The notes below the pieces were generated by a model. It searched no databases and was not told where the DNA came from. It saw only the letters and a program-made list of their open reading frames with translations. From Afipia sp. (GTDB lineage Bacteria; Pseudomonadota; Alphaproteobacteria; Rhizobiales; Xanthobacteraceae), in the NCBI GenBank assembly GCA_017474385.1, contig JAFVHU010000044.1, forward strand, positions 1 to 59,760: a stretch of 59,760 bases of DNA, written 5' to 3'. The translations under genes and the position numbers were made by a program. Positions 1 to 59,760 of the stretch are shown here, piece after piece; the first letter of the stretch is position 1, and each line of letters begins with the position of its first letter.

Positions 1-141
1 TACTACAACTTCGACACCACCAACGTGGCCTACACCAACGCTGGCGCTCGCGCACTCTCCTACACGGACGACCTCCACACCGTGAAGGTTGGCGTCAACT
101 ACCGCTTCAACTGGGGTGGTCCGGTCGTCGCGAAGTACTAA
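1..141 (+). CDS. outer-membrane beta-barrel porin (Omp25/RopB-like), 3' end only
   Basis: The first 46 codons are the end of a protein whose start lies outside the window. The visible sequence is alternating aromatic and polar, as in a beta-barrel strand, and ends with VGVNYRFNWGGPVVAKY before TAA. That ending is typical of the Omp25/Omp31-type small porins that rhizobia carry in many copies. A strong intrinsic terminator follows at once, so this is the last gene of its transcript. Family assignment rests only on this terminal segment; which paralogue it is cannot be told. Confidence 0.75.
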   Translation, partial: YYNFDTTNVAYTNAGARALSYTDDLHTVKVGVNYRFNWGGPVVAKY

Positions 142-163
142 TAAGTTTTCTCCAGACAAACTT

Positions 164-191
164 AAGGCCCCGGTTTCCCGGGGCCTTTTTT
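164..191 (+). terminator. intrinsic terminator after the porin gene
   Basis: A perfect 10-bp stem (164-173 with 178-187, AAGGCCCCGG pairing with CCGGGGCCTT), a 4-nt loop and a run of six T make a textbook Rho-independent terminator 22 bases after the porin stop codon. On the other strand the stem is preceded by the stop of the facing oxidoreductase gene (212), so it may serve both transcripts. Confidence 0.9.
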
Positions 192-211
192 GTTGAGATG
201 CGGATGATCGA

Positions 212-1342
212 TCAGACTTTATTTGGGTTGATAAGAAACTTCTCACCCGTTGCGCGCTTGCCGTACACGGCGATGTTTGAGAGCTGCAGCGCTTCCTGAA
301 GCGATACGACTTGCGTGTAATGGCTGGCAAACGTGGTCTTGAGTTCGGCGGCAACGCGTTCGCGCAGCTTCTGCGCCTCAGCGGGTCCGACTTTCTGCAG
401 GAACGGAAACAGCAGCCAGCCGCCGAGGCCCCAGGCCATTCCGAAGTTTCTGTTGAGCTCCGTCGGGCGCATATCGAGACCGCCATAGATGTAGACCTGC
501 TTGTGAACAGCCGACCCGTAACGGCTGTAGACCTTCGCAGTCTTGTTGGCGGCAACTTCCATGCAACTCAGGATCTGGCCCGGGAGCTTGCCTCCGCCGA
601 TGGCATCGAACGCCAGCGTCGCGCCGGTTTCCACCAGCGCTTGAGTCAGATCGTCCATGAACGTCGCGGCGGTGGAATTGCAGATGTGGGTCGCGCCGAT
701 CTTGCGGAGAATCTCTTCCTGTTCGGCATTGCGCACGATGTTGACGAGGCCGATGCCGTCCGCGAGGCAAATCTTGTTGAGCATCTGACCGAGATTTGAC
801 GCCGCTGCCGTATGTACGAGCGCCTTGTGTCCCTCCCGCCGCATGGTTTCGGTCATGCCCAGCGCTGTCAGCGGATTGACGAAGCTCGACGCGCCTTCCG
901 CGGCTGTCGTTCCGTCGGGAAGCACCATGCAGTCGGCGGCCTTGATGCAACGGTATTGTGCGTACATGGCGCCGCCGATCATCGCGACCATCTTGCCCAT
1001 CATGGCCTGTGCCCTGCCGGAGCTTCCAGCCGCAACGACGACGCCCGCGCCTTCGTTGCCGACGGGCATTGATTCATCAAGCCGTCCCGCCATGGCTTTC
1101 ATCAGCGGCTCGGGGACGGATGCGGTCACGACGACACCGTCGCCAGCGCCGGACGATTTGGCCGTCGTCATGTCGGCGGTGCCCACAAGCAGACCGAGAT
1201 CGGAAGGGTTGATCGGCGAGCCCTCGACCCGGACGATAACCTCGTCGGCCGCCGGCTCCGGAATCTTGACCTTGACCAGCGACAGTTCGAGTTCGCCGCT
1301 TTTCTTGATCAAGGAGCGAAGCTGAAGTCCCTCGAAACCCAT
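212..1342 (-). CDS. zinc-independent quinone-oxidoreductase-like dehydrogenase (MDR superfamily)
   Basis: The 376-residue product has the medium-chain dehydrogenase/reductase layout: a GroES-like N-terminal half with the quinone-reductase signature SPINPSDLG near residue 43 and EGAGVVVAAGSSG near 98, then a Rossmann half with a loose nucleotide-binding segment around residue 180. The catalytic-zinc cysteines of alcohol dehydrogenases are absent, which favours an NAD(P)H:quinone or enoyl reductase role over an alcohol dehydrogenase. The start is fixed by GGGAGGTC five bases upstream. It is divergent from a LysR gene across 177 bp, so that regulator may control it. The substrate is unknown. Confidence 0.8.
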   Translation of the reverse strand: MGFEGLQLRSLIKKSGELELSLVKVKIPEPAADEVIVRVEGSPINPSDLGLLVGTADMTTAKSSGAGDGVVVTASVPEPLMKAMAGRLDESMPVGNEGAGVVVAAGSSGRAQAMMGKMVAMIGGAMYAQYRCIKAADCMVLPDGTTAAEGASSFVNPLTALGMTETMRREGHKALVHTAAASNLGQMLNKICLADGIGLVNIVRNAEQEEILRKIGATHICNSTAATFMDDLTQALVETGATLAFDAIGGGKLPGQILSCMEVAANKTAKVYSRYGSAVHKQVYIYGGLDMRPTELNRNFGMAWGLGGWLLFPFLQKVGPAEAQKLRERVAAELKTTFASHYTQVVSLQEALQLSNIAVYGKRATGEKFLINPNKV

Positions 1343-1519
1343 AATGACCTCCCGTGACGATTTAGATGCTTGTTAAAAGGCCGCTTGCTGCTTCATGCTG
1401 ACGGCAACCGGCGCACTTTGCTATGGATTGAAGCCCGCAGGCAATGAGGGGATTCAAATATAAATGTTTGGCTGCCGCGGCTACATGGGTGATTTTCGGA
1501 CGCGTCTTGCGGAGGGCCG

Positions 1520-2431
1520 ATGCGTTTTCTGACGCTGCGATACTTTAATGCGGTTGCAAAGCTCGGCTCGATCCGGAAAGCGGCTGACCGGCTTCATGTC
1601 GCGCCGTCAGCGGTCAGCAGACAGATCGCGCAGCTTGAGCATGAGCTTGATGCCATCCTTTTCGAGCGCTCCAAGAGTGGTGTCCGGCTCACCGCGGCCG
1701 GCGAGGTTCTCGCTCGGCAGAGTCATCGCATCTTCCGCGATCTTGATCGCGCGCGTGCCGGGATCGATGATCTTCGGGGCCTGCGCCGCGGCGACGTCAG
1801 CCTTTGGGTGATCGAAGGTTTCGTCACGGGCTTGCTGCCCAATCTCCTCGCCGACTTCCAGCGCCGTTACCCGGCCGTCGCCTTCAAGGTTCAAACCGCG
1901 TCGACCGATCGGATCACCGAGGCTTTGCTGGAAGACGAGGCCGATATCGGCATCACGTTCAACGCCTCACCGCGCGCCGAAATCGAAACCATCGCGGAAT
2001 TTCCAGAACCGGTTTCCTGTCTGGTCGCCCGTGATCACAAGTACGCAAATCGCAAGAGCCTCAGTCTGGATGAAATCTGCAAGGAGCCTCTGGCGCTTCC
2101 CGATCACAGCTTCGGTATCCGGCAGTCGTTCGAGCGGACTGTTGCAAAACATAAACTGAATCCGCGGGTGCTGGTCACCACCAACTCGCTGGAACTGACC
2201 AATACGATGGCCGTGACCGGTCAGTTCATTGCATTCAAACCGGCGCTGGCGGTGATCACGCAGCTCGGATCAGGCCAGCTTCGCGCGATCCCGGTGGCCG
2301 ATGCTGAACTCGCGGCCGCACGATCGAGCATCAGTGTGCATCGGGACAGGCCGCTCTCTCACGCGGCGCAGGAGTTTCTCAAGCTGCTGACCACGACAAT
2401 CAGGGCATCCAAGGCGAAAACCCGCAAATAA
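1520..2431 (+). CDS. LysR-family transcriptional regulator
   Basis: The 303-residue protein opens with the LysR helix-turn-helix (GSIRKAADRLHVAPSAVSRQ at about 16-35), followed by the linker helix and a periplasmic-binding-protein-like effector domain (from about residue 90). It lies between a divergent oxidoreductase and the downstream ABC/Rut-like operon, which begins 200 bp after it on the same strand; LysR proteins usually control divergent or adjacent genes, so either is a candidate target. No co-inducer can be inferred. Confidence 0.9.
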   Translation: MRFLTLRYFNAVAKLGSIRKAADRLHVAPSAVSRQIAQLEHELDAILFERSKSGVRLTAAGEVLARQSHRIFRDLDRARAGIDDLRGLRRGDVSLWVIEGFVTGLLPNLLADFQRRYPAVAFKVQTASTDRITEALLEDEADIGITFNASPRAEIETIAEFPEPVSCLVARDHKYANRKSLSLDEICKEPLALPDHSFGIRQSFERTVAKHKLNPRVLVTTNSLELTNTMAVTGQFIAFKPALAVITQLGSGQLRAIPVADAELAAARSSISVHRDRPLSHAAQEFLKLLTTTIRASKAKTRK

Positions 2432-2630
2432 GAGGTGTTGCCTTTTTTGCAGGATCGCATGACAGATTCTCGACTTTAAAGAACGATAAATGCTCCATAG
2501 CCTGCGTGAGCGAACTTTGGGGGCAGAAGATTCGGTTCTGTAGACGTGGATTGGAAAATCGATCTCCCGAAGAGAACTCATTTCCCGTCGCGGTTGCCGG
2601 CGCGGCCATCCTATCAGGAGACCATGGAAC

Positions 2631-3677
2631 ATGACCTCGCCCAAACCTGAAGCGACATCGCTCGCAATGCCGACCCGCCGGAGTTTGCTGATAGGGACCG
2701 GTGCACTCGGCATGACGGCGGCATTTCCCATGCCGGGCATCGCGCAAGGCCGGACCAAGGTGATCGTGTCCGAGGCGATTCATATCGCGCTCTATACCCC
2801 GCTCTATGTCGCGATGCGCAAGGATATGTTCGCGAGACAGGGCCTCGACGTTGAACTCTCCACCGCGGGCGGTATAGCAGTGCCTGTTTCGGTGCTACTC
2901 GCCAACCGGGCGCAGTTCGCGCTGACCGGCACCGGCATGTCGGTCAACTCCACCCTCGAAGGCGGCAAGATGAAGTGCATCGCCAAGGTCGCGGGCGGCA
3001 TTTCACTTTTCGCGATCGCAAAGCCCGGTCTCAAGATCAAATCGCTGGCCGATCTCAAGGGCAAGACCATCGCCACGCTGCGATTCCCGTCCAACACGAT
3101 TTCGACGCCGACCTACTTGATGCGCAGCGTCGGCGGGTTCGATCCGAAGGACGCAGGCGTGAACTTCCTCGAATTGCCCCCCGGTGCGCAGGCCGCTGCT
3201 GTCAAGGATGGTCGCGCCGATCTCGCCATTGCGTTCGACTGGGACGCCAGCATCGGCGTCACCCAGTTCGGGCTGGAGGTGGTCTACTCGTTCGCCGACA
3301 TTCTCGGGCCGATCGCCTTCTCGTCCGTGTTTGTCACCGAGCCGTATCTCAAGAGCAATGGCGAAACGGTTCAGAAATTCACTAACGCGCTCGCGGAAGC
3401 GATGAAGCTGCTGCACACCGATCCGAACACCTTCGAGGAAGTCAGCCGGTTGGAATTTCCAACCGTCGCGCCCGATGTCGTCAAGCTCGGCGCGAAGAAC
3501 TTCATGACCACGAAGAACGTGGTGCCGCGCAACCCGGTCATCACCAAGGAAGATTGGGATGCGATCATGAAGCACGAAAGCGGTGCGGGCACGCTCAAGA
3601 AGACACTGCCCTACGAAGAAATGGTCGATACGGCGTTCGCCGCCAAGGCGGCGTCTGACTTCGGCCTGAAAAGCTGA
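2631..3677 (+). CDS. ABC transporter periplasmic binding protein, NMT1/SsuA type
   Basis: The 348-residue protein has a twin-arginine export signal ([13 protein letters not shown], residues 9-21; cleavage probably after GIAQG), then an NMT1/THI5-like fold that starts with a conserved [13 protein letters not shown] segment. This family binds nitrate, sulfonates, pyrimidine precursors, phthalates and similar small anions or heterocycles. AGGAG ten bases before the ATG sets the start. It is the first gene of an operon with matching permease (4854) and ATPase (6523) genes interrupted by RutB-, RutC- and RutD-like enzymes, so its ligand is presumably the substrate of those enzymes. Confidence 0.85.
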
Positions 3678-3691
3678 CCTCAAAAGCGAAC

Positions 3692-4405
3692 ATGATCATG
3701 AACCTGCCTCAGACGTTGCCGCGTCACGACAATAGCCTTGTGCTGGGCGCCAAGCCGGAAGAATTCCCTCTCTCGACTGATGAGACTGCGCTGATCGTTG
3801 TCGATATGCAAAATGCCTACGCTTCGCCGGGCGGTTATCTCGACCTTGCCGGTTTCGACGTGACCGGCACCAAGCCGGTCATCGCCGCGGTGGCGGAGAC
3901 GATCGAAATCTCGCGCAAGCTCGGCCTCACCATCGTCTTTTTCCAGAACGGCTGGGATGCGGAAAAACAGGAAGCCGGCACACCGGACTCTCCAAACTGG
4001 TGGAAGTCGAACGCGCTGAAGACGATGCGTGCGCGGCCCGAACTCGACGGCCAGCTCATCACGCGCGGAACCTGGGACTACGAACTGGTCGAGAAGATCA
4101 AGCCGTTGCCCGGCGAGATTGTTTTGCCGAAGCCGCGTTACAGTGGATTCTCCGGAACCCAGCTCGACGGCATGCTGCGGGCCCGGCGGATCCGCAATTT
4201 GCTGGTGGTGGGGGTTGCCAGCAATGTCTGCGTGGAATCCACCATCCGCGACGCCTATTTCCTGGAATACTTCCCGATCATGGTGAAGGACGCCACGCTT
4301 CAGGCTGGTCCGGTCTCCTTGCAGGAGGCCACGGTCTACAATGTCGAAACATTTTTCGGCTGGACCACTACGGTCAGCGAACTGCGAAGCTTGACCAACC
4401 GCTGA
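3692..4405 (+). CDS. RutB-like isochorismatase-fold amidohydrolase
   Basis: The 237-residue protein closely resembles E. coli RutB, the ureidoacrylate/peroxyureidoacrylate amidohydrolase of uracil breakdown. Shared stretches include [20 protein letters not shown] near residue 33 and LPKPRYSGF near 145. The catalytic triad of the cysteine hydrolase family is complete: Asp in VVDMQ, Lys in LPKPRY and Cys in ASNVCVEST. It begins 14 bp after the binding-protein gene and precedes a RutC-like gene. As no RutA oxygenase is present, the natural substrate may be an imported ureido or carbamoyl acid and not a uracil ring-opening product. That last point is inference. Confidence 0.85.
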
Positions 4406-4458
4406 CGTTTTCTGTCCCATCAATCATAACGATTCGCCAAGAACCCGAGGAGCCCGAT

Positions 4459-4851
4459 ATGCCCCGTAAACCTGTCATTCCCGCTGGCTCGCCGCCTCCG
4501 ATGGCGCCCTATTCGCCGGGTGTGGTTGCGGACAACATCCTCTATGTCTCTGGCGTTCTGGCCATGGACGCCAGCGGCAAGACGGTGGGTGTTGGCGATG
4601 CGACGGCGCAGACCCGCGCCGTCCTGGAGTCGATCAAGAGCATCGTCGAGGCTGCCGGCGGCACGATGGCTGACGTGACCATGAACTCAATCTTCCTCAA
4701 GGATCTCGGTGACTATGCCGCCATGAATGCGGTCTACAAGGAGTTCTTTCCGAGCGAATTTCCGGCGCGCTACTGCATTCGCGCGGATCTCGTCAAACCC
4801 GAATTCCTCGTGGAAATCGCGTCCATCGCGCATCTGCCCAAGGCCCGCTGA
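4459..4851 (+). CDS. RutC-like RidA/YjgF-family deaminase
   Basis: The start chosen is the ATG at 4459, which has GAGGAG eight bases upstream and gives a 130-residue protein beginning [11 protein letters not shown], aligning with E. coli RutC from its first residue. Conserved RutC/RidA features include [10 protein letters not shown] near residue 19, [13 protein letters not shown] near 63 and the RidA arginine in [11 protein letters not shown] near 105. RutC-type proteins hydrolyse aminoacrylate or 3-aminoacrylate-like enamines. The gene stops two bases before the permease start, so it is translated as part of the ABC operon. Confidence 0.88.
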
Positions 4852-4853
4852 GT

Positions 4854-5633
4854 ATGACGGAACAGGCACAACAGCGCGGCCTCTTGATATCGCCGTGGCT
4901 GCTGATCCTGCTCGGACAGATCGCGCTGACGGTCGGCTTCCTCGGGTTGTGGGAGATCGCCATCCGGGCCGAATGGCTGCCCGTCTATCTCTATGGCCAG
5001 CCGAGCGGCATCGCGAAGAAGTTCGTCACGCTGCTGGCCGACGGAACGCTGTTGCAGTCCACCCTGGTGACCGGTCTCGAATCCCTGATCGGGTTTGTTA
5101 TCGGTTGCTTTTTCGGCAGTGTCGCGGGTCTCGGACTGTGGCTGACCCCGCGTCTTGCACTCATGCTGCGGCCATTCATTGTCGCCATCAACGGCCTGCC
5201 CAAGATCGCGCTGGCGCCGCTGATCATTGTCTGGTTCGGCATCGGCATCGAATCCAAGATCGCTATCGCAGCTATCATCACATTCATTGTGTCGCTGATG
5301 ACCGCCTATAGCGGCTCGCAGGAAGTCGATCAGGATCTGATCCGGCTGATGCGTTCTCTCGGCGCGACCCGGTGGCAGACTTTCCGGAAGATTGTAGCGC
5401 CGGCGACCATGCCCTGGATCATCTCGGGTCTGCGGCTGAATGTCGGGTTTGCCCTGATCGGCGCGGTGGTCGGCGAATATATCGCCGCCAAGCAGGGGCT
5501 CGGTTTTCTCGTCTATTACGCCGGCACGCTTTACGACCTCAACGCGGTCTGGGTGGGCCTGTTCGCACTGATGCTGCTCGCGCTGGTGCTCGACTACAGC
5601 GTCACGCTGCTCGAACGGTGGCTCAGCTACTGA
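4854..5633 (+). CDS. ABC transporter permease, SsuC/TauC type
   Basis: This 259-residue membrane protein has about six hydrophobic helices and the permease EAA-type loop around residues 150-190 (RSLGATRWQTFRKIVAPATMP), which contacts the ATPase. It belongs to the BPD_transp_1 family that works with NMT1-like binding proteins. The ATG lies two bases after the RutC-like stop codon. Its partners are the binding protein at 2631 and the ATPase at 6523. Confidence 0.9.
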   Translation: MTEQAQQRGLLISPWLLILLGQIALTVGFLGLWEIAIRAEWLPVYLYGQPSGIAKKFVTLLADGTLLQSTLVTGLESLIGFVIGCFFGSVAGLGLWLTPRLALMLRPFIVAINGLPKIALAPLIIVWFGIGIESKIAIAAIITFIVSLMTAYSGSQEVDQDLIRLMRSLGATRWQTFRKIVAPATMPWIISGLRLNVGFALIGAVVGEYIAAKQGLGFLVYYAGTLYDLNAVWVGLFALMLLALVLDYSVTLLERWLSY

Positions 5634-5679
5634 TGCCGCGCCTCACGACAAGACGCTTGCAAGAATAACGGAGAGTTTG

Positions 5680-6523
5680 ATGCCGGTAGCACAGGTGAAC
5701 GGAACGGAGATCGCTTAACGAGGTGATCGGCAACGGCGAGCCTGTCCTGCTGGTCGCCGGCATCGGCGGCGCGGGAAGCTATTTCAAGCCGAATATCGAG
5801 GCCATCGCGGCGAAGCATCAGGTTGTGCTGCACGATCATCGCGGCACCGGCGGCTCGCGTCAGGACCGCATCATTTATTCGGTACCGCAAATGACCGATG
5901 ACATGATCGCGCTGATGGACGAACTGGGGATCGAAGCGGCGCACATTGTCGGTCATTCAACCGGCGCGGCGATGGCACACGACATGGCGCTGCGCTTTCC
6001 GTCGCGGATCAAGAGTGCGGTGCTTTATGCCGGATGGGCGACGTCCGACGCCTATTTCAGGCGGTGCTTCGAGGTCCGCAAGCGTGTCCTGCAGACAAGT
6101 GGCCCGCTGCATTATGTCAAGACCACGCCGCTGTTTCTCAATCCGCCCTGGTGGGTCAGCGCGAACATCGCTCGCCTTGAAGCGGAGGAGCCCGCTGCGG
6201 CCGCGGCGCTGGCGCCGACGGACATCATGCTGAGCCGCATCGAAGCGATCTGTTCGTACTCGCCGGGCGAAGCGCTGCGACAGATCACATGCCCGTGCCT
6301 CATCACCTGTTCCAAAGACGATCATCTGACACCGCTATTTTACTCGGAGCGGATGGCAAAGCTGATGCCGAAGGCCGACACCTTCTATTTCGAGACCGGC
6401 GGTCACGCCGTGTCGGTGGTGTTGCCGGATCAGTTCAACGCCGTCGTGCTGTCGTATCTCGACGCCGTGATTGCCGGACGCAAATGGCAGGCGCCAGAAT
6501 TGACCTATCCGGAGATCGCCTGA
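5680..6523 (+). pseudogene. RutD-like alpha/beta hydrolase with a one-base frameshift near its start
   Basis: Translation from the ATG at 5680, which has GGAGAG four bases upstream, gives MPVAQVNGTEIA and then stops at TAA 5716-5718. Removing one of the two A residues at 5717-5718 restores TEIAYEVIGNGEP and joins the reading frame that runs to 6523. That frame encodes a RutD-like hydrolase: GIGGAGSYF and HDHRGTGGS oxyanion-side motifs, nucleophile elbow GHSTG, late Asp in CSKDDHLTP and His in GGHAVS. A GTG at 5723 could start a slightly shortened protein but has no good ribosome site. Its stop overlaps the ATPase start (ATGA). It could be a real mutation, a sequencing error, or rescued by the GTG. 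Confidence 0.8.
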
Positions 6524-7320
6524 TGAACGATGCGGCCGCTGCCGACGGAGACGTTCTGACCGCCCATGAGGTGGGCATGGTCTTCAATGCCGAAAGCGCG
6601 AATCCGGTTCGTGCGCTTGGCAACATCTCCTTCGGTCTGCGCAAGCGCGAGGTACTCGCCATCGTCGGACCATCAGGCTGCGGCAAGACCACTCTGTTCA
6701 ATATTATTGCGGGGCTGATTTCGCCAACCATGGGAAGTGTGTCGGTCAACGGCGTGCAGGTGGCAGGCGCCAAGGGCCACGTCGGCTACATGCTGCAGAA
6801 GGACATGCTGCTGCCATGGCGCAGCGTGCTGGACAACGTGACGCTGGGTCTGGAAGTGCGTGGTGTGGCGCGCGCCGAAGCCGAGGAAATCGCGCACCGG
6901 TTGATCACATCCTATGGCCTGGGTGGATTCGAGAAGGCGAAACCCGCAACATTGTCCGGCGGTATGCGTCAGCGCGTGGCCTTCATGCGGACGCTGGCGT
7001 TCGATCCCGACGTGATCCTGCTGGACGAGCCTTTCTCGGCGCTGGATTTTCAGACCCGCCTTTTGCTGCAAGGCGAGGTGCAGCGGATCATTCGTGAGCG
7101 CGGCAAGAGCGTGATTCTGGTGACGCATGACATCGGCGAAGCGATCACGATGGCTGACCGCATTGTCGTCATGACCAACCGGCCCGCAACCGTGCGCAGC
7201 CTGCATACCATCGAATTGTCGGCCACCGAGCGCGATCCGGTGACCATTCGTACCAACCCGCTCTACAACGAGTACTTCAACCGCATCTGGTCGGAGCTCG
7301 AGATCAGACGGGAAGTGTAA
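6523..7320 (+). CDS. ABC transporter ATPase, SsuB/TauB type
   Basis: The 265-residue protein has Walker A GPSGCGKTT (about residue 46), the ABC signature LSGGMRQR (about 145), Walker B VILLDEPFSALD (about 166) and the switch His in LVTHDIGEA. This subfamily energises NMT1-type importers, matching the binding protein and permease upstream. Its ATG overlaps the stop of the frameshifted RutD-like gene, so normal expression may depend on translation through that gene; the frameshift could therefore reduce transporter levels. It ends the operon; a LysR gene faces it 5 bp away. Confidence 0.92.
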   Translation: MNDAAAADGDVLTAHEVGMVFNAESANPVRALGNISFGLRKREVLAIVGPSGCGKTTLFNIIAGLISPTMGSVSVNGVQVAGAKGHVGYMLQKDMLLPWRSVLDNVTLGLEVRGVARAEAEEIAHRLITSYGLGGFEKAKPATLSGGMRQRVAFMRTLAFDPDVILLDEPFSALDFQTRLLLQGEVQRIIRERGKSVILVTHDIGEAITMADRIVVMTNRPATVRSLHTIELSATERDPVTIRTNPLYNEYFNRIWSELEIRREV

Positions 7321-7325
7321 GAGTC

Positions 7326-8225
7326 TCACGCCTTCGCCGCGCCGCTGAGCAGCACGCGGTCCGCTCGCGAGCGCTGCGTGACGAAATCGATGACCGCGCG
7401 AACAGCCGGCAGATCGATCAGGTCGGGATGCGCCAGCAGCCAGATGTCGGAAATGCCCGCCAGCTTGTGCGGTGCGACCCGGATCAGGTCGTCGTGGGCG
7501 TCGGCGACGATGCAGGACATCGCGCAAATCCCGACGCCGGCGCGGACCGCCGCCAGCATGTCAGCCTGCGACGAACAGCGCATCACCACGGTCGCCTCTC
7601 GTGCGACATGATCGCTCCAGCGTCCGAGTTCGGCGTTTGAGGCGCGGTCCGCGAAGCCGACGATGTTGTGATGTTTCCAGTCGTCACGGTGCTTGGGCAG
7701 GGAATGGCGCGCCGCATAGTCCCGCGAGGCATAGAAGCCGACGCCGAGCCGCGCGATCTTGCGGCCGACCAGGTTCTCGTCGCCGCTTTGATAGATGCGC
7801 AGCACGATATCGGCCTCGCGCTTGCGGACGCTGACGGGGAACGGGTGCGTGACGAATTCGATCTGAACGTCGGGGTGGCTCTCGATGAAGGATGCCATAT
7901 GCGGCATCAGCCAGTAGGCGGTCAGCGTCGGGCCGATCGAGAATTTAACAAGGCCGCGTGCTTTGGCGCCGGTGGCTGACACCGCGGCTTCGGCCCGCAA
8001 CGCGGCCGCTTCCATTGCTGCAGTGTGTTCGCGGAAGCGGCGGCCCTGCGCCGTCAGCGCCAGTCCGTCATTGGAGCGGACGAACAGTTTGGTCCCGAGC
8101 TGCGCTTCCAGCGCCGCGATCTCGCGGCCGACCGTCGGATGGCTTGAACGCAAACGGCGGGCTGCGCCGAGATAGCTGCCGGATTCGGCGACAGCGATAA
8201 AGGTCCGGCAAAGATCCCAATCCAT
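7326..8225 (-). CDS. LysR-family transcriptional regulator
   Basis: The protein of about 299 residues starts at the ATG 8225 (MDWDLCRTFIAVAES), the usual LysR beginning; the longer reading from a TTG at 8255 would run into the divergent promoter. The helix-turn-helix is GSYLGAARRLRSSHPTVGRE at about 16-35. The effector domain follows from about 85. It is divergent from the nitronate monooxygenase gene, with 95 bp between starts, and converges on the ABC ATPase. The monooxygenase gene is its most likely target. Confidence 0.88.
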   Translation of the reverse strand: MDWDLCRTFIAVAESGSYLGAARRLRSSHPTVGREIAALEAQLGTKLFVRSNDGLALTAQGRRFREHTAAMEAAALRAEAAVSATGAKARGLVKFSIGPTLTAYWLMPHMASFIESHPDVQIEFVTHPFPVSVRKREADIVLRIYQSGDENLVGRKIARLGVGFYASRDYAARHSLPKHRDDWKHHNIVGFADRASNAELGRWSDHVAREATVVMRCSSQADMLAAVRAGVGICAMSCIVADAHDDLIRVAPHKLAGISDIWLLAHPDLIDLPAVRAVIDFVTQRSRADRVLLSGAAKA

Positions 8226-8320
8226 CTGTTCAATCCTGAAGCTGTAACTGTTCAATATTGGACATTCGGGGCGCCGGTCAAGATGTTATCGTTGCTCACA
8301 TTCAGAACAGGGAACCCCCG
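8226..8320. promoter_or_regulatory. divergent LysR/nitronate monooxygenase promoter with a direct repeat
   Basis: The 95-bp space between the two divergent starts contains the sequence CTGTTCAAT twice, at 8226-8234 and 8248-8256, 22 bases apart (two helical turns). Repeats in phase on one face of the helix are what a LysR tetramer would bind. This is a visual observation; no consensus promoter could be assigned with confidence. Confidence 0.3.
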
Positions 8321-9295
8321 ATGCCGCTTCCAGCCTCGCTCAATGGTACGCTTGAACTGCCCGTTCTCGGCTCGCCGCTCTTTATCGTGTCGGGTCCCGA
8401 ACTGGTGATCGCGCAATGCAAGGCCGGCATCGTCGGCTCGTTTCCGGCGCTGAATGCGCGGCCGGTCGAGAAGCTCGGCGAATGGCTGACCCAGATCGAA
8501 GACGAACTCGGCGAATACCAGGCGTTGAACCCGGACAAGAAGGTCGCGCCCTACGCGGTCAACCAGATCTGCCACGCCTCCAACGACCGTCTGATGAAGG
8601 ACATGGAGACCTGCGTGAAGCACAAGGTTCCAGTCATCATTACCTCGCTGCGTCCGCCGTCCGAGATCGTCGATGCCGCGCATTCCTATGGCGGCGTGGT
8701 GTTCCACGACGTCATCAACGTCAAGCACGCACGCAAGGCCGCGGAGCAGGGCGTCGATGGTCTCATTCTCGTCTGCGCAGGCGCAGGCGGCCACGCCGGG
8801 ACGCTGTCACCGTTCGCGCTGGTGCGCGAAGTGAAGCAGTGGTTCAAGGGCACGATTCTGCTCTCGGGCGCGATCTCCGATGGCTGGGGCATCGCGTCGG
8901 CGCTCGCACTCGGCGCGGACATGGCCTACATGGGCACGCGCTTCATCGCGACCGTCGAGGCCAACGCCGATCCCGCCTACAAGAAGGCGCTGACCGATTA
9001 TGCCGCGCACGACACGGTCTACACCAACCTGTTCACCGGCATTCATGGCAATTACCTCGGCCCGTCGATCGCCGCAGCCGGCCTCGATCCTGATAATCTG
9101 CCGGTCGCCGACAAGACCAAGATGAACTTCGGCTCCGGCGGCAACATGAAGGTCAAGGCCTGGCGCGATATCTGGGGTTCAGGACAGGGCATCGGCCAGA
9201 TTACCGACGTGCCGCCGGTGGCGGAACTGGTCGAGCGCCTCAAGACCGAATTCGCCGAAGCGCGAGGAGATTTCCTGATGCGCGCAAGCGCCTGA
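8321..9295 (+). CDS. nitronate monooxygenase-family FMN enzyme
   Basis: The start is the ATG at 8321 (MPLPASLNG), with GGGAA upstream; a longer reading starts from an unlikely TTG. The 324-residue protein is a TIM barrel of the 2-nitropropane dioxygenase/nitronate monooxygenase family. Supporting motifs are PLFIVSGPEL near the N terminus, CAGAGGHAG near residue 155 (phosphate/FMN site) and GADMAYMGTRFIAT near 205. Such enzymes oxidise alkyl nitronates, but many members act on unknown substrates. It is followed at 71 bp by a LivK-like binding protein and an acyl-CoA synthetase, so it may belong to an acid catabolic cluster. Confidence 0.85.
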   Translation: MPLPASLNGTLELPVLGSPLFIVSGPELVIAQCKAGIVGSFPALNARPVEKLGEWLTQIEDELGEYQALNPDKKVAPYAVNQICHASNDRLMKDMETCVKHKVPVIITSLRPPSEIVDAAHSYGGVVFHDVINVKHARKAAEQGVDGLILVCAGAGGHAGTLSPFALVREVKQWFKGTILLSGAISDGWGIASALALGADMAYMGTRFIATVEANADPAYKKALTDYAAHDTVYTNLFTGIHGNYLGPSIAAAGLDPDNLPVADKTKMNFGSGGNMKVKAWRDIWGSGQGIGQITDVPPVAELVERLKTEFAEARGDFLMRASA

Positions 9296-9366
9296 CGGAA
9301 AATTTGGGTACGCGCGCATAAGCGCGGTCCACCACAAGAAAACAAACAAATCAGGGAGGAAACACC

Positions 9367-10557
9367 ATGAAGGCCTTATCACGTCTTGCGACGGCCATGC
9401 TGACGCTTGCCGCCTGCGGAATCACGCAGGCGCATGCAGATACCAAGGGCGAAATCCGAATCGGACAGACGCTGCCTTACAGCGGCCCGCTGTCCGGCTT
9501 CGGTATTATCGGCCGAACCCAGGAAGCTTACTTCGAAAAGATCAATGCGGAAGGCGGCATCAACGGACGCAAGGTGAAGTTCATCAGCATGGACGACGCC
9601 TATTCGCCGCCGAAGACAGTCGAGCACACGCGCAAGCTGGTCGAGCAGGACGAAGTTCAGGTGATGTTCGCATCGCTCGGCACCGCGACCAACAACGCCG
9701 TGCATCGCTATTTGAATGGCAAGAAGATTCCTCAGCTCTTCGTGCTGAGCGGCGCGACCAAGTGGGCCGACCCGAAAAACTTCCCCTATACGATGCCGGG
9801 AATGGCTGCCTACGAGTCCGAAGGCGTGATCTACGCCAAGTACATCCTGCAAACCAAGCCGGATGCCAAGATCGCAATCCTGGCGCAGAACGACGATTTC
9901 GGCCGCGACTATGTCAACGGCTTCAAGCGTGCGCTCGGCGCCAAGGCGGCGACGATGATTGTCGCCGAGGCGAACTATGAAACCAGCGCGCCAACCATCA
10001 GTTCGCAGATCGCGACTCTCAAAGCGTCAGGGGCGAATGTGCTGTACGGCGTGGTGCTTGGAAAGTTCACCTCGCAGTTGATCAAGGGTATCGCCGAACT
10101 GGGCTGGAAGCCCGACATGACATTCCTGCCGACATCCGCCGCGTCGATCTCGTTTCTCGCGCCGGCGGGACTGGAGAATGCCGTTGGCATGATCTCGTCC
10201 AGCAACCAGAAGGACGTCAATGACGTGCAGTGGGCGAACGATCCCGGCGTGAAGGAGTTTTTCACCTTCATGAAGCAGTACATGCCGAACGCTGATCTCA
10301 ACAACTCCAACTATTCGGCGGGATATCATTACGCTCAGTTGATGGTCGCTGTGCTCAAAGCGTGTAAAGACGATTTCAGCCCCGAGAACATCAAGCGTCA
10401 GGCTGCGTCGCTCAAGAATGTCGAGCTGCCGTTGCTGTTGCCGGGCATCACGGTGAACACCGGTCCCGACGACTACCTGCCGTTCCAGCAACTGCTGCTG
10501 CGCCGCTTCGACGGTAAGAGCTGGGTCGGATTCGGCAAGGTTCTCGACGATCAATAA
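9367..10557 (+). CDS. LivK-like ABC binding protein (type I periplasmic)
   Basis: The 396-residue protein has a Sec signal peptide (MKALSRLATAMLTLAACG, cleavage probably after AHA near residue 24). The mature part starts with GEIRIGQTLPYSGPLSGFG, the hallmark of branched-chain amino acid/aromatic acid binding proteins. AGGGAGGAAAC precedes the ATG. No permease or ATPase gene is adjacent, so it must feed a transporter encoded elsewhere. The next gene is an acyl-CoA synthetase, which suggests that the ligand is a carboxylic acid. Confidence 0.88.
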   Translation: MKALSRLATAMLTLAACGITQAHADTKGEIRIGQTLPYSGPLSGFGIIGRTQEAYFEKINAEGGINGRKVKFISMDDAYSPPKTVEHTRKLVEQDEVQVMFASLGTATNNAVHRYLNGKKIPQLFVLSGATKWADPKNFPYTMPGMAAYESEGVIYAKYILQTKPDAKIAILAQNDDFGRDYVNGFKRALGAKAATMIVAEANYETSAPTISSQIATLKASGANVLYGVVLGKFTSQLIKGIAELGWKPDMTFLPTSAASISFLAPAGLENAVGMISSSNQKDVNDVQWANDPGVKEFFTFMKQYMPNADLNNSNYSAGYHYAQLMVAVLKACKDDFSPENIKRQAASLKNVELPLLLPGITVNTGPDDYLPFQQLLLRRFDGKSWVGFGKVLDDQ

Positions 10558-10623
10558 ACGTAACCAGGGCGCGCTGCGAATGCCGCTGCGCGCCTGTTCT
10601 CCTTCTTCAGCCGGAACGACACC

Positions 10624-12144
10624 ATGATTATCAGCGGCGACCGTCAGATCAGCACTCCTGAAATCCAAGAGCGCATCGCGCGGGCCGCCAATGGCTTCAA
10701 GGCGCTCGGCTTGCGTGACGGCACGCCTGTCGGACTGATGCTGCGCAACGATTTCGCGCTTTTCGAAGCGTCGGCGGCCGCAGCGATGCTCGGTTCGCCG
10801 GTGGTGCCGATCAACTGGCACTTGAAGGCGGAAGAGGTCGCCTACATTCTGGCCGACAGCGGCGCGCACAGCCTCGTGTGCCACGCGGATATGCTGCCGC
10901 AGATCAAGGACGGATTGCCGAAGCGATTGCCGCTGCTGGTCGTGAAAACGCCGCCGGAAATCGCCGATGCATTCGGCGTGCCGCCCGAACTGGCGCGTGT
11001 GCCCGAGGGGCTGGTGGATTGGAATGTCTGGCGTGACGGTTATGCGCCGTCCCGGGAAGCACCGGGCCGCGCATCGCCGATGTTCTATACGTCCGGCACC
11101 ACAGGCCGGCCGAAGGGCGTGCGGCGTCTGCCGATGCTGCCCGAACAGATGGTCGCGGCCGAGCGCGTCAGCGCCATCACCTACGGCTTAAAGCCAAACG
11201 AGGATCAGGTCATTCTGATGAACGGCCCGATGTATCATTCGGCGCCTAATTCATACGGCATGCTCGCATTTCGCCATGACTGCACCATCGTTCTGGAGCC
11301 GCGCTTCGATCCCGAGGATCTGCTGCAGCTTATCGAGCGGCACAAGATCACGCACATGCACATGGTGCCGACCATGTTTGTGCGGCTGTTGCGGCTTCCT
11401 GACGAGGTGAAGGCGCGGTACGATCTGTCGTCGCTGCGTTTCGTGGTGCATGGCGCTGCGTCTTGTCCCATTCCGGTCAAGCAGGCGATGATCGCGTGGT
11501 GGGGGCCGGTGGTTCACGAGTATTTCGGCTCGACCGAAACCGGGATTCCGATCTGGCATTCCGCGCAGGAAGCGCTGGCGAAACCCGGCACGGTCGGGCG
11601 CGCCATCGAAGGCGGCATCGTCAAGATCTTCGGCCCGAACGGCGAGCCGTGCGGAGTGAACGAGATCGGCGAAATTTTCATGCGGCAGACCGCAATTCCG
11701 GATTTCCATTATCACCGCAAGTCTGGTGCGCGCGAGGAGGCCGGCCGTGAGGGCCTGGTCAGCGTCGGCGATGTCGGCTACCTCGATGAGGACGGCTATC
11801 TGTTCTTGTGCGATCGCAAGCGCGACATGGTGATCTCGGGCGGCGTCAACATTTACCCGGCAGAGATCGAGAACACGCTGATCGGCATGGAGGGCGTGCG
11901 CGACTGCGCCGTGTTCGGGATTCCGGACGAAGAATTCGGCGAGCGATTGTGCGCCTGCATCGAGCCGGAGACCGGCGCCGCGCTGACGCCGAAGGATGTG
12001 CAGGATTATCTGCGCAAGCGGCTGGCGAACTTCAAGGTGCCGAAAGACATCAACTTCCTCGATGCACTGCCGCGCGAGGCCAGCGGCAAGATCTTCAAGC
12101 GCAAGCTGCGCGATCCCTATTGGGAGAATCGGCCGTCCGCGTAG
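10624..12144 (+). CDS. acyl-CoA synthetase (AMP-forming, ANL superfamily)
   Basis: The 506-residue protein carries the AMP-binding P-loop YTSGTTGRPKGV (about residue 156), the adenine motif YFGSTETG (about 300), the hinge region DRKRDMVISGGVNIYPAEIE (about 397) and the catalytic C-terminal lysine in REASGKIFKRKL (about 487). It activates a carboxylic acid to its CoA thioester. The neighbourhood (binding protein, nitronate monooxygenase) suggests an imported organic acid. Chain length or aromatic specificity cannot be read from the motifs. Confidence 0.9.
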   Translation: MIISGDRQISTPEIQERIARAANGFKALGLRDGTPVGLMLRNDFALFEASAAAAMLGSPVVPINWHLKAEEVAYILADSGAHSLVCHADMLPQIKDGLPKRLPLLVVKTPPEIADAFGVPPELARVPEGLVDWNVWRDGYAPSREAPGRASPMFYTSGTTGRPKGVRRLPMLPEQMVAAERVSAITYGLKPNEDQVILMNGPMYHSAPNSYGMLAFRHDCTIVLEPRFDPEDLLQLIERHKITHMHMVPTMFVRLLRLPDEVKARYDLSSLRFVVHGAASCPIPVKQAMIAWWGPVVHEYFGSTETGIPIWHSAQEALAKPGTVGRAIEGGIVKIFGPNGEPCGVNEIGEIFMRQTAIPDFHYHRKSGAREEAGREGLVSVGDVGYLDEDGYLFLCDRKRDMVISGGVNIYPAEIENTLIGMEGVRDCAVFGIPDEEFGERLCACIEPETGAALTPKDVQDYLRKRLANFKVPKDINFLDALPREASGKIFKRKLRDPYWENRPSA

Positions 12145-12287
12145 CGCGGCGGTCGCGCGCCCAAGCCTCGCGGACCTGTTGAAAGCTGCCGAATCCCACC
12201 GTTGCCGGTGGTGCTGTTCTGAAATCGTGTCATGCTGCCCTTAACGGAACAACAGCGGAGCGAACCGCTGGCGACGGGGGGCGACCA

Positions 12288-13061
12288 ATGATGTCCTTGG
12301 CGCAGGGCTTGCTCGGAGCGGCATCGGGTTCGCTTGTCGGCTTCTCGCTTGGTGTCATCGGCGGCGGGGGCTCGATTCTCGCGGTGCCCCTGATGGTGTA
12401 TCTGGTCGGTGTGCCGAACGCCCATGTGGCGATCGGCACCAGCTCGCTCGCCGTTGCCGCGAGCGCGGCGTTCGGTCTCCTCATCCACGCGCGGGCGGGC
12501 ACGGTGAAGTGGGGCTGCGCATCGGTGCTCGCCGGCGCGGGCGTGATCGGAGCGTTTCTTGGCTCACTGGTCGGCAAGATGGTCGATGGGCAACGCCTGC
12601 TGACGATGTTTGCGCTTCTGATGCTGGTGGTCGCCGTCCTGATGCGGCGGCGCCGCGATCACGACGGCAACAAGTCTGTCCAGTTGAGCCGGGCCAATGC
12701 GCCGGCGCTCGCCGGTGTCGGGCTTGCCACCGGCATGCTCTCCGGTTTCTTCGGTATTGGCGGCGGCTTCCTGATCGTGCCGGCGCTGGTGTTTGCGACC
12801 GATATGCCGCTGGTTTACGCGGTGAGTTCATCGCTGGTGGCCGTATTGGCTTTCGGCCTCACCACGGCGACGAGCTACGCGTTCTCCGGTCTGGTGAACT
12901 GGCCGTTGACCGCAGTCTTTATCATCGGCGGTCTGGCCGGCGGCTATATCGGCGTGAAATCAGCGCATCTGCTTGCCGGCAGGCGGACGCTGCTCAACGA
13001 CACCTTCGTGGCCGCTATTTCCTGCGTCGCGATCTACATGCTGATCCGAAGCTGGATGTAA
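12288..13061 (+). CDS. TSUP (TauE/SafE)-family membrane transporter
   Basis: The 257-residue protein has about eight hydrophobic segments and two repeats of the TSUP motif: GVIGGGGSILAVPLM near residue 23 and GFFGIGGGFLIVPALV near 153. The family exports sulfite, sulfoacetate and similar anions across the inner membrane. It lies 143 bp after the acyl-CoA synthetase and 12 bp from the facing molybdoenzyme stop. A role with sulfonated or organosulfur substrates is possible but not shown here. Confidence 0.88.
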   Translation: MMSLAQGLLGAASGSLVGFSLGVIGGGGSILAVPLMVYLVGVPNAHVAIGTSSLAVAASAAFGLLIHARAGTVKWGCASVLAGAGVIGAFLGSLVGKMVDGQRLLTMFALLMLVVAVLMRRRRDHDGNKSVQLSRANAPALAGVGLATGMLSGFFGIGGGFLIVPALVFATDMPLVYAVSSSLVAVLAFGLTTATSYAFSGLVNWPLTAVFIIGGLAGGYIGVKSAHLLAGRRTLLNDTFVAAISCVAIYMLIRSWM

Positions 13062-13073
13062 CGATGAGCCGGC

Positions 13074-15179
13074 TTAAGCGGCGCGTTTGATCCAGACGCG
13101 GTTGTCATGAAACACCGCGCCGCCATAGGGCGCAATCGGGTCGGCACCCGTCAACGTATTAATGCCGCGGCCGTCCTCATATGCATGGTTCGGCCAGATC
13201 GATTCCGCGATCAGCACGCCGCGGCGTACGCCATCGAAACACTTGGCATGAAGGCGCACTTCGCCGCGTTCGTTGCCGAGGGTCACCTTGTCGCCGTCGG
13301 CGATCGATAGTTCCGCCGCGTCGTCGGGATGGATCATCACCGTGGGCCGCTGTTCGCGGCTGAGCGAGGTTGGCGTTTCGTTGAAGGTGGTGTTGAGGAA
13401 GTTGCGTGCCGGGGACGTGGCAAGACGAAATGCATGACGCTCATCCGCTTCCTCGATCACCGTCCAATGATCCGGCAATTGCGGCAGACCGTCGACCGGC
13501 CCCGAAAGTCCCGGGCTGCGGAACGGCACCGTCGGCCAGTCCGGCTTGAAACGGAATTTGCCGTCGGGCCACGCAAAACCCTTGGTGTAATGCGCGGTCG
13601 CGAAATCAGGCTGGCAGTCGATCCAGCGTTCGCGCTCGAGGTTTTCCAGCGTGCCCCAGCCGGATTTTTGCAGCGTCCAGTCGATGATCTCGCGCGGCGT
13701 CATGTCGAAGCCGCGATGCTCGGCGCCGAGGCGCTTGGCGAGGCTGACAATCACATCATGGTTGGAGCGGCATTCGCCGGGCGGCTCGATCAGTTTCGGT
13801 CCTGCGATAATGTATTGATGCCCGCCGCCCTGATAAACGTCGTCGTGCTCCATGAACATCGTGGCCGGCAGCACGAGGTCGGCGACTTTCGCCGTCTCGG
13901 TCATGAACTGTTCGTGCACACAGACGAACAAATCCTCGCGCGCGAAGCCTCGCTTGACGCGGGTCTGGTCCGGCGCGACCGACACTGGGTTGGTGTTCTG
14001 GATCAGCATCGCCGTCACCGGCGGTCCGCCGAACAGCGTGTCCGCGTCGCCGCACAGGATCGCGCCGATCTGCGACTGGTCGAGCATGCGGATCGACGGA
14101 TCGATCACGTCGTGTCCCTCGATCAGCGAGCGGTCCCAGTGATAGATCGCGCCGTTATTGTGGAATGCGCCGCCGCCCTCATGACGCCATGCGCCGGTCA
14201 CGGCTGCGATGCAGCTCGCGGCATGCATGTTGGCTGCGCCGTTGCGCGAGCGGGAAAAACCGTAGCCGAGCCGGAAATAGGTGCGTGGGGTATTGCCCAC
14301 CAGCGCTGCGAATTCCTCGATGGTCTCGACCGGACAGCCGGTGATTTGTGAAGCCCATTCCGGACCGCGGCTTTGCAGATGCTGCTCAAGCTCAACCGGT
14401 GCATCGGTATGCTGGGCGAGAAAATCGCGATCCGCCTTGCCGTCGCGGAACAGGCAATGCATCAGCGCGCAGGCGAGGGCGCCGTCGGTGCCCGGCCGCA
14501 CCAGAACGGCGAGATCGGCCTGCTCCATGGTGCCGTTCATGTAGACGTCGACGGCGACGATCTTCGCGCGGCGTTCCTTCCGCGCCCGCGTCGCATGGGT
14601 CATGACGTTGACCTGCGTACTCACTGCGTTGGTGCCCCAGATCACGACGCAGTCCGACTTCGCGATCTCGCGCGGGTCGGGACCGGCGAGCTTGCCGGTG
14701 CCGGCGACGAATCCGGTCCAGGCCGGATTGACGCAGATGGTGGAATGGAAGCCGGAGTATTTCTTGGCATGGCGCAGGCGATGGATGCCGTCGCGCATCA
14801 CAAGGCCCATGGTGCCCGCATACTGATACGGCCACACCGCCTCGGAGCCGTAACGCGCTTCGGCCTTCAGGAATTTCTCGGCGACCAGGTCCAGCGCATT
14901 GTCCCATGAAATCGGTGCAAAGGTGCCGGAGCCTTTTGCTCCGGTGCGGATCAGCGGGTTCGTCAGGCGGTCGGGATGATGGATCCGTTCGGCATAGCGG
15001 GCGACCTTGGCGCAGATCACCCCCGCAGTGTAGCCGTTGTCCCGCGCGCCGCGCACGCGGCCGATGGTGCGCTCGTCGAGCACGTCGACTTCCAGTGCGC
15101 AGGTCGAGGGGCAATCGTGCGGACAGGCGGTCGCGGCGACCCTGAGCGGCATGGATTTGGGGCGGAGCATTTCATTCAT
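13074..15179 (-). CDS. molybdopterin oxidoreductase with N-terminal Fe4S4 site (DMSO reductase superfamily)
   Basis: The start chosen is ATG 15179 (MNEMLRPKS), which leaves 208 bp before the divergent gene; longer readings extend into that promoter. The 701-residue protein begins with a Fe4S4 motif ACPHDCPSTC plus a fourth Cys in GVICAKV near residue 57, then molybdopterin-binding segments including VVIWGTNAVSTQ and IQNTNPVSVAPDQ, and a C-terminal guanylate-dinucleotide domain (near 590-690). It resembles the soluble BisC-type family. No electron-transfer or chaperone subunit is adjacent. The reaction is unknown. Confidence 0.85.
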   Translation of the reverse strand: MNEMLRPKSMPLRVAATACPHDCPSTCALEVDVLDERTIGRVRGARDNGYTAGVICAKVARYAERIHHPDRLTNPLIRTGAKGSGTFAPISWDNALDLVAEKFLKAEARYGSEAVWPYQYAGTMGLVMRDGIHRLRHAKKYSGFHSTICVNPAWTGFVAGTGKLAGPDPREIAKSDCVVIWGTNAVSTQVNVMTHATRARKERRAKIVAVDVYMNGTMEQADLAVLVRPGTDGALACALMHCLFRDGKADRDFLAQHTDAPVELEQHLQSRGPEWASQITGCPVETIEEFAALVGNTPRTYFRLGYGFSRSRNGAANMHAASCIAAVTGAWRHEGGGAFHNNGAIYHWDRSLIEGHDVIDPSIRMLDQSQIGAILCGDADTLFGGPPVTAMLIQNTNPVSVAPDQTRVKRGFAREDLFVCVHEQFMTETAKVADLVLPATMFMEHDDVYQGGGHQYIIAGPKLIEPPGECRSNHDVIVSLAKRLGAEHRGFDMTPREIIDWTLQKSGWGTLENLERERWIDCQPDFATAHYTKGFAWPDGKFRFKPDWPTVPFRSPGLSGPVDGLPQLPDHWTVIEEADERHAFRLATSPARNFLNTTFNETPTSLSREQRPTVMIHPDDAAELSIADGDKVTLGNERGEVRLHAKCFDGVRRGVLIAESIWPNHAYEDGRGINTLTGADPIAPYGGAVFHDNRVWIKRAA

Positions 15180-15387
15180 TGCACCGACCTTAATCTGCGC
15201 CGGGGGACATGCAAGGTCAGGGCTGGCCTGTAGGCTTATCAAAGCCCCACTTCCGGCGCATGGCGGAAAATCATTCCGCGGACTCAACTCCTCATGCCTG
15301 ATTGTGCTAAGCGGAACCCGCATCGGGACCGGGGTGCCGCCTGTCCGGCGGCTTCGTTCGCGTCCAGTCTGGTTTGAAGGAACACCG

Positions 15388-17718
15388 ATGAACATTCTGC
15401 CCTCCAACCTGCGCTTCGGCGCGGGACAATCCGTCAAGCGTCTCGAAGATCAGCGGCTTCTCACAGGGCAGGGACATTTCATCGACGACAAGGCGCAGGA
15501 CGGCGCGTTGTGGCTCTACGTGCTGCGCTCTCCGCACGCCCACGCCAGGATCACGGCGATCGATACCAGCGCGGCGATGGCCATGCCGGGCGTTGCCGCC
15601 GTCTATACGGGAGCCGATCTGATCGTGGACGATATCGGCACCATCCCGACCTTGCCGATCTTCAAGCGGCCGGATGGCTCGCCGATGGCCGCGCCGCCGC
15701 GGCGTTTGCTGGCGCATGACGTTGTCCGGTTTGCAGGCGAGCCGGTCGCGGTCGTACTCGCCCCATCGCGGGCTGATGCGCAGACGGCGGCAGAGGCCAT
15801 CGTCGTTGATTACGAGGTTCTGCCGGCGACCGTCAGTCCCGCCGATGCGCTGGCGTCCGGTGCGCCTGTGGTCTGGCCGGATGCGCCGGACAATATCGCC
15901 GCCGCCATGAGCTATGGCGATGCGGTCGCGACGGAAGCGGCGTTCGCGAAAGCCAAGCATATTGTCTCGCTCGACATCGCCAGCCAGCGGCTGGTGCCGT
16001 CCGCGATGGAGCCGCGTAGCACCATGGCGGAGGTCGACAAGAAAGCCGGCCGTCTTACACTGCATGTTCAGAGCCAGACACCGACCGCGACGCGCGACAT
16101 TCTCTCGGATGTTGTCCTCAAGCGTCCCAAAGACAGCGTTCATGTGCTGGTCGGCGACATCGGCGGCGGCTTTGGCCACAAGGTCAATCTCTACCCCGAA
16201 GACGGTATCGTCGCTTATGCGGCCACCAAGCTGAAGCGCACCGTGCGCTGGCGCGGCGATCGCATCGACGATTTCATCGGTGGATCGCACGGCCGCGATC
16301 TCACCTCGACCGGCGAATTCGCGCTCGACGAGAAAGGCCGCGTGCTGGCGTTCCGCGTGCGCTCGCTCGGCGGCACCGGTGCGTATCTCACCGGCGCCGG
16401 TGTGATCATTCCGCTGGTGCTCGGGCCATTCGTCGCGACCGGCGTCTATGATCTCCCGCTCATTCACTTCGACATCAAGGCGGTGCTGACGCACACTGCG
16501 CCGACCGGGCCTTATCGCGGCGCCGGACGGCCGGAAGCGGTGTTCATTGTCGAGCGGTTGATGGATGCCGCCGCGCGGCAGATCGGCATGGACCCACGCC
16601 AGATCCGCAAGGTCAATTATATCAAGCCCTCGCAGTTGCCCTACAAGAACGCGGTCGGCGAAATTTACGACAGCGGTGCTTTCGCGCACATGATGGAGCG
16701 TGCTTCGAAGCTGGCTGATTGGGACGGATTCAACGCACGCAAGAAAGCCGCGAAGAAGAAGGGCCTGCTCTACGGGCGCGGTCTCACCAGTTACATCGAG
16801 TGGACCGGCGGCCGCGTGCACACTGAAAAGGTGACGCTATCGGCGACGGCCGAGGGCCGCGTGGTGCTGCAGTCGGGCACCCAGGCAATGGGGCAGGGAC
16901 TTCAGACCAGCTACTCGCAGATGGTGGCTGGCGCGCTTGGCATTCCGCTCGACCGCATCGACGTCATCCAGGGTGACACGGACAAGGCAACGGGCGGCGG
17001 CAGCGTCGGTTCGCGTTCGCTGTTCGTCGGAGGCACCGCGACCGTCGTGTCGGCCGGCGATCTGATCCAGAAGGCGCGCGAGAAGGCCTCGCATGTGCTC
17101 GAAGCTTCCGTTGGCGATATCGAGTATGGCGACGGCGTTTTGGCAGTGGTCGGCACCGACCGGCGTGTCAGCCTGTTCGATCTCGCCAAGGATGAGAAGG
17201 ACTCGCGCCTCAGCGTCGAGAGCAAGGGCGAGGTGGACGGGCCGACTTGGCCGAACGGCACGCACATCTGCGAAGTCGAAATCGATCCGGAAACCGGCGT
17301 GACCCGCGTGGTGCGTTACACCACGGTGGATGACGTCGGTGTCGCCATCAATCCGATGCTGGTCACCGGTCAGGTGCATGGCGGCGTCGCGCAAGGCATC
17401 GGGCAGGCGCTTTACGAAGGCGTCGTCTACGATTCCTCGGGACAACTGCTCACGGCGAGCTATCAGGACTATTGCATCCCGCGCGCCAGCGATATGCCCC
17501 ATATCGAGGTGACGCTCGACGATTCCGCGCCGTGCAAGACCAATCCACTCGGCGCGAAAGGCTGCGGCGAATCCGGCGCGATCGGTGGTCCGCCCTGTAT
17601 CGTCAACGGTGTGATGGATGCGCTCAGCGATCTTGGCATTACGTCGCTGCAGACGCCGCTGACGCCGGTGAAAATCTGGGATGCGATCCGCGCCGCGAAG
17701 AGCGACAGGGCGGCGTGA
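15388..17718 (+). CDS. xanthine dehydrogenase-family molybdenum subunit (CoxL-like)
   Basis: The start is ATG 15388 with GAAGGAAC upstream, giving 776 residues. The N-terminal a/b hammerhead domain (about 20-130: SVKRLEDQRLLTGQGHFIDD, then FAGEPVAVVLA) is followed by the molybdopterin domain with GDIGGGFGHK (about 250), PYRGAGRPEA (about 373) and the active-site glutamate motif KGCGESGAIGGPP (about 720). The lack of the CoxL AYRCSFR loop argues against carbon monoxide dehydrogenase and for an aldehyde or N-heterocycle oxidase. The small Fe2S2 and FAD subunits normally needed are not in this window. Confidence 0.88.
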   Translation: MNILPSNLRFGAGQSVKRLEDQRLLTGQGHFIDDKAQDGALWLYVLRSPHAHARITAIDTSAAMAMPGVAAVYTGADLIVDDIGTIPTLPIFKRPDGSPMAAPPRRLLAHDVVRFAGEPVAVVLAPSRADAQTAAEAIVVDYEVLPATVSPADALASGAPVVWPDAPDNIAAAMSYGDAVATEAAFAKAKHIVSLDIASQRLVPSAMEPRSTMAEVDKKAGRLTLHVQSQTPTATRDILSDVVLKRPKDSVHVLVGDIGGGFGHKVNLYPEDGIVAYAATKLKRTVRWRGDRIDDFIGGSHGRDLTSTGEFALDEKGRVLAFRVRSLGGTGAYLTGAGVIIPLVLGPFVATGVYDLPLIHFDIKAVLTHTAPTGPYRGAGRPEAVFIVERLMDAAARQIGMDPRQIRKVNYIKPSQLPYKNAVGEIYDSGAFAHMMERASKLADWDGFNARKKAAKKKGLLYGRGLTSYIEWTGGRVHTEKVTLSATAEGRVVLQSGTQAMGQGLQTSYSQMVAGALGIPLDRIDVIQGDTDKATGGGSVGSRSLFVGGTATVVSAGDLIQKAREKASHVLEASVGDIEYGDGVLAVVGTDRRVSLFDLAKDEKDSRLSVESKGEVDGPTWPNGTHICEVEIDPETGVTRVVRYTTVDDVGVAINPMLVTGQVHGGVAQGIGQALYEGVVYDSSGQLLTASYQDYCIPRASDMPHIEVTLDDSAPCKTNPLGAKGCGESGAIGGPPCIVNGVMDALSDLGITSLQTPLTPVKIWDAIRAAKSDRAA

Positions 17719-17739
17719 TCACCGGGGCAGAGGCAGATA

Positions 17740-18366
17740 CTATTTGCCTTTGCCCTCGGCTCCCAGTTCGCCGAGCGTCGACCAAAGGGTTTTGGCGATC
17801 TTGCGAATATATGCCGGCGACTTGGTCATGAGCTGATCAGGATTCCAGGTCTGTCCGGCCACGCGCAGCGCGCCGATCGTACTCATGGCAAGAAGCCGTA
17901 TCTTCAGTTGATCCGGCTTTCCTTTGGCGCGTGCAGCGAGCGCCTCCGCCAGTTTCTGCTCTAACTTGGCGTACTTCAGGTGATCGCGGGCGCGCAGCGC
18001 CGGTGTGTTGCCGATCAGCCTGCCGATAGCCAGTGTTTGCGGATTGATCGCATTGACGATCGTGGAAATAAGGGCCTCTTCTGCGACCCTGGCCAAGGGC
18101 TCCTTGGCCGGACGTGCTGCGACTTCCGCCAGCAGCATTTGGGCGAATTCGTCCTGCCATGCGGTGACGACATCTTCCTTGGTTGGGAAATAGTCGAAGA
18201 AGCCGCGCTTGGAAACGTCGGCGGCCTCGGCGATCTGGTCCACTGTGGTCGCCTCGAAGCCCTGCTTGAGAAAAAGCGTCATCGCGGCCTGCGCGATGCG
18301 CTCGCGTGTCTGCCGGCGTTTGCGCTCGCGCAGTCCTTCTGCCGCTTTGCTGACCTTCTTCTCCAT
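17740..18366 (-). CDS. TetR-family transcriptional regulator
   Basis: From ATG 18366 the 208-residue protein begins MEKKVSKAAEGLRERKR and has the TetR helix-turn-helix ATTVDQIAEAADVSKRGFFD at about residues 39-58, preceded by QTRERIAQAAMTLF. The C-terminal ligand domain is rich in Lys and Ala. A much longer reading in the same frame passes antisense through the methyltransferase and is rejected. It converges on the molybdoenzyme and runs in the same direction as the methyltransferase gene upstream (72 bp away). Confidence 0.88.
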   Translation of the reverse strand: MEKKVSKAAEGLRERKRRQTRERIAQAAMTLFLKQGFEATTVDQIAEAADVSKRGFFDYFPTKEDVVTAWQDEFAQMLLAEVAARPAKEPLARVAEEALISTIVNAINPQTLAIGRLIGNTPALRARDHLKYAKLEQKLAEALAARAKGKPDQLKIRLLAMSTIGALRVAGQTWNPDQLMTKSPAYIRKIAKTLWSTLGELGAEGKGK

Positions 18367-18437
18367 ATGCTCAGATACATCATTGGCGGCATGCCGAGGC
18401 AAGGGCTTTCGCGCCCCGGCATGCGATGCATCCGCCA

Positions 18438-19070
18438 TCAATCGGCGGGTGCAAGATCGGATGTGCGCCGCACGGCTCCAAACGGCTGACGGCGGGTAAT
18501 GCGATAGACGGCGGCTGGCGGCAAATTGCGGACGGTTCCGCCGACACGCGTGGCCTTGAGACCGAGCCGGTCCAGAATCGGTCGCGGCACCGGACAGCGC
18601 GGCCCATAGGTGAACTGATAGAACGCGCCGGTCGGCTTCAGATAACCGAATGCGCCGTTGAGAATCGACATCACCTTGCGCGGCGACATCGATAGCAGCG
18701 GCAGTCCGCTGACAACGGCTCCGACATTGGCTTCGGGAAACAATTTGTACTGACCGAGCTGCGACGCATCCATCCACAGCACGCGTGCCTGCGGGAATCG
18801 CAACTGGAGCATGCGCATGAAATTCGATCCGTACTCGACCAGCGTGAGGTCGGTTTCGCGGACGCCCTGAGCCAGCAGCGCTCTGGTGAATGCGCCGGTT
18901 CCTGCGCCCAGTTCGAGCACCGGCCCGTCGGAAGGGCCGATCTCGCGCGTCATTACACGAGCGAGTGATTCTCCCGACGGCGCAATGGCCGCGACCCGCA
19001 GCGGGTCGCTGGTCCATGACCAGAAAAAGCGAAACAAATCAGCGCATTCATTCGTGGTCGCGTTCGTCAT
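18438..19070 (-). CDS. PmtA-like phospholipid N-methyltransferase
   Basis: The 210-residue protein has the SAM-binding motif VLELGAGTGAFT (about residue 51), the acidic residue of motif II in LTLVEYGSNF (about 76) and the family motif SGLPLLSMSP (about 119) followed by YQFTYGPRCPVP (about 152). These match rhizobial phosphatidylethanolamine N-methyltransferases that make phosphatidylcholine, or the closely related ribosomal adenine methylase-like proteins. It is probably membrane-associated. It is co-directional with the TetR gene downstream, which may regulate it. Confidence 0.82.
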   Translation of the reverse strand: MTNATTNECADLFRFFWSWTSDPLRVAAIAPSGESLARVMTREIGPSDGPVLELGAGTGAFTRALLAQGVRETDLTLVEYGSNFMRMLQLRFPQARVLWMDASQLGQYKLFPEANVGAVVSGLPLLSMSPRKVMSILNGAFGYLKPTGAFYQFTYGPRCPVPRPILDRLGLKATRVGGTVRNLPPAAVYRITRRQPFGAVRRTSDLAPAD

Positions 19071-19266
19071 CGGTTGGCTCCGGTCATGGTGTTGGGATCA
19101 GCCGCCGCCCGGACGGGCGCCGGTAAAATATGCATCTGTTGCTTTTTTGTATCTATTGCAATTTTGCAGTAAGTGCAAATATGTTCGCGGCTTGAGGCTT
19201 AATCAAGGCCGGCTGCGCGTCAGATTGCCGCGAGCCGGCCCGATGAATCTGAAAAGGAAAATCGTC

Positions 19267-20214
19267 ATGACTGGCTGGACTACCGAGAACATGCCGGACC
19301 AAACCGGACGCGTGGCCGTAGTCACGGGCGCGACCAGCGGGATCGGTTATGAAGCTGCGTTGGCCCTTGCCGGAGCCGGGGCACATGTGGTGCTGGCTTC
19401 GCGCAATGAGGCGAAGGGTGCAGAGATGCTTGCGCGCATCCGCGCGTCTCATCCCGGCGCTAATGTCAGTTTCGAGTCGCTGGATCTTTCAAGTCTTACC
19501 TCTGTCGCGGCTTGCGCGGACCGGCTGTCACGGACGCTGCCCCGCATCGATCTGCTGATCAACAATGCGGGCGTGATGGCGATCCCGACGCGTCACGTGA
19601 CCGTCGATGGTTTCGAGATGCAGCTCGGCGCAAACTATCTCGGTCACTTTGCGCTCACGCTGCGCCTTCTGCCGCGGCTGCTTGCAGCGCCCCGGCCCCG
19701 CGTCGTGACCCTGAGCAGCCTTGCCCATCGCTCCGGCCGGATCAATTTCGACGACCTCCAATTCGAGGGCCGTTACGCGCCGTGGGCGGCTTACTGCCAG
19801 TCGAAGCTGGCGACATTGCTGTTCAGCATGGAGCTTGAGCGCCGGGCACGCGTGGACAACTGGCCGCTGGTCAGCATCGCTGCGCATCCGGGCTTTGCCA
19901 CCACGGGGCTGCAAAGTGCGGGTCCAAGCATGGGCCTCGACCGGCCGAGCTTCTTTGAGCGGATTACGAAAGTCCTCGCGCCATACGTAGCGCAGTCCGC
20001 GGCGGCCGGTGCGTTGCCGACGCTCTATGCGGCGACGGCTTCTGCTGCGGAGGGCGGCAAGCTCTACGGGCCCGACGGCTTTTATGAAATGAAGGGATCG
20101 CCTCGCAAGGCGAAGATCGTGCCGTCCGCGTTTGATCAGAATGTGTGGCGCAGGCTGTGGACGGTGTCCGAGCAATTGACCGGTGTCACACTTACCCGCG
20201 CTGAAGCTGCATAA
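19267..20214 (+). CDS. short-chain dehydrogenase/reductase (retinol dehydrogenase-like)
   Basis: The start chosen is ATG 19267 (MTGWTTENMPDQTGR), with AAAAGGAAA upstream. The protein is 315 residues long. It has the cofactor motif TGATSGIG (about 20-27), NNAG (about 100), a catalytic Ser in VTLSSLAHR (about 152) and the YxxxK pair in AAYCQSKLA (about 177-183). Length and pattern match the retinol-dehydrogenase/WWOX-like subgroup, which reduces or oxidises lipophilic alcohols. It stands alone. The 196-bp upstream gap holds an AT-rich stretch with TTGCAATTTTGCA near 19156 that could be a promoter or operator. Confidence 0.87.
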   Translation: MTGWTTENMPDQTGRVAVVTGATSGIGYEAALALAGAGAHVVLASRNEAKGAEMLARIRASHPGANVSFESLDLSSLTSVAACADRLSRTLPRIDLLINNAGVMAIPTRHVTVDGFEMQLGANYLGHFALTLRLLPRLLAAPRPRVVTLSSLAHRSGRINFDDLQFEGRYAPWAAYCQSKLATLLFSMELERRARVDNWPLVSIAAHPGFATTGLQSAGPSMGLDRPSFFERITKVLAPYVAQSAAAGALPTLYAATASAAEGGKLYGPDGFYEMKGSPRKAKIVPSAFDQNVWRRLWTVSEQLTGVTLTRAEAA

Positions 20215-20250
20215 AGGCGGCCCGATCCTGAGCGGCGGTGAACACGCCGC

Positions 20251-21126
20251 TCAGCGCGGCCCTTCGCCGGCCGCGCGCAATGCGGTCAGTCCTTCGCGAT
20301 AGGTCGGATAGGCCAGCGTGACACCAAGCTCGTTGCGCAGCAGATCGTTTCGCACGCGCTTGCTCTCGGCATAGAACGAGCGGCCCATCTCGGTCAGGCC
20401 GGCGTCTTCGAGGCTGATCTCGCGCGGTGGTTCGACGCCGCAAAGCGAGGCCGCGAAGGTGACCACGTCCTGCGGCGGCGCGGGTTCGTTGTCGGTGACG
20501 TTGTAGATTGCGCCCGAACGTGGCCGGTCGAGCGAAGCATCCACCGCGCGCGCGATATCGTCGACATGGATGCGGTTGAATACCTGTCCGGGCTTGATGA
20601 TCCGGCGTGCAGTTCCCCGCGCCAGTTGCACAAGCTGGCTCTGGCCGGGACCGTAGATGCCCGCGAGCCGGAAAATCTGTACGGCAATGCTGTTCGCAGC
20701 CCCGAAGGCGAGCCACGCCTGTTCGGCATTGGCGCGCTCAATCGAGCGCGCATTGGTCGGCGTTGCCGGGGTTCGTTCATCGACCCACGCACCGCCGTGA
20801 TCGCCGTAAACGCCGATGGTCGAGAGATAGCCGATCCAGCGCAGATTCGGCGCGGCAGCGATCTGCCTGGCGTAAGCGGCAAGCACAGGATCTCCGCCAG
20901 TACCCGGCGGCACTGAAATCAGCAGCGCATCGCTCCCCGCGATATCGGCATCGATGGTGTCGTCGCGGCCGTCCGGTCCGAACACGCGGGCGGTGATGCC
21001 GGCGGCGGACAATGCCGCCGCCTTCTCGCGCGACCGCACCGTACCGGTCACGGTGTCGCCGCGTGCGAGACGGCGCTCAGTGATGGTTCTGCCGCTGAAG
21101 CCCAGGCCGAAGATAAACAGATTCAC
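20251..21126 (-). CDS. NAD(P)-binding SDR-like protein (YeeZ type)
   Basis: The 291-residue product starts with a GTG and a glycine-rich Rossmann motif IFGLGFSGRTI (residues 4-14). It continues with YLSTIGVYGDHGGAWVDE near 98, the same position where extended SDRs hold the catalytic Ser, and FRLAGIYGPGQ near 152. The classical YxxxK is weak, as in the YeeZ-like subgroup of atypical SDRs. Its substrate is unknown. It faces the retinol-dehydrogenase-like gene tail to tail. Confidence 0.82.
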   Translation of the reverse strand: MNLFIFGLGFSGRTITERRLARGDTVTGTVRSREKAAALSAAGITARVFGPDGRDDTIDADIAGSDALLISVPPGTGGDPVLAAYARQIAAAPNLRWIGYLSTIGVYGDHGGAWVDERTPATPTNARSIERANAEQAWLAFGAANSIAVQIFRLAGIYGPGQSQLVQLARGTARRIIKPGQVFNRIHVDDIARAVDASLDRPRSGAIYNVTDNEPAPPQDVVTFAASLCGVEPPREISLEDAGLTEMGRSFYAESKRVRNDLLRNELGVTLAYPTYREGLTALRAAGEGPR

Positions 21127-21186
21127 GAAAAGCCCTGTTCAAGAGAGGCGATGCGACGTACCTATCGGCTCACACACCGGTTTTCA

Positions 21187-21471
21187 ATGACGGAGCCCCC
21201 GCGTTTGGGCGATTACGATCCACTCCGCGAGTATCTCTCGCATCAGACCAAGGCCGAACTCGTGCTGACCTTCGAGGAGATCGAAGATCTGCTGGGGTTC
21301 GCGCTGCCGCGCGCGTCGCAGCGGGCGTCATGGTGGGAGAAGGAGCGCAACCCCGAAAATGCCCGCCCGCAACGGGACGCGATCCGTGACGGGGGTTATG
21401 AGGCGACCCGGCTTGCGGATGGAAAGGGAGTGCGTTTTCGCAAGCTCTCTGCCGGCCGGTTCCGGCGCTAA
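21187..21471 (+). CDS. small conserved protein resembling DUF7662
   Basis: From ATG 21187 the product is 94 residues. Its core reads YDPLREYLSHQTKAELVLTF, then EEIEDLLGFALPRASQ and WWEKERN, with a basic C terminus (RKLSAGRFRR). This YDPLxxYL...TFxEIExLLGxxLP...WW pattern is that of a small uncharacterised domain found in many bacteria, sometimes beside restriction or nucleotide-binding proteins. An earlier ATG at 21151 would add 12 residues. No function can be given. Confidence 0.7.
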   Translation: MTEPPRLGDYDPLREYLSHQTKAELVLTFEEIEDLLGFALPRASQRASWWEKERNPENARPQRDAIRDGGYEATRLADGKGVRFRKLSAGRFRR

Positions 21472-21611
21472 ATCCCAGCGCCTCGAATATTCCTTGTGCG
21501 CCGCAAAATCTTTTGCATGCCTCGCACAGAGCCGATGCGAAAGTTCAATGCCCCGCGCAAACCCGATACCGCTATAAAGGCGTCTCAAACAAGAATAACT
21601 GGGAGCGCAAT

Positions 21612-22811
21612 ATGACATCGAAGTTTCTCGCCGCAGCGGTCGCGGCGTTCAGCCTCACGACGGCACTGCCGGCCTCCGCACAGCAGGGCGTCAAGATCGG
21701 CATTCTCAACGATCAGTCCGGCGTCTATGCCGACTACGGCGGCAAGTGGTCCTTTGAAGCAGCCAAGATGGCGGTCGAAGAATTCGGCGGCTCGGTGCTT
21801 GGCCAGAAGATTGAAGTCGTCTCGGCTGATCACCAGAACAAGCCGGACCTCGGCGTCAGCATCGCGCGCCGCTGGTATGAAGTTGAGAACGTCGACATGA
21901 TCACCGAGCTGACCACGTCGTCGGTCGCGCTCGCGGTTCACGATCTCTCCAAGCAGATGAAGAAGATCGATATCGTGGTCGGCGCTGCGACCTCGCGTCT
22001 GAGCGGCGATGCATGTCAGCCCTACGGCTTCCACTGGGCCTATGACACCCGCGCGCTTGCCTACGGCACCGGCGGTGCGCTGGTGAAGGCCGGCGGCGAT
22101 ACATGGTTCTTCATGACCGCCGATTACGCGTTCGGCCATGCGCTTGAAAAAGACACCGGCGACTTCGTCACCCAACAGGGCGGCAAGGTCGTGGGCGCGG
22201 TTCGCATTCCTCTGAACACCGCCGACTTCTCCTCGTTCCTGTTGCAGGCGCAAAGCTCGAAAGCGAAGATCATCGGGCTCGCCAACGCCGGTCTCGACAC
22301 CACCAACTCGATCAAGCAGGCGGCGGAGTTCGGTATCGTCAAGGGCGGCCAGAAGCTCGCTGGTCTTCTGCTGACGGCGGCTGAAGTTCACGGCCTCGGT
22401 CTTGAGGCCGCGCAGGGCCTGGTGCTGACGGAAGGCTACTACTGGGATCGCGACGCACGGTCGCGCAACTTCGGTGAGAAGTTCTTCAAGCGCACCGGCC
22501 GGATGCCGAACATGATCCAGGCCGGCACCTATTCCGCGACCTTGTCGTATCTGAAGGCCGTGAAGGCCGCGGGCACCAAGGACACCGAGGCCGTGGCCAA
22601 GAAGCTGAAGGAACTTCCGGTCGATGACGACTTCGCGCAGGGCGGCAAGGTTCTCGAAAACGGCCGCATGGTTCACGACCTCTACCTGTTCGAGGTCAAG
22701 AAGCCGTCCGAGTCCAAGAAGCCCTGGGATTATTACAAGGAGCTGGCGGTGGTGCCGGGCGACAAGGCGTTCCCGTCGGCGAAGGACTCAGGCTGCCCGC
22801 TGACCAAGTAA
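21612..22811 (+). CDS. LivK-like ABC binding protein
   Basis: The start is ATG 21612, seven bases after GGGAGC. The 399-residue protein has a signal peptide ending ASAQQ (residue 22) and a mature start VKIGILNDQSGVYADYGGK. A long type I binding-protein fold follows, with DACQPYGFHWAYDTRAL near 135. The family includes binding proteins for aromatic acids and amides. No transporter genes lie nearby, so it is an orphan binding protein. It is followed by a hairpin at 22825. Confidence 0.88.
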   Translation: MTSKFLAAAVAAFSLTTALPASAQQGVKIGILNDQSGVYADYGGKWSFEAAKMAVEEFGGSVLGQKIEVVSADHQNKPDLGVSIARRWYEVENVDMITELTTSSVALAVHDLSKQMKKIDIVVGAATSRLSGDACQPYGFHWAYDTRALAYGTGGALVKAGGDTWFFMTADYAFGHALEKDTGDFVTQQGGKVVGAVRIPLNTADFSSFLLQAQSSKAKIIGLANAGLDTTNSIKQAAEFGIVKGGQKLAGLLLTAAEVHGLGLEAAQGLVLTEGYYWDRDARSRNFGEKFFKRTGRMPNMIQAGTYSATLSYLKAVKAAGTKDTEAVAKKLKELPVDDDFAQGGKVLENGRMVHDLYLFEVKKPSESKKPWDYYKELAVVPGDKAFPSAKDSGCPLTK

Positions 22812-22824
22812 GCATGAATGCGAT

Positions 22825-22853
22825 ATCCGGTCCGGCATGCTGCCGGGCCGGAT
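22825..22853. terminator. hairpin after the binding-protein gene
   Basis: ATCCGGTCCGGCA (22825-22837) can pair with TGCCGGGCCGGAT (22841-22853) with one G-T wobble and a 3-nt loop, starting 14 bases after the stop codon. There is no T run, so it may stabilise the 3' end or help Rho-dependent termination and is not a classic intrinsic terminator. Confidence 0.5.
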
Positions 22854-22955
22854 GCCGCCGCGATCGTTCAATTGACGATATTTGAAGCTGGTTTCTTTAA
22901 GCATTTTCGCGCCGATCGCCTTCTTTGCAGGGCCGCTCCGCGCTAAAGAGAGAGA

Positions 22956-23357
22956 ATGATCCGCACCCTCTCGCTCTGCCTGCTTGTTCTGCTCGCTGTT
23001 CCTGCCGCTGCGCAAACGCCGCCGGAGCAGAAGCCTGCGGTCGAGCAAAAGACGCCGGCCGAGCCGAAGCCTGCCGCGCTCATGTGCGTTTACAACAACA
23101 GGAAATACAGCGAAGGCGCGAACGTCTGTGTGCAGAAAGCCATGATGCAAACCTGCACCGTGGATGGCGCCAAAGCCGTTTGGACCAATGTGACCGACGA
23201 AAAGCTCAGCAGCCGCTGCACGGCGCCGGCTCCGCGTCTCAATAAATATCAGCGGGCTGCAATCTGGAATCGCCGGAACATCGCCAGGGAAATCACACCC
23301 GCGACGGACAGCTCGCCGTTCTGTTTCTACACGAATGGCAAGCGGTTCTGCGAGTAG
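22956..23357 (+). CDS. small secreted cysteine-containing protein (DUF1496-like)
   Basis: The 133-residue product has a signal peptide (MIRTLSLCLLVLLAVPAAAQ) and a Pro/Glu/Lys-rich spacer. Two short repeats of the same pattern follow: CVYNNRKYSEGANVC near residue 44 and CFYTNGKRFC at the C terminus. The first matches the CxYxxKxYSEGA signature of the YnjH/DUF1496 family. Paired cysteines suggest periplasmic disulfides. AGAGAGA precedes the ATG. Function unknown. Confidence 0.68.
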   Translation: MIRTLSLCLLVLLAVPAAAQTPPEQKPAVEQKTPAEPKPAALMCVYNNRKYSEGANVCVQKAMMQTCTVDGAKAVWTNVTDEKLSSRCTAPAPRLNKYQRAAIWNRRNIAREITPATDSSPFCFYTNGKRFCE

Positions 23358-23392
23358 CTCGCTGAGCCGTTAGTCCCGATGGGCGCTGCCGA

Positions 23393-24394
23393 TCAATTCA
23401 CCTTGTAAATCGAATTAGCCCATGTGCCGCCGCAGATTTCATCGCGGTTGCCGGTGCATTTCGTATCGCAGTTCGTTGCAGTGCCGGCGGAGCCGTATTT
23501 GTTGCCGCAGAAGCAATGGCCGGCATACTGCGTCCCGGCATGGCTGAAGCCCTTGTCCCGGCATGTGGACACACACAGTTGCGTGGTCATCTTGCCATCG
23601 TAGAAGGTGTAGCCGTCGAGGTCGCGCTTGCCTTGATCCCTGAAGCATCCGAGATAACCGTTCGCAGCCGCAGTCGCCACGGCGGGCGACGATGAAGCGA
23701 CGGGCGCGGTGACATTCGGTGCCGGATGCAGCGAGCGTTCATCCGGCTTCGCGGCGATTTTTGTCTCCGATGCCTTCAGATCCTGCAAGCGCGCCCGGGC
23801 GAGGTCGCCATAGATGCTGTCGCCGAAGCGGCGCACGAAGGCTTCGAGGACGGTGGGGCTTGTGGTGGTGGAGACCGCGCGCCAGGCTTCCGCGATCTCG
23901 TTGGAGGATGGCGCGGGGGCGGGCGCGACTGTAATTGCGCGGGGTCCTGCGGTTGGATCGGTTGACGCGACTTGCGCGGCCGGTGGGGCGCCCGCTGCAA
24001 CTTTAGCTGTTGCTGCCGGCGCATCGACAATTGCAACCGTGTTGCCGCCGAGTGAGCCATAAACATAAGGCTCCTGTTTGCGGTCAGTGGTGGTGAGCAC
24101 CGAATCCCGCACCCGGCCGAACGCGATGCGCAGATCGACCCCCGGCGTTGCGATATGTTCAAGCAATGCTGTGGTGAAGGGGCTGTTGCTGTTGTCGCCG
24201 TCGAGTGCCACTGAACCTGCTTTCGCGGCGAATGCGATCAGGGTGTCCGAAACCGTCGGCTCGATCTTGGCAAGGCCGCGTCCGATCGAGCGCGACGCCA
24301 CCGTGCGCTTCATGGTCTTGGCGAAAGGATTGTCGCGGCAGGCATCAAGCATCACCAGCCGCAGACGTTTGGCGGGCTCGATCGCCTTCAGCAT
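23393..24394 (-). pseudogene. C-terminal part of a frameshifted caspase-like protein, with a WSC domain
   Basis: This frame begins MLKAIEPAKRLRLVMLDACRDNPF, containing the catalytic Cys (LDACRDNP) of peptidase family C14. It continues with the small-subunit-like region (YVYGSLGGNT near 115), a low-complexity Ala/Pro linker, and at residues 247-333 a cysteine-rich WSC domain (YLGCFRD, MTTQLCVSTC, CFCGNKYG, CGGTW). The catalytic His lies in the preceding frame (24388-24789). Adding one base near 24396 joins them as ...LSLDRMLKAIEP. The ATG overlaps the stop of the upstream part (ATGCTGA), so translational re-initiation as two chains is conceivable. Otherwise it is a frameshifted gene or an assembly error. 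Confidence 0.8.
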
Positions 24395-24789
24395 CTGTCG
24401 AGCGACAGCGCTTCGTCCTCGATGTCAAAATCGCGCGCGAGTTTCGCATCCGCCGGCACCAGATAATTGGTGCCGTCGACCTCGATGCCATGACCGGCGA
24501 AGAACACCACGGCGACATCGGCATCCTGCGCCTTGTCCGAGAAGTCGCCGACCGCGCGGCGCAAATCGGCGATGCCGACATCGCGCTTGGTCTCGACCAC
24601 ATCGAATCCGGATTTTCGAAATAGCGCAGCCATGGCATCCGCGTCATTCGACGGGTTCGGCAGCTTGGCGACATGCTGATAGGCGGAGATGCCGAGCACC
24701 AGCGCCACGCGCTTGTCGGCCTGCGCGGCAGTTGCGGATAACTGCGCCGCGCTCAGCATTGCAAAGAGGATCAGCAGGGAACGCAGCAT
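24388..24789 (-). pseudogene. N-terminal part of the frameshifted caspase-like protein
   Basis: From ATG 24789 the frame gives a signal peptide (MLRSLLILFAMLSAAQLSA) and the large-subunit half of a metacaspase/caspase-like domain: KRVALVLGISAYQHV, PSNDADAMAALF, and the catalytic His in VVFFAGHGIEVDG, ending DEALSLDRC and stop. A GTG at 24798 with GGAGAC upstream is another possible start. The continuation with the catalytic Cys is in the next frame. Family members are secreted or periplasmic and often carry extra C-terminal domains. Confidence 0.8.
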
Positions 24790-24959
24790 GGTGCGCACGA
24801 GATGTCTCCGGGCTTTCGGCAGGTTGTCTACCATACGTGCGGAACCGCGGAAAAGAGCCCGGCTGTGGCAAAAAATCGCTGTTTCGCTTGAACTTTTAGC
24901 GCTGAGGCGTAGACATCGCGCGCAAGAGTGTGAAGGCAAACACCGGGAGTCAGCCGTCC

Positions 24960-26129
24960 ATGTCCGTCCGTATCGTCGATGTTCGCGAGATCACCAAACC
25001 GATCTCGTCCCCGATCCGCAACGCCTACATCGACTTCACCAAGATGACGACGAGTCTCGTCGCCGTGGTCACGGATGCGGTTCGCGACGGCAAGCGCGTG
25101 GTCGGTTACGGATTCAATTCCAACGGCCGTTACGGGCAGAGCGGGCTGATTCGCGAGCGCTTCGCGCCGCGGCTGCTGGAAGTCGATCCGAAGACGCTGC
25201 TGGATTCGTCCGGCGACAACATCGATCCCGGCAAGGCGTGGGCGACGCTGATGTCGAACGAGAAACCCGGCGGCCACGGCGAGCGTTCGGTCGCGGTCGG
25301 CACCATCGATATGGCGATCTGGGATGCGGTGGCGAAGATCGCGGGCAAGCCGCTATTTCGTCTGCTGGCCGAACGTCACAACCGGGCCGCCGATCCACGT
25401 GTCTTCGTCTATGCCGCGGGCGGCTACTATTATCCCGGCAAGGATTTGTCGGCGCTGCGCGGCGAGATGCGTGGCTATCTCGATCGCGGCTACAATGTCG
25501 TGAAGATGAAGATCGGCGGCGCGTCCATTGCGGAAGACCAGGAACGCATCGAGGCGGTACTGAAGGAGATCGGCAATCAGGCGCAGCTTGCGGTCGACGC
25601 CAACGGACGCTTCGATCTGGAGACCGGCATCGCCTATGCCAAGATGCTGCGCGACTATCCGTTGTTCTGGTACGAGGAAGTCGGCGATCCGCTCGACTTC
25701 CAATTGCAGGCGGCGCTCGCCGAATTCTATCCCGGCCCGATGGCCACCGGCGAAAATCTGTTTAGCCATCAGGATGCGCGCAATCTCATTCGTTACGGCG
25801 GCATGCGGCCGGATCGCGACTGGCTGCAGTTCGACTGCGCCTTATCGTATGGGCTCTGCGAGTATCTGCGCACGCTCGATGTCTTGAAGACTCACGGCTG
25901 GTCGCCGTCGCGCTGCATCCCGCATGGCGGGCATCAGATGTCGCTGAACATCGCGGCCGGTTTGGGCCTCGGCGGCAATGAAAGCTATCCGGATCTGTTC
26001 CAGCCCTATGGCGGATTCCCTGACGGCGTGCGCGTCGAGAACGGCCACATCACCATGCCGGATCTGCCGGGCATCGGCTTCGAGGGCAAATCCGATCTCT
26101 ATAAGGAGATGAAGGCACTCGCGGAGTAG
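24960..26129 (+). CDS. tarD: D(-)-tartrate dehydratase
   Basis: The 389-residue protein matches, as I remember it, the structurally studied Bradyrhizobium D-tartrate dehydratase over its whole length, including the start MSVRIVDVREITKPISS. It is a mandelate racemase/enolase-superfamily enzyme converting D-tartrate to oxaloacetate. The expected residues are all there: KxK lysines 182 and 184 (VKMK), metal ligands Asp213 (VDANG), Glu239 (WYEE) and Glu265 (ATGENLF), and the general His in CIPHGGHQM near 322. The start at 24960 is preferred over an ATG ten codons earlier because it gives exactly the known length. No tartrate transporter lies next to it. Confidence 0.93.
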   Translation: MSVRIVDVREITKPISSPIRNAYIDFTKMTTSLVAVVTDAVRDGKRVVGYGFNSNGRYGQSGLIRERFAPRLLEVDPKTLLDSSGDNIDPGKAWATLMSNEKPGGHGERSVAVGTIDMAIWDAVAKIAGKPLFRLLAERHNRAADPRVFVYAAGGYYYPGKDLSALRGEMRGYLDRGYNVVKMKIGGASIAEDQERIEAVLKEIGNQAQLAVDANGRFDLETGIAYAKMLRDYPLFWYEEVGDPLDFQLQAALAEFYPGPMATGENLFSHQDARNLIRYGGMRPDRDWLQFDCALSYGLCEYLRTLDVLKTHGWSPSRCIPHGGHQMSLNIAAGLGLGGNESYPDLFQPYGGFPDGVRVENGHITMPDLPGIGFEGKSDLYKEMKALAE

Positions 26130-26156
26130 CGTGGGCGCGCAACTCCGGCGGAGCCG

Positions 26157-27380
26157 TCACGAATTGACGTGAATGAAATCCCGCAGCAGCGGATAGATTT
26201 CGGTGTTCCACTTGCGGCCGCTGAACACGCCGTAGTGCCCCACGCCGGCCTGCATATAATGCACCTTGCGGTAGGCGCGCACGCCGGTGCAGAGGTCCTG
26301 TGCGGCGAGCGTCTGCCCGATCGAACAGATGTCGTCCTTCTCGCCTTCCACCGTCATCAGGCCCATCTTCTTGATGGAGGCGGGATTCACCGCGCGTCCC
26401 TTGTAGGTGAGCTTGCCTTGCGGCAGCAGGTGCTCCTGAAACACATCGCGAATGGTGTCGATGTAGAAATCCGCCGGCAGATCCATCACCGCGAAATATT
26501 CATCGTAGAAAGTCTTGATGGTGTCGGCCTTCTCGACTTCGCCCTTCGCGAGGTGCTCGAGCAAATCTTTATGCGATTTGACGTGCCGTTCGAGATTCAT
26601 CGACACGAACGCGGTGACCTGAATGAAGCCGGGATACACCTTGCGGAACGCGCCCTTGCACTGCATCGACACGTAATTGATCAGATTGTCCTCGAACCAC
26701 TTCAGCGGCTTCGAGGTCGCGAACTCGTTGACCTTGGTCGGCTGAATGCGGGTATCGATTGGCCCCGCCATCAGGGTGAGGCTCGCCGGGCGCGCACGAT
26801 GATTGTCTTCCGACATGATCGCGCAGGCCGCCAGCGCCGACACCGACGGCTGACACACCGCCACCATGTGAGACTTCGGACCGAGCTGATCCATGAAGGT
26901 GATGAGATGTTCGGTATATTCGTCGAGGCCGAACTTGCCCTGATCGAGTGGAATGTCCCGCGGATTGTGCCAATCGGTGATGTAGACGTCGTGATCCTGC
27001 AGCAGCGTCTGCACCGTACCGCGCAGGAGTGTCGCGAAATGACCTGACATCGGCGCGACCAGCAGAACCTTCGGCTGGTCCGGCGCGCCGTCCTTCTTGA
27101 AATGCAGCAGCGAGCCGAACGGCGTGGCGAACGGGACTTCCTCGATCACGGGCCATTCCCGGTTGCCGACCGCGACCGGCTTGATGTCATATTCCGGCCG
27201 TTTGTAGGTCAGCGAGCTGCGCGACATCAGCTCCAGTGTGGCGGCGAGGCGGCCGAACACCTTGTCCGAAAAACCCTCGGGAAGCATTTTCAGATAGGAT
27301 AGCGCCGTTGAAGCCCCGTTTCGCCACGGGGCCGTCATGTCCATGGTGTTCTGATAGGTCTGGTACATCATTGGCGACAT
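26157..27380 (-). CDS. phaZ: intracellular polyhydroxybutyrate depolymerase
   Basis: The protein is about 407 residues from ATG 27380 (MSPMMYQTYQNTMD). AGGGA lies nine bases upstream; earlier in-frame ATGs are less well placed. It shows the intracellular PhaZ pattern: VLLVAPMSGHFATLLRGTV near 105, DVYITDWHNPRDIPL near 130 and AVCQPSVSALAA near 175, where the Cys replaces the usual lipase-box Ser as nucleophile. The C-terminal PHB-depolymerase domain includes VEGEKDDICS near 340 and the His region QAGVGHYGVFSGRKW near 385. It mobilises storage PHB granules in the cytoplasm. Confidence 0.92.
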   Translation of the reverse strand: MSPMMYQTYQNTMDMTAPWRNGASTALSYLKMLPEGFSDKVFGRLAATLELMSRSSLTYKRPEYDIKPVAVGNREWPVIEEVPFATPFGSLLHFKKDGAPDQPKVLLVAPMSGHFATLLRGTVQTLLQDHDVYITDWHNPRDIPLDQGKFGLDEYTEHLITFMDQLGPKSHMVAVCQPSVSALAACAIMSEDNHRARPASLTLMAGPIDTRIQPTKVNEFATSKPLKWFEDNLINYVSMQCKGAFRKVYPGFIQVTAFVSMNLERHVKSHKDLLEHLAKGEVEKADTIKTFYDEYFAVMDLPADFYIDTIRDVFQEHLLPQGKLTYKGRAVNPASIKKMGLMTVEGEKDDICSIGQTLAAQDLCTGVRAYRKVHYMQAGVGHYGVFSGRKWNTEIYPLLRDFIHVNS

Positions 27381-27567
27381 CCGGCACATTCCCTTGCTTT
27401 GTGCCATGCAAACTTGACGCCAGAGCCGCGTCAATCCGCCATTCGGACTGGCATGTCGTTTGCTGTGTGTAAAAGGAGCAAGCGCTTAAACAACAGGCAG
27501 GCGCGGGCGTGACCGGGCGGGAAAAGTCGATCCGCCTCTTTGATGTGCAGGCGTGAGGAGAGCGACC

Positions 27568-28221
27568 ATGGCCAAGGCCACATTGACCATCAGCAGCAAG
27601 AACTACTCGTCATGGTCGCTGCGCGGCTGGCTGCTGACCAAGTTCTCGGGGCTCGAATTCGACGAGATCATCACTGCGGCGGATGATCCGTCGGCGCGGG
27701 CCGAAATCCTTTTGCTGTCATCATCGATCCTGGTGCCGTGTCTGCGCCATGAGGGCGCGACCGTCTGGGACACACTGGCGATCGGCGAATATCTCAACGA
27801 TCTCATGCCTGAAGCGGGTTTATTGCCGTCGGAGCGCATCCCGCGCGCGCATTGCCGCTCGATCTGCGGCGAGATCCATTCCGGCTTCACGACGCTGCGC
27901 TCATCGCTGCCGGTGAACATCAAGGGGCACTTTCCCGGCTTCAAAATCTGGTCGCGGGCGCAGGCGGACATCGACAGGGTCTGCGCGATCTGGAGCGACT
28001 GTCTGGAAAAGTCCGGCGGCCCGTTCCTGTTCGGACATCGGTCGATGGCGGACGCGATGTATGCACCCGTGGTCACGCGCTTCCTGACCTACGACGTTCA
28101 GATCGGCCCGTCGCTGGCGAGCTATGCAAAACGGGTGATGAGCCTTCCCGAAATGCAGGAGTGGGTCGAGGCCGCACGGCAGGAGCCGGCGGAAATCGAA
28201 GAGCTTGAGGTGGAATATTAG
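27568..28221 (+). CDS. glutathione S-transferase
   Basis: The start is ATG 27568 with GAGGAG seven bases upstream, giving 217 residues. An N-terminal thioredoxin-like domain starts LTISSKNYSSWSLRGWLL, with SSWS at the GSH thiol-contacting position, and has the cis-Pro segment LVPCLRHEG and the glutamate/serine pair in VWDTLAIGEYL. An all-helical C-terminal domain contains the family aspartate in FLFGHRSMADAMYAPV. This pattern is common in proteobacterial GSTs of unknown substrate. It is divergent from phaZ. Confidence 0.9.
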   Translation: MAKATLTISSKNYSSWSLRGWLLTKFSGLEFDEIITAADDPSARAEILLLSSSILVPCLRHEGATVWDTLAIGEYLNDLMPEAGLLPSERIPRAHCRSICGEIHSGFTTLRSSLPVNIKGHFPGFKIWSRAQADIDRVCAIWSDCLEKSGGPFLFGHRSMADAMYAPVVTRFLTYDVQIGPSLASYAKRVMSLPEMQEWVEAARQEPAEIEELEVEY

Positions 28222-28500
28222 GCAACGGTCGCGCGCAACTGCCTGATCGCTGGGCCGGTCCTGCGGGGCCTGGCCGGCTTCTGTGTGGGCGGACGAGGCG
28301 CGGCGGGCGATCCGCATGTCGCGCGGCAGCCGCCGTCATGACGCAGCCAGTGTGAATCCTCCACGGACTCAACCACATCCTCTACTGCGCAAAACTTCGT
28401 CAGGCCGGGACCGCTCGCAATGCGTTCGCTGGCGTGGAATTCGCATGATGCATTGCAGAAGCAACTGCGCCGGCGCCAGTCGCCCGGATTGGAGGATGCT

Positions 28501-29652
28501 ATGAATGTACATGCTGCGGTCGATTCAAAATCGTCCGGTCTCACGCGCCCGAACGGCGCTCCCATTCGTCTGAACACTCAGAATTTCGTAGCTATCGATC
28601 GGCACAAGGATACGACATACGAGGCGACGTATCGCCCGCAGGCGCTCTACAGCCGCGCGGACGAAGGCTTTCATACGAACAACGAAGCCTTCCTCCTTCA
28701 TGAGGTCGCGACAAATCTGCCAATTTACCTCCCGGATACAGGCCCCACCGATTTCCATCTTCATCTTCCGCCGGGCGGTTTCCAGCTCGTGTTGGTCACA
28801 TCGGGCATGTTCACCTTCGATTACGACGGACGCTTCTATAATGTCGGCCCCGGCGCGGTGATGCTGCAAAGCGCGATCGTGCATCGCCAGCTTTTCTACA
28901 CCTGGTCGGGATTGTCGACTGAAGAGAATCTGAAGACGCCGCAGACGGTGGCGCCGGATCCGATCTCGATGGGCTACTCAGGAAAATTTCTTGAAGCCTT
29001 CATCGCCGATCCGACGACATTTCCCAACCCGACGATTGTGGGTCCGGATCAGATCAACGAAGACGAAACGCCGCGTGTGGCCTGGAGCCACCCTCTGCAT
29101 GATCGCCCGTCCGATGCAGGCTTCTGGCTTCAGGATCCACTGGCGCTGGATGCGCTCTTCAAGCCGCTGCCGGCTGGCGCGGTAGACGGTGTCATCAAGT
29201 CGGCGATGCCGGTTTATGTCCGCGATATCGGAATCGAGATTCCGAGCGGTCATCTCGTCACCGGCCACATCATCGCAACCGACCCGCGTGGCCACTCGCT
29301 CTTGCCGAAGAGCACCTCGGCAACAGCGGATGCTGCTTCTTTTGCGAAAGGCGAGGTTGTGATCTATCGTGTCATTCGCGGCACAGCCGAATTCAAGGAT
29401 AGCGGGGGGAAGATTTTCGAGCTTGCGGCCGGCGATGTGGTGACCGCGAGCAAGAACACGATCACGCTCATCGGTGTGGGCGAAAATACGCAAGTCCTCC
29501 GGCTCGGCCTGCTGAAGGGTATGGAGAATCTTTGCAGTTGGACGCCGATGCAGCGCGACGAGATTGATGGCCTGGCCGGTCAAATCATCACGGGGAGGGA
29601 CGTTCGTCCTCTGCGTACCGAAGGGCAGCCGGTCGGGTATTTATACAAGTAG
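28501..29652 (+). CDS. uncharacterised bicupin protein
   Basis: From ATG 28501 (GGAGGA just upstream) the product is 383 residues. Two regions look like cupin barrels. The first is near 80-125 (FHLHLPPGGFQLVLVTSG, then FYNVGPGAVML and VHRQ), with a His pair where cupin 1 places metal ligands. The second is near 290-350 (VVIYRVIRGTAEFKDSG, FELAAGDVV), which lacks metal-type histidines. I do not recognise the family. It stands alone between a GST and a SnoaL-like gene. A 279-bp gap before it shows nothing I can name. Confidence 0.6.
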   Translation: MNVHAAVDSKSSGLTRPNGAPIRLNTQNFVAIDRHKDTTYEATYRPQALYSRADEGFHTNNEAFLLHEVATNLPIYLPDTGPTDFHLHLPPGGFQLVLVTSGMFTFDYDGRFYNVGPGAVMLQSAIVHRQLFYTWSGLSTEENLKTPQTVAPDPISMGYSGKFLEAFIADPTTFPNPTIVGPDQINEDETPRVAWSHPLHDRPSDAGFWLQDPLALDALFKPLPAGAVDGVIKSAMPVYVRDIGIEIPSGHLVTGHIIATDPRGHSLLPKSTSATADAASFAKGEVVIYRVIRGTAEFKDSGGKIFELAAGDVVTASKNTITLIGVGENTQVLRLGLLKGMENLCSWTPMQRDEIDGLAGQIITGRDVRPLRTEGQPVGYLYK

Positions 29653-29767
29653 GCTGTTGGCCCGGCGCCATTATCCGCTGATGCACGCAAAACTGCAACA
29701 GATCGCCCCGTAGCGTTTCGCGCGTCGCGTGCTTAAATGTTCCCGGCTGATAAACCGGGGAACACAG

Positions 29768-30124
29768 ATGCCGACACGCGCACGCGTTGACGAATTCATT
29801 GCAGTGGTCGAGAGCGGCGATCACGCCGGCGCCATCGAGCGCTACTACACCGAAGATGCCAGCATGCAGGAGAACACCGCGCCGCCGCGGGTCGGCCGCG
29901 ACGGGCTGGTGGCGCATGAGCGCGACATCCTTAAGCAAATGAAAGAGGTCCACTCCAAGGCGCTGGTGTCGGTGGTGGAGGGCGATCACGTCATGATTCA
30001 CTGGAACTTCGATCTTGTGGGGCTCGACGGCAAAATCCGCCATGTCGATGAAATCGCTATGCAGGAATGGCGCGGCGACAAAATCTTCCGTGAGCGGTTC
30101 TTCTATAACGCCGCGAAGGTATAA
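29768..30124 (+). CDS. SnoaL/NTF2-fold small protein
   Basis: The 118-residue product has the NTF2-like cone pattern: an N-terminal helix with ESGDHAGAIERYYTEDASMQ near 17-36, then strands with GDHVMIHWNFDLVGLDG near 75 and a final AMQEWRGDKIFRERFFY. Members are enzymes (isomerases, cyclases) or binding proteins for small hydrophobic molecules. No catalytic assignment is possible from the sequence. It precedes the palindrome at 30234 and an MFS gene. Confidence 0.8.
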   Translation: MPTRARVDEFIAVVESGDHAGAIERYYTEDASMQENTAPPRVGRDGLVAHERDILKQMKEVHSKALVSVVEGDHVMIHWNFDLVGLDGKIRHVDEIAMQEWRGDKIFRERFFYNAAKV

Positions 30125-30233
30125 GCCCTCGCTGTGCTGACATGACTGGTCGTCATGCGGGCGATGACGATGTCTCGCTTGACGCCGCGATCTGCATCCT
30201 GACAGATGACGGACCACTAGCAAATACAAGTTC

Positions 30234-30311
30234 CTAGTGGAGTTTGGATTTGACATTCGCATTGCGAACTCGCTGTTCGTTCGGTAGCGAATGTCAAATC
30301 CACTCCACTAG
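30234..30311. repeat. long imperfect palindrome, family member A
   Basis: The left arm 30234-30260 and right arm 30287-30311 are complementary over 25 bp, interrupted only by two unpaired T on the left arm after the tenth base. The outer ends read CTAGTGGAGT and ACTCCACTAG; the inner stem ends CATTCGC/GCGAATG. The 26-nt loop holds a small hairpin (CGAAC...GTTCG). An extra CCACTAG copy sits at 30214-30220, complementary to the left end. The geometry is the same as in the elements at 42205 and 42293. Confidence 0.85.
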
Positions 30312-30360
30312 AATCGGTAGAAAAGAAGAGCATCAAGCTCCTTCAGGGAAACGCCGGAAT

Positions 30361-31623
30361 ATGAATGCACCTCACGCGGACCCCACCGCGGATGAGAAGA
30401 TCGTCGACGAGGCATCGATCCGCTATGAGGGCTGGCCGGTCGTCGGGGTCTGCTTTCTGGTTGCGACGTTCGCCTGGGCCGCCGGCTTTTACGGTCAGGG
30501 CGTTTATCTCGCCGAACTACAACGCTTTCACGGCTGGCCGGCCTCGCTGATTTCGACCGCGACCACCTGTTACTACCTGTTCAGCGCGGTTCTGGTCGTG
30601 TTCGTCAGTGAGGCGATCCGCACGCTGGGGCCACGCCGCCTTCTGATCGGCGGCATTCTCACCATTGCCGTAGGCACCGCGATGGTCGGGCAGATTACAT
30701 CGCCGTGGCAATTGTACGTGGCCTATGCGCTGATCGCATTCGGCTGGGCAGGGACCAGCCTTGCTGCGATCAACAACACATTAGGACTGTGGTTCGACAA
30801 GAAGCGCGGCATGGCGATCAGCCTTGCCTTGAATGGCGCGAGCTGCGGCGGTGTGCTCGGCGTGCCGCTGCTGGTCGGCGCCATCGGCAAATTCGGCTTC
30901 CCTGCAACGTCGATCGGTGCGGCGCTGGTGATTGTCGGACTCGCGGTGCCGATCATTCTCATCTGGGTGGGACGGCCGCCGAAGCGCACGTTGCCACCGG
31001 CAGACGTGTTTGCCGCCGAGCCTGCGCCGGCGGTGCGGTCGATTGCACAGATACGCCAGGCGGCATTCGGCAGCCTCTCGTTCTGGACCATCACCGTGCC
31101 GTTCTCGCTGCTGCTGGTCGCGCAGGTCGGATTCATCGTGCATCAGATTTCGTTTCTCGATCCGATCATGGGCCGCGAGCGCGCCAGCATCGCAGTAGCG
31201 TTGATGACCGCGATGGCGGTGATCGGACGGGTCCTGTTTGGTCTCGTCGTCGACCGGATGGACCAGCGCAAGGCTGCCGCTGTCTCGGCGGTCAGCCAGG
31301 CGCTCGCGCTGATTGTGATGATCAACACCCGGAACGAAGCCGCGCTGTTCGCGGCCAGCGCGGTGTTCGGCTTCTCGGTCGGCAACATGATCACGCTGCC
31401 GTCGATTATCGTGCAGCGGGAGTTCAGCGCAGTCGCCTTCGGCGTGCTGGTCAGCCTGGTGACGGCGATCTGCCAGTTCACCTATGCGTTCGGTCCGGGA
31501 ATTATAGGGCTGCTGCGCGATGCGTTCGGCAGTTACACCGTGCCGTTCTATGCCTGTGTAGCGCTCCAGCTGACCGCCGCGGCGATTGTGCTGGTTCGCG
31601 CGAAGACGCCGAAGACGATTTGA
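30361..31623 (+). CDS. MFS transporter
   Basis: From ATG 30361 (MNAPHADPTADEK) the 420-residue protein has about twelve hydrophobic helices, the MFS loop motif after helix 8 (GRVLFGLVVDRMDQRKAAAV near residue 286) and a central cytosolic loop with PPKRTLPPADV near 205. It resembles the oxalate/formate-type and monocarboxylate MFS groups. Substrate unknown. Its stop touches that of the facing VOC gene (TGA then TCA). Confidence 0.88.
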   Translation: MNAPHADPTADEKIVDEASIRYEGWPVVGVCFLVATFAWAAGFYGQGVYLAELQRFHGWPASLISTATTCYYLFSAVLVVFVSEAIRTLGPRRLLIGGILTIAVGTAMVGQITSPWQLYVAYALIAFGWAGTSLAAINNTLGLWFDKKRGMAISLALNGASCGGVLGVPLLVGAIGKFGFPATSIGAALVIVGLAVPIILIWVGRPPKRTLPPADVFAAEPAPAVRSIAQIRQAAFGSLSFWTITVPFSLLLVAQVGFIVHQISFLDPIMGRERASIAVALMTAMAVIGRVLFGLVVDRMDQRKAAAVSAVSQALALIVMINTRNEAALFAASAVFGFSVGNMITLPSIIVQREFSAVAFGVLVSLVTAICQFTYAFGPGIIGLLRDAFGSYTVPFYACVALQLTAAAIVLVRAKTPKTI

Positions 31624-32145
31624 TCAGCCCTCGCGCTCGCGCAGCAAGGCCTCGACGTCGAGGCGGCGCGTGAACATCGCCAGCGTCCCGTCGGGATGGC
31701 GCGGCCACTCGGCCTCGGGCCGGTCGCGGTAAAGCTCCACGCCATTCTCGTCGGGATCGCGCAGATAAAGCGCCTCGCTGACACCGTGATCACTTGCGCC
31801 ATCCAGCGCGATGCCGGCGGACAGCACCCGATGCAGCGCGTCGGCCAGCGCAGCGCGTGTCGGATAAAGGATCGCGGTGTGAAACAAACCGGTGGTGCCT
31901 TCCGGCGGCGGCTTGCCACCCTTGCTGTGCCAGGTGTTGAGCCCGATGTGGTGGTGATAGCCGCCTGCGGAAATGAACGCGGCCTGATCGCCGTAACGCT
32001 GCATCAGCTCGAACCCGAGCACGTCCTGGTAAAAGCCCAGTGCGCGGTCGAGGTCCGCGACTTTCAAATGGACGTGGCCGATCCGTGTGCCCGCTGCAAT
32101 CGGTCTGAAAGACATCGATACCGCCTTGGTGATTTCCCCGGACAT
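31624..32145 (-). CDS. VOC-family metalloprotein (extradiol dioxygenase/glyoxalase fold)
   Basis: The start chosen is ATG 32145 because GGAGAGG lies six bases upstream; this gives 173 residues. Two VOC modules are present: the first starts IGHVHLKVADLDRALGFYQD with a metal-ligand His, the second has GYHHHIGLNTW (second His) and LRDPDENGVELYRD with the ligand Glu. The pattern resembles catechol 2,3-dioxygenase-like proteins of unknown substrate. An alternative start is the ATG at 32115. Confidence 0.85.
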   Translation of the reverse strand: MSGEITKAVSMSFRPIAAGTRIGHVHLKVADLDRALGFYQDVLGFELMQRYGDQAAFISAGGYHHHIGLNTWHSKGGKPPPEGTTGLFHTAILYPTRAALADALHRVLSAGIALDGASDHGVSEALYLRDPDENGVELYRDRPEAEWPRHPDGTLAMFTRRLDVEALLREREG

Positions 32146-32202
32146 GCCTGGCCTCTCCGATGACATCGATGCATTGCTCTCATCGATGTATGAGCGCCTC
32201 TC

Positions 32203-32751
32203 TCATGGCACAAGGTCGGAGGTCTCGCCCTCGGGTAATTCGACTTCGAAGGTGTTGAGCGTCATCGACACCAGCGCGTAATAGCCGAGCAAGCCGACCA
32301 GTTCGACCACGCCGGTCTCGCCGAGCATCTCGATGGCCTCTTTGTAAAGCAGCTTTGGCACGGTGTGATTTTCGTGCAGCGACTCGCTGAACTCGTAGAC
32401 AAGTTGCGCCTTCCGGTCGTTGAAATCCGGAACGTGACGATGATTGATGGCGGCGATGATGTTCGGATCGAGCCCCGCCGCGAGCGCCATCTTCTTGTGC
32501 GCATACCATTCGTACTGCGCGTTCCAGTGCCGCGCGGTCACGAGGATGGCCAGCTCCGACAGCCGTGGCCCGAGCGTGGTGTCGTAACGCAGGAACGCGC
32601 CGAGCCGGCTGGCGTGCCGCGCGACTTCGGGCGCATAAATCCATGCACGCAGCGGCGGCGTGACGGTGCCGCGTTTGCTGGAAACCGATTCCTCGAAGAT
32701 GCTCTTCTGTTCGGCGCTCATTTCGCTAGGCGAAAGCGGTTTCAGGCGCAT
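32203..32751 (-). CDS. carboxymuconolactone decarboxylase-family protein
   Basis: From ATG 32751 (AAGGAAG upstream) the product is 182 residues. It has the CMD/AhpD-like helical core: LGPRLSELAILVTARHWNAQ near 66 and YEWYAHKKMALAAGLDPNII near 86. The redox CxxC of AhpD is absent, so it is not a peroxidase-type member. Similar proteins accompany acyl-CoA dehydrogenase and dioxygenase genes in aromatic or steroid degradation clusters. It is divergent from the acyl-CoA dehydrogenase at 32951, which suggests a shared promoter region. Confidence 0.82.
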   Translation of the reverse strand: MRLKPLSPSEMSAEQKSIFEESVSSKRGTVTPPLRAWIYAPEVARHASRLGAFLRYDTTLGPRLSELAILVTARHWNAQYEWYAHKKMALAAGLDPNIIAAINHRHVPDFNDRKAQLVYEFSESLHENHTVPKLLYKEAIEMLGETGVVELVGLLGYYALVSMTLNTFEVELPEGETSDLVP

Positions 32752-32950
32752 GGCAGCTTCCTTTGTTTTAAACGTGGCGGGCGTGCCGGGATGCGGTCCG
32801 GGTCGCCGTGCATGGCTACCATATCGCACCGAGTGAGGCTTTCGCGTCAGCGAGATATTGAAATCCGCCAAGCGGACAGTACAGTCCGGCCCAGAAAATG
32901 AACAAAGCCGCGCGCATCGCGCCGCGGTCCATCAGCCCGAGGGACATCGA

Positions 32951-34135
32951 ATGGCCGATATGGAAAATTTCCGCACTGAGACGCGCGCCTGGCTGGAGGC
33001 GAATTGCCCGCCGGAGATGCGCAAGCCGGTGACGAACGAGGCCGACGTATTCTGGGGCGGCCGCAACACCACGTTCTCGTCGGAGCCGCAGCGCCTCTGG
33101 TTCGAGCGCATGCGCGACAAGGGCTGGACCGTGCCGGAATGGCCCAAGGAGTATGGCGGGGGCGGCCTCGGGCTCGAGGAAACGAAAATCCTGCGTCAGG
33201 AAATGTCGGCGATCGGCGCGCGGCTTCCGCTGTCGAGCTTTGGCATCTGGATGCTTGGGCCCGCGCTGCTGAAATACGGCAATGAAGAACAGAAGCGCGA
33301 GCATCTGCCGAAGATCGCCGCCGGCCTGATCCGCTGGTGTCAGGGCTATTCGGAACCGAATGCGGGTTCGGATTTGGCGTCGTTGCAGACCCGTGCCGAT
33401 GTTGATGGCGACGACTACATCATCAACGGTCAGAAGATCTGGACCTCGATGGCGAATTTCGCCGACTGGATTTTCTGTCTGGTGCGGACCGACTTCAGCG
33501 CCAAGAAGCATGATGGCATCAGCTTCATCTTGTTCGACATGACCTCGAAGGGCGTCTCGACCAAGCCGATCCTGCTGATCTCGGGCAAATCACCGTTCTG
33601 CGAAACCTTCTTCGACAACGTCCGCGTGCCGCGGTCGCATGTGGTCGGCACCGTCAATCGCGGCTGGGACGTCGCGAAGTATCTGCTCCAGCACGAGCGC
33701 TCCATGATCAGCGAAGTCGGCGAGCGCCGCGGCGCCCGTCCCATGGGTCAGGTGGCGGCGAATTCCATCGGCGTCGACGAGCACGGGCAACTGGACGATC
33801 CCATGTTGCGCGGTCAGATCGCGGCCTTCGATGTCGACGAAGCTGCAATGGCCTGCGCTTCCGAGCGCGCCGTCGATCTTGCGAAAGCAGGGCAGGGGCA
33901 TCCGGCTTATTCATCGGCATTGAAGTACTACGGCACCGAACTCAACAAGCGCCGGTATGAAATCCTGATGTCGGCTGGCGGCGTCGATGCGCTGGAATGG
34001 GAAAGCGAACGCTCCCGTGAAGGGCTGACGGCGCGGACCTGGCTGCGCACCAAGGCGAATTCGATCGAGGGTGGCACCAGCGAGGTGATGCTCGGCATCG
34101 TCGCCAAGCGCATTCTCGATTTGCCGGGGGCGTAG
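32951..34135 (+). CDS. acyl-CoA dehydrogenase, first of a pair
   Basis: From ATG 32951 the product is 394 residues, the usual length. It shows an N-terminal helical domain, the flavin segment GYSEPNAGSDLASLQT near 135, KIWTSMANFADWIF near 162 and a C-terminal domain ending IEGGTSEVMLGIVAKRILDL (substrate/FAD loop GGTSE). The pattern resembles the FadE-type dehydrogenases used for branched, cyclic or side-chain acyl-CoAs. A second, different dehydrogenase follows after 141 bp, a pairing known for heteromeric enzymes in steroid catabolism. Confidence 0.88.
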   Translation: MADMENFRTETRAWLEANCPPEMRKPVTNEADVFWGGRNTTFSSEPQRLWFERMRDKGWTVPEWPKEYGGGGLGLEETKILRQEMSAIGARLPLSSFGIWMLGPALLKYGNEEQKREHLPKIAAGLIRWCQGYSEPNAGSDLASLQTRADVDGDDYIINGQKIWTSMANFADWIFCLVRTDFSAKKHDGISFILFDMTSKGVSTKPILLISGKSPFCETFFDNVRVPRSHVVGTVNRGWDVAKYLLQHERSMISEVGERRGARPMGQVAANSIGVDEHGQLDDPMLRGQIAAFDVDEAAMACASERAVDLAKAGQGHPAYSSALKYYGTELNKRRYEILMSAGGVDALEWESERSREGLTARTWLRTKANSIEGGTSEVMLGIVAKRILDLPGA

Positions 34136-34142
34136 CCTAGCA

Positions 34143-34235
34143 CGTCATTCCGGGGCGCGAGCGTGAGCGAGCGAGCCCGGAATCTCGAACTTCTGGATTC
34201 CGGGTCCGCGCCAAGTGGCGCGTCCCGGAATGACG
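34143..34235. repeat. nested palindromic repeat (REP-like)
   Basis: The outer arms CGTCATTCCGGG (34143-34154) and CCCGGAATGACG (34224-34235) are perfectly complementary. Inside, CCCGGAATC (34176-34184) pairs with GATTCCGGG (34196-34204). Thus the unit can fold as one long arm or as two hairpins. It fills most of the 141 bp between the two acyl-CoA dehydrogenase genes. Repeats with this ATTCCGGG core are common between genes in Bradyrhizobium relatives, as far as I recall. Confidence 0.8.
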
Positions 34236-34276
34236 AAACAAATAATTCGCGACACTCTTGATCGGATTTTTACAAA

Positions 34277-35416
34277 ATGGCTCTCGTCCTCAACGAAGAA
34301 CAGTCAATGCTGCGCGATAGTGCGCGCGGTATCATCAGCGACAAGGCGCCGGTGGCGCATCTGCGCAAGCTGCGCGACACCAGGGACGAAACCGGTTTCT
34401 CGCGTGACCTGTGGAAGACCTTCGCCGAGATGGGTTTCGCAGGCCTGCTGGTGCCGGAAGAGTTCGGCGGCAGCGGGCTTGGCTACGTCGAGGCCGGCGT
34501 GGTGATGGAAGAAATCGGCCACACGCTGATGCCGTCGCCGTTCTTGTCGACCGGCGTGGTCGCGGCGGCCGCGCTGACGCGCGGCGGCAATGGCGCGCAG
34601 AAGTCGGAATATCTGACCAAGATTGCCAAGGGCGACCTGATTGCCTCGCTCGCGGTAGACGAGGGCGCCAAGCATCGTCCTGCAAAGACGGCGATGAAAG
34701 CCGTGCGCTCCGGCAACGGCTTTAAACTCAAGGGCGCGAAGGCGTTCGTGGTGGATGGTCACGCCTCCGATCTGGTGATCGTCGCGGCCCGCACCGCAGG
34801 CGAGAGCGGCGATCGCGAAGGGCTGACGCTGTTTCTGGTCAATCCCAAGAGCAAAGGCATCGAGATCGAACGCACCGCGATGGTCGATGCGCACAACGCC
34901 GCGCGCATCGTGTTCAACGATGCCGAGGTGACGGCGGACGGCGTGCTTGGTGAGGTCGATCAGGGCGGTGTGCTGCTGGAAGGTATTCTCAACGTTGGCC
35001 GTGCCGCCGTGGCGTCGGAGATGGTGGGCGTCAGCGAGGAAGCTTTCACGCGCACCGTGACGTACCTCAAGGAACGCAAGCAGTTCGGCAAATTGATCGG
35101 CGAATTCCAGGCGTTGCAACACCGCGCCGCGCATCTCTACACCGAGATCGAAATCACCAAGGCCGCCGTGATGAAGGCGTTGCAGACGCTGGACAGCGAT
35201 TTCGATGCGGCGGGCGCTGCGGTCGCCGTCGCCAAGGCGAAAGCCGGATCGACCACGACCCTGGCGGTTCAGGAAGCCGTGCAGATGCATGGCGGCGTCG
35301 GCATGACGGACGCCTTCGACATCGGCTTCTTCATGAAGCGTGCGCGGGTGTGTCAGGAGCTGTTCGGCGACAGCGCCTACCACGCCGAGCAACTGGCCCG
35401 GATGAAGGGTTACTGA
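34277..35416 (+). CDS. acyl-CoA dehydrogenase, second of a pair
   Basis: The 379-residue protein starts MALVLNEEQSMLRDSARGII, typical of the family's N-terminal domain. It continues with LVPEEFGGSGLGY near 56, a substrate/FAD region and the C-terminal QMHGGVGMTDAFDIGFFMKR near 337. It differs clearly from the upstream dehydrogenase. It may form a heteromer with it or act on a neighbouring step. A palindrome lies between them, but both read the same way. Confidence 0.88.
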   Translation: MALVLNEEQSMLRDSARGIISDKAPVAHLRKLRDTRDETGFSRDLWKTFAEMGFAGLLVPEEFGGSGLGYVEAGVVMEEIGHTLMPSPFLSTGVVAAAALTRGGNGAQKSEYLTKIAKGDLIASLAVDEGAKHRPAKTAMKAVRSGNGFKLKGAKAFVVDGHASDLVIVAARTAGESGDREGLTLFLVNPKSKGIEIERTAMVDAHNAARIVFNDAEVTADGVLGEVDQGGVLLEGILNVGRAAVASEMVGVSEEAFTRTVTYLKERKQFGKLIGEFQALQHRAAHLYTEIEITKAAVMKALQTLDSDFDAAGAAVAVAKAKAGSTTTLAVQEAVQMHGGVGMTDAFDIGFFMKRARVCQELFGDSAYHAEQLARMKGY

Positions 35417-35435
35417 GCAGATCGCTCAAAAGAAA

Positions 35436-35458
35436 ATGGCCGGGGCGAGCCCGGCCAT
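35436..35458 (-). terminator. terminator of the AapJ-like gene
   Basis: ATGGCCGGG (35436-35444) pairs perfectly with CCCGGCCAT (35450-35458) around a 5-nt loop. Read on the minus strand the stem is followed by TTTTCT, so it fits as the intrinsic terminator of the binding-protein gene whose stop is at 35486. It may also slow the facing acyl-CoA dehydrogenase transcript. Confidence 0.7.
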
Positions 35459-35485
35459 CACAATCCTGATTGAGATGAGTGCGCG

Positions 35486-36535
35486 TTACCGGATCGGCGG
35501 TGCATACTGGATGCCACCGGCGCTCCACAACTGGTTGAGGCCGCGTGGAATCTTGAGCTTCGATCCTTCGCCGACGTTGCGGTCGTAGACTTCGCCGTAG
35601 TTGCCGACATGGCGGATGATGCGCGCGGCCCAGTCCCGCGTGAGATCCATTTCCTCGCCGTAGGCGCCTTCGGTCCCCACGAGACGCATGACGTCGGGCT
35701 TCTTTGACTTCAGCGCGTCGTCGATGTTCTTGGATGTGACGCCGAGTTCTTCCGCGTTGATCATGGCGTAAAGCGTCCACTTCACGATCAGTAGCCACTC
35801 GTCGTCGCGCTGCCGCACCACCGGCGCCAGCGGCTCCTTCGAGATCACATCCGGCAGGATAGCGTGTTCGCCGGGTTTGGTCAGCCGCAGCCGCAGCGCA
35901 TAGAGCTGCGACACGTCGGTGGTCAACACATCGCACTGGCCGGAATCATACGCCTTGAGAACATCGTCGAGGCTCGGGAAGTTTAGTTCCTGATACTTGA
36001 TGTTGTTGGCGCGGAAGTAGTCCGCGAGATTGAGCTGTGTCGTGGTGCCGGCCTGGACGCAAACCTTGCTGCCGTCGAGTTCAAGGCCGGACGTGATGTT
36101 GCGCGACTGGCGCACCATGAAGCCTTCGCCGTCATAATAGGCGACCGCCGCGAAATTCAGGCCATACTCGGTTTCGCGCGACATGCTCCAGGTGGAGTTG
36201 CGCGACAGGATGTCGACCTTGCGATTGCGCAATTCCTTGAAGCGCTCGCTGGCGTCGAGGGGAATGAACTTCACCTTGTTCGGATCGTTGAAGATCGCGG
36301 CGGCGACCGCCCGGCAGATATCAACATCGAAGCCGGACCAGTTGCCCTTGTCGTCGGGAATCGAGAAGCCGGGCAATCCGGTGTTGACGCCGCACATCAC
36401 GGCGTCGCGCTTCACCGTCCGCTTCAGCGTCCGCGTATCGTATCGCTCATAGGCGATCGCGGCGGCGGCGACGGCAACAGCGATGACAACTCCGAGCGTG
36501 AGACCGGAGGCAAAGGTGCGCGGAAAAAGAGACAT
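35486..36535 (-). CDS. AapJ-like amino acid ABC binding protein
   Basis: The 349-residue protein has an N-terminal hydrophobic segment (SGLTLGVVIAVAVAAAAIAY) that is a signal peptide or anchor. A type II binding-protein fold follows: VMCGVNTGLPGFSIPDDKG near 46, GFDVDICRAVAAAIF near 68, RETEYGLNF near 120, and a long C-terminal part with AYGEEMDLTRDWAARIIRHV near 300. This is the AapJ/BztA pattern of the general L-amino acid importer. The aapQMP genes are not here, so it is an orphan copy. Confidence 0.87.
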   Translation of the reverse strand: MSLFPRTFASGLTLGVVIAVAVAAAAIAYERYDTRTLKRTVKRDAVMCGVNTGLPGFSIPDDKGNWSGFDVDICRAVAAAIFNDPNKVKFIPLDASERFKELRNRKVDILSRNSTWSMSRETEYGLNFAAVAYYDGEGFMVRQSRNITSGLELDGSKVCVQAGTTTQLNLADYFRANNIKYQELNFPSLDDVLKAYDSGQCDVLTTDVSQLYALRLRLTKPGEHAILPDVISKEPLAPVVRQRDDEWLLIVKWTLYAMINAEELGVTSKNIDDALKSKKPDVMRLVGTEGAYGEEMDLTRDWAARIIRHVGNYGEVYDRNVGEGSKLKIPRGLNQLWSAGGIQYAPPIR

Positions 36536-36591
36536 GAATGAATCTCGCTTCTAAGTATGCGTGCGAAAAGGGAGAGAGCGTTATTTGGAGA

Positions 36592-37185
36592 TCAGATTTC
36601 GGGACGCTGGCGGATGATGACCTTGGTGCCGACGGGGATACGCTCGTAGAGATCGGTCACGTCGGCGTTGACGAGGCGGAAGCATCCGGACGACACGGCG
36701 CTGCCGATGGTCTGCGGCTGGTTGGTGCCGTGAATGCGATAGACCGTGGCGCCGAGATAAAGTGCGCGCGCGCCCATCGGATTGCCCGGTCCACCGGCCA
36801 TGAAGCGCGGCAGGTAGGGCTGGCGTGCGATCATCTCCGGCGGCGGCGTCCAGTCCGGCCATTCCTGCTTGCGGGAGATTTTCTGCAGCCCCTGCCACTG
36901 GAATCCTTCGCGGCCAACGCCGATGCCGTAGCGAAGCGCGCGGCCGTTGCCCTGCACCAGATAGAGGAAGCGCTCGGACGTGCTGATGATGATGGTGCCC
37001 GGTGCTTCCGTTGTGCGGAAGAAAACTGCGGTACGCTTGAATTCCGGCGCAGTTTCTTCGTCGTCGGGAATGTATCCCGGCTGATCGCCGATGTTCATCT
37101 CGCGGCCCTGCGCGAAGGCGTGAGGCGCTGCGAACAGCAGGCTGGCCGCGACCGCCGCCAGAGCGAGAGAGCGGATGATGTTCAT
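36592..37185 (-). CDS. L,D-transpeptidase (YkuD domain)
   Basis: The 197-residue protein has a signal peptide (MNIIRSLALAAVAASLLFAA, cleavage after AFA). The YkuD catalytic domain starts TIIISTSERFLYLVQGNGRA, with GMGARALYL-like GNPMGARALYLG near 136 and the active site HGTNQ...GSAVSSGCFRL near 152-170, where Cys is the nucleophile and His precedes it. The Ser-Ser-Gly-Cys variant replaces the commoner Ser-His-Gly-Cys. It cross-links or anchors proteins to peptidoglycan in the periplasm. Rhizobial genomes carry many copies. Confidence 0.9.
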   Translation of the reverse strand: MNIIRSLALAAVAASLLFAAPHAFAQGREMNIGDQPGYIPDDEETAPEFKRTAVFFRTTEAPGTIIISTSERFLYLVQGNGRALRYGIGVGREGFQWQGLQKISRKQEWPDWTPPPEMIARQPYLPRFMAGGPGNPMGARALYLGATVYRIHGTNQPQTIGSAVSSGCFRLVNADVTDLYERIPVGTKVIIRQRPEI

Positions 37186-37326
37186 GTCGAGAATCCCGCG
37201 TTAATTCGTGCCCCATGCGCATCAAACCTTAGCCGTGCTCGGCTGGCAAGTGACACGCGCTTCAAGGCGGGCCGCCATGCGTCGTAAATCCTTAAAATAT
37301 ATCTGAAAATTGGCGATCGTCCGGGG

Positions 37327-37458
37327 TCAGTGCGGAGCGATCCAGAGCCGCAGGATATAGGCGAAAGCGGCAACGGTGCCTGTGCCCAGCAGCCACAGCG
37401 CTGCGAACCACAGCAGGCGCTGCGTCAGGGGCCGAGGCTGTTCGGGCGGCGAGGTCAT
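37327..37458 (-). CDS. CydX-like small membrane subunit (DUF2474 type)
   Basis: A 43-residue reading frame starts at ATG 37458, seven bases after the cydB stop. It has a polar N terminus (MTSPPEQPRPLTQ) and one hydrophobic helix (RLLWFAALWLLGTGTVAAFA) followed by YILRLWIAPH. This position, length and RLLWF-type helix match the small DUF2474 proteins that accompany cyanide-insensitive bd oxidases and play the CydX role of stabilising the haem-binding complex. It is short enough to be missed by automatic calling. Confidence 0.8.
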   Translation of the reverse strand: MTSPPEQPRPLTQRLLWFAALWLLGTGTVAAFAYILRLWIAPH

Positions 37459-37465
37459 ACTCACC

Positions 37466-38479
37466 TTAATGATAGCCGCTGGAAGCATCGACCTTGCCGC
37501 GGAACACCCAATAGGCCCACGCGGTATAGGCGAGGATGATCGGCACCAGGATCGCGACGCCGAAGATCATGAAGTTGAGGCTGTTGGCCGGTGCGGCCGC
37601 CTGCCAGATGGTGATGCTCTGCGGCACGATGTAGGGATACATGCTGACGCCGAGGCCAACGTAAGTGATCGCGAACAACACCAGCGAGAGAACAAACGGC
37701 CGGTAGTCCTGCTTGTTGGCGAGACTCTTCAGCAGCAACAGCGTGATCGCCGCCACCGCGATCGGAATCGGTGCGGTGAACAGGATGTTCGGCCACTCAA
37801 ACCAGCGCCGCCAGTAGTCGGCCTGAAGGAATGGCGTCGCGAGGCTGACGGCGACAATGGCGATCAGTGTGGCGACCAATAGATACCAGCTCAGCCGATA
37901 AGCGTGGTCGCGTAACTCGCCGGTGGTCTTCATGACAAGCCACGTTGCGCCGAGCAAACCGTAACCGGCGACAACTGCGCAGCCTGTTAGAATGCTGAAT
38001 GGCGTCAACCAGTCCCACCATCCGCCTGCATAGTGCCTGCCTTCGACGTGAATGCCTTGCAAGATCGCGCCGAGCGCGATGCCTTGCGCCATCGCCGCGA
38101 TTAGCGAGCCGCCTGCAAAGGCGATGTCCCAGCGGTTGCGCTCGCTCCGGGTGCGCCAGCGGAATTCAAAGGCAACGCCGCGAAATATAAGTCCGATCAG
38201 CATGGCGATGATCGGCGTATAGAGCGCCGGCATCAGGATCGCATAGGCCAATGGAAATGCCGCCATCAAGCCGCCGCCGCCGAGCACCAGCCAGGTCTCG
38301 TTGCCGTCCCACACCGGGGCGACCGTATTCATGATGACGTTGCGGTCTTCCTTCTTCGGAAAGAAAGGAAACAGCATGCCGAGGCCGAGATCGAAGCCGT
38401 CCATCACGATGTACATGAAGACGGCAAAGGCGATGATGAAGGCCCAGAGCGTTGCGATGTCGAATGTGAATTCGGCCAT
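37466..38479 (-). CDS. cydB: cytochrome bd-type ubiquinol oxidase subunit II
   Basis: The 337-residue protein has about nine transmembrane helices and the CydB start IATLWAFIIAFAVFMYIVMD, then GFDLGLGMLFPFF, WDGNETWLVLGGGGLMAAFP near 57 and FRGVAFEFR near 98, all family hallmarks. It binds no haem itself but completes the inner-membrane oxidase. Its ATG lies five bases after the subunit I stop, so they are co-translated. Confidence 0.95.
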   Translation of the reverse strand: MAEFTFDIATLWAFIIAFAVFMYIVMDGFDLGLGMLFPFFPKKEDRNVIMNTVAPVWDGNETWLVLGGGGLMAAFPLAYAILMPALYTPIIAMLIGLIFRGVAFEFRWRTRSERNRWDIAFAGGSLIAAMAQGIALGAILQGIHVEGRHYAGGWWDWLTPFSILTGCAVVAGYGLLGATWLVMKTTGELRDHAYRLSWYLLVATLIAIVAVSLATPFLQADYWRRWFEWPNILFTAPIPIAVAAITLLLLKSLANKQDYRPFVLSLVLFAITYVGLGVSMYPYIVPQSITIWQAAAPANSLNFMIFGVAILVPIILAYTAWAYWVFRGKVDASSGYH

Positions 38480-38484
38480 GGCGT

Positions 38485-39888
38485 TTACCTCTGTCCTGCG
38501 TGAGCGGCCTGCGCGGGCGTGATGCCCGCGGCGCGAGCCGGCGCGTCCGCGCGCGGACCTTCTTCGCCATGATGCGGCGGCTCATGCATCAATCGCAGAA
38601 TGTAGAACACGCCCATGCCGAAGACGATGAAGTAAACCACGATGAAGGCGAGCAGCGAGGTCGCAACCGCAGGCGCGTCGAGCGGTGACGCCGAATCCAC
38701 CGTGCGCAACAGCCCGTAAACCGTGAACGGCTGACGTCCGGCTTCTGTCGTCACCCAGCCGGCCAGCACAGCAATGAATCCCGCCGGGCCCATCGCGAGC
38801 GCATAGCGATGCAGCCAGCGCGACTCATAAAGGATGCCGCGCCAGCGCGCGTAAAGACTGAAGAGGCCGACGCCGAGCATCAGGAATCCGATTCCGACCA
38901 TGATGCGGAACGACCAGAACACCAGCCCGACCTTGGGCCAGTTTTCGCGCGGCACGGTATCGAGGCCTTTCAGCGGCGCATCGAGCGAATGCTTGAGGAT
39001 CAGCGACGATGCCTTCGGGATTTCGATGGAGTATTTCACCTTCGCTTCGTCCTGATCGGGAATGCCGAACAGGATCAATGGTGCGCCATTTGGATGGCTC
39101 TGGAAGTGCCCTTCCATCGCCATCACCTTAACCGGCTGATGCTCGAGCGTGTTGAGGCCGTGCTGGTCTCCGGCGAAGATCTGGATCGGCGCCACCAGCG
39201 CGGCCATCCACATCGCCATCGAGAACATCACGCGGGCGCCTTCCAGCCGCGTGCTCTTCAGAAGATGATAGGCGCCGACGGCGCCGACCACGAAGGCGGT
39301 GGTGAGATATGCCGCCAGCACCATGTGGACGAGGCGATAGGGAAAGGATGGATTGAAGATCACCTTCCACCAGTCGGCGGCGACGAACTGGCCCTGCGAG
39401 TTCATCGCAAAGCCTGTCGGCGTCTGCATCCACGAGTTGGCCGACAGGATCCAGAACGCCGAGATCAATGTGCCGATGGCGACCATGAGGGTCGCGACGA
39501 AATGCAGCTTGTGGCCGACACGGTTGAGCCCGAACAGCATGACGCCGAGAAAGCCCGCTTCAAGAAAGAAGGCGGTCAGCACCTCGTAAGCCATCAGCGG
39601 GCCGATGATCGGTCCGGTCTTGTCCGAGAACACCGCCCAGTTGGTGCCGAACTGGTAGGACATCACGATGCCGGAGACGACGCCCATGCCGAAGGCGACG
39701 GCGAAAATTTTCAGCCAATAATTGAAAAGGTTGATGAAGACTTCGCGGCCGGTCCATAGCCACAGCGCTTCGAGGACGGCGAGATAGCTTGCAAGGCCGA
39801 TGGAGAAGGCCGGAAACACGATGTGAAAGCTCATCGTGAACGAAAACTGCAAGCGCGCCAGGGTAATGGCGTCGAAACCGTCGAACAT
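38485..39888 (-). CDS. cydA: cytochrome bd-type ubiquinol oxidase subunit I, CIO-like
   Basis: The start is ATG 39888 with GGAGGT seven bases upstream; a longer reading is rejected. The 467-residue protein has the haem ligand His22 region SFTMSFHIVFPAF, GTNWAVFSDKTGPIIGPLMA near 80, the quinol-site region GDQHGLNTLEHQPVKVMAME near 241 and the conserved GWVTTEAGRQPF near 374. Its short quinol loop and length are those of cyanide-insensitive oxidases (CioA). It reduces oxygen with ubiquinol electrons. The symbol cioA would serve equally well. Confidence 0.94.
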   Translation of the reverse strand: MFDGFDAITLARLQFSFTMSFHIVFPAFSIGLASYLAVLEALWLWTGREVFINLFNYWLKIFAVAFGMGVVSGIVMSYQFGTNWAVFSDKTGPIIGPLMAYEVLTAFFLEAGFLGVMLFGLNRVGHKLHFVATLMVAIGTLISAFWILSANSWMQTPTGFAMNSQGQFVAADWWKVIFNPSFPYRLVHMVLAAYLTTAFVVGAVGAYHLLKSTRLEGARVMFSMAMWMAALVAPIQIFAGDQHGLNTLEHQPVKVMAMEGHFQSHPNGAPLILFGIPDQDEAKVKYSIEIPKASSLILKHSLDAPLKGLDTVPRENWPKVGLVFWSFRIMVGIGFLMLGVGLFSLYARWRGILYESRWLHRYALAMGPAGFIAVLAGWVTTEAGRQPFTVYGLLRTVDSASPLDAPAVATSLLAFIVVYFIVFGMGVFYILRLMHEPPHHGEEGPRADAPARAAGITPAQAAHAGQR

Positions 39889-40001
39889 CGCGGACCTCCG
39901 GCATGTCCAATCCGGAAGTGCTATAGCATGTGCTCCGCGATGTTGATAATCGCCGCGATGCACAAAGTTGCATGGCTCAGGCGCAATCGCGCCTGCGGCA
40001 T

Positions 40002-40559
40002 TTAGCTGCTGGCGTTCAACAGCTTGCCGACGGTGCGGTCGATTTCATCGTAGGCGCCCTCGCCGGCGTGGCTGTAGACGATCTTGCCGGATTGATCGAC
40101 GATGTACTGCGCCGGCCAATACTGATTGCGGTAAGCATTCCAGGTCGCAGACTTGTTGTCCTGCGCGACGGGATAGGTGATGCCGTGCCGCTTCAATGCG
40201 GCCTGCACGTTGTTCGCTGAATGCTCGAACGGAAATTCCGGCGTATGGATGCCGACGACGACGAAGCCCTTGTCCTTGTACTTGGCATAGAGCTGCGTGA
40301 CGTGTGGCAGGGTGTTGACGCAGTTGACGCAGCCGTAGGTCCAGAAATTCACAAGCACGACCTTGCCGCGCAGGCTCGCGAGCGTCAGCGGCTGTGAGTT
40401 GAACCAGTTGCCGAGACCGGTGAATTCGGGGGCCGTGGTCGTGATTTCCGCGACTTGAACCGCGCTGCCGGCCGCTGCGGCCTCATTGCTGCGGCCGGGC
40501 AATGTCGAGGCCATGAGCGCGAGCGCGGCCACCGAAAGCATCCTGGTGAAGTTTCGCAT
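40002..40559 (-). CDS. periplasmic thioredoxin-like redoxin (TlpA/DipZ C-domain type)
   Basis: The 185-residue protein has a signal peptide (RMLSVAALALMASTL) and a thioredoxin fold with the redox pair in NFWTYGCVNCVNTLPHV near 72, preceded by LRGKVVLV. GIHTPEFPFEHS near 103 and YWPAQYIVDQSGKIVYSH near 145 resemble the C-terminal domain of mycobacterial DipZ. It starts 15 bp after a CcdA-like gene, which probably supplies its electrons. The likely role is disulfide reduction in the periplasm, perhaps for cytochrome c maturation or oxidative stress. Confidence 0.9.
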   Translation of the reverse strand: MRNFTRMLSVAALALMASTLPGRSNEAAAAGSAVQVAEITTTAPEFTGLGNWFNSQPLTLASLRGKVVLVNFWTYGCVNCVNTLPHVTQLYAKYKDKGFVVVGIHTPEFPFEHSANNVQAALKRHGITYPVAQDNKSATWNAYRNQYWPAQYIVDQSGKIVYSHAGEGAYDEIDRTVGKLLNASS

Positions 40560-40574
40560 GGATCTCTCCTTGAG

Positions 40575-41306
40575 TTACAGGCCGATCTGGCCGTTCGGAT
40601 AAAACTGGGTCAGCCACGCCACCGCGAGCGTGTCGTACTGAAAATAGGTGGCGGCGGCGAAGGCGATTACGATCACGCCGAAGCCTTGCTGCAATCGCGG
40701 CCCGATCCGCGCGAGACTGCGCACACGCGCGGTCACGGCCTGTCCGCCATAGGCGATCACGAGCATCGGGATCGCAGCGCCGATGGCATAGGTCACCAGC
40801 AGCAGCGAGGCCCATGCGGTGTCCTTGGAGGTTGCGACGACGGTGAGGATCGATCCGAGCACCGGTCCGGCGCACGGCGTCCACACCAGTCCCAGCGTCG
40901 TGCCGAGAATGAATCCGCCGAGCAGGCCCTGACGGTCGCGCGGTGTGGCGGTCTGTTGCGTCAGTCCGGCAAACCGGATCGAGAGCCACTCGAACGGCGC
41001 GGGCCAGATCATCAGCAGTCCGAAGATCGCAAGCAGAACGGCCGCGCCGTCACGCAGGACACTCGGATCGAAATCGAACAGACGCGTCAGCGCAGTGAGC
41101 GCCAGTGCGACGATCGAGAACGCGACCACGAAACCGGCGGCGATGAACGCCGGGCGGAGCGGGCTGGTCTGTCCGGCCGACGCGCCAAGCAGAATCGGCA
41201 GCACCGGCAATGTGCAGGGTGCTGCGATGGTGACGACGCCGGCCAGCGCCGCGAGAACAAGATTGAGCACGATCCGGGTCCGCCGAAAGTCCAGGCGGCC
41301 GCGCAT
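40575..41306 (-). CDS. CcdA/DipZ-family thiol-disulfide electron carrier
   Basis: The 243-residue membrane protein has six or so helices and the two signature cysteine-proline motifs of CcdA: APCTLPVLPILLG near residue 29 and TPCAGPVLGS near 143. It moves reducing power from cytoplasmic thioredoxin to the periplasmic redoxin encoded downstream. The pair reproduces, as separate genes, what DipZ carries as one polypeptide. Confidence 0.9.
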   Translation of the reverse strand: MRGRLDFRRTRIVLNLVLAALAGVVTIAAPCTLPVLPILLGASAGQTSPLRPAFIAAGFVVAFSIVALALTALTRLFDFDPSVLRDGAAVLLAIFGLLMIWPAPFEWLSIRFAGLTQQTATPRDRQGLLGGFILGTTLGLVWTPCAGPVLGSILTVVATSKDTAWASLLLVTYAIGAAIPMLVIAYGGQAVTARVRSLARIGPRLQQGFGVIVIAFAAATYFQYDTLAVAWLTQFYPNGQIGL

Positions 41307-41430
41307 GACGCGGCTGCCGCAAGATGGGTTCGGGGGAATCTTCGGGGAGGCAAGCTGCGATGTTACCGGCGCGCGGCGTCACGTGTTCGTGACACAGGCG
41401 CGAGGGGCGATCACACGGCGGTGGATGCCG

Positions 41431-42183
41431 TCAACGCATGAAGAAGCGCACCGGCACGGTGAAACTCGCGGAGCTTTGCGTCATTTCCGGCGGGAACGAC
41501 GGCAATGGCTGCGCGCGGCGGATCATCGCCATGGTTTCGCCATCCAAAGCCGACGAGCCGGACGATTTGGCAAGTCGCGCACTCAGCACGCCGCCGGTGC
41601 GGCTGACGGTGAAGCTCAGCATCGCGACGCCCTGCTCGCCGGCCGCCTTCGCGCCCGACGGATACTGCTTGTAGCGCTGGAGATGCGCCGAGAGGATGCC
41701 GTTATAGCTCGCGCGGGCGGCCTGCGCGGCGCGCGGCGTTGCCGTGGTCTGCGGCGCGGGATTCTCGGTGGGCTTCTTCGGCTTCTCGACGACAGGCTTC
41801 GGCTTCTGCTTCACCGGCTCCGGCTTGGGCTTTGGCTTTTCGGGAGGTGCGACGACCTCGGCCTTTTCCTGTACCGGCGTCGGTGCGATCTGCTCCTCGA
41901 CGACATCCGGCTGTTTTTCAGGCTCGGGGGCGGGAGGTTCGGCCTCCTGCATCTGCGGGCCGGGCGCGATGTCCTGCTGCACCGGGTCAGGCGTTTGCGG
42001 CGCGGGTTCCAGATCGAGCATGATCGGTTCGGACGCCGTGCCGATCGCGTCCGGCATCGACGGCGTGTACAGGACAAATCCCGCGACCAGCGCCACATGC
42101 GTCGCCACCACCAGCGCCGCCGCGAGACCCCAGCGGCGGACGTCGGATATGTCGGGCGGTCCGTGCAGGACGAGTGTGTTCAT
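41431..42183 (-). CDS. tonB: TonB-family energy transducer
   Basis: From ATG 42183 the 250-residue protein has a single N-terminal membrane anchor (LAAALVVATHVALVAGFVLY). Then comes a long Pro/Glu/Lys-rich periplasmic spacer (about 60-150) and a C-terminal TonB domain with LQRYKQYPSGAKAAGEQGVA near 170 and ending SFTVPVRFFMR. A longer frame upstream would be translated from palindromes and is rejected. It completes the exbB-exbD-tonB system, though two palindromes separate it from exbD by 182 bp. Confidence 0.9.
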   Translation of the reverse strand: MNTLVLHGPPDISDVRRWGLAAALVVATHVALVAGFVLYTPSMPDAIGTASEPIMLDLEPAPQTPDPVQQDIAPGPQMQEAEPPAPEPEKQPDVVEEQIAPTPVQEKAEVVAPPEKPKPKPEPVKQKPKPVVEKPKKPTENPAPQTTATPRAAQAARASYNGILSAHLQRYKQYPSGAKAAGEQGVAMLSFTVSRTGGVLSARLAKSSGSSALDGETMAMIRRAQPLPSFPPEMTQSSASFTVPVRFFMR

Positions 42184-42204
42184 TGCAGCGAGGCTCTCTG
42201 CCGT

Positions 42205-42280
42205 CAGTGTGGTGGTTCGCAAGTCCGCAACATTTTCTCGGCACCTTACATTTGCGGACTTGCGAACCAAAACCACACTG
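42205..42280. repeat. long imperfect palindrome, family member C
   Basis: The left arm 42205-42230 and right arm 42252-42280 pair over 26 bp, with three unpaired bases (AAA) in the right arm nine to twelve bases from its outer end. The ends read CAGTGTGGT and ACCACACTG, the inner stem GGTTCGCAAGTCCGCAA. The loop is 21 nt. Compared with members A and B it has the bulge on the opposite arm, so it is in the reverse orientation. Confidence 0.85.
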
Positions 42281-42292
42281 AAATTATAATTT

Positions 42293-42369
42293 CTAGTGTC
42301 CTTTTGAATCCGAAGTTCGCTATGGAGCGCGCCGCGAAAACGAGGCGAACTTCGGATTCAGGACACTAG
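42293..42369. repeat. long imperfect palindrome, family member B
   Basis: The left arm 42293-42320 and right arm 42345-42369 pair over 25 bp with three unpaired T on the left arm after the tenth base. Ends read CTAGTGTCCT and AGGACACTAG; the inner stem is GAATCCGAAGTTCGC. The loop is 24 nt. The last bases contain the TAG stop codon of exbD (42366-42368 on the minus strand). It lies 12 bp from member C. Confidence 0.88.
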
Positions 42370-42794
42370 TTTCTTGCGTCGAGCCCGACCAGCGCCACCT
42401 TGAGGTAGCCGGCGTTGCGCAGCAGGTTCATGACGTCCATCAGTTCACCGTACGGGACGGTCTTGTCGGCGCGCAGGAAGACCGGATCGGACTTCTTACC
42501 GCTGGTGGCCGCGTCGAGCGTGCCGATCAGCGTCGTGCGCGGAACGACGTTCTCGCCGACTGCAACCGAAAGGTCAGGCTTCACGGTGATGAAGACCGGC
42601 TTGTCGGGCCGTGGCGGCGGCGTCGCCGTCGATGCCGGAAGCTCGACGCCAATATCGACGGTGGCCAGCGGTGCGGCAACCATGAAGATGATGAGGAGAA
42701 CCAGCATCACGTCGATGAACGGCGTGACATTGATTTCGTGTGTCTCGGACAGATCGTCATCTGCTTCGACTTTTCCACCCAGGCGAGCGCCCAT
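42366..42794 (-). CDS. exbD: biopolymer transport protein ExbD
   Basis: The 142-residue protein has one N-terminal helix with the essential membrane aspartate (NVTPFIDVMLVLLIIFMVAA, near residue 22-41) and a periplasmic domain (VELPAS..., DKTVPYGELMDVMNLLRNAG). It uses the proton gradient with ExbB to energise TonB. It starts four bases after the exbB stop. Its stop codon lies inside palindrome B, so the element has inserted at, or replaced, the natural 3' end. Confidence 0.94.
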   Translation of the reverse strand: MGARLGGKVEADDDLSETHEINVTPFIDVMLVLLIIFMVAAPLATVDIGVELPASTATPPPRPDKPVFITVKPDLSVAVGENVVPRTTLIGTLDAATSGKKSDPVFLRADKTVPYGELMDVMNLLRNAGYLKVALVGLDARN

Positions 42795-42798
42795 GACT

Positions 42799-43731
42799 TT
42801 ACTCCGCTGCGCGCGCGATGCGTAATGAGCGGCGGCCCTGATCGCGGCTGATGAGCAGCATCACCTGCGCGGTCGCATCGCCAAGCAGCGCGCGATAGGC
42901 GGTGATCATGCGGACAAGATGATTGTAGATCACGACTGCCGGGATCGCGGCGATCAGGCCCATCGCGGTCGCGAGCAGCGCTTCGGCGATGCCGGGCGCG
43001 ACCACGGCAAGGTTGGTGGTGTGCGCTTCGGAAATGCCGATGAACGAATTCATGATGCCCCACACCGTGCCGAACAGGCCAACGAACGGCGCGGTCGCGC
43101 CGATGGTGGCGAGCATGCCGGTGCCGCGGGAAATCCGCCGCGACATCGCCGCCTCGACGCGGCTGAGCCGCAGTTCGACGCGATCCTTGAAGCCTTCGTC
43201 GTTGACGGTGTCCGACAGCGCCGCTTCCGCTGCTGCGGATTGCACCAGCCGCGATACGGCATCCTTGCCGCTGCGGGCGTCACGCTCGGCTTCGGCGAGA
43301 GAAATGTCGTTGGCGAGAACCTTAATGCGCTTCTTCGCACGCCTGGTCTCGTGGCGGAGTTCGAGAAGCTTCGCGACGCAGATCGTCCAGGTAATGAGCG
43401 AGGCGAAAGCCAATCCGATCATCACGGCTTTGACGACGATGTCCGCTCCCATGAACATGCCCCACGGGGACAGGTTGTGCGGAAGGTTGGGATTTTTTGC
43501 AGTCTGCCCAACGATGGGAGTCTGGGCGGCGGGGGCTTGCACAGCGGGCGCCGTGATCGCCGGAGCGGCTGGTGTCGGCGCCGGCGGTTGCGCGACAGGT
43601 GCTTGCGCAGCCGGTGTCTGTGCAGGTGGCGTTGGCGACGCGGGAGTTTGCGCGAAAGCCTGCGCGATCATCAAAGACGTTGCAGCGGCAAGCAAGACCA
43701 GTGATCCGGCAGCCTTCTTGGGGTTGGTCAT
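42799..43731 (-). CDS. exbB: biopolymer transport protein ExbB
   Basis: The 310-residue protein is of the long alphaproteobacterial type: signal peptide, an Ala/Pro/Gln-rich periplasmic extension (about 25-80), then three helices of the MotA/ExbB family. Hallmarks are GMLATIGATAPFVGLFGTVWGIMNSF-like sequence near 200 (split here as GMLATIGATAPFVGLFGTV) and EALLATAMGLIAAIPAVVIY near 245. It forms the proton channel with ExbD. It is the first gene of the exbB-exbD-tonB set. Confidence 0.94.
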   Translation of the reverse strand: MTNPKKAAGSLVLLAAATSLMIAQAFAQTPASPTPPAQTPAAQAPVAQPPAPTPAAPAITAPAVQAPAAQTPIVGQTAKNPNLPHNLSPWGMFMGADIVVKAVMIGLAFASLITWTICVAKLLELRHETRRAKKRIKVLANDISLAEAERDARSGKDAVSRLVQSAAAEAALSDTVNDEGFKDRVELRLSRVEAAMSRRISRGTGMLATIGATAPFVGLFGTVWGIMNSFIGISEAHTTNLAVVAPGIAEALLATAMGLIAAIPAVVIYNHLVRMITAYRALLGDATAQVMLLISRDQGRRSLRIARAAE

Positions 43732-43958
43732 ATGCTCTCCGCTTCTTCAAATTGCGTTTGCAGCCGACATCGGGGGAACGTCGGATTTGATAGCTGTTTT
43801 GCAGTTTTCGCCGTCTTGTAGTTTGGGTCCGAAGCTCTCGTCGATGAATCCGCAGCGAGGCACTGCGGCCATAGCCATTCGTTGAGAGGCAAGGTGTACC
43901 TACAGAATAATGCACTGCGATGTCCTTGTCGCCACCGGGGACCTAGATTCTGCCGAAA

Positions 43959-43973
43959 CTGGAACAATTCCAG
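43959..43973. promoter_or_regulatory. palindrome resembling an iron-control (Irr-type) box upstream of exbB
   Basis: CTGGAACAATTCCAG is a perfect 6-bp inverted repeat around three bases, 228 bp upstream of exbB. Rhizobial Irr boxes have the form TTTAGAA-N3-TTCTAAA. The same GAA-N3-TTC core and spacing occur here, but the flanks differ. This is a weak candidate. Confidence 0.3.
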
Positions 43974-43985
43974 ATTGATCGACCT

Positions 43986-44354
43986 TCAGAATTTCACATT
44001 CGTGAACAGCCGCGCGCCGAGCCCGGGCTGTAAAACCTCAGCTTTCTTGAAGAAAATGTGATTGCGAATCCGCTCGTTGAGCAGATTGTAGCCGTCGGTG
44101 GGCGTCTCGTTGAGCACCACGTCGTTCTGCGCGAAGGCATGCAGCAGCCCCACCCGCGTGTACCATTCGGCGTTGGGCCACCATACGCCGCCGCCAGCGC
44201 GCATCGGCGCGATACGCGGCACGTTGGTTCCGTCGGTGAAGGTTGCACGCACAATGCCATACTGTCCGTCGACGCCGAACATGCCGTCGCCGAGCGGTGT
44301 CACGTCGAACTGGGCTGCGACTTCGGCGCCCCGAGATCGCATCGCGCTGGCCAT
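43986..44354 (-). pseudogene. C-terminal remnant of a TonB-dependent receptor
   Basis: The 122-residue frame has no receptor plug or signal. It matches only the end of a TonB-dependent barrel: YGIVRATFTDGTNVPRIAPM near 33, GVWWPNAEWYTRVGLLHAFA near 55, PTDGYNLLNERIRNHIFFKK near 85 and the terminal LQPGLGARLFTNVKF. In full receptors of this kind (ZnuD/OprC-like) the last motifs read the same, with Phe at the C terminus. An in-frame TGA lies just upstream. It is probably the relic of a deleted receptor gene in the iron-uptake block. Confidence 0.78.
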
Positions 44355-44426
44355 AAGCGACCTGAATCAGCGGCCCCGCGGCGCCGCAGGTAGCAACGAA
44401 AAACCAGAGGTCTTAGATGATTGCGA

Positions 44427-45593
44427 CTATTCCGCGGGTGCGGCGTCGCCGACGGCTGACGGCGTCTTCGCCGGGCCATGGGAAGCGTTCATCAGCGCGC
44501 GCTGGCGGCGCTGGCGCAGCCAGACCAGAATGCCGGTGACGCCGAGCACGGCCGGCATGATGCCGCTCAGGAACACGACAAAGCGCCAGACTTCGCCGGA
44601 ATGACTGCCTTCATGCAGCCAGCGGATCCATGACGCGGTCCGGTCTCCCGACAGCGGCTGGACGACGCTGACCTCGCCGCTGCGGTCGTTGATCATGATC
44701 GTCACCGGTTCGGCCTTGCCGTCCTCGCGAAGCCTGACACGCCATGCGCCGGTCTGCGGATTGGGATAGAAGATTGCGTCGACGGCCGAGTTCGGCCGCG
44801 CGGCTGCGGTTGCGTAAATCGCCGACGGCGAACGCGTCGGCTTGTCTATGACCTGGCCTCCCGGTCCGCCGCGCTGCTGTTGCGGCGTCATTGGCGCCAC
44901 CGATGACAGCAGGTCGCGTCCTTGTTGCGGCCACGCCAGATAAATTCCGGTGAGCGAGATCAGCGCCAGCGGAAAGCAGATCCAGAAGCCGGTCATGTAA
45001 TGCAGATTCGACGATGTCGCCGGGCTGCGCCGCCATACGAAAGCGCGCGACCATTGGCCATGCCGCGGCCACCACAGGTAAAGGCCGGTGAGCGCGAGCG
45101 TCAGCATCGCAACGCCGGTCCATCCGACAGTGCTGCGGCCGTAGTCGGGAATCGTCAGGTTTTCATGGAACACATGCATGAAGCCGAAGAACGTGTTGCG
45201 GAAGTTGACCACGCTGAGCACGCGCGCATCGTGACGATCGATGGTCGCGGTCAGCCGCACCGGACGCTCGCCCTTCGCCGCGGGCCCGCGCAACGCGATC
45301 GTCAGCGGTACGCGGTTGTCTTCGGGGAAACTGATCGACATTGGCGTGAAGCCGTCGCCGGCAGCCTTGCGCGCATTATCGGCAGCGAGCGCGATGTCCG
45401 TCGGTTTCGACGGCGCAACCGCGCCGCGCGGGGTGCTCATGAACTCGCCGATGTCGTCGTGATAGACGAGGATCGCGCCGGACAGCGCAACCGGCACGAG
45501 CAGAATGAACAGGCCGATGCCGAGCCACAGATGAATGTTGCGCCAGAGCCGCTTCAGAGATCCGCGCCGGTGTGCCGAAGGTGCTGCTGGCAT
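44427..45593 (-). CDS. PepSY-associated membrane protein (siderophore reductase-like)
   Basis: The 388-residue protein starts with RLWRNIHLWLGIGLFILLVP and SGAILVYHDDI, the first helix and PepSY-TM hallmark. A periplasmic PepSY region (to about 140) follows, then further helices (VGWTGVAMLTLALTGLYLWW near 160, TGFWICFPLALISLTGIYLA near 205) and a last helix with RFVVFLSGIMPAVLGVTGIL near 340. Proteins of this type lie beside siderophore receptors and are thought to reduce or release iron from siderophores. It is divergent from the receptor gene at 45834. Confidence 0.87.
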   Translation of the reverse strand: MPAAPSAHRRGSLKRLWRNIHLWLGIGLFILLVPVALSGAILVYHDDIGEFMSTPRGAVAPSKPTDIALAADNARKAAGDGFTPMSISFPEDNRVPLTIALRGPAAKGERPVRLTATIDRHDARVLSVVNFRNTFFGFMHVFHENLTIPDYGRSTVGWTGVAMLTLALTGLYLWWPRHGQWSRAFVWRRSPATSSNLHYMTGFWICFPLALISLTGIYLAWPQQGRDLLSSVAPMTPQQQRGGPGGQVIDKPTRSPSAIYATAAARPNSAVDAIFYPNPQTGAWRVRLREDGKAEPVTIMINDRSGEVSVVQPLSGDRTASWIRWLHEGSHSGEVWRFVVFLSGIMPAVLGVTGILVWLRQRRQRALMNASHGPAKTPSAVGDAAPAE

Positions 45594-45602
45594 TTAGACT
45601 GC

Positions 45603-45772
45603 TTCTAACTCAGTGAATTTGGAGAGATTCTAAGGCGGGCCAATCAGAAGCGCGAACGCCTGCTTCTTCTAGTCGCACAGCGCATATTGTCGCAATTCCT
45701 ATTCACTTGGATGCCGCCAGTTTGAAGACGTTCTAATCTCAAAGGCTTTCTTGTCCTCCCGACTTTTTCTAA
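45603..45772. promoter_or_regulatory. divergent PepSY/receptor promoter region with four TTCTAA half-sites
   Basis: The 240-bp divergent space holds TTCTAA four times in the same orientation, at 45603, 45628, 45731 and 45767. The last is TTCTAAA, half of the Irr-type consensus TTTAGAA-N3-TTCTAAA. No complete box is present. The recurrence in an AT-poor genome and the iron-related neighbours suggest iron control, but it is a visual count only. Confidence 0.35.
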
Positions 45773-45833
45773 AGGCGGCCTTGAATTCGCCGTTCTCGTG
45801 AACGCGCGGCAATTTGAGTGGTGGGGCAAGACG

Positions 45834-48254
45834 ATGCGTCGGAACAGGTTCAATAAAATCAGATCGAAGAAGAGCCAGAAGCACGACATCGTCGTCGCGC
45901 TGCAGACCGAAGCCGCATTGCCTGCATCGTCGCCCTTCATCCGCGCGTCGGTGCGCAAGCCCGGACCTGCGATGCTCGGCCTCGCGTCGGTGATGATGGC
46001 GACCAACGCGATGGCGCAGGAAGCACTCCCGACCATCGACGTGCAGGAAACCGCAGGCAACGGCGGCGGCGGGTATCAGGCCTCCGCTCCGCAGGTTTCG
46101 CGCATTCCGACGCCGCTGCTCAACACGCCGCAGACGGTCAACGTCGTCACCCAGCAGGTGCTGCAAGAACAGCGCCTCACCAGCATGGAAGACGCGCTGC
46201 GCACGGTGCCGGGTATCACCTTCGCTGCGGGCGAGGGCGGCAATCAGGGCGACACCCCGATTATCCGTGGCTTCGCCGCGCGGGGCGATATCTTCCGCGA
46301 TGGCATCCGCGATCCAGGCTGGTACACGCGTGATCTGTTCAACACTGATCGTGTCGAAGTGTACAAAGGGCCATCGGCGTTCGCGTTCGGGCGCGGCTCG
46401 ACCGGCGGCGCGATCAACCTCGTCACCAAGCTGCCGACCGGTGTGCCTTATATCGAAGGCTTCGTCACCGGAACCACTGCGGGCGGCTATCGCACCGAAC
46501 TCGATGCCAGCGGCAAGAAGGACAACGTCTCCGGACGTATCGCCGCGATGTATCAGGACATGCCGACCCCGGGTCGCGACAATGTCGGCGTCAAGCGCTG
46601 GGGTGTCGCGCCGTCGATCAAGGTCGATCTGAATCCGGAAACGCGGGCGATCATCAGCTACATCTATCAGGGCGAGGAAAGCGTTCCGGATTACGGCGTG
46701 CCGTATCTTCCTGCCCCAGTGCGGAATTCAGCTGGTGCGCTGACAAGCCAGGGCTATTACGGCAACGGTCAGGCGACGCCGCCGATCCCGGTGCCGCGCA
46801 ATACGTGGTACGGCGTCAAGAGCGGTCCGCTGGCTGACATCGTGCGTACCGATACCCATATCGGTACGATCAAGGTCGAGCGCGACCTCGCGCCTGACCT
46901 CAAGATCAGCAACGCGACACGTTACGTCAGCAATGATCGCTTTGCGATCAACACTGCGCCGCGCTCGCTTGGCGATAACACAAACACTGCATTCGCGAAT
47001 CCGTTGCCAGCCGGTCAGTACAATTACCCGGTGGATCAGATGACCATCGGAAGGCAGCACTTCCAGATTGAGACCAACAATACGCTGCTGACGAACCAGA
47101 CCGACATCGGCGGCAAGTTCTACACAGGCTCGCTGCTGCATACATTCTCGGCCGGTTTTGAGGCGACTCGTGAAACTCGTTATCAGCAGCGCGCGCGGGG
47201 CGTCGGACCATCAGGAAGCGCCACCAATCTTTGTGAACCCACCCAGCCAGCTTGCCGGACAAGCGCTTATTATCCTGTCGATACGTCATTCGGCGGATTT
47301 TTTGGCGGCTGGAATACGTCGCTCTCGACGGAAGCCACCACGATCGCGGCCTACGCCTTCGATCAGATCAAGATCAACGAATACTTCGAGGTGCTCGGCT
47401 CAATCCGGCAAGACCACTACGTGGCTAAGTTCGGTGACCCGGGTAACGCAACGCCCGCCAATCGCGACCTGTCCCGTACTGACGATATGACAAGCTGGCG
47501 CGTCGGTGGTGTGTTCCATCCGACCAAGAATTCGAGCGTTTACGCAGCCTACGGCGTGTCTTTCAATCCATCGGCGGAGTTTGGCGTGCTCTCAAGTGCC
47601 CCGAACAGCACCGCGAATCTGCTGCTCGCACCGGAAAAGAACAACACCATCGAGGTTGGAGCCAAGGCAGATTTCCTCAACAACAAACTGAGCGTCACCG
47701 GCGCGATCTTCCGCATCGAGAAGACCAACCTGCGCATTCCTCTCAATCCGGAAGCTGCCAGTACCAATCAAGTGCTCGTCCTCGATGGTCTCGCCCGCGT
47801 CGATGGCGTCGAATTCGGCGTCGCAGGTGCGTTGACCGACAAGTGGCAGATTTTCGCAGGCTACAGTTATCTTCAGTCGGAAATCCTCAACACCACCAAC
47901 GGTGCTGAACGGGGCCGCGCTCTGCCCAGCACGCCGCATAACAATTTCAACCTGTGGACGTCCTATGCCGTCACGCCGGACCTCACCATCGGCGGCGGCG
48001 TGCAATATCAGGACGACGCGTTCGCGAACACAACCAACACGTCGTATGTGCCGTCGTTCTGGAAGTTTGACGCGATGGCGGCCTACAAGGTCACGCGAAA
48101 TTCGACGTTGCAGTTGAACGTCTACAATATCGGGGATGCGATGTACTATGCCCAGTACTACTCCGGTCACGCAGTGCCCGCCTCGGGGCGCTGGGCCTCG
48201 CTGACCTATCGCTACCGGTTCGAACCGCCGCCTGCCGCGGTCGTCGTCAAGTAA
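45834..48254 (+). CDS. TonB-dependent siderophore receptor (Fiu/FhuE type)
   Basis: From ATG 45834 (MRRNRFNKIRSKK) the protein is 806 residues; a GTG at 45798 could add 12. The signal peptide is unusually long, ending NAMAQ near 62. The TonB box is probably LPTIDVQE. The plug is typical: TPQTVNVVTQQVLQEQRLTS near 99 and GPSAFAFGRGSTGGAINLVT near 182. The barrel follows, with a Cys-containing loop (CEPTQPAC) and ends SLTYRYRFEPPPAAVVVK. The final tail after the aromatic Phe is odd; most barrels stop at Phe. It imports a ferric siderophore with ExbBD-TonB. Confidence 0.92.
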   Translation: MRRNRFNKIRSKKSQKHDIVVALQTEAALPASSPFIRASVRKPGPAMLGLASVMMATNAMAQEALPTIDVQETAGNGGGGYQASAPQVSRIPTPLLNTPQTVNVVTQQVLQEQRLTSMEDALRTVPGITFAAGEGGNQGDTPIIRGFAARGDIFRDGIRDPGWYTRDLFNTDRVEVYKGPSAFAFGRGSTGGAINLVTKLPTGVPYIEGFVTGTTAGGYRTELDASGKKDNVSGRIAAMYQDMPTPGRDNVGVKRWGVAPSIKVDLNPETRAIISYIYQGEESVPDYGVPYLPAPVRNSAGALTSQGYYGNGQATPPIPVPRNTWYGVKSGPLADIVRTDTHIGTIKVERDLAPDLKISNATRYVSNDRFAINTAPRSLGDNTNTAFANPLPAGQYNYPVDQMTIGRQHFQIETNNTLLTNQTDIGGKFYTGSLLHTFSAGFEATRETRYQQRARGVGPSGSATNLCEPTQPACRTSAYYPVDTSFGGFFGGWNTSLSTEATTIAAYAFDQIKINEYFEVLGSIRQDHYVAKFGDPGNATPANRDLSRTDDMTSWRVGGVFHPTKNSSVYAAYGVSFNPSAEFGVLSSAPNSTANLLLAPEKNNTIEVGAKADFLNNKLSVTGAIFRIEKTNLRIPLNPEAASTNQVLVLDGLARVDGVEFGVAGALTDKWQIFAGYSYLQSEILNTTNGAERGRALPSTPHNNFNLWTSYAVTPDLTIGGGVQYQDDAFANTTNTSYVPSFWKFDAMAAYKVTRNSTLQLNVYNIGDAMYYAQYYSGHAVPASGRWASLTYRYRFEPPPAAVVVK

Positions 48255-48281
48255 ACGGCGCATGCTGTTATGCCTGCAATG

Positions 48282-48313
48282 CGGCCGCCCGGTTCGGAGC
48301 GGCCGTTTGTTTT
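48282..48313 (+). terminator. terminator after the siderophore receptor
   Basis: CGGCCGC (48282-48288) pairs with GCGGCCG (48299-48305) around a 10-nt loop and is followed by TTTGTTTT, 28 bases after the receptor stop. It is a plausible intrinsic terminator before the piuC-like gene. Confidence 0.6.
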
Positions 48314-48396
48314 GCGGACGGCCGGTCCTCGCGAATGGGCTTGGACGAAACGTGTTTCGGCGCTAACGAAGTCGCGTCAATGAAGGAGCCGACGCC

Positions 48397-49077
48397 ATGA
48401 TGCTGCACATCCCAAATGTGCTGACGCCCGAGCAGGTCGCGCGCTGCAAGGAGGTCATGACCAGGGCCGCGTGGGTCGACGGAAATGTCACCGCCGGTCA
48501 TCAGTCGGGCAAGGTCAAGTTCAATCTGCAATTGCCTGAAGAATCCGCCGAGGCGCGCGAGCTGGGCGACATGGTGCGCGGCGCGCTGTCGCGTAACCCA
48601 CTGTTCATGTCGGCGGTGCTGCCGATGCAGATCTTTCCGCCGCTGTTCAATCGCTACGATGCCGGCATGACGTTCGGATCGCATATAGATAATGCGATCC
48701 GCACCCATCCGCAGCAGCCGATCCGTATCCGCACCGACGTGTCGACGACGCTGTTTATTTCATCGCCGGAGGACTACGACGGCGGCGAACTGGTTGTCGA
48801 AGACACCTACGGCAGCCACAGCGTCAAACTGCCTGCGGGCGACGCCATCATCTATCCCGCGACCAGCGTGCATCATGTGACGCCGATCACGCGCGGCTCG
48901 CGCATCGCGTCATTCTTCTGGACCCAGAGCATGATCCGCGACGTCAGCCATCGCGCGATGCTGTTCGATCTCGACATGGCGATCATCCGGCTCAACCAGG
49001 ACGTGCCCAATCATCCGTCGATTGTGTCGTTGACGGGCTTCTATCACAACATGCTTCGGCAGTGGGCCGAGCTATAG
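48397..49077 (+). CDS. piuC: Fe(II)/2-oxoglutarate dioxygenase, PiuC/YbiX family
   Basis: The 226-residue protein starts [20 protein letters not shown], the PKHD hydroxylase pattern. Metal ligands are His96 and Asp98 (FGSHIDNA) and a later His in ATSVHHVTP (159-160); Arg169 in GSRIASFFW would bind 2-oxoglutarate. These enzymes sit beside siderophore receptors such as Fiu/PiuA, as here, and act in iron-limited growth. The substrate in the cell is not established. Confidence 0.9.
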
Positions 49078-49099
49078 GGCCGCTACGCCGGCGTAGCTC

Positions 49100-50902
49100 T
49101 TAAGCCGACTTCGCCTGCGCCGCCATGAATGCGCGCCAGCCGCCGAACGAGGTGATGTCGCACGCGCCTTCGACCGCCGCGGCCTCGACCAGAAAGCCCT
49201 TCGCGGCGGAGCCGTCGGTGAGACGCACGGTGCCGATCGACAGCGGTGAGGGGATCGCGGCGACGAATGCGCCGAACGCCTTTGTCGGCAACGCCCACAC
49301 TTCGACAGCGATGGCCGCACCGGTGCCGGGGTCGACACGCAGCATGCCGGGCTTGGGCGGCACGGTGCCTTTCAGCGCATAGAGCTTGTAGTCTGGTGTG
49401 GTCGACGTCGTCTCGATCAGGCGTCCGCCGAGCGACAGCAGTTCGTGATTCAGCGCCATACCTGACAGATGTGCGCCGACCGCGACAATAGCCACCTCAT
49501 CCTTGCCCGGCTCCTTCGACACCGGTGTGAGCGGCGGTTGCGCCACGCCCTTCGCGCCAGCTTTGAGCTTCGTGTCGGCGTGAAACACGCGTCCGATACT
49601 GGCGAGTTGCGCGTCACGCCCCGCGGGCGCGAGCAGCGTGATGCCGAACGGAATGCCGTCCGCGCGCATCGCGGCAGGCACGGCGAGGCCGCACATGTCC
49701 AGCAGGTTGACGAAGTTGGTGTAGGTGCCGTTGCGGCTGTTCAGTTCGATGGGGTTCGCGAGCACTTGCTCGACCGTATAGGCGGTCGGTGCGGTCGGCA
49801 GCACCATCGCATCAATGGTCTCGAACGTCCTGCGGCTGATCTGCCGCATTGCCTCTAACTTGTAGAGCGCCGCGAACGTGTCGGCGGCGGTGATGTTTGC
49901 GCCCTTCAGCGTGATCTCGCGCGTGACCGGATGGACCGCATCGGGATTGGTCGCGAGCAGGTCGCGGATCACCAGATAGCGTTCCGCCACCCACGGGCCT
50001 TCATAGAGCAGCCGCGCGGTCTCGTAGAACGGCTCGAGATCGAATTCGACCGGTGTCGCGCCGAGCGCGATCAGCCGCGCCACTGCGGCGTCGTAACTTT
50101 TTTCCGAAACGGCATCGCCAAAGAACTTCAATTGTCCCTTGCGCGGGATGCCAATCCTGATGCCGGGCGGAAAGCCGGTCACGGGGCCGACAAAGCGGTC
50201 GCGCGAATAAGGGTCGGCAGCATCGTATCCGGCCATGACATTGAGCGCGATCATGGCATCGTCGACATTGAGCGAGAAAATCGAGACGCAGTCGAGCGTC
50301 CGGCACGCAGGCAGCACGCCGAAGGTCGACATCAGCCCGAGCGACGGTTTCAGGCCAACGATGTTGTTGAGCATCGCCGGCACGCGGCCCGAGCCCGCAG
50401 TGTCGGTGCCGAGCGACAGCGGCACAAGACCGGCGGAGACCGCAACTGCCGATCCCGAACTTGATCCACCGGGCACGAGGTCGCCGTTCACTGCGTTCTT
50501 CGGAATGCCGTAGGGCGAGCGCACACCGACCAGCCCTGTCGCGAACTGATCGAGATTGGTCTTGCCGATCACAATCGCGCCGGCGGCGCGCAGCCGCGCC
50601 ACGGTGTTGGCGTCCTGCGTGGGCCTATACGAGAACGCCGGGCAGGCGGCAGTGGTCGGAAGGCCTGCGACGTCGATGTTGTCCTTCACTGCAACGGGCA
50701 CCCCGTAGAGCGGCAGCGAGGTGTCGCCCTTCGCCGCGAGCGCTTCGGCTTCGGCAATCGCCTCGGCCTCGATGCGCAGGCTGATGAAGATCGCGGGATC
50801 GCCATAGTCGCGGATGCGCTGAAAGCTGCGTGCAACAGTCTTGGCAGGTGAAGTTATCCCTGCGCGATGCGCGGCGACGATTTCGGCAACAGTCTCGGTC
50901 AC
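49100..50902 (-). CDS. atzF: allophanate hydrolase-like amidase (AtzF family)
   Basis: The start chosen is GTG 50902 with AGGAAG eight bases upstream, giving 600 residues. The amidase-signature triad is complete: Lys73 (AVKDNID), cis-Ser in GGSSSGSAV near 148, nucleophile Ser171 in GTDTAGSGR. The C-terminal domain (after about 470: VGAHLSGMALNHELLSLGGR) is typical of the allophanate hydrolase family, which releases ammonia and CO2 from allophanate. Urea carboxylase is not present, so a related ureido substrate is possible. It runs away from the fcs gene. Confidence 0.82.
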   Translation of the reverse strand: MTETVAEIVAAHRAGITSPAKTVARSFQRIRDYGDPAIFISLRIEAEAIAEAEALAAKGDTSLPLYGVPVAVKDNIDVAGLPTTAACPAFSYRPTQDANTVARLRAAGAIVIGKTNLDQFATGLVGVRSPYGIPKNAVNGDLVPGGSSSGSAVAVSAGLVPLSLGTDTAGSGRVPAMLNNIVGLKPSLGLMSTFGVLPACRTLDCVSIFSLNVDDAMIALNVMAGYDAADPYSRDRFVGPVTGFPPGIRIGIPRKGQLKFFGDAVSEKSYDAAVARLIALGATPVEFDLEPFYETARLLYEGPWVAERYLVIRDLLATNPDAVHPVTREITLKGANITAADTFAALYKLEAMRQISRRTFETIDAMVLPTAPTAYTVEQVLANPIELNSRNGTYTNFVNLLDMCGLAVPAAMRADGIPFGITLLAPAGRDAQLASIGRVFHADTKLKAGAKGVAQPPLTPVSKEPGKDEVAIVAVGAHLSGMALNHELLSLGGRLIETTSTTPDYKLYALKGTVPPKPGMLRVDPGTGAAIAVEVWALPTKAFGAFVAAIPSPLSIGTVRLTDGSAAKGFLVEAAAVEGACDITSFGGWRAFMAAQAKSA

Positions 50903-51187
50903 AAATCGCTTCCTGTCGTTTTGGTTGGAGATTCCGCCGGCTCGGCCGCGAGCAAATTTTTGATTGGCAGCATCGCCGTCACCCCATTTGTCGGTCTCAA
51001 CGAAGCAAGCGGTGTGCCATTGTGTACAAGGCGCGAGGCAGCCGCGGGGATGACCGATTGCCGATCTGAAACAACAGGTTGATGCGAACTGACCGGACCC
51101 CTTGGGTGGCGAAAACAATGTGCGGGCCATTCCGGCAGACTAAATTTTAGGCGGCATGCTGCCGCAGCCGCAGAGCGCTGACGGCGA
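50903..51187. other. non-coding interval between atzF and fcs
   Basis: This part of the 455-bp divergent gap holds no reading frame with a credible start and no similarity that I recognise. It contains only short upstream extensions of the neighbouring frames; promoter-like elements begin at 51188 (next entry). Confidence 0.5.
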
Positions 51188-51274
51188 TTGACACGTTCTA
51201 AACAATCTGCATTATATTGCATTAGTCGCCGAAGAGCGGCAGGAAGAACTGCATTATTATTCTAAAGCATGCAG
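51188..51274 (+). promoter_or_regulatory. fcs promoter with TGCA-N6-TGCA operator-like sites
   Basis: TTGACA at 51188-51193 is followed after 17 bases by ATTATA (51211-51216), a good sigma-70-type promoter. The -10 element is enclosed by TGCA-TTATAT-TGCA (51208-51221). The form TGCA-N6-TGCA is, from memory, the operator of BzdR, the paralogue of BoxR. Further down CTGCAT (51249-51254) and ATGCAG (51269-51274) form an inverted repeat around TTATTATTCTAAA (51254-51266). A repressor at the first site would block polymerase. boxR lies about 7.4 kb away. Confidence 0.6.
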
Positions 51275-51295
51275 TCGCCGAGGGGAGGGAAGCCA

Positions 51296-51361
51296 ATGCC
51301 TGCGTTCGCAGTACCTGCGGCGGAAGAAATGCCGGCTGGCGCGCTCCGGGCACAGCCATGA
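51296..51361 (+). CDS. 21-residue leader reading frame upstream of fcs
   Basis: GAGGGGAGGGA five bases before ATG 51296 is the best ribosome site in this region. The frame encodes MPAFAVPAAEEMPAGALRAQP and stops at TGA 51359-51361, overlapping the fcs ATG (ATGA). The fcs start itself has no clear ribosome site, so this leader may drive fcs translation by coupling. It could also be the true N terminus of fcs cut off by a frameshift. The peptide resembles no known family. Confidence 0.4.
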   Translation: MPAFAVPAAEEMPAGALRAQP

Positions 51362-53217
51362 CGGCGGCAGCCGCCCATCGTCAGGCCAGTGCGCAGGCGC
51401 TGTTCGCCAATCCGAATATCGTCGCCGAGCGCAAAGCCGATGGCAGCATCTGGTTGAAATCGGCCACGCCGTTGCAGCCGTTCGCGCGCTGTGTCGGCGA
51501 CTGGCTGGAGCAGTGGGCGCGCGACACGCCCGACAAAGTTTTCCTTGCGGAGCGCAGCAGCGCCGACGCGCCGTGGACCAAGCTGACCTATCGCGAAACG
51601 CTGCGCCGGGTGCGTGCCGCTGGCGCCTGGATTCTGGCGCAGGGCATGAGCACGGAACGTCCGCTCGCAATCCTGTCCGACAATTCGATCGACCATGCCG
51701 TGTTTATGCTGGCGGCGATGCATGTCGGCGTGCCGGCGGCGTCGGTGTCGCCGGCCTATTCGCTGGTGTCGAAGGATTTCGACAAGCTGAAAAGCATGAT
51801 CGCGCTGCTCGATCCCGGCGCGATCTATGTCTCCAGCGCGAAGACGTTTGCGCCGGCGCTCAACGCCATCGCGCCGTTGCACACCGCGATCGTGGTCGCC
51901 GGAGATCCGGATGGGTTCGACAACGCGATCGCGTTTTCGTCTCTGACCGCAGCGGCAGAAACGCCGGATGTCGCGCGCGCTTTCTCCGCCGTCGGTCACG
52001 ATACCATCGCGAAATTTCTGTTCACCTCGGGTTCGACCGGAACGCCGAAGGCCGTCATCAACACCCAGCGCATGCTGACGTCCAATCAGGCGGCGAAGAT
52101 TCAGACCTGGCCGTTTCTCGGCGAACCAAATCTCACCACGCTCGACTGGCTGCCATGGAGCCACACGTTCGGCGCCAATCACAACTTCAACTGCGTGCTG
52201 CGTAATGGCGGCACGCTGTACATCGACAGCGGCAAGCCCGCGCCCGGCCTGTTCGCGCTGTCGCTCGCCAATCTGTGCGATGTGATTCCGACGGTGTATT
52301 TCAACGTGCCGCGCGGTTACGACATGCTGATCGCAGCATTGCGCGAGGACGACGAGCTGCGCCGGCGCTTCTTCTCGCAGGTGAAGCTGTTGTTCTATGC
52401 AGGGGCAGCGCTGCCGCAGAATCTCTGGGAGGCGCTGGAGACTCTGTCGATCGCAACCGTCGGTCATGCCGTGCCGATGGTGTCGTCATGGGGCTCGACC
52501 GAGACTGCGCCGCTGGCGACCGACTGTCACTTTCAGGCGCCGCGCTCGGGTAATATCGGCGTGCCGATCCCCGGAACGGAAATCAAACTGGTGCCGGTAG
52601 GCGGCAAGCTCGAAGCGCGGGTGCGCGGCCCGAACGTGACCCCGGGATACTGGAAAGCGCCGGAGCAGACCGCGAAGGCGTTCGATGCGGACGGCTTCTA
52701 TCTGATGGGCGATGCGATGATCTTCGCCGACAGCGCGCGTCCTGAACTCGGATTGTTTTTCGACGGCCGCGTTGCCGAGGATTTCAAGCTCACCTCCGGT
52801 ACCTGGGTCAGTGTCGGCGCGCTGCGCATCGCCGGCATCGCCGCGCTTGCTCCGCTGGCGCAGGACATCGTGGTCAGCGGCCATGACGCCAATGAAGTGC
52901 GCTTCCTGGTGTTTCCAAACATTCCGGCCTGCCGCGCGCTGGCGAAATTGCCCGATGCCGATGTTGCGGAGGTGCTGCGTTCGCCCGCCGTTCGCGATGC
53001 GGCGGCGCAGGGGCTTGCACGCCTGAAAGCGAAGGGTGGCGGCTCCTCGAGCTTCGCCACCCGCGCATTGCTGCTGGCGGAGCTGCCGTCGGTCGACGGC
53101 GGCGAGATCACCGACAAGGGTTACATCAACCAGCGCGCGGTGCTGTCGCGCCGCGCCGCGGATCTCAAACGGCTCGATGACGATGGATGCGGCGACTGGA
53201 TCGGATGCCCGGCCTGA
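51358..53217 (+). CDS. fcs: feruloyl-CoA synthase
   Basis: The 619-residue ANL-superfamily ligase matches feruloyl/p-coumaroyl-CoA synthetases: VGDWLEQWARDTPDKVFLAE near 46, AMP P-loop KFLFTSGSTGTPKAV near 220, DWLPWSHTFGANHNF near 262, KLLFYAGAALPQNLWE near 344, SSWGSTETAPLAT near 377 and the late catalytic Lys in GGEITDKGYINQRAVL near 582. It activates hydroxycinnamic acids to CoA thioesters. It heads a run with a complete Liv-type transporter, which suggests uptake and activation of plant aromatics. Start ATG 51358 overlaps a small leader. Confidence 0.88.
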   Translation: MTAAAAHRQASAQALFANPNIVAERKADGSIWLKSATPLQPFARCVGDWLEQWARDTPDKVFLAERSSADAPWTKLTYRETLRRVRAAGAWILAQGMSTERPLAILSDNSIDHAVFMLAAMHVGVPAASVSPAYSLVSKDFDKLKSMIALLDPGAIYVSSAKTFAPALNAIAPLHTAIVVAGDPDGFDNAIAFSSLTAAAETPDVARAFSAVGHDTIAKFLFTSGSTGTPKAVINTQRMLTSNQAAKIQTWPFLGEPNLTTLDWLPWSHTFGANHNFNCVLRNGGTLYIDSGKPAPGLFALSLANLCDVIPTVYFNVPRGYDMLIAALREDDELRRRFFSQVKLLFYAGAALPQNLWEALETLSIATVGHAVPMVSSWGSTETAPLATDCHFQAPRSGNIGVPIPGTEIKLVPVGGKLEARVRGPNVTPGYWKAPEQTAKAFDADGFYLMGDAMIFADSARPELGLFFDGRVAEDFKLTSGTWVSVGALRIAGIAALAPLAQDIVVSGHDANEVRFLVFPNIPACRALAKLPDADVAEVLRSPAVRDAAAQGLARLKAKGGGSSSFATRALLLAELPSVDGGEITDKGYINQRAVLSRRAADLKRLDDDGCGDWIGCPA

Positions 53218-53300
53218 TGGGCACAAAAGGTCGATCTTGAAACCGGTGGGCCATGCATGCTGCAATCGGATTCAAACATAAAAACGAGAGGGAGACGCCA

Positions 53301-54500
53301 ATGTCAAAAATTCTGAAGGTGAGCCGCAGGACGCTGTTGTCCGGCGCGGCGGGAGCCGCGACGCTCGCCGTGACACCGCGCCTGTTCAGTCCCGCGATCG
53401 CGCAGAACGCGCCGCTGAAGGTCGGCCTGATGCTGCCCTATACCGGCACCTTCGCGAAGCTCGGCCAGTTCATCGATAACGGCTTTGAGCTTTACTATCA
53501 GCAGAAGGGCCTCAAGCTCGGCGGCCGCGAGGTGCAGTTCATCAAGGTGGACGACGAATCCAAGCCGGAAGCGGCGACCGACAACATGAACCGCCTCGTC
53601 GGACGCGAGAAGGTCGACGTTGTGGTCGGCACGGTGCATTCCGGCGTCGCCATGGCGATGGTCAAGGTGGCCCGCGACACCAAAACGATGCTCATCATTC
53701 CGAACGCAGGCGCCAACGACGCCACCGGCGCGCTGTGTGCGCCAAACGTGTTCCGCACCTCGTTCTCGAACTGGCAGGCGACGTTCCCCGCCGGCAAGGT
53801 GATGTTCGACGCGGGCATCAAGAATGTCGTCACCATCACCTGGCGCTACACCGCCGGCGCGGAAATGATCAGCGGCTTTTCGGAGAATTTCACCAAGTCC
53901 GGCGGCAAGATCGTCGAGGACCTGACGCTGCCATTCCCCGAGGTGGAATTCCAGGCGCTCATCACGCGCATCGCCACGTTGAAGCCCGACGCGGTGTTCT
54001 CGTTCTTCGCCGGCGGCGGCGCGGTGAAATTCGTCAAGGATTACGCGGCGGCGGGCCTCAACAAGACCATTCCGCTGTACGGCGCGGGCTTCCTCACCGA
54101 CGGCACCATTGCGGCACAGGGCGAGGCGGCCAACGGCATCAAGACCACGCTGCATTACGCCGACAATCTCGACAACCCGGCCAACCTCGCCTTCCTGAAA
54201 GCGTTCAAGGCCAAGACCGGCCTCGATGGCGATATCTATGCCGTGCAGGGCTATGACGCCGCGGCGTTGTTCGATATCGGTCTCACGGCGGTCGGCGGCG
54301 ATGCCAAGGCGCAGGACAAGATGATTGCGGCGATGGGCGCGGCGAAGATCGATTCCCCGCGCGGGCCGTTGTCGTTCAACAAGGCGCACAACCCGATCCA
54401 GAACATCTATCTGCGTGAGGTGCGCAACGGCCGCAACGAACTGGTCTCGATCGCGCAGGCCGCTGTCGACGACCCGGCGCGCGGCTGCAAGATGGCGTAA
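53301..54500 (+). CDS. aromatic-acid/amino acid ABC binding protein (LivK-like)
   Basis: From ATG 53301 (AGAGGGAGA upstream) the 399-residue protein has a twin-arginine signal (SRRTLLSGAAGAATLA, cleavage after AIAQN near 35) and the mature start LKVGLMLPYTGTFAKLGQFI. It ends with a Cys near the C terminus (ARGCKMA). It is the binding component of the transporter encoded at 54685-58036. With fcs upstream, the ligand is probably a hydroxycinnamate or other aryl acid, as with the CouP-type proteins of Rhodopseudomonas. Confidence 0.9.
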   Translation: MSKILKVSRRTLLSGAAGAATLAVTPRLFSPAIAQNAPLKVGLMLPYTGTFAKLGQFIDNGFELYYQQKGLKLGGREVQFIKVDDESKPEAATDNMNRLVGREKVDVVVGTVHSGVAMAMVKVARDTKTMLIIPNAGANDATGALCAPNVFRTSFSNWQATFPAGKVMFDAGIKNVVTITWRYTAGAEMISGFSENFTKSGGKIVEDLTLPFPEVEFQALITRIATLKPDAVFSFFAGGGAVKFVKDYAAAGLNKTIPLYGAGFLTDGTIAAQGEAANGIKTTLHYADNLDNPANLAFLKAFKAKTGLDGDIYAVQGYDAAALFDIGLTAVGGDAKAQDKMIAAMGAAKIDSPRGPLSFNKAHNPIQNIYLREVRNGRNELVSIAQAAVDDPARGCKMA

Positions 54501-54543
54501 GACAGCTTCCGACGTAGATAACCAGTTCGATCTACGCACGATG

Positions 54544-54628
54544 TGTCATGGCCGGGCTTGACCCGGCCATCCATCTAAAGAGAAAAGTTCGCCAAGGATG
54601 GATTGCCGGGTCAAGCCCGGCAATGACA
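54544..54628. repeat. double-hairpin repeat (REP-like), copy 1
   Basis: Two 30-base arms, 54544-54573 and 54599-54628, are inverted copies with four differences. Each arm is itself a hairpin (GGCCGGG...CCCGGCC on the left, TGCCGGG...CCCGGCA on the right). The differences come in pairs that keep each small hairpin paired. The repeat lies between the binding-protein gene and the first permease gene. Confidence 0.85.
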
Positions 54629-54684
54629 AGCTATTATTGTTGAAAGCCTCATGCCCTGATGATGACTATGCCGGGACTCTCGCA

Positions 54685-55557
54685 ATGGACCTCGTAACCC
54701 TCGGCGTTCAGCTTCTGAATGCCATTCAGTATGGGATGGTCCTGTTTCTCGTCGCCAGCGGGCTGACGCTGGTGTTCGGCATTCTCGGCGTGATTAATCT
54801 AGCGCACGGCGCATTCTATATGCTCGGTGCCTATCTCGCCTACTGGATCGCGGCCTATACCGGCAGCTTCTGGATCGCGGTGGTCGCGGGTGTGGCCATC
54901 GCCTTCGTCGTCGGTTTGCTGCTGGAGAACGTATTCATCCGCAGGCTCTATGGCCGCGATCATCTGGCGCAGGTGCTGCTTTCGTTCGGCCTGATCCTTG
55001 TCATCGATGAAATCCGGCAATTGCTGTTCGGCAAGGACGTGCATTCGGTGCTGCCGCCGGAAGGACTGCGCGGCGCGATCCAACTCACCGACAACCTGTC
55101 CTATCCGGTCTATCGCCTCGCGATTTGCGCGTTCTGTCTTGTCGCGGCCGCGATCATTTATCTCGTTATCACGCGCACCAAGATCGGCATGATTGTGCGC
55201 GCCGGCGCCGAAAACCGCGAGATGACGCGCACACTCGGCATCAACTTCGACACCGTCAACCATTACGTGTTCGCGGTCGGCATTGCGCTGGCCGCACTGG
55301 GCGGCATCGTCGTGGCGCCGGTGTCGACTGTCTATCCCGGCATGGGCGACAGCATGCTGATCCTTTCATTCGTTGTCGTGGTGCTCGGCGGCATCGGCTC
55401 GATCGGCGGCGCAGCGATCGGCGCGCTCTTGATCGGTCTCACGGATACGTTCGGCAAGGTATTTTTTCCGAGCGTCTCCAGCGTTCTGATCTATGTGCTG
55501 ATGGCGGCGGTGCTGTTGTGGCGTCCGAACGGCATTCTCGGCCGGCGGGAATTGTAA
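54685..55557 (+). CDS. branched-chain-type ABC permease (LivH)
   Basis: From ATG 54685 (MDLVTLGVQLLNAIQYGMVL) the 290-residue membrane protein has about eight helices and the LivH pattern: GLTLVFGILGVINLAHGAFY near 31, AGAENREMTRTLGIN near 174 (the ATPase-contacting EAA-like loop) and VVLGGIGSIGGAAIGALLIG near 234. An upstream in-frame reading runs through the repeat and is rejected. It pairs with LivM downstream (stop one base before its ATG). Confidence 0.93.
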   Translation: MDLVTLGVQLLNAIQYGMVLFLVASGLTLVFGILGVINLAHGAFYMLGAYLAYWIAAYTGSFWIAVVAGVAIAFVVGLLLENVFIRRLYGRDHLAQVLLSFGLILVIDEIRQLLFGKDVHSVLPPEGLRGAIQLTDNLSYPVYRLAICAFCLVAAAIIYLVITRTKIGMIVRAGAENREMTRTLGINFDTVNHYVFAVGIALAALGGIVVAPVSTVYPGMGDSMLILSFVVVVLGGIGSIGGAAIGALLIGLTDTFGKVFFPSVSSVLIYVLMAAVLLWRPNGILGRREL

Positions 55558-55558
55558 C

Positions 55559-56572
55559 ATGAGCACGCAACACGATCCGCGCGTATGGCTGGTGCCCGGC
55601 GCACTTCTGGCGCTGGCGATTGCGCTGCCGTTCGTCGCACCGACCTACTACGTGCAGTTCCTCAGCAAGGCGCTGATCATGGGCATCCTTGCGATGTCGC
55701 TCAATCTCGTGGTCGGCTATGGCGGGCTGGTGAGCCTGTGCCACGCCGCGTTCTTCGGCATCGCGGGTTATGTGCTGGCGCTGGCTTCGCCGAAATACGA
55801 TCCGGCCTCGCTGTGGTGGACGCTGCCGCTCGCGGTGGCCGCATCCGCCGCCGCTGCCGCAGTGATCGGTTCGCTCGCGCTGCGCACGCGCGGCATCTAT
55901 TTCATCATGGTGACGCTGGCATTCGGCGAAATGCTGTTCTTTCTGTTTCACGATTCGAAATTCGCTGGCGGCTCGGACGGCGCTTTCATTTACAACAAGC
56001 CGTCGATGATGCTCGGGAACATCACGCTGCTCGATCTCGAAAAGCCGCTGACCTATTATTTCGTGGTGCTGGCGGTGCTGGTGGCGGTGATCGCCCTTCT
56101 GACCATGATCGTCCGCTCGCCATTCGGTCACGCGCTGGCCGCCGCCCGCGACAACGAGCGACGCGCCCGCGCCCTCGGCTTTCCGGTGTTTCGCGTGCGG
56201 CTGACGGCGTTCGTGATCTCGGGTGCGATTGCGGGCATCGCCGGATATTTCGCCGCCGCGCAGTTCGGCTTCGTCGCGCCGCAGATGCTGGGCTGGCATC
56301 TGTCGGCAACAGTGCTGGTCATGGTGCTGATCGGCGGTCAGCGCTCGGTCGCGGGTCCCTTGGTCGGCGCGCTGGTGCTGATCGGGCTTGAGGAAGTGCT
56401 GAAGGCGACGACGGAACACTGGAAGCTCGCGGAAGGCCTGGCCGTGATTCTGATCGTGCTCTTGCTGCCCAATGGTGTTCGCGATCTGCTGAAGATGGTG
56501 CTGGGATCGTCCGACGAGCGCCCGCAGCCCCGTGCGAAGACAAAGGCGGTGACGGAGGCCGGTCATGGCTAA
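55559..56572 (+). CDS. branched-chain-type ABC permease (LivM)
   Basis: The 337-residue protein has about nine helices and the LivM hallmarks: LIMGILAMSLNLVVGYGGLV near 40, RGIYFIMVTLAFGEMLFFLF near 118, AARDNERRARALGFPVFRVR near 195 (coupling loop) and a last helix near 300. It ends in a basic tail (RAKTKAVTEAGHG). Its stop overlaps the next gene by eight bases. Confidence 0.93.
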   Translation: MSTQHDPRVWLVPGALLALAIALPFVAPTYYVQFLSKALIMGILAMSLNLVVGYGGLVSLCHAAFFGIAGYVLALASPKYDPASLWWTLPLAVAASAAAAAVIGSLALRTRGIYFIMVTLAFGEMLFFLFHDSKFAGGSDGAFIYNKPSMMLGNITLLDLEKPLTYYFVVLAVLVAVIALLTMIVRSPFGHALAAARDNERRARALGFPVFRVRLTAFVISGAIAGIAGYFAAAQFGFVAPQMLGWHLSATVLVMVLIGGQRSVAGPLVGALVLIGLEEVLKATTEHWKLAEGLAVILIVLLLPNGVRDLLKMVLGSSDERPQPRAKTKAVTEAGHG

Positions 56573-57329
56573 CGCAGATATCGCGCTCCGCGCCGTCGGC
56601 CTGAAAAAACATTTCGGCGGTCTCACCGCCGTCTCCGATGTGTCGCTCGATGTTCACACCGGCGAGATTCACGCCGTGATCGGGCCGAACGGCGCTGGCA
56701 AATCGACGCTGATCAATCTGTTGTCCGGCGATCTGACGCCGAGCGCCGGCGAAATCATGCTCGGAGGCAATGACATCACGCGGCTGGCGCCGGATCGCCG
56801 TGCGCGCGCGGGCTTGGGCCGCTCGTATCAGAAGACCACGATCTTCCCGCAGTTCACCGCGCAGGAAAATGTGCGGTTGGCCGCGCAGGCCCATGCCGCA
56901 TCACCGCTGAAAATGTTCGGCAACGTGTTTTCCGACGCGGATGTCAACCGCCGCACCCGCGAGGCGCTGGAGCAGGCGGGGCTTGCATCGCGCGCACAGA
57001 TGACGGCGACGCATCTGTCGCATGGCGAGCAGCGCCAGCTCGAGATCGCCATGGTGCTGGCGACGCAGCCGCGCATCATCCTGCTCGACGAGCCGCTGGC
57101 CGGGATGGGGCAGTCCGAGGCGCGCAAGGTGGTCGATCTGATCGCATCGCTGAAGAAGGGCCGCGCGGTGCTGGTGGTTGAGCACGACATGGATGCGGTG
57201 TTCGAACTGGCGGATCGTCTCACGGTGATGGCGGACGGCCATGTGATCGCCAGCGGCCTGCCGCAGAATGTCCGCGTCGATCCGGCCGTGCGGCTGGCCT
57301 ATCTCGGCGTTGAGGAGGACGCGGCATGA
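56565..57329 (+). CDS. branched-chain-type ABC ATPase (LivG)
   Basis: The 254-residue ATPase has Walker A GPNGAGKSTLI near 44, the Q-loop GLGRSYQKT near 87, signature HLSHGEQRQLEIA near 148, Walker B IILLDEPLAGMG near 170 and switch His VVEHDMDAV near 206. Its signature carries SHGEQ, the usual LivG variant. It forms the ATPase pair with LivF. The ATG overlaps the permease gene end, so translation is coupled. Confidence 0.93.
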   Translation: MANADIALRAVGLKKHFGGLTAVSDVSLDVHTGEIHAVIGPNGAGKSTLINLLSGDLTPSAGEIMLGGNDITRLAPDRRARAGLGRSYQKTTIFPQFTAQENVRLAAQAHAASPLKMFGNVFSDADVNRRTREALEQAGLASRAQMTATHLSHGEQRQLEIAMVLATQPRIILLDEPLAGMGQSEARKVVDLIASLKKGRAVLVVEHDMDAVFELADRLTVMADGHVIASGLPQNVRVDPAVRLAYLGVEEDAA

Positions 57330-58036
57330 GCGCGTTGCTCGATGTCCAAAAACTCGAAGCGTTTTATGGCGCGGGCCAGGTGCTGCACGGCATCGGACTT
57401 TCGATCGCGCGCGGCGAACAGGTGGCGCTGCTCGGCCGCAACGGGATGGGCAAGACGACGCTGTTGCGCTCCTTGATGGGGTTGGTCGCTGACCGGCGCG
57501 GACAGATCATCCTCAACGGCCGCGACATCATGCGGGCAGCGCCCGAGACCATCGCACGCGCGGGCGTGGCGCTGGTGCCGGAGGGCCGCGGCGTATTCGG
57601 CTCGCTGTCGGTGGTCGAAAATCTCGTGATGGCCGCACGCCCCGGCATTGATGGGCGCAAGATATGGACGCTGGAGAAGATCTACGAGCTGTTTCCGCGA
57701 TTGCACGCGCGGCGCACCAACGGTGGGCATCAATTGTCCGGCGGCGAGCAGCAGATGCTGACCATAGGGCGTGCGCTGATGACCAATCCCGATCTGATCC
57801 TAATCGATGAGGCGACCGAAGGGCTGGCGCCACTGGTGGCAAAAGATATCTGGCGTACCCTCGGCGTGATCCGCAGCGAAGGTGTTGCTACGGTCGTGGT
57901 CGACAAGGACTTCCGGTCTTTGTCGCGGATTGCTGACCGCATGGTGATGTTGTCCAAGGGCACGGTGGTGTTCGACGGCACGCCGGCGGCACTGGCGGAG
58001 AAACAGGATCTGCTGGAGCAGCATCTGGGGGTGTGA
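57326..58036 (+). CDS. branched-chain-type ABC ATPase (LivF)
   Basis: The 236-residue ATPase has Walker A GRNGMGKTTLL near 37, signature QLSGGEQQMLTIGRAL near 136, Walker B LILIDEATEGLAP near 157 and the typical LivF ending (EKQDLLEQHLGV). It starts with an ATGA overlap with LivG. It closes the transporter operon; a double-hairpin repeat follows at 58061. Confidence 0.93.
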   Translation: MSALLDVQKLEAFYGAGQVLHGIGLSIARGEQVALLGRNGMGKTTLLRSLMGLVADRRGQIILNGRDIMRAAPETIARAGVALVPEGRGVFGSLSVVENLVMAARPGIDGRKIWTLEKIYELFPRLHARRTNGGHQLSGGEQQMLTIGRALMTNPDLILIDEATEGLAPLVAKDIWRTLGVIRSEGVATVVVDKDFRSLSRIADRMVMLSKGTVVFDGTPAALAEKQDLLEQHLGV

Positions 58037-58060
58037 GGTTTGCGACAGCAATCTCTCGTT

Positions 58061-58149
58061 TGTCATGGCCGGGCTTGTCCCGGCCATCCCGATTACGAGG
58101 GCACTGTTCTCAATTGATCGGGATCACCGGGACAAGCCCGGTGATGACA
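58061..58149. repeat. double-hairpin repeat (REP-like), copy 2
   Basis: Two 33-base arms, 58061-58093 and 58117-58149, are inverted copies apart from four bases, again in compensating pairs (GGCCGGG/CCCGGCC on the left, CACCGGG/CCCGGTG on the right). The repeat lies between livF and the facing unknown gene and contains that gene's stop codon (58124-58126). Confidence 0.88.
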
Positions 58150-58678
58150 TCGATAATGAGATCACAAGTAGCCCCGGATCGCTCGCATCGCGAATATTCT
58201 GTTCCATCGGCTGCGGCCACTGCACCACAAGCGCGCCGATCAGATCGTCGATGCCGGGTTCATCGAACGCGTCATAGAACACCGGCGCGCTGGCCCGCGC
58301 GATGAAGGCGTGCAGCAGGTGCGCGGCATCGTAATCATAGACGATATCGCTCGGCACGATGCCCTCGCGTCGCATCAGGAAGCGGCGGAAACCCGTCAGC
58401 CTCGCGCGGCCATCCTCACACGCGGCGAACGACAGCACCAATGCCTCATGGGCGATGCGCGGGCCGTCCTGCATACGGTCGAGCATCGGCAGCGCGTTGG
58501 CATCAACGACGTCGGCGAGGGTACGGAAGTCGTTTGAGACATCGTCCGCATGCAGCGTGTTACGGATCGCGACAATGGTTGCCGCGTCGAGCCCGCGCGC
58601 GGCGAGCAGATACGCCAGCGTTTGCGATGGCGCTGATGCAATTGTCCCGGATGGCGCGATGTCGAGAACGGCGTTCAT
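58124..58678 (-). CDS. unknown protein coupled to boxR
   Basis: The 184-residue product is not one that I recognise. It starts MNAVLDIAPSGTIASAPSQT and is predicted mostly helical, with HEALVLSFAACEDGRARLTG near 77 and AHLLHAFIARASAPVFYDAF near 118. Its last 15 or so residues (VISLSMSSPGLSR) are encoded by the double-hairpin repeat, so the natural C terminus may end near QNIRDASDPG. The ATG overlaps the boxR stop by four bases, so it is translated after boxR. A role in the same regulation or pathway is likely but unproven. Confidence 0.65.
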   Translation of the reverse strand: MNAVLDIAPSGTIASAPSQTLAYLLAARGLDAATIVAIRNTLHADDVSNDFRTLADVVDANALPMLDRMQDGPRIAHEALVLSFAACEDGRARLTGFRRFLMRREGIVPSDIVYDYDAAHLLHAFIARASAPVFYDAFDEPGIDDLIGALVVQWPQPMEQNIRDASDPGLLVISLSMSSPGLSR

Positions 58679-59595
58679 TGCGCGGCGACGGCGCGCGGCA
58701 CGAAGGTGAGCGGTTCCTTGTCCAGCAAGGGCGCAACGGTGTCGGTGAGGCGCTTTGCGGCCTCCTCGACATCGAGTCCCGCAGTATCGACCTGCGCCGA
58801 GGCGCGCGCATAGAGCGGCTCGCGGCTGAGCAGAATGGTGCGCAGCTCCTGCATCGCCGAGCGATCATCGGCCATTGGCCGCAAATCGCCCTGCTTGCGT
58901 ACGCGTCCCATGTGTTCTTCGGGCTTGGCCTTCAGCCAGATCGTATAGAACGACGACAGCACCAGATCGAACGTTACTGGCTCGGAGACGATGCCGCCGC
59001 CGGTCGCCAGAACGATCAGTTCCTTGCGTGCGAGCAACTGCGCCAGCGCCGCCTGCTCCATGCGGCGGAAACCTTCCTGGCCATAGAGCGCGATGATCTC
59101 GGCGACCGAGAGGCCGTTCTGCTTCTCGATCTCCTTGTTCAGTTCGACGAAGGTCCAGCCGATTTTCTTCGCGAGCATTTTGCCGAGCGTCGATTTGCCC
59201 GCGCCGCGCAATCCGATCAGCGCGATGCCCGCGAAGGTGTTGCCGCGCGCCGCGCCGTTGCCGGAAAGAGTTTCCTTGGCCTGCGCGATCTGCTGTGGCG
59301 TTGCGCTGCGCATCAGATCGCGGATCACCAGCCAGTCCGGTGCGGTGTCCGCGGTCGGGATCAGATCCTCGACATGCGCGCCCATCGCCGCCGACACCCG
59401 GCGCAGCAGCACGATGGAGACGTTGCCCTTGCCGCTTTCGAGCTGCGCGATGTAGCGCTCGGAAATCCCCGAAACCTTGGCGAGCGTTTTCCGCGACATG
59501 CCGCGCAGCGCGCGCATGGTGCGGACGCGCTGCCCAAGCTGCTCAAGGAATTGGCTTTCCGGCTCTACCTGCGGGGTCATCTCATTTCGACTCAT
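58675..59595 (-). CDS. boxR: BoxR-type transcriptional regulator (XRE plus shikimate-kinase-like domain)
   Basis: From ATG 59595 (MSRNEMTPQV) the 306-residue protein has an N-terminal XRE/Cro helix-turn-helix (GMSRKTLAKVSGISERYIAQ near 32-51), a short linker and a shikimate-kinase-like domain with Walker A GLRGAGKST (128-136) and the ATGGG motif near 178. The shikimate-binding Asp is replaced (ELNKEIE), as expected for a regulator. BzdR/BoxR proteins sense benzoyl-CoA and repress the box genes; BoxR is known from Azoarcus and related degraders. The upstream intergenic region probably holds the divergent box promoter. Confidence 0.9.
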   Translation of the reverse strand: MSRNEMTPQVEPESQFLEQLGQRVRTMRALRGMSRKTLAKVSGISERYIAQLESGKGNVSIVLLRRVSAAMGAHVEDLIPTADTAPDWLVIRDLMRSATPQQIAQAKETLSGNGAARGNTFAGIALIGLRGAGKSTLGKMLAKKIGWTFVELNKEIEKQNGLSVAEIIALYGQEGFRRMEQAALAQLLARKELIVLATGGGIVSEPVTFDLVLSSFYTIWLKAKPEEHMGRVRKQGDLRPMADDRSAMQELRTILLSREPLYARASAQVDTAGLDVEEAAKRLTDTVAPLLDKEPLTFVPRAVAAQ

Positions 59596-59760
59596 GGGCG
59601 CACCTGAAACATAATGCCGGAAAAGGTTGACAGCAAGCTCAGGTGGTGACTTTATATGAATTATAATTCTAAAAACTGATCCAAGGGAGAGCGTTGTGCG
59701 GGTTGAGGGTGGACTGGGCACCGGCCCAGCGTCGAAGTCATGAGCGATTCACCGGGCGGA
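59596..59760. promoter_or_regulatory. divergent promoter region right of boxR
   Basis: On the plus strand TTGACA (59627-59632) and TTTATA (59651-59656, 18 bases apart) make a plausible promoter reading out of the window. TTATAATTCTAAA (59661-59673) differs at one base from the 13-base motif in the fcs promoter. AAGGGAGAG (59683-59691) could be a ribosome site, and ATG 59740 opens a frame (MSDSPGG) that leaves the window; the gene cannot be named. Box pathway genes beyond the edge would fit. Confidence 0.5.

Follow-up and report, generated by a model that had tools for sequence, protein, structure and literature searches.

Among the described systems closest to the element reported here are the REP, BIME and REPIN repeats, including the GTAG and CGTC families of Bradyrhizobium. 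In the accessible parts of the respective papers (PMC3733652, PMC3116915, PMC8266576) these appear, like the present element, as intergenic, many-copy sequences with bulged stems, inverted doublets, clusters and a role for CT/AG dinucleotides; according to the available text of PMC8266576, cleavage at CT by TnpA_REP can be chosen via complementarity with the AG of GTAG. Bru-RS1 and Bru-RS2 of Brucella, a genus of the same order as our organism, are also palindromic and mostly intergenic. As far as the accessible text of PMC2267715, PMC10800456, PMC3163539 and PMC2266754 goes, they differ in being described as single palindromes of 103–106 bp. A point of likeness is that one Bru-RS1 has been invaded by an IS711 copy at YTAR, a motif of which CTAG is one form. 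The RIME, Sm and ABC repeats of Rhizobium and Sinorhizobium are, by their description in the available part of PMC2573895, likewise structured intergenic repeats of Rhizobiales. MITEPsy1 of Pseudomonas syringae is small and non-autonomous and has a CTAG target; the accessible portion of PMC3189936 sets it apart by its length of 100 nt, its 18-nt terminal repeats and the 4-nt duplication that accompanies its insertion behind CTAG or YTAA. According to the available part of PMC2266710, a duplication of exactly 4 bp is made by nearly all IS701 elements. Mitochondrial double-hairpin elements, to judge from partial accounts, are alike by name only, being small elements with two hairpins, and are organellar.

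The window, by which we mean the whole stretch of 59,760 nucleotides of Afipia sp. DNA that was analysed, carries between exbD and tonB an element of distinct anatomy. Whereas the REP/REPIN tag is mostly GTAG (or CGTC) on a palindrome of 20–50 nt, the foot of this twin hairpin reads (CT)AGTG and the hairpins measure 69–80 nt in the window's genome, with loops of about 20 nt, two unlike types paired with each other and a CTAG-like target. We consider it probable (about 0.78) that the twin hairpin represents a new family of non-autonomous mobile DNA of some 160 bp, made of two unlike hairpins placed head-to-head and moved in trans. It would belong with the small palindromic non-autonomous elements, and a relation to Bru-RS and RIME is possible. 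No description of a twin-hairpin element was found in the open-licence literature, subscription papers lying mostly outside that search.

The unit between exbD and tonB

A preliminary description of this DNA had recognized three palindromes, A, B and C, with outer stems of 9–10 bp, a T-rich bulge of 2–3 bases, inner stems of 15–17 bp and loops of 21–26 nt, and had taken B and C, the latter inverted, for separate copies in tandem. The T-bulged hairpins B and C are indeed present, the start lying at 42204 rather than 42205, and the geometry was confirmed for A, B and C except that the inner stem of B, at 18 bp, exceeds the range given. B and C, however, are not two copies but the two halves of one head-to-head unit composed of two different hairpin types. 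In the following feature list, scores refer to R1, a covariance model of six copies (A, B, C and three from outside).

42204..42369, no strand: one twin-hairpin unit of 166 bp between exbD and tonB, laid out as the other pairs
42204..42281, minus strand (read 5′–3′ on that strand): hairpin B, type a, 90.3 bits with R1 and itself an R1 member; outer stem 42204–42212 / 42273–42281, inner stem 42213–42230 / 42252–42269, loop 42231–42251
42270..42272, minus strand: three-base bulge of B, TTT on the minus strand
42282..42292, no strand: AT-rich centre between B and C, 11 bases (10–14 in other units)
42293..42369, plus strand: hairpin C, type b, 88.4 bits with R1 and itself an R1 member; outer stem 42293–42301 / 42361–42369, inner stem 42305–42320 / 42345–42360, loop 42321–42344
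42302..42304, plus strand: three-base bulge of C, TTT
42204..42205, no strand: outer dinucleotide TC of the unit, equal to the empty site of Afipia clevelandensis (GTC^AGTTTC) and pairing with the inner dinucleotide GA of B
42366..42369, no strand: CTAG foot of C, in which minus-strand positions 42368–42366 are the exbD stop codon TAG
42366..42794, minus strand: exbD, upstream neighbour (open reading frame; relatives by protein)
41431..42183, minus strand: tonB, downstream neighbour (sequence, open reading frame and home-made gene call; chosen start codon 20 bases past the unit)
30234..30311, plus strand: hairpin A, one half of a damaged unit, its arm being of type c (folding, R1 match)
30211..30220, plus strand: GGACCACTAG, foot remnant of the partner of A (type d), from sequence; centre at 30221–30233

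The arms of B and C are perfect. B combines a 9-bp outer stem, an 18-bp inner stem, a 21-nt loop and a three-base bulge on the right arm, and C a 9-bp outer stem, a TTT bulge on the left arm, a 16-bp inner stem and a 24-nt loop. Hairpin A, with an outer stem of 9 bp, a two-base bulge, an inner stem of 16 bp and a loop of 26 nt, is one half of a damaged unit, its partner being reduced to little beyond the foot and the stretch preceding that foot lacking a family-type fold. As RNA, the three hairpins fold 8.1 to 9.4 standard deviations better than dinucleotide shuffles, none of 200 shuffles reaching any of them. Neither terminator-like nor promoter-like sites were found in 42000–42600. Elsewhere in the window, inverted repeats beginning TGTCAT or CGTCAT (54544–54628, 58061–58149 and 34143–34235) bear a resemblance, and a resemblance only, to CGTC-type REPs as presented in the accessible text of PMC3733652.

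Copies in the genome of origin

From 747 first-look candidates, the R1 search of the window's genome yielded at least 150 scored matches at no fewer than 146 places, A, B and C included, with E at or below 7e-9, in keeping with the family that had been proposed. The matches listed comprise 65 pairs with a gap of 10–14 bases, every one of which repeats the opposed orientation already noticed for B and C, and 16 places without a partner. A sample of 537 kb of the same genome, chosen around known copies, gave 258 matches over both strands, which resolve into 64 units and two unpaired hairpins, namely A and L163:8386. The arms of the 64 units fall into six types that occur in fixed pairs (a–b in 37, c–d in 12, e–f in 11, others in 4). 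The inverted doublet was thus found to be the replicating unit, as it is in REPINs, since 65/65 pairs among the matches listed are head-to-head and the types are linked in 60/64 units. A very divergent unit at L171:4357–4524, with outer ends CGAGTCCCC and GCGGTACTGA, keeps the twin-hairpin layout and perhaps stands for a fourth subfamily.

Covariation of the stems

A geometric hairpin scan, covering the window and the ExbD region at 80 loci of named genomes (1.5 Mb in all), returned 27 hairpins. Six are of this design: A, B, C, two from Bradyrhizobium sp. LHD-71, which lie head-to-head, and one from Brucella gallinifaecis; several of the others resemble REP-type repeats, and a looser scan gave many chance hits. 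The six align when the bulge is set on the 5′ arm, with double changes in 16 of 26 pairs. In this orientation A, B and C have in common the foot CTAGTG or TCAGTG, the T bulge and an inner stem near TGGATTTGAAGTTCGC. Of the earlier statement that folding and not sequence is conserved, the first half therefore stands, as the copies do covary, while the second does not, as the sequence is not free and is partly shared by A, B and C.

Covariation was quantified outside the window's genome, on 41 loci that supplied 65 hairpin rows; two places are represented on both strands, and three rows are members of the model. The alignment was fitted to the model and hence favours structure, but the controls are nonetheless far off. 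Paired cells made up 97.3% as compared with 76.8% in shuffles, and double-changed cells numbered 351 as compared with 102, neither value being reached by any of 500 shuffles, while slid structures paired at 26–38% only. Watson–Crick double changes were seen at 25 of the 26 stem pairs, and one-sided changes were few except at two stem-end pairs. Pairing within the family is thus conserved while the sequence changes, which upholds the covariation of copies asserted in the preliminary description.

Strong covariation in intergenic DNA need not signify a functional RNA. In an RNA helix, G–U is expected to be favoured over A–C. The stem columns of 129 hairpins from the window's genome contain 3201 Watson–Crick, 63 G–T and 29 A–C cells, but the surplus of G–T is due to the stem ends: 44 of the 63 fall in the stem-end columns 14–82 and 31–65, outside which 19 G–T cells stand against 22 A–C cells, with no G–T excess. 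This absence of excess inside the stems points to pairing as DNA, or to correction between the arms. Rfam gave no match at gathering score in the window and one tRNA only in six other unit-bearing loci.

Palindrome correction, that is, template switching between the arms, would generate covariation without selection and would make the hairpins passive. The Watson–Crick changes on both sides with few intermediates are what it predicts, as is the frequent match of outer to inner dinucleotides described below. It leaves unexplained, however, the conserved bulge (three bases in 120/129 hairpins, mostly TTT or CTT), the conserved foot and the loop, whose loose consensus is near GGAacGTGCyGCaaAAATGA. 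Moreover, the resident orthologous copies L216/L217 and L224/L225, the two pairs that were compared by eye, differ in their stems with no matching opposite change, and such mismatches have remained uncorrected. Passive correction as the source of the pattern accordingly seems to us rather doubtful; it would in any case be compatible with mobility. If the twin hairpin is mobile DNA, its covariation would derive from selection to keep the fold movable rather than from a role played wherever a copy resides.

Empty sites, nesting and arrays

In Afipia clevelandensis (L001) and in an Afipia metagenome-assembled genome (L002), exbD and tonB are joined without a unit. Among the units of the window's genome that could be located with their flanks in a fetched relative, 14 of 16 are absent from at least one relative, which speaks for the small mobile elements that the preliminary description had suspected. 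The same-genus genome G065 has no unit at 11 of 12 compared places, several of them with gapped flank alignments, and at the twelfth, L148:3687, carries a unit that is oppositely oriented and has different loops. An inversion in place was considered for L148:3687 as compared with L261, but divergence is far greater in the loops than in the flanks, which makes independent insertion likelier. At L144:19066, one of the two places where the unit is not missing, G025 has a unit of another type within the same interval; at L153:4865 a unit of LHD-71 lies in the same interval, the flank alignments ending 65 and 219 bases short. These two cases (L144:19066/L122:1501 and L153:4865/L028:3253), each with the same interval but different arm types in two species, give an impression of site re-use.

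The cleanest case for mobility is that of the related contigs L349–L352. L351 and L352, which are 99.8% alike, are empty and L349 has one unit, while L350 has a unit base-for-base identical to that of L349 and, inserted at the inner ACACTAG of this first unit, a second one of 161 bp. Arrays of units with a single common CTAG were found in G043, G147 and G220 (L194, L196, L193, L198, L125 and L220). These alignments show that the hairpin pair moves as a unit and can enter a resident unit at its CTAG foot.

Target sites and unit ends

Comparison of filled with empty sites indicates that insertion occurs at CTAG or CTAG-like tetranucleotides. The outer ends read CT…AG in most units. The empty site corresponding to L145:4734 is CTAG in four of four relatives, and that of L145:9558 is CTAG in two of three and CTGA in the third. 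Other empty sites read TCAG (the window's unit), TTAG (L165:4455), CAAG or CCAG (L148:16856), AGAT (L142:7357) and, for L351, CCAG, L349 being one base longer there. Outside the units CTAG is scarce, with 127 occurrences as compared with 385 expected from the CTA, TAG and TA counts.

The CTAG present at both ends of most units, and the one shared within arrays, would fit equally well with a MITE of a DDE transposase of the IS5 or IS701 kind, in which an element reading TG…CA is flanked by a duplicated 4-bp CTAG. MITEPsy1 and IS701 provide precedents of such a 4-nt duplication, as far as the accessible portions of PMC3189936 and PMC2266710 go. The length of the insertions does not decide the matter, because the net insertion length is equal under both models. 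A hand count was therefore made on five well-aligning non-CTAG sites (the window, L165:4455, L148:16856, L142:7357 and L349, other non-CTAG sites with gapped or differing relatives being left out): about 4 base changes are needed without duplication as against about 12 with a 4-bp duplication, a difference that would lose weight if the ends were altered after insertion. The non-CTAG sites thus seem to fit better with insertion without duplication. In addition, the two ends are different hairpin types, unlike the matching terminal repeats of a MITE, and we regard this origin as unlikely.

Pairing between the inner and the outer flanking dinucleotide extends over both positions in 84 of the 86 CT ends and 23 of the 42 other ends; hairpin B, whose outer dinucleotide is TC and whose inner one is GA, is among the 23. 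At L165:4455 and L142:7357 the outer dinucleotide is unlike the empty site of the relatives and may therefore have been altered at or after insertion. For a mobile twin hairpin, an enzyme acting in trans would recognize the folded hairpin as DNA, either in a single strand or in a cruciform, possibly through the foot AGTG/CACT, the three-base T bulge and a loop near the above consensus. With less weight, it may be suggested from the complementarity that the inner dinucleotide beside each foot, by pairing with the outer flank, helps to choose the cleavage site. The likeness to the CT/AG pairing of TnpA_REP would be an analogy of working and not a sign of membership.

It is tempting to speculate, although we would not favour the idea, that these elements form a separate class, in which a protein-less hairpin heterodimer inserts without duplication into targets chosen partly by pairing, with the help of an enzyme not yet described. 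If so, the class would be defined by structure and would evolve by paired changes, and it may escape catalogues of repeats and RNA families that are based on sequence. An enzyme that reads structure and is guided to its targets by pairing would represent a new DNA-mobilizing activity.

Gene neighbourhood

According to home-made gene calls, an overlap with a predicted gene exceeds 30 bp in 4 of the 64 units of the window's genome. Its 59 unit-bearing gene pairs are tandem in 41 cases, divergent in 17 and convergent in 1, as compared with 9.7–11 convergent pairs expected by pairs, by intergenic bases or by longer intergenic gaps. The 16 unit-bearing pairs of G065 comprise 9 tandem, 6 divergent and 1 convergent. 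For 61 units or arrays of other genomes the figures are 40, 14 and 7, and for 99 unit-free pairs 63, 16 and 20, respectively, so that the shortage of convergent sites (7/61 versus 20/99) is weaker outside the window's genome. A conceivable reason for the near-absence between convergent genes (1/59) is the negative supercoiling that arises upstream of genes.

The CTAG foot provides the stop codon of a neighbouring gene for 13 of 64 units in the window's genome, 4 of 16 in G065 and 19 of 61 in other genomes. This is, for example, the case of exbD, whose stop codon is TGA in L001 and a TAG from the unit's foot in the window. A preference for stop codons was considered and rejected, since free non-genic CTAGs of the window's genome lie at stops equally often (22 stop, 72 intergenic; p 0.70). 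A single genome harbours at least 146 such hairpins, some of which form stop codons or lie between tandem genes.

The scarcity between convergent genes of the window's genome (1/59 versus 9.7–11), the many units between tandem genes and the high folding energy might suggest that the hairpins are RNA or DNA structures useful to the host, such as a processing site, an attenuator or a 5′ control element, kept at chosen places like the exbD–tonB interval; the preliminary description had suggested that folding there could set the relative expression of exbD and tonB. A host-useful structure is difficult to reconcile with the lack of a G–T excess inside the stems, the few one-sided changes there (65-row set), the relatives without a unit at most compared places and the two resident cases that decay without compensation. 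The convergent shortage is, moreover, weaker in other genomes, and 42000–42600 contains no terminator- or promoter-like site. A resident host function therefore appears very unlikely to us.

Search for a possible mobilizing enzyme

No transposase was found among 20 scanned proteins of the 38 predicted at 11 low-copy loci; 19 of the 20 matched Pfam, many of them being housekeeping enzymes. Nor did inspection by eye of the matches listed for 30 low-copy genomes reveal an autonomous copy with a gene between two far-apart hairpins. Most of these matches form close head-to-head pairs; the others include some that stand alone and one adjacent pair, G105:C97, whose best strands are + +.

The preliminary description had envisaged a linked RAYT-like protein. 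All seven genomes of the genus that were searched, the window's own (84% complete) among them, carry units, but none gave a match to the corresponding Y1_Tnp domain (PF01797). The domain is present in 35 of 149 family genomes, which by hand count divide into 24 of the 85 genomes with units and 11 of the remaining 64, so that 61 of the 85 have no match. Inverted doublets, hairpins, high copy number and tandem clusters, as ascribed to REPINs in the available text of PMC3116915, would all suit a REP/REPIN moved by a RAYT (Y1) transposase, and the bulged stems and CT cleavage of TnpA_REP, in the part of PMC8266576 that is accessible, resemble the bulge and the CT/AG pairing seen here. The distribution of PF01797 nevertheless argues against such an enzyme, as do the lack of a GTAG or CGTC foot tag and the hairpin length, and membership of the REP/REPIN group is highly improbable.

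Mobilization of a twin hairpin from the single-stranded lagging strand would predict a bias of orientation with respect to replication; no such bias was seen in 67 units of G065. Endonuclease VII-like genes (PF02945) lie near the units of two contigs (L349:1961–2527, L350:3250–3840 and L350:811–1296). As a linked enzyme they were discarded, their relatives being present also at the empty L351 and L352 and absent from the other loci examined, and the proximity is probably a coincidence.

Distribution

The element is scattered across the Alphaproteobacteria. R1 matches, counted on both strands, were obtained for 85 of 149 genomes in the family, 29 of 199 in the order and 16 of 289 in the class; the order figure contains the window's own genome and four family members, the class figure the window's own. 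Of 39 named genomes or records, 19 gave matches. Their number is 38 in Afipia clevelandensis, at least 125 in Bradyrhizobium LHD-71, 34 in Brucella gallinifaecis, 7 in B. pseudintermedia, 49 in B. rhizosphaerae, 12 in Mesorhizobium J18 and 4 in a Roseibium plasmid. The 20 of 39 named genomes with no R1 match include Xanthobacter, two Methylopila, Rhodopseudomonas faecalis, Magnetospirillum, Telmatospirillum and two Pseudomonas, as well as Neorhizobium galegae and two Rhizobium; the 0 matches in the latter three may mark a difference from the RIME, Sm and ABC repeats. Phage records searched gave no match to the unit. Seven plasmid records of Roseibium or Labrenzia match 61% of it. Four IMG/VR contigs match R1; in view of the histidine-kinase gene beside the unit of L349, contigs of this sort may stem from a host genome. 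Another contig, L353, was set aside, matching a short pattern but not the model. Finally, the class genome G434 contains a relative with shorter hairpins of about 52–64 nt, at least two head-to-head pairs of which occur among the matches listed.
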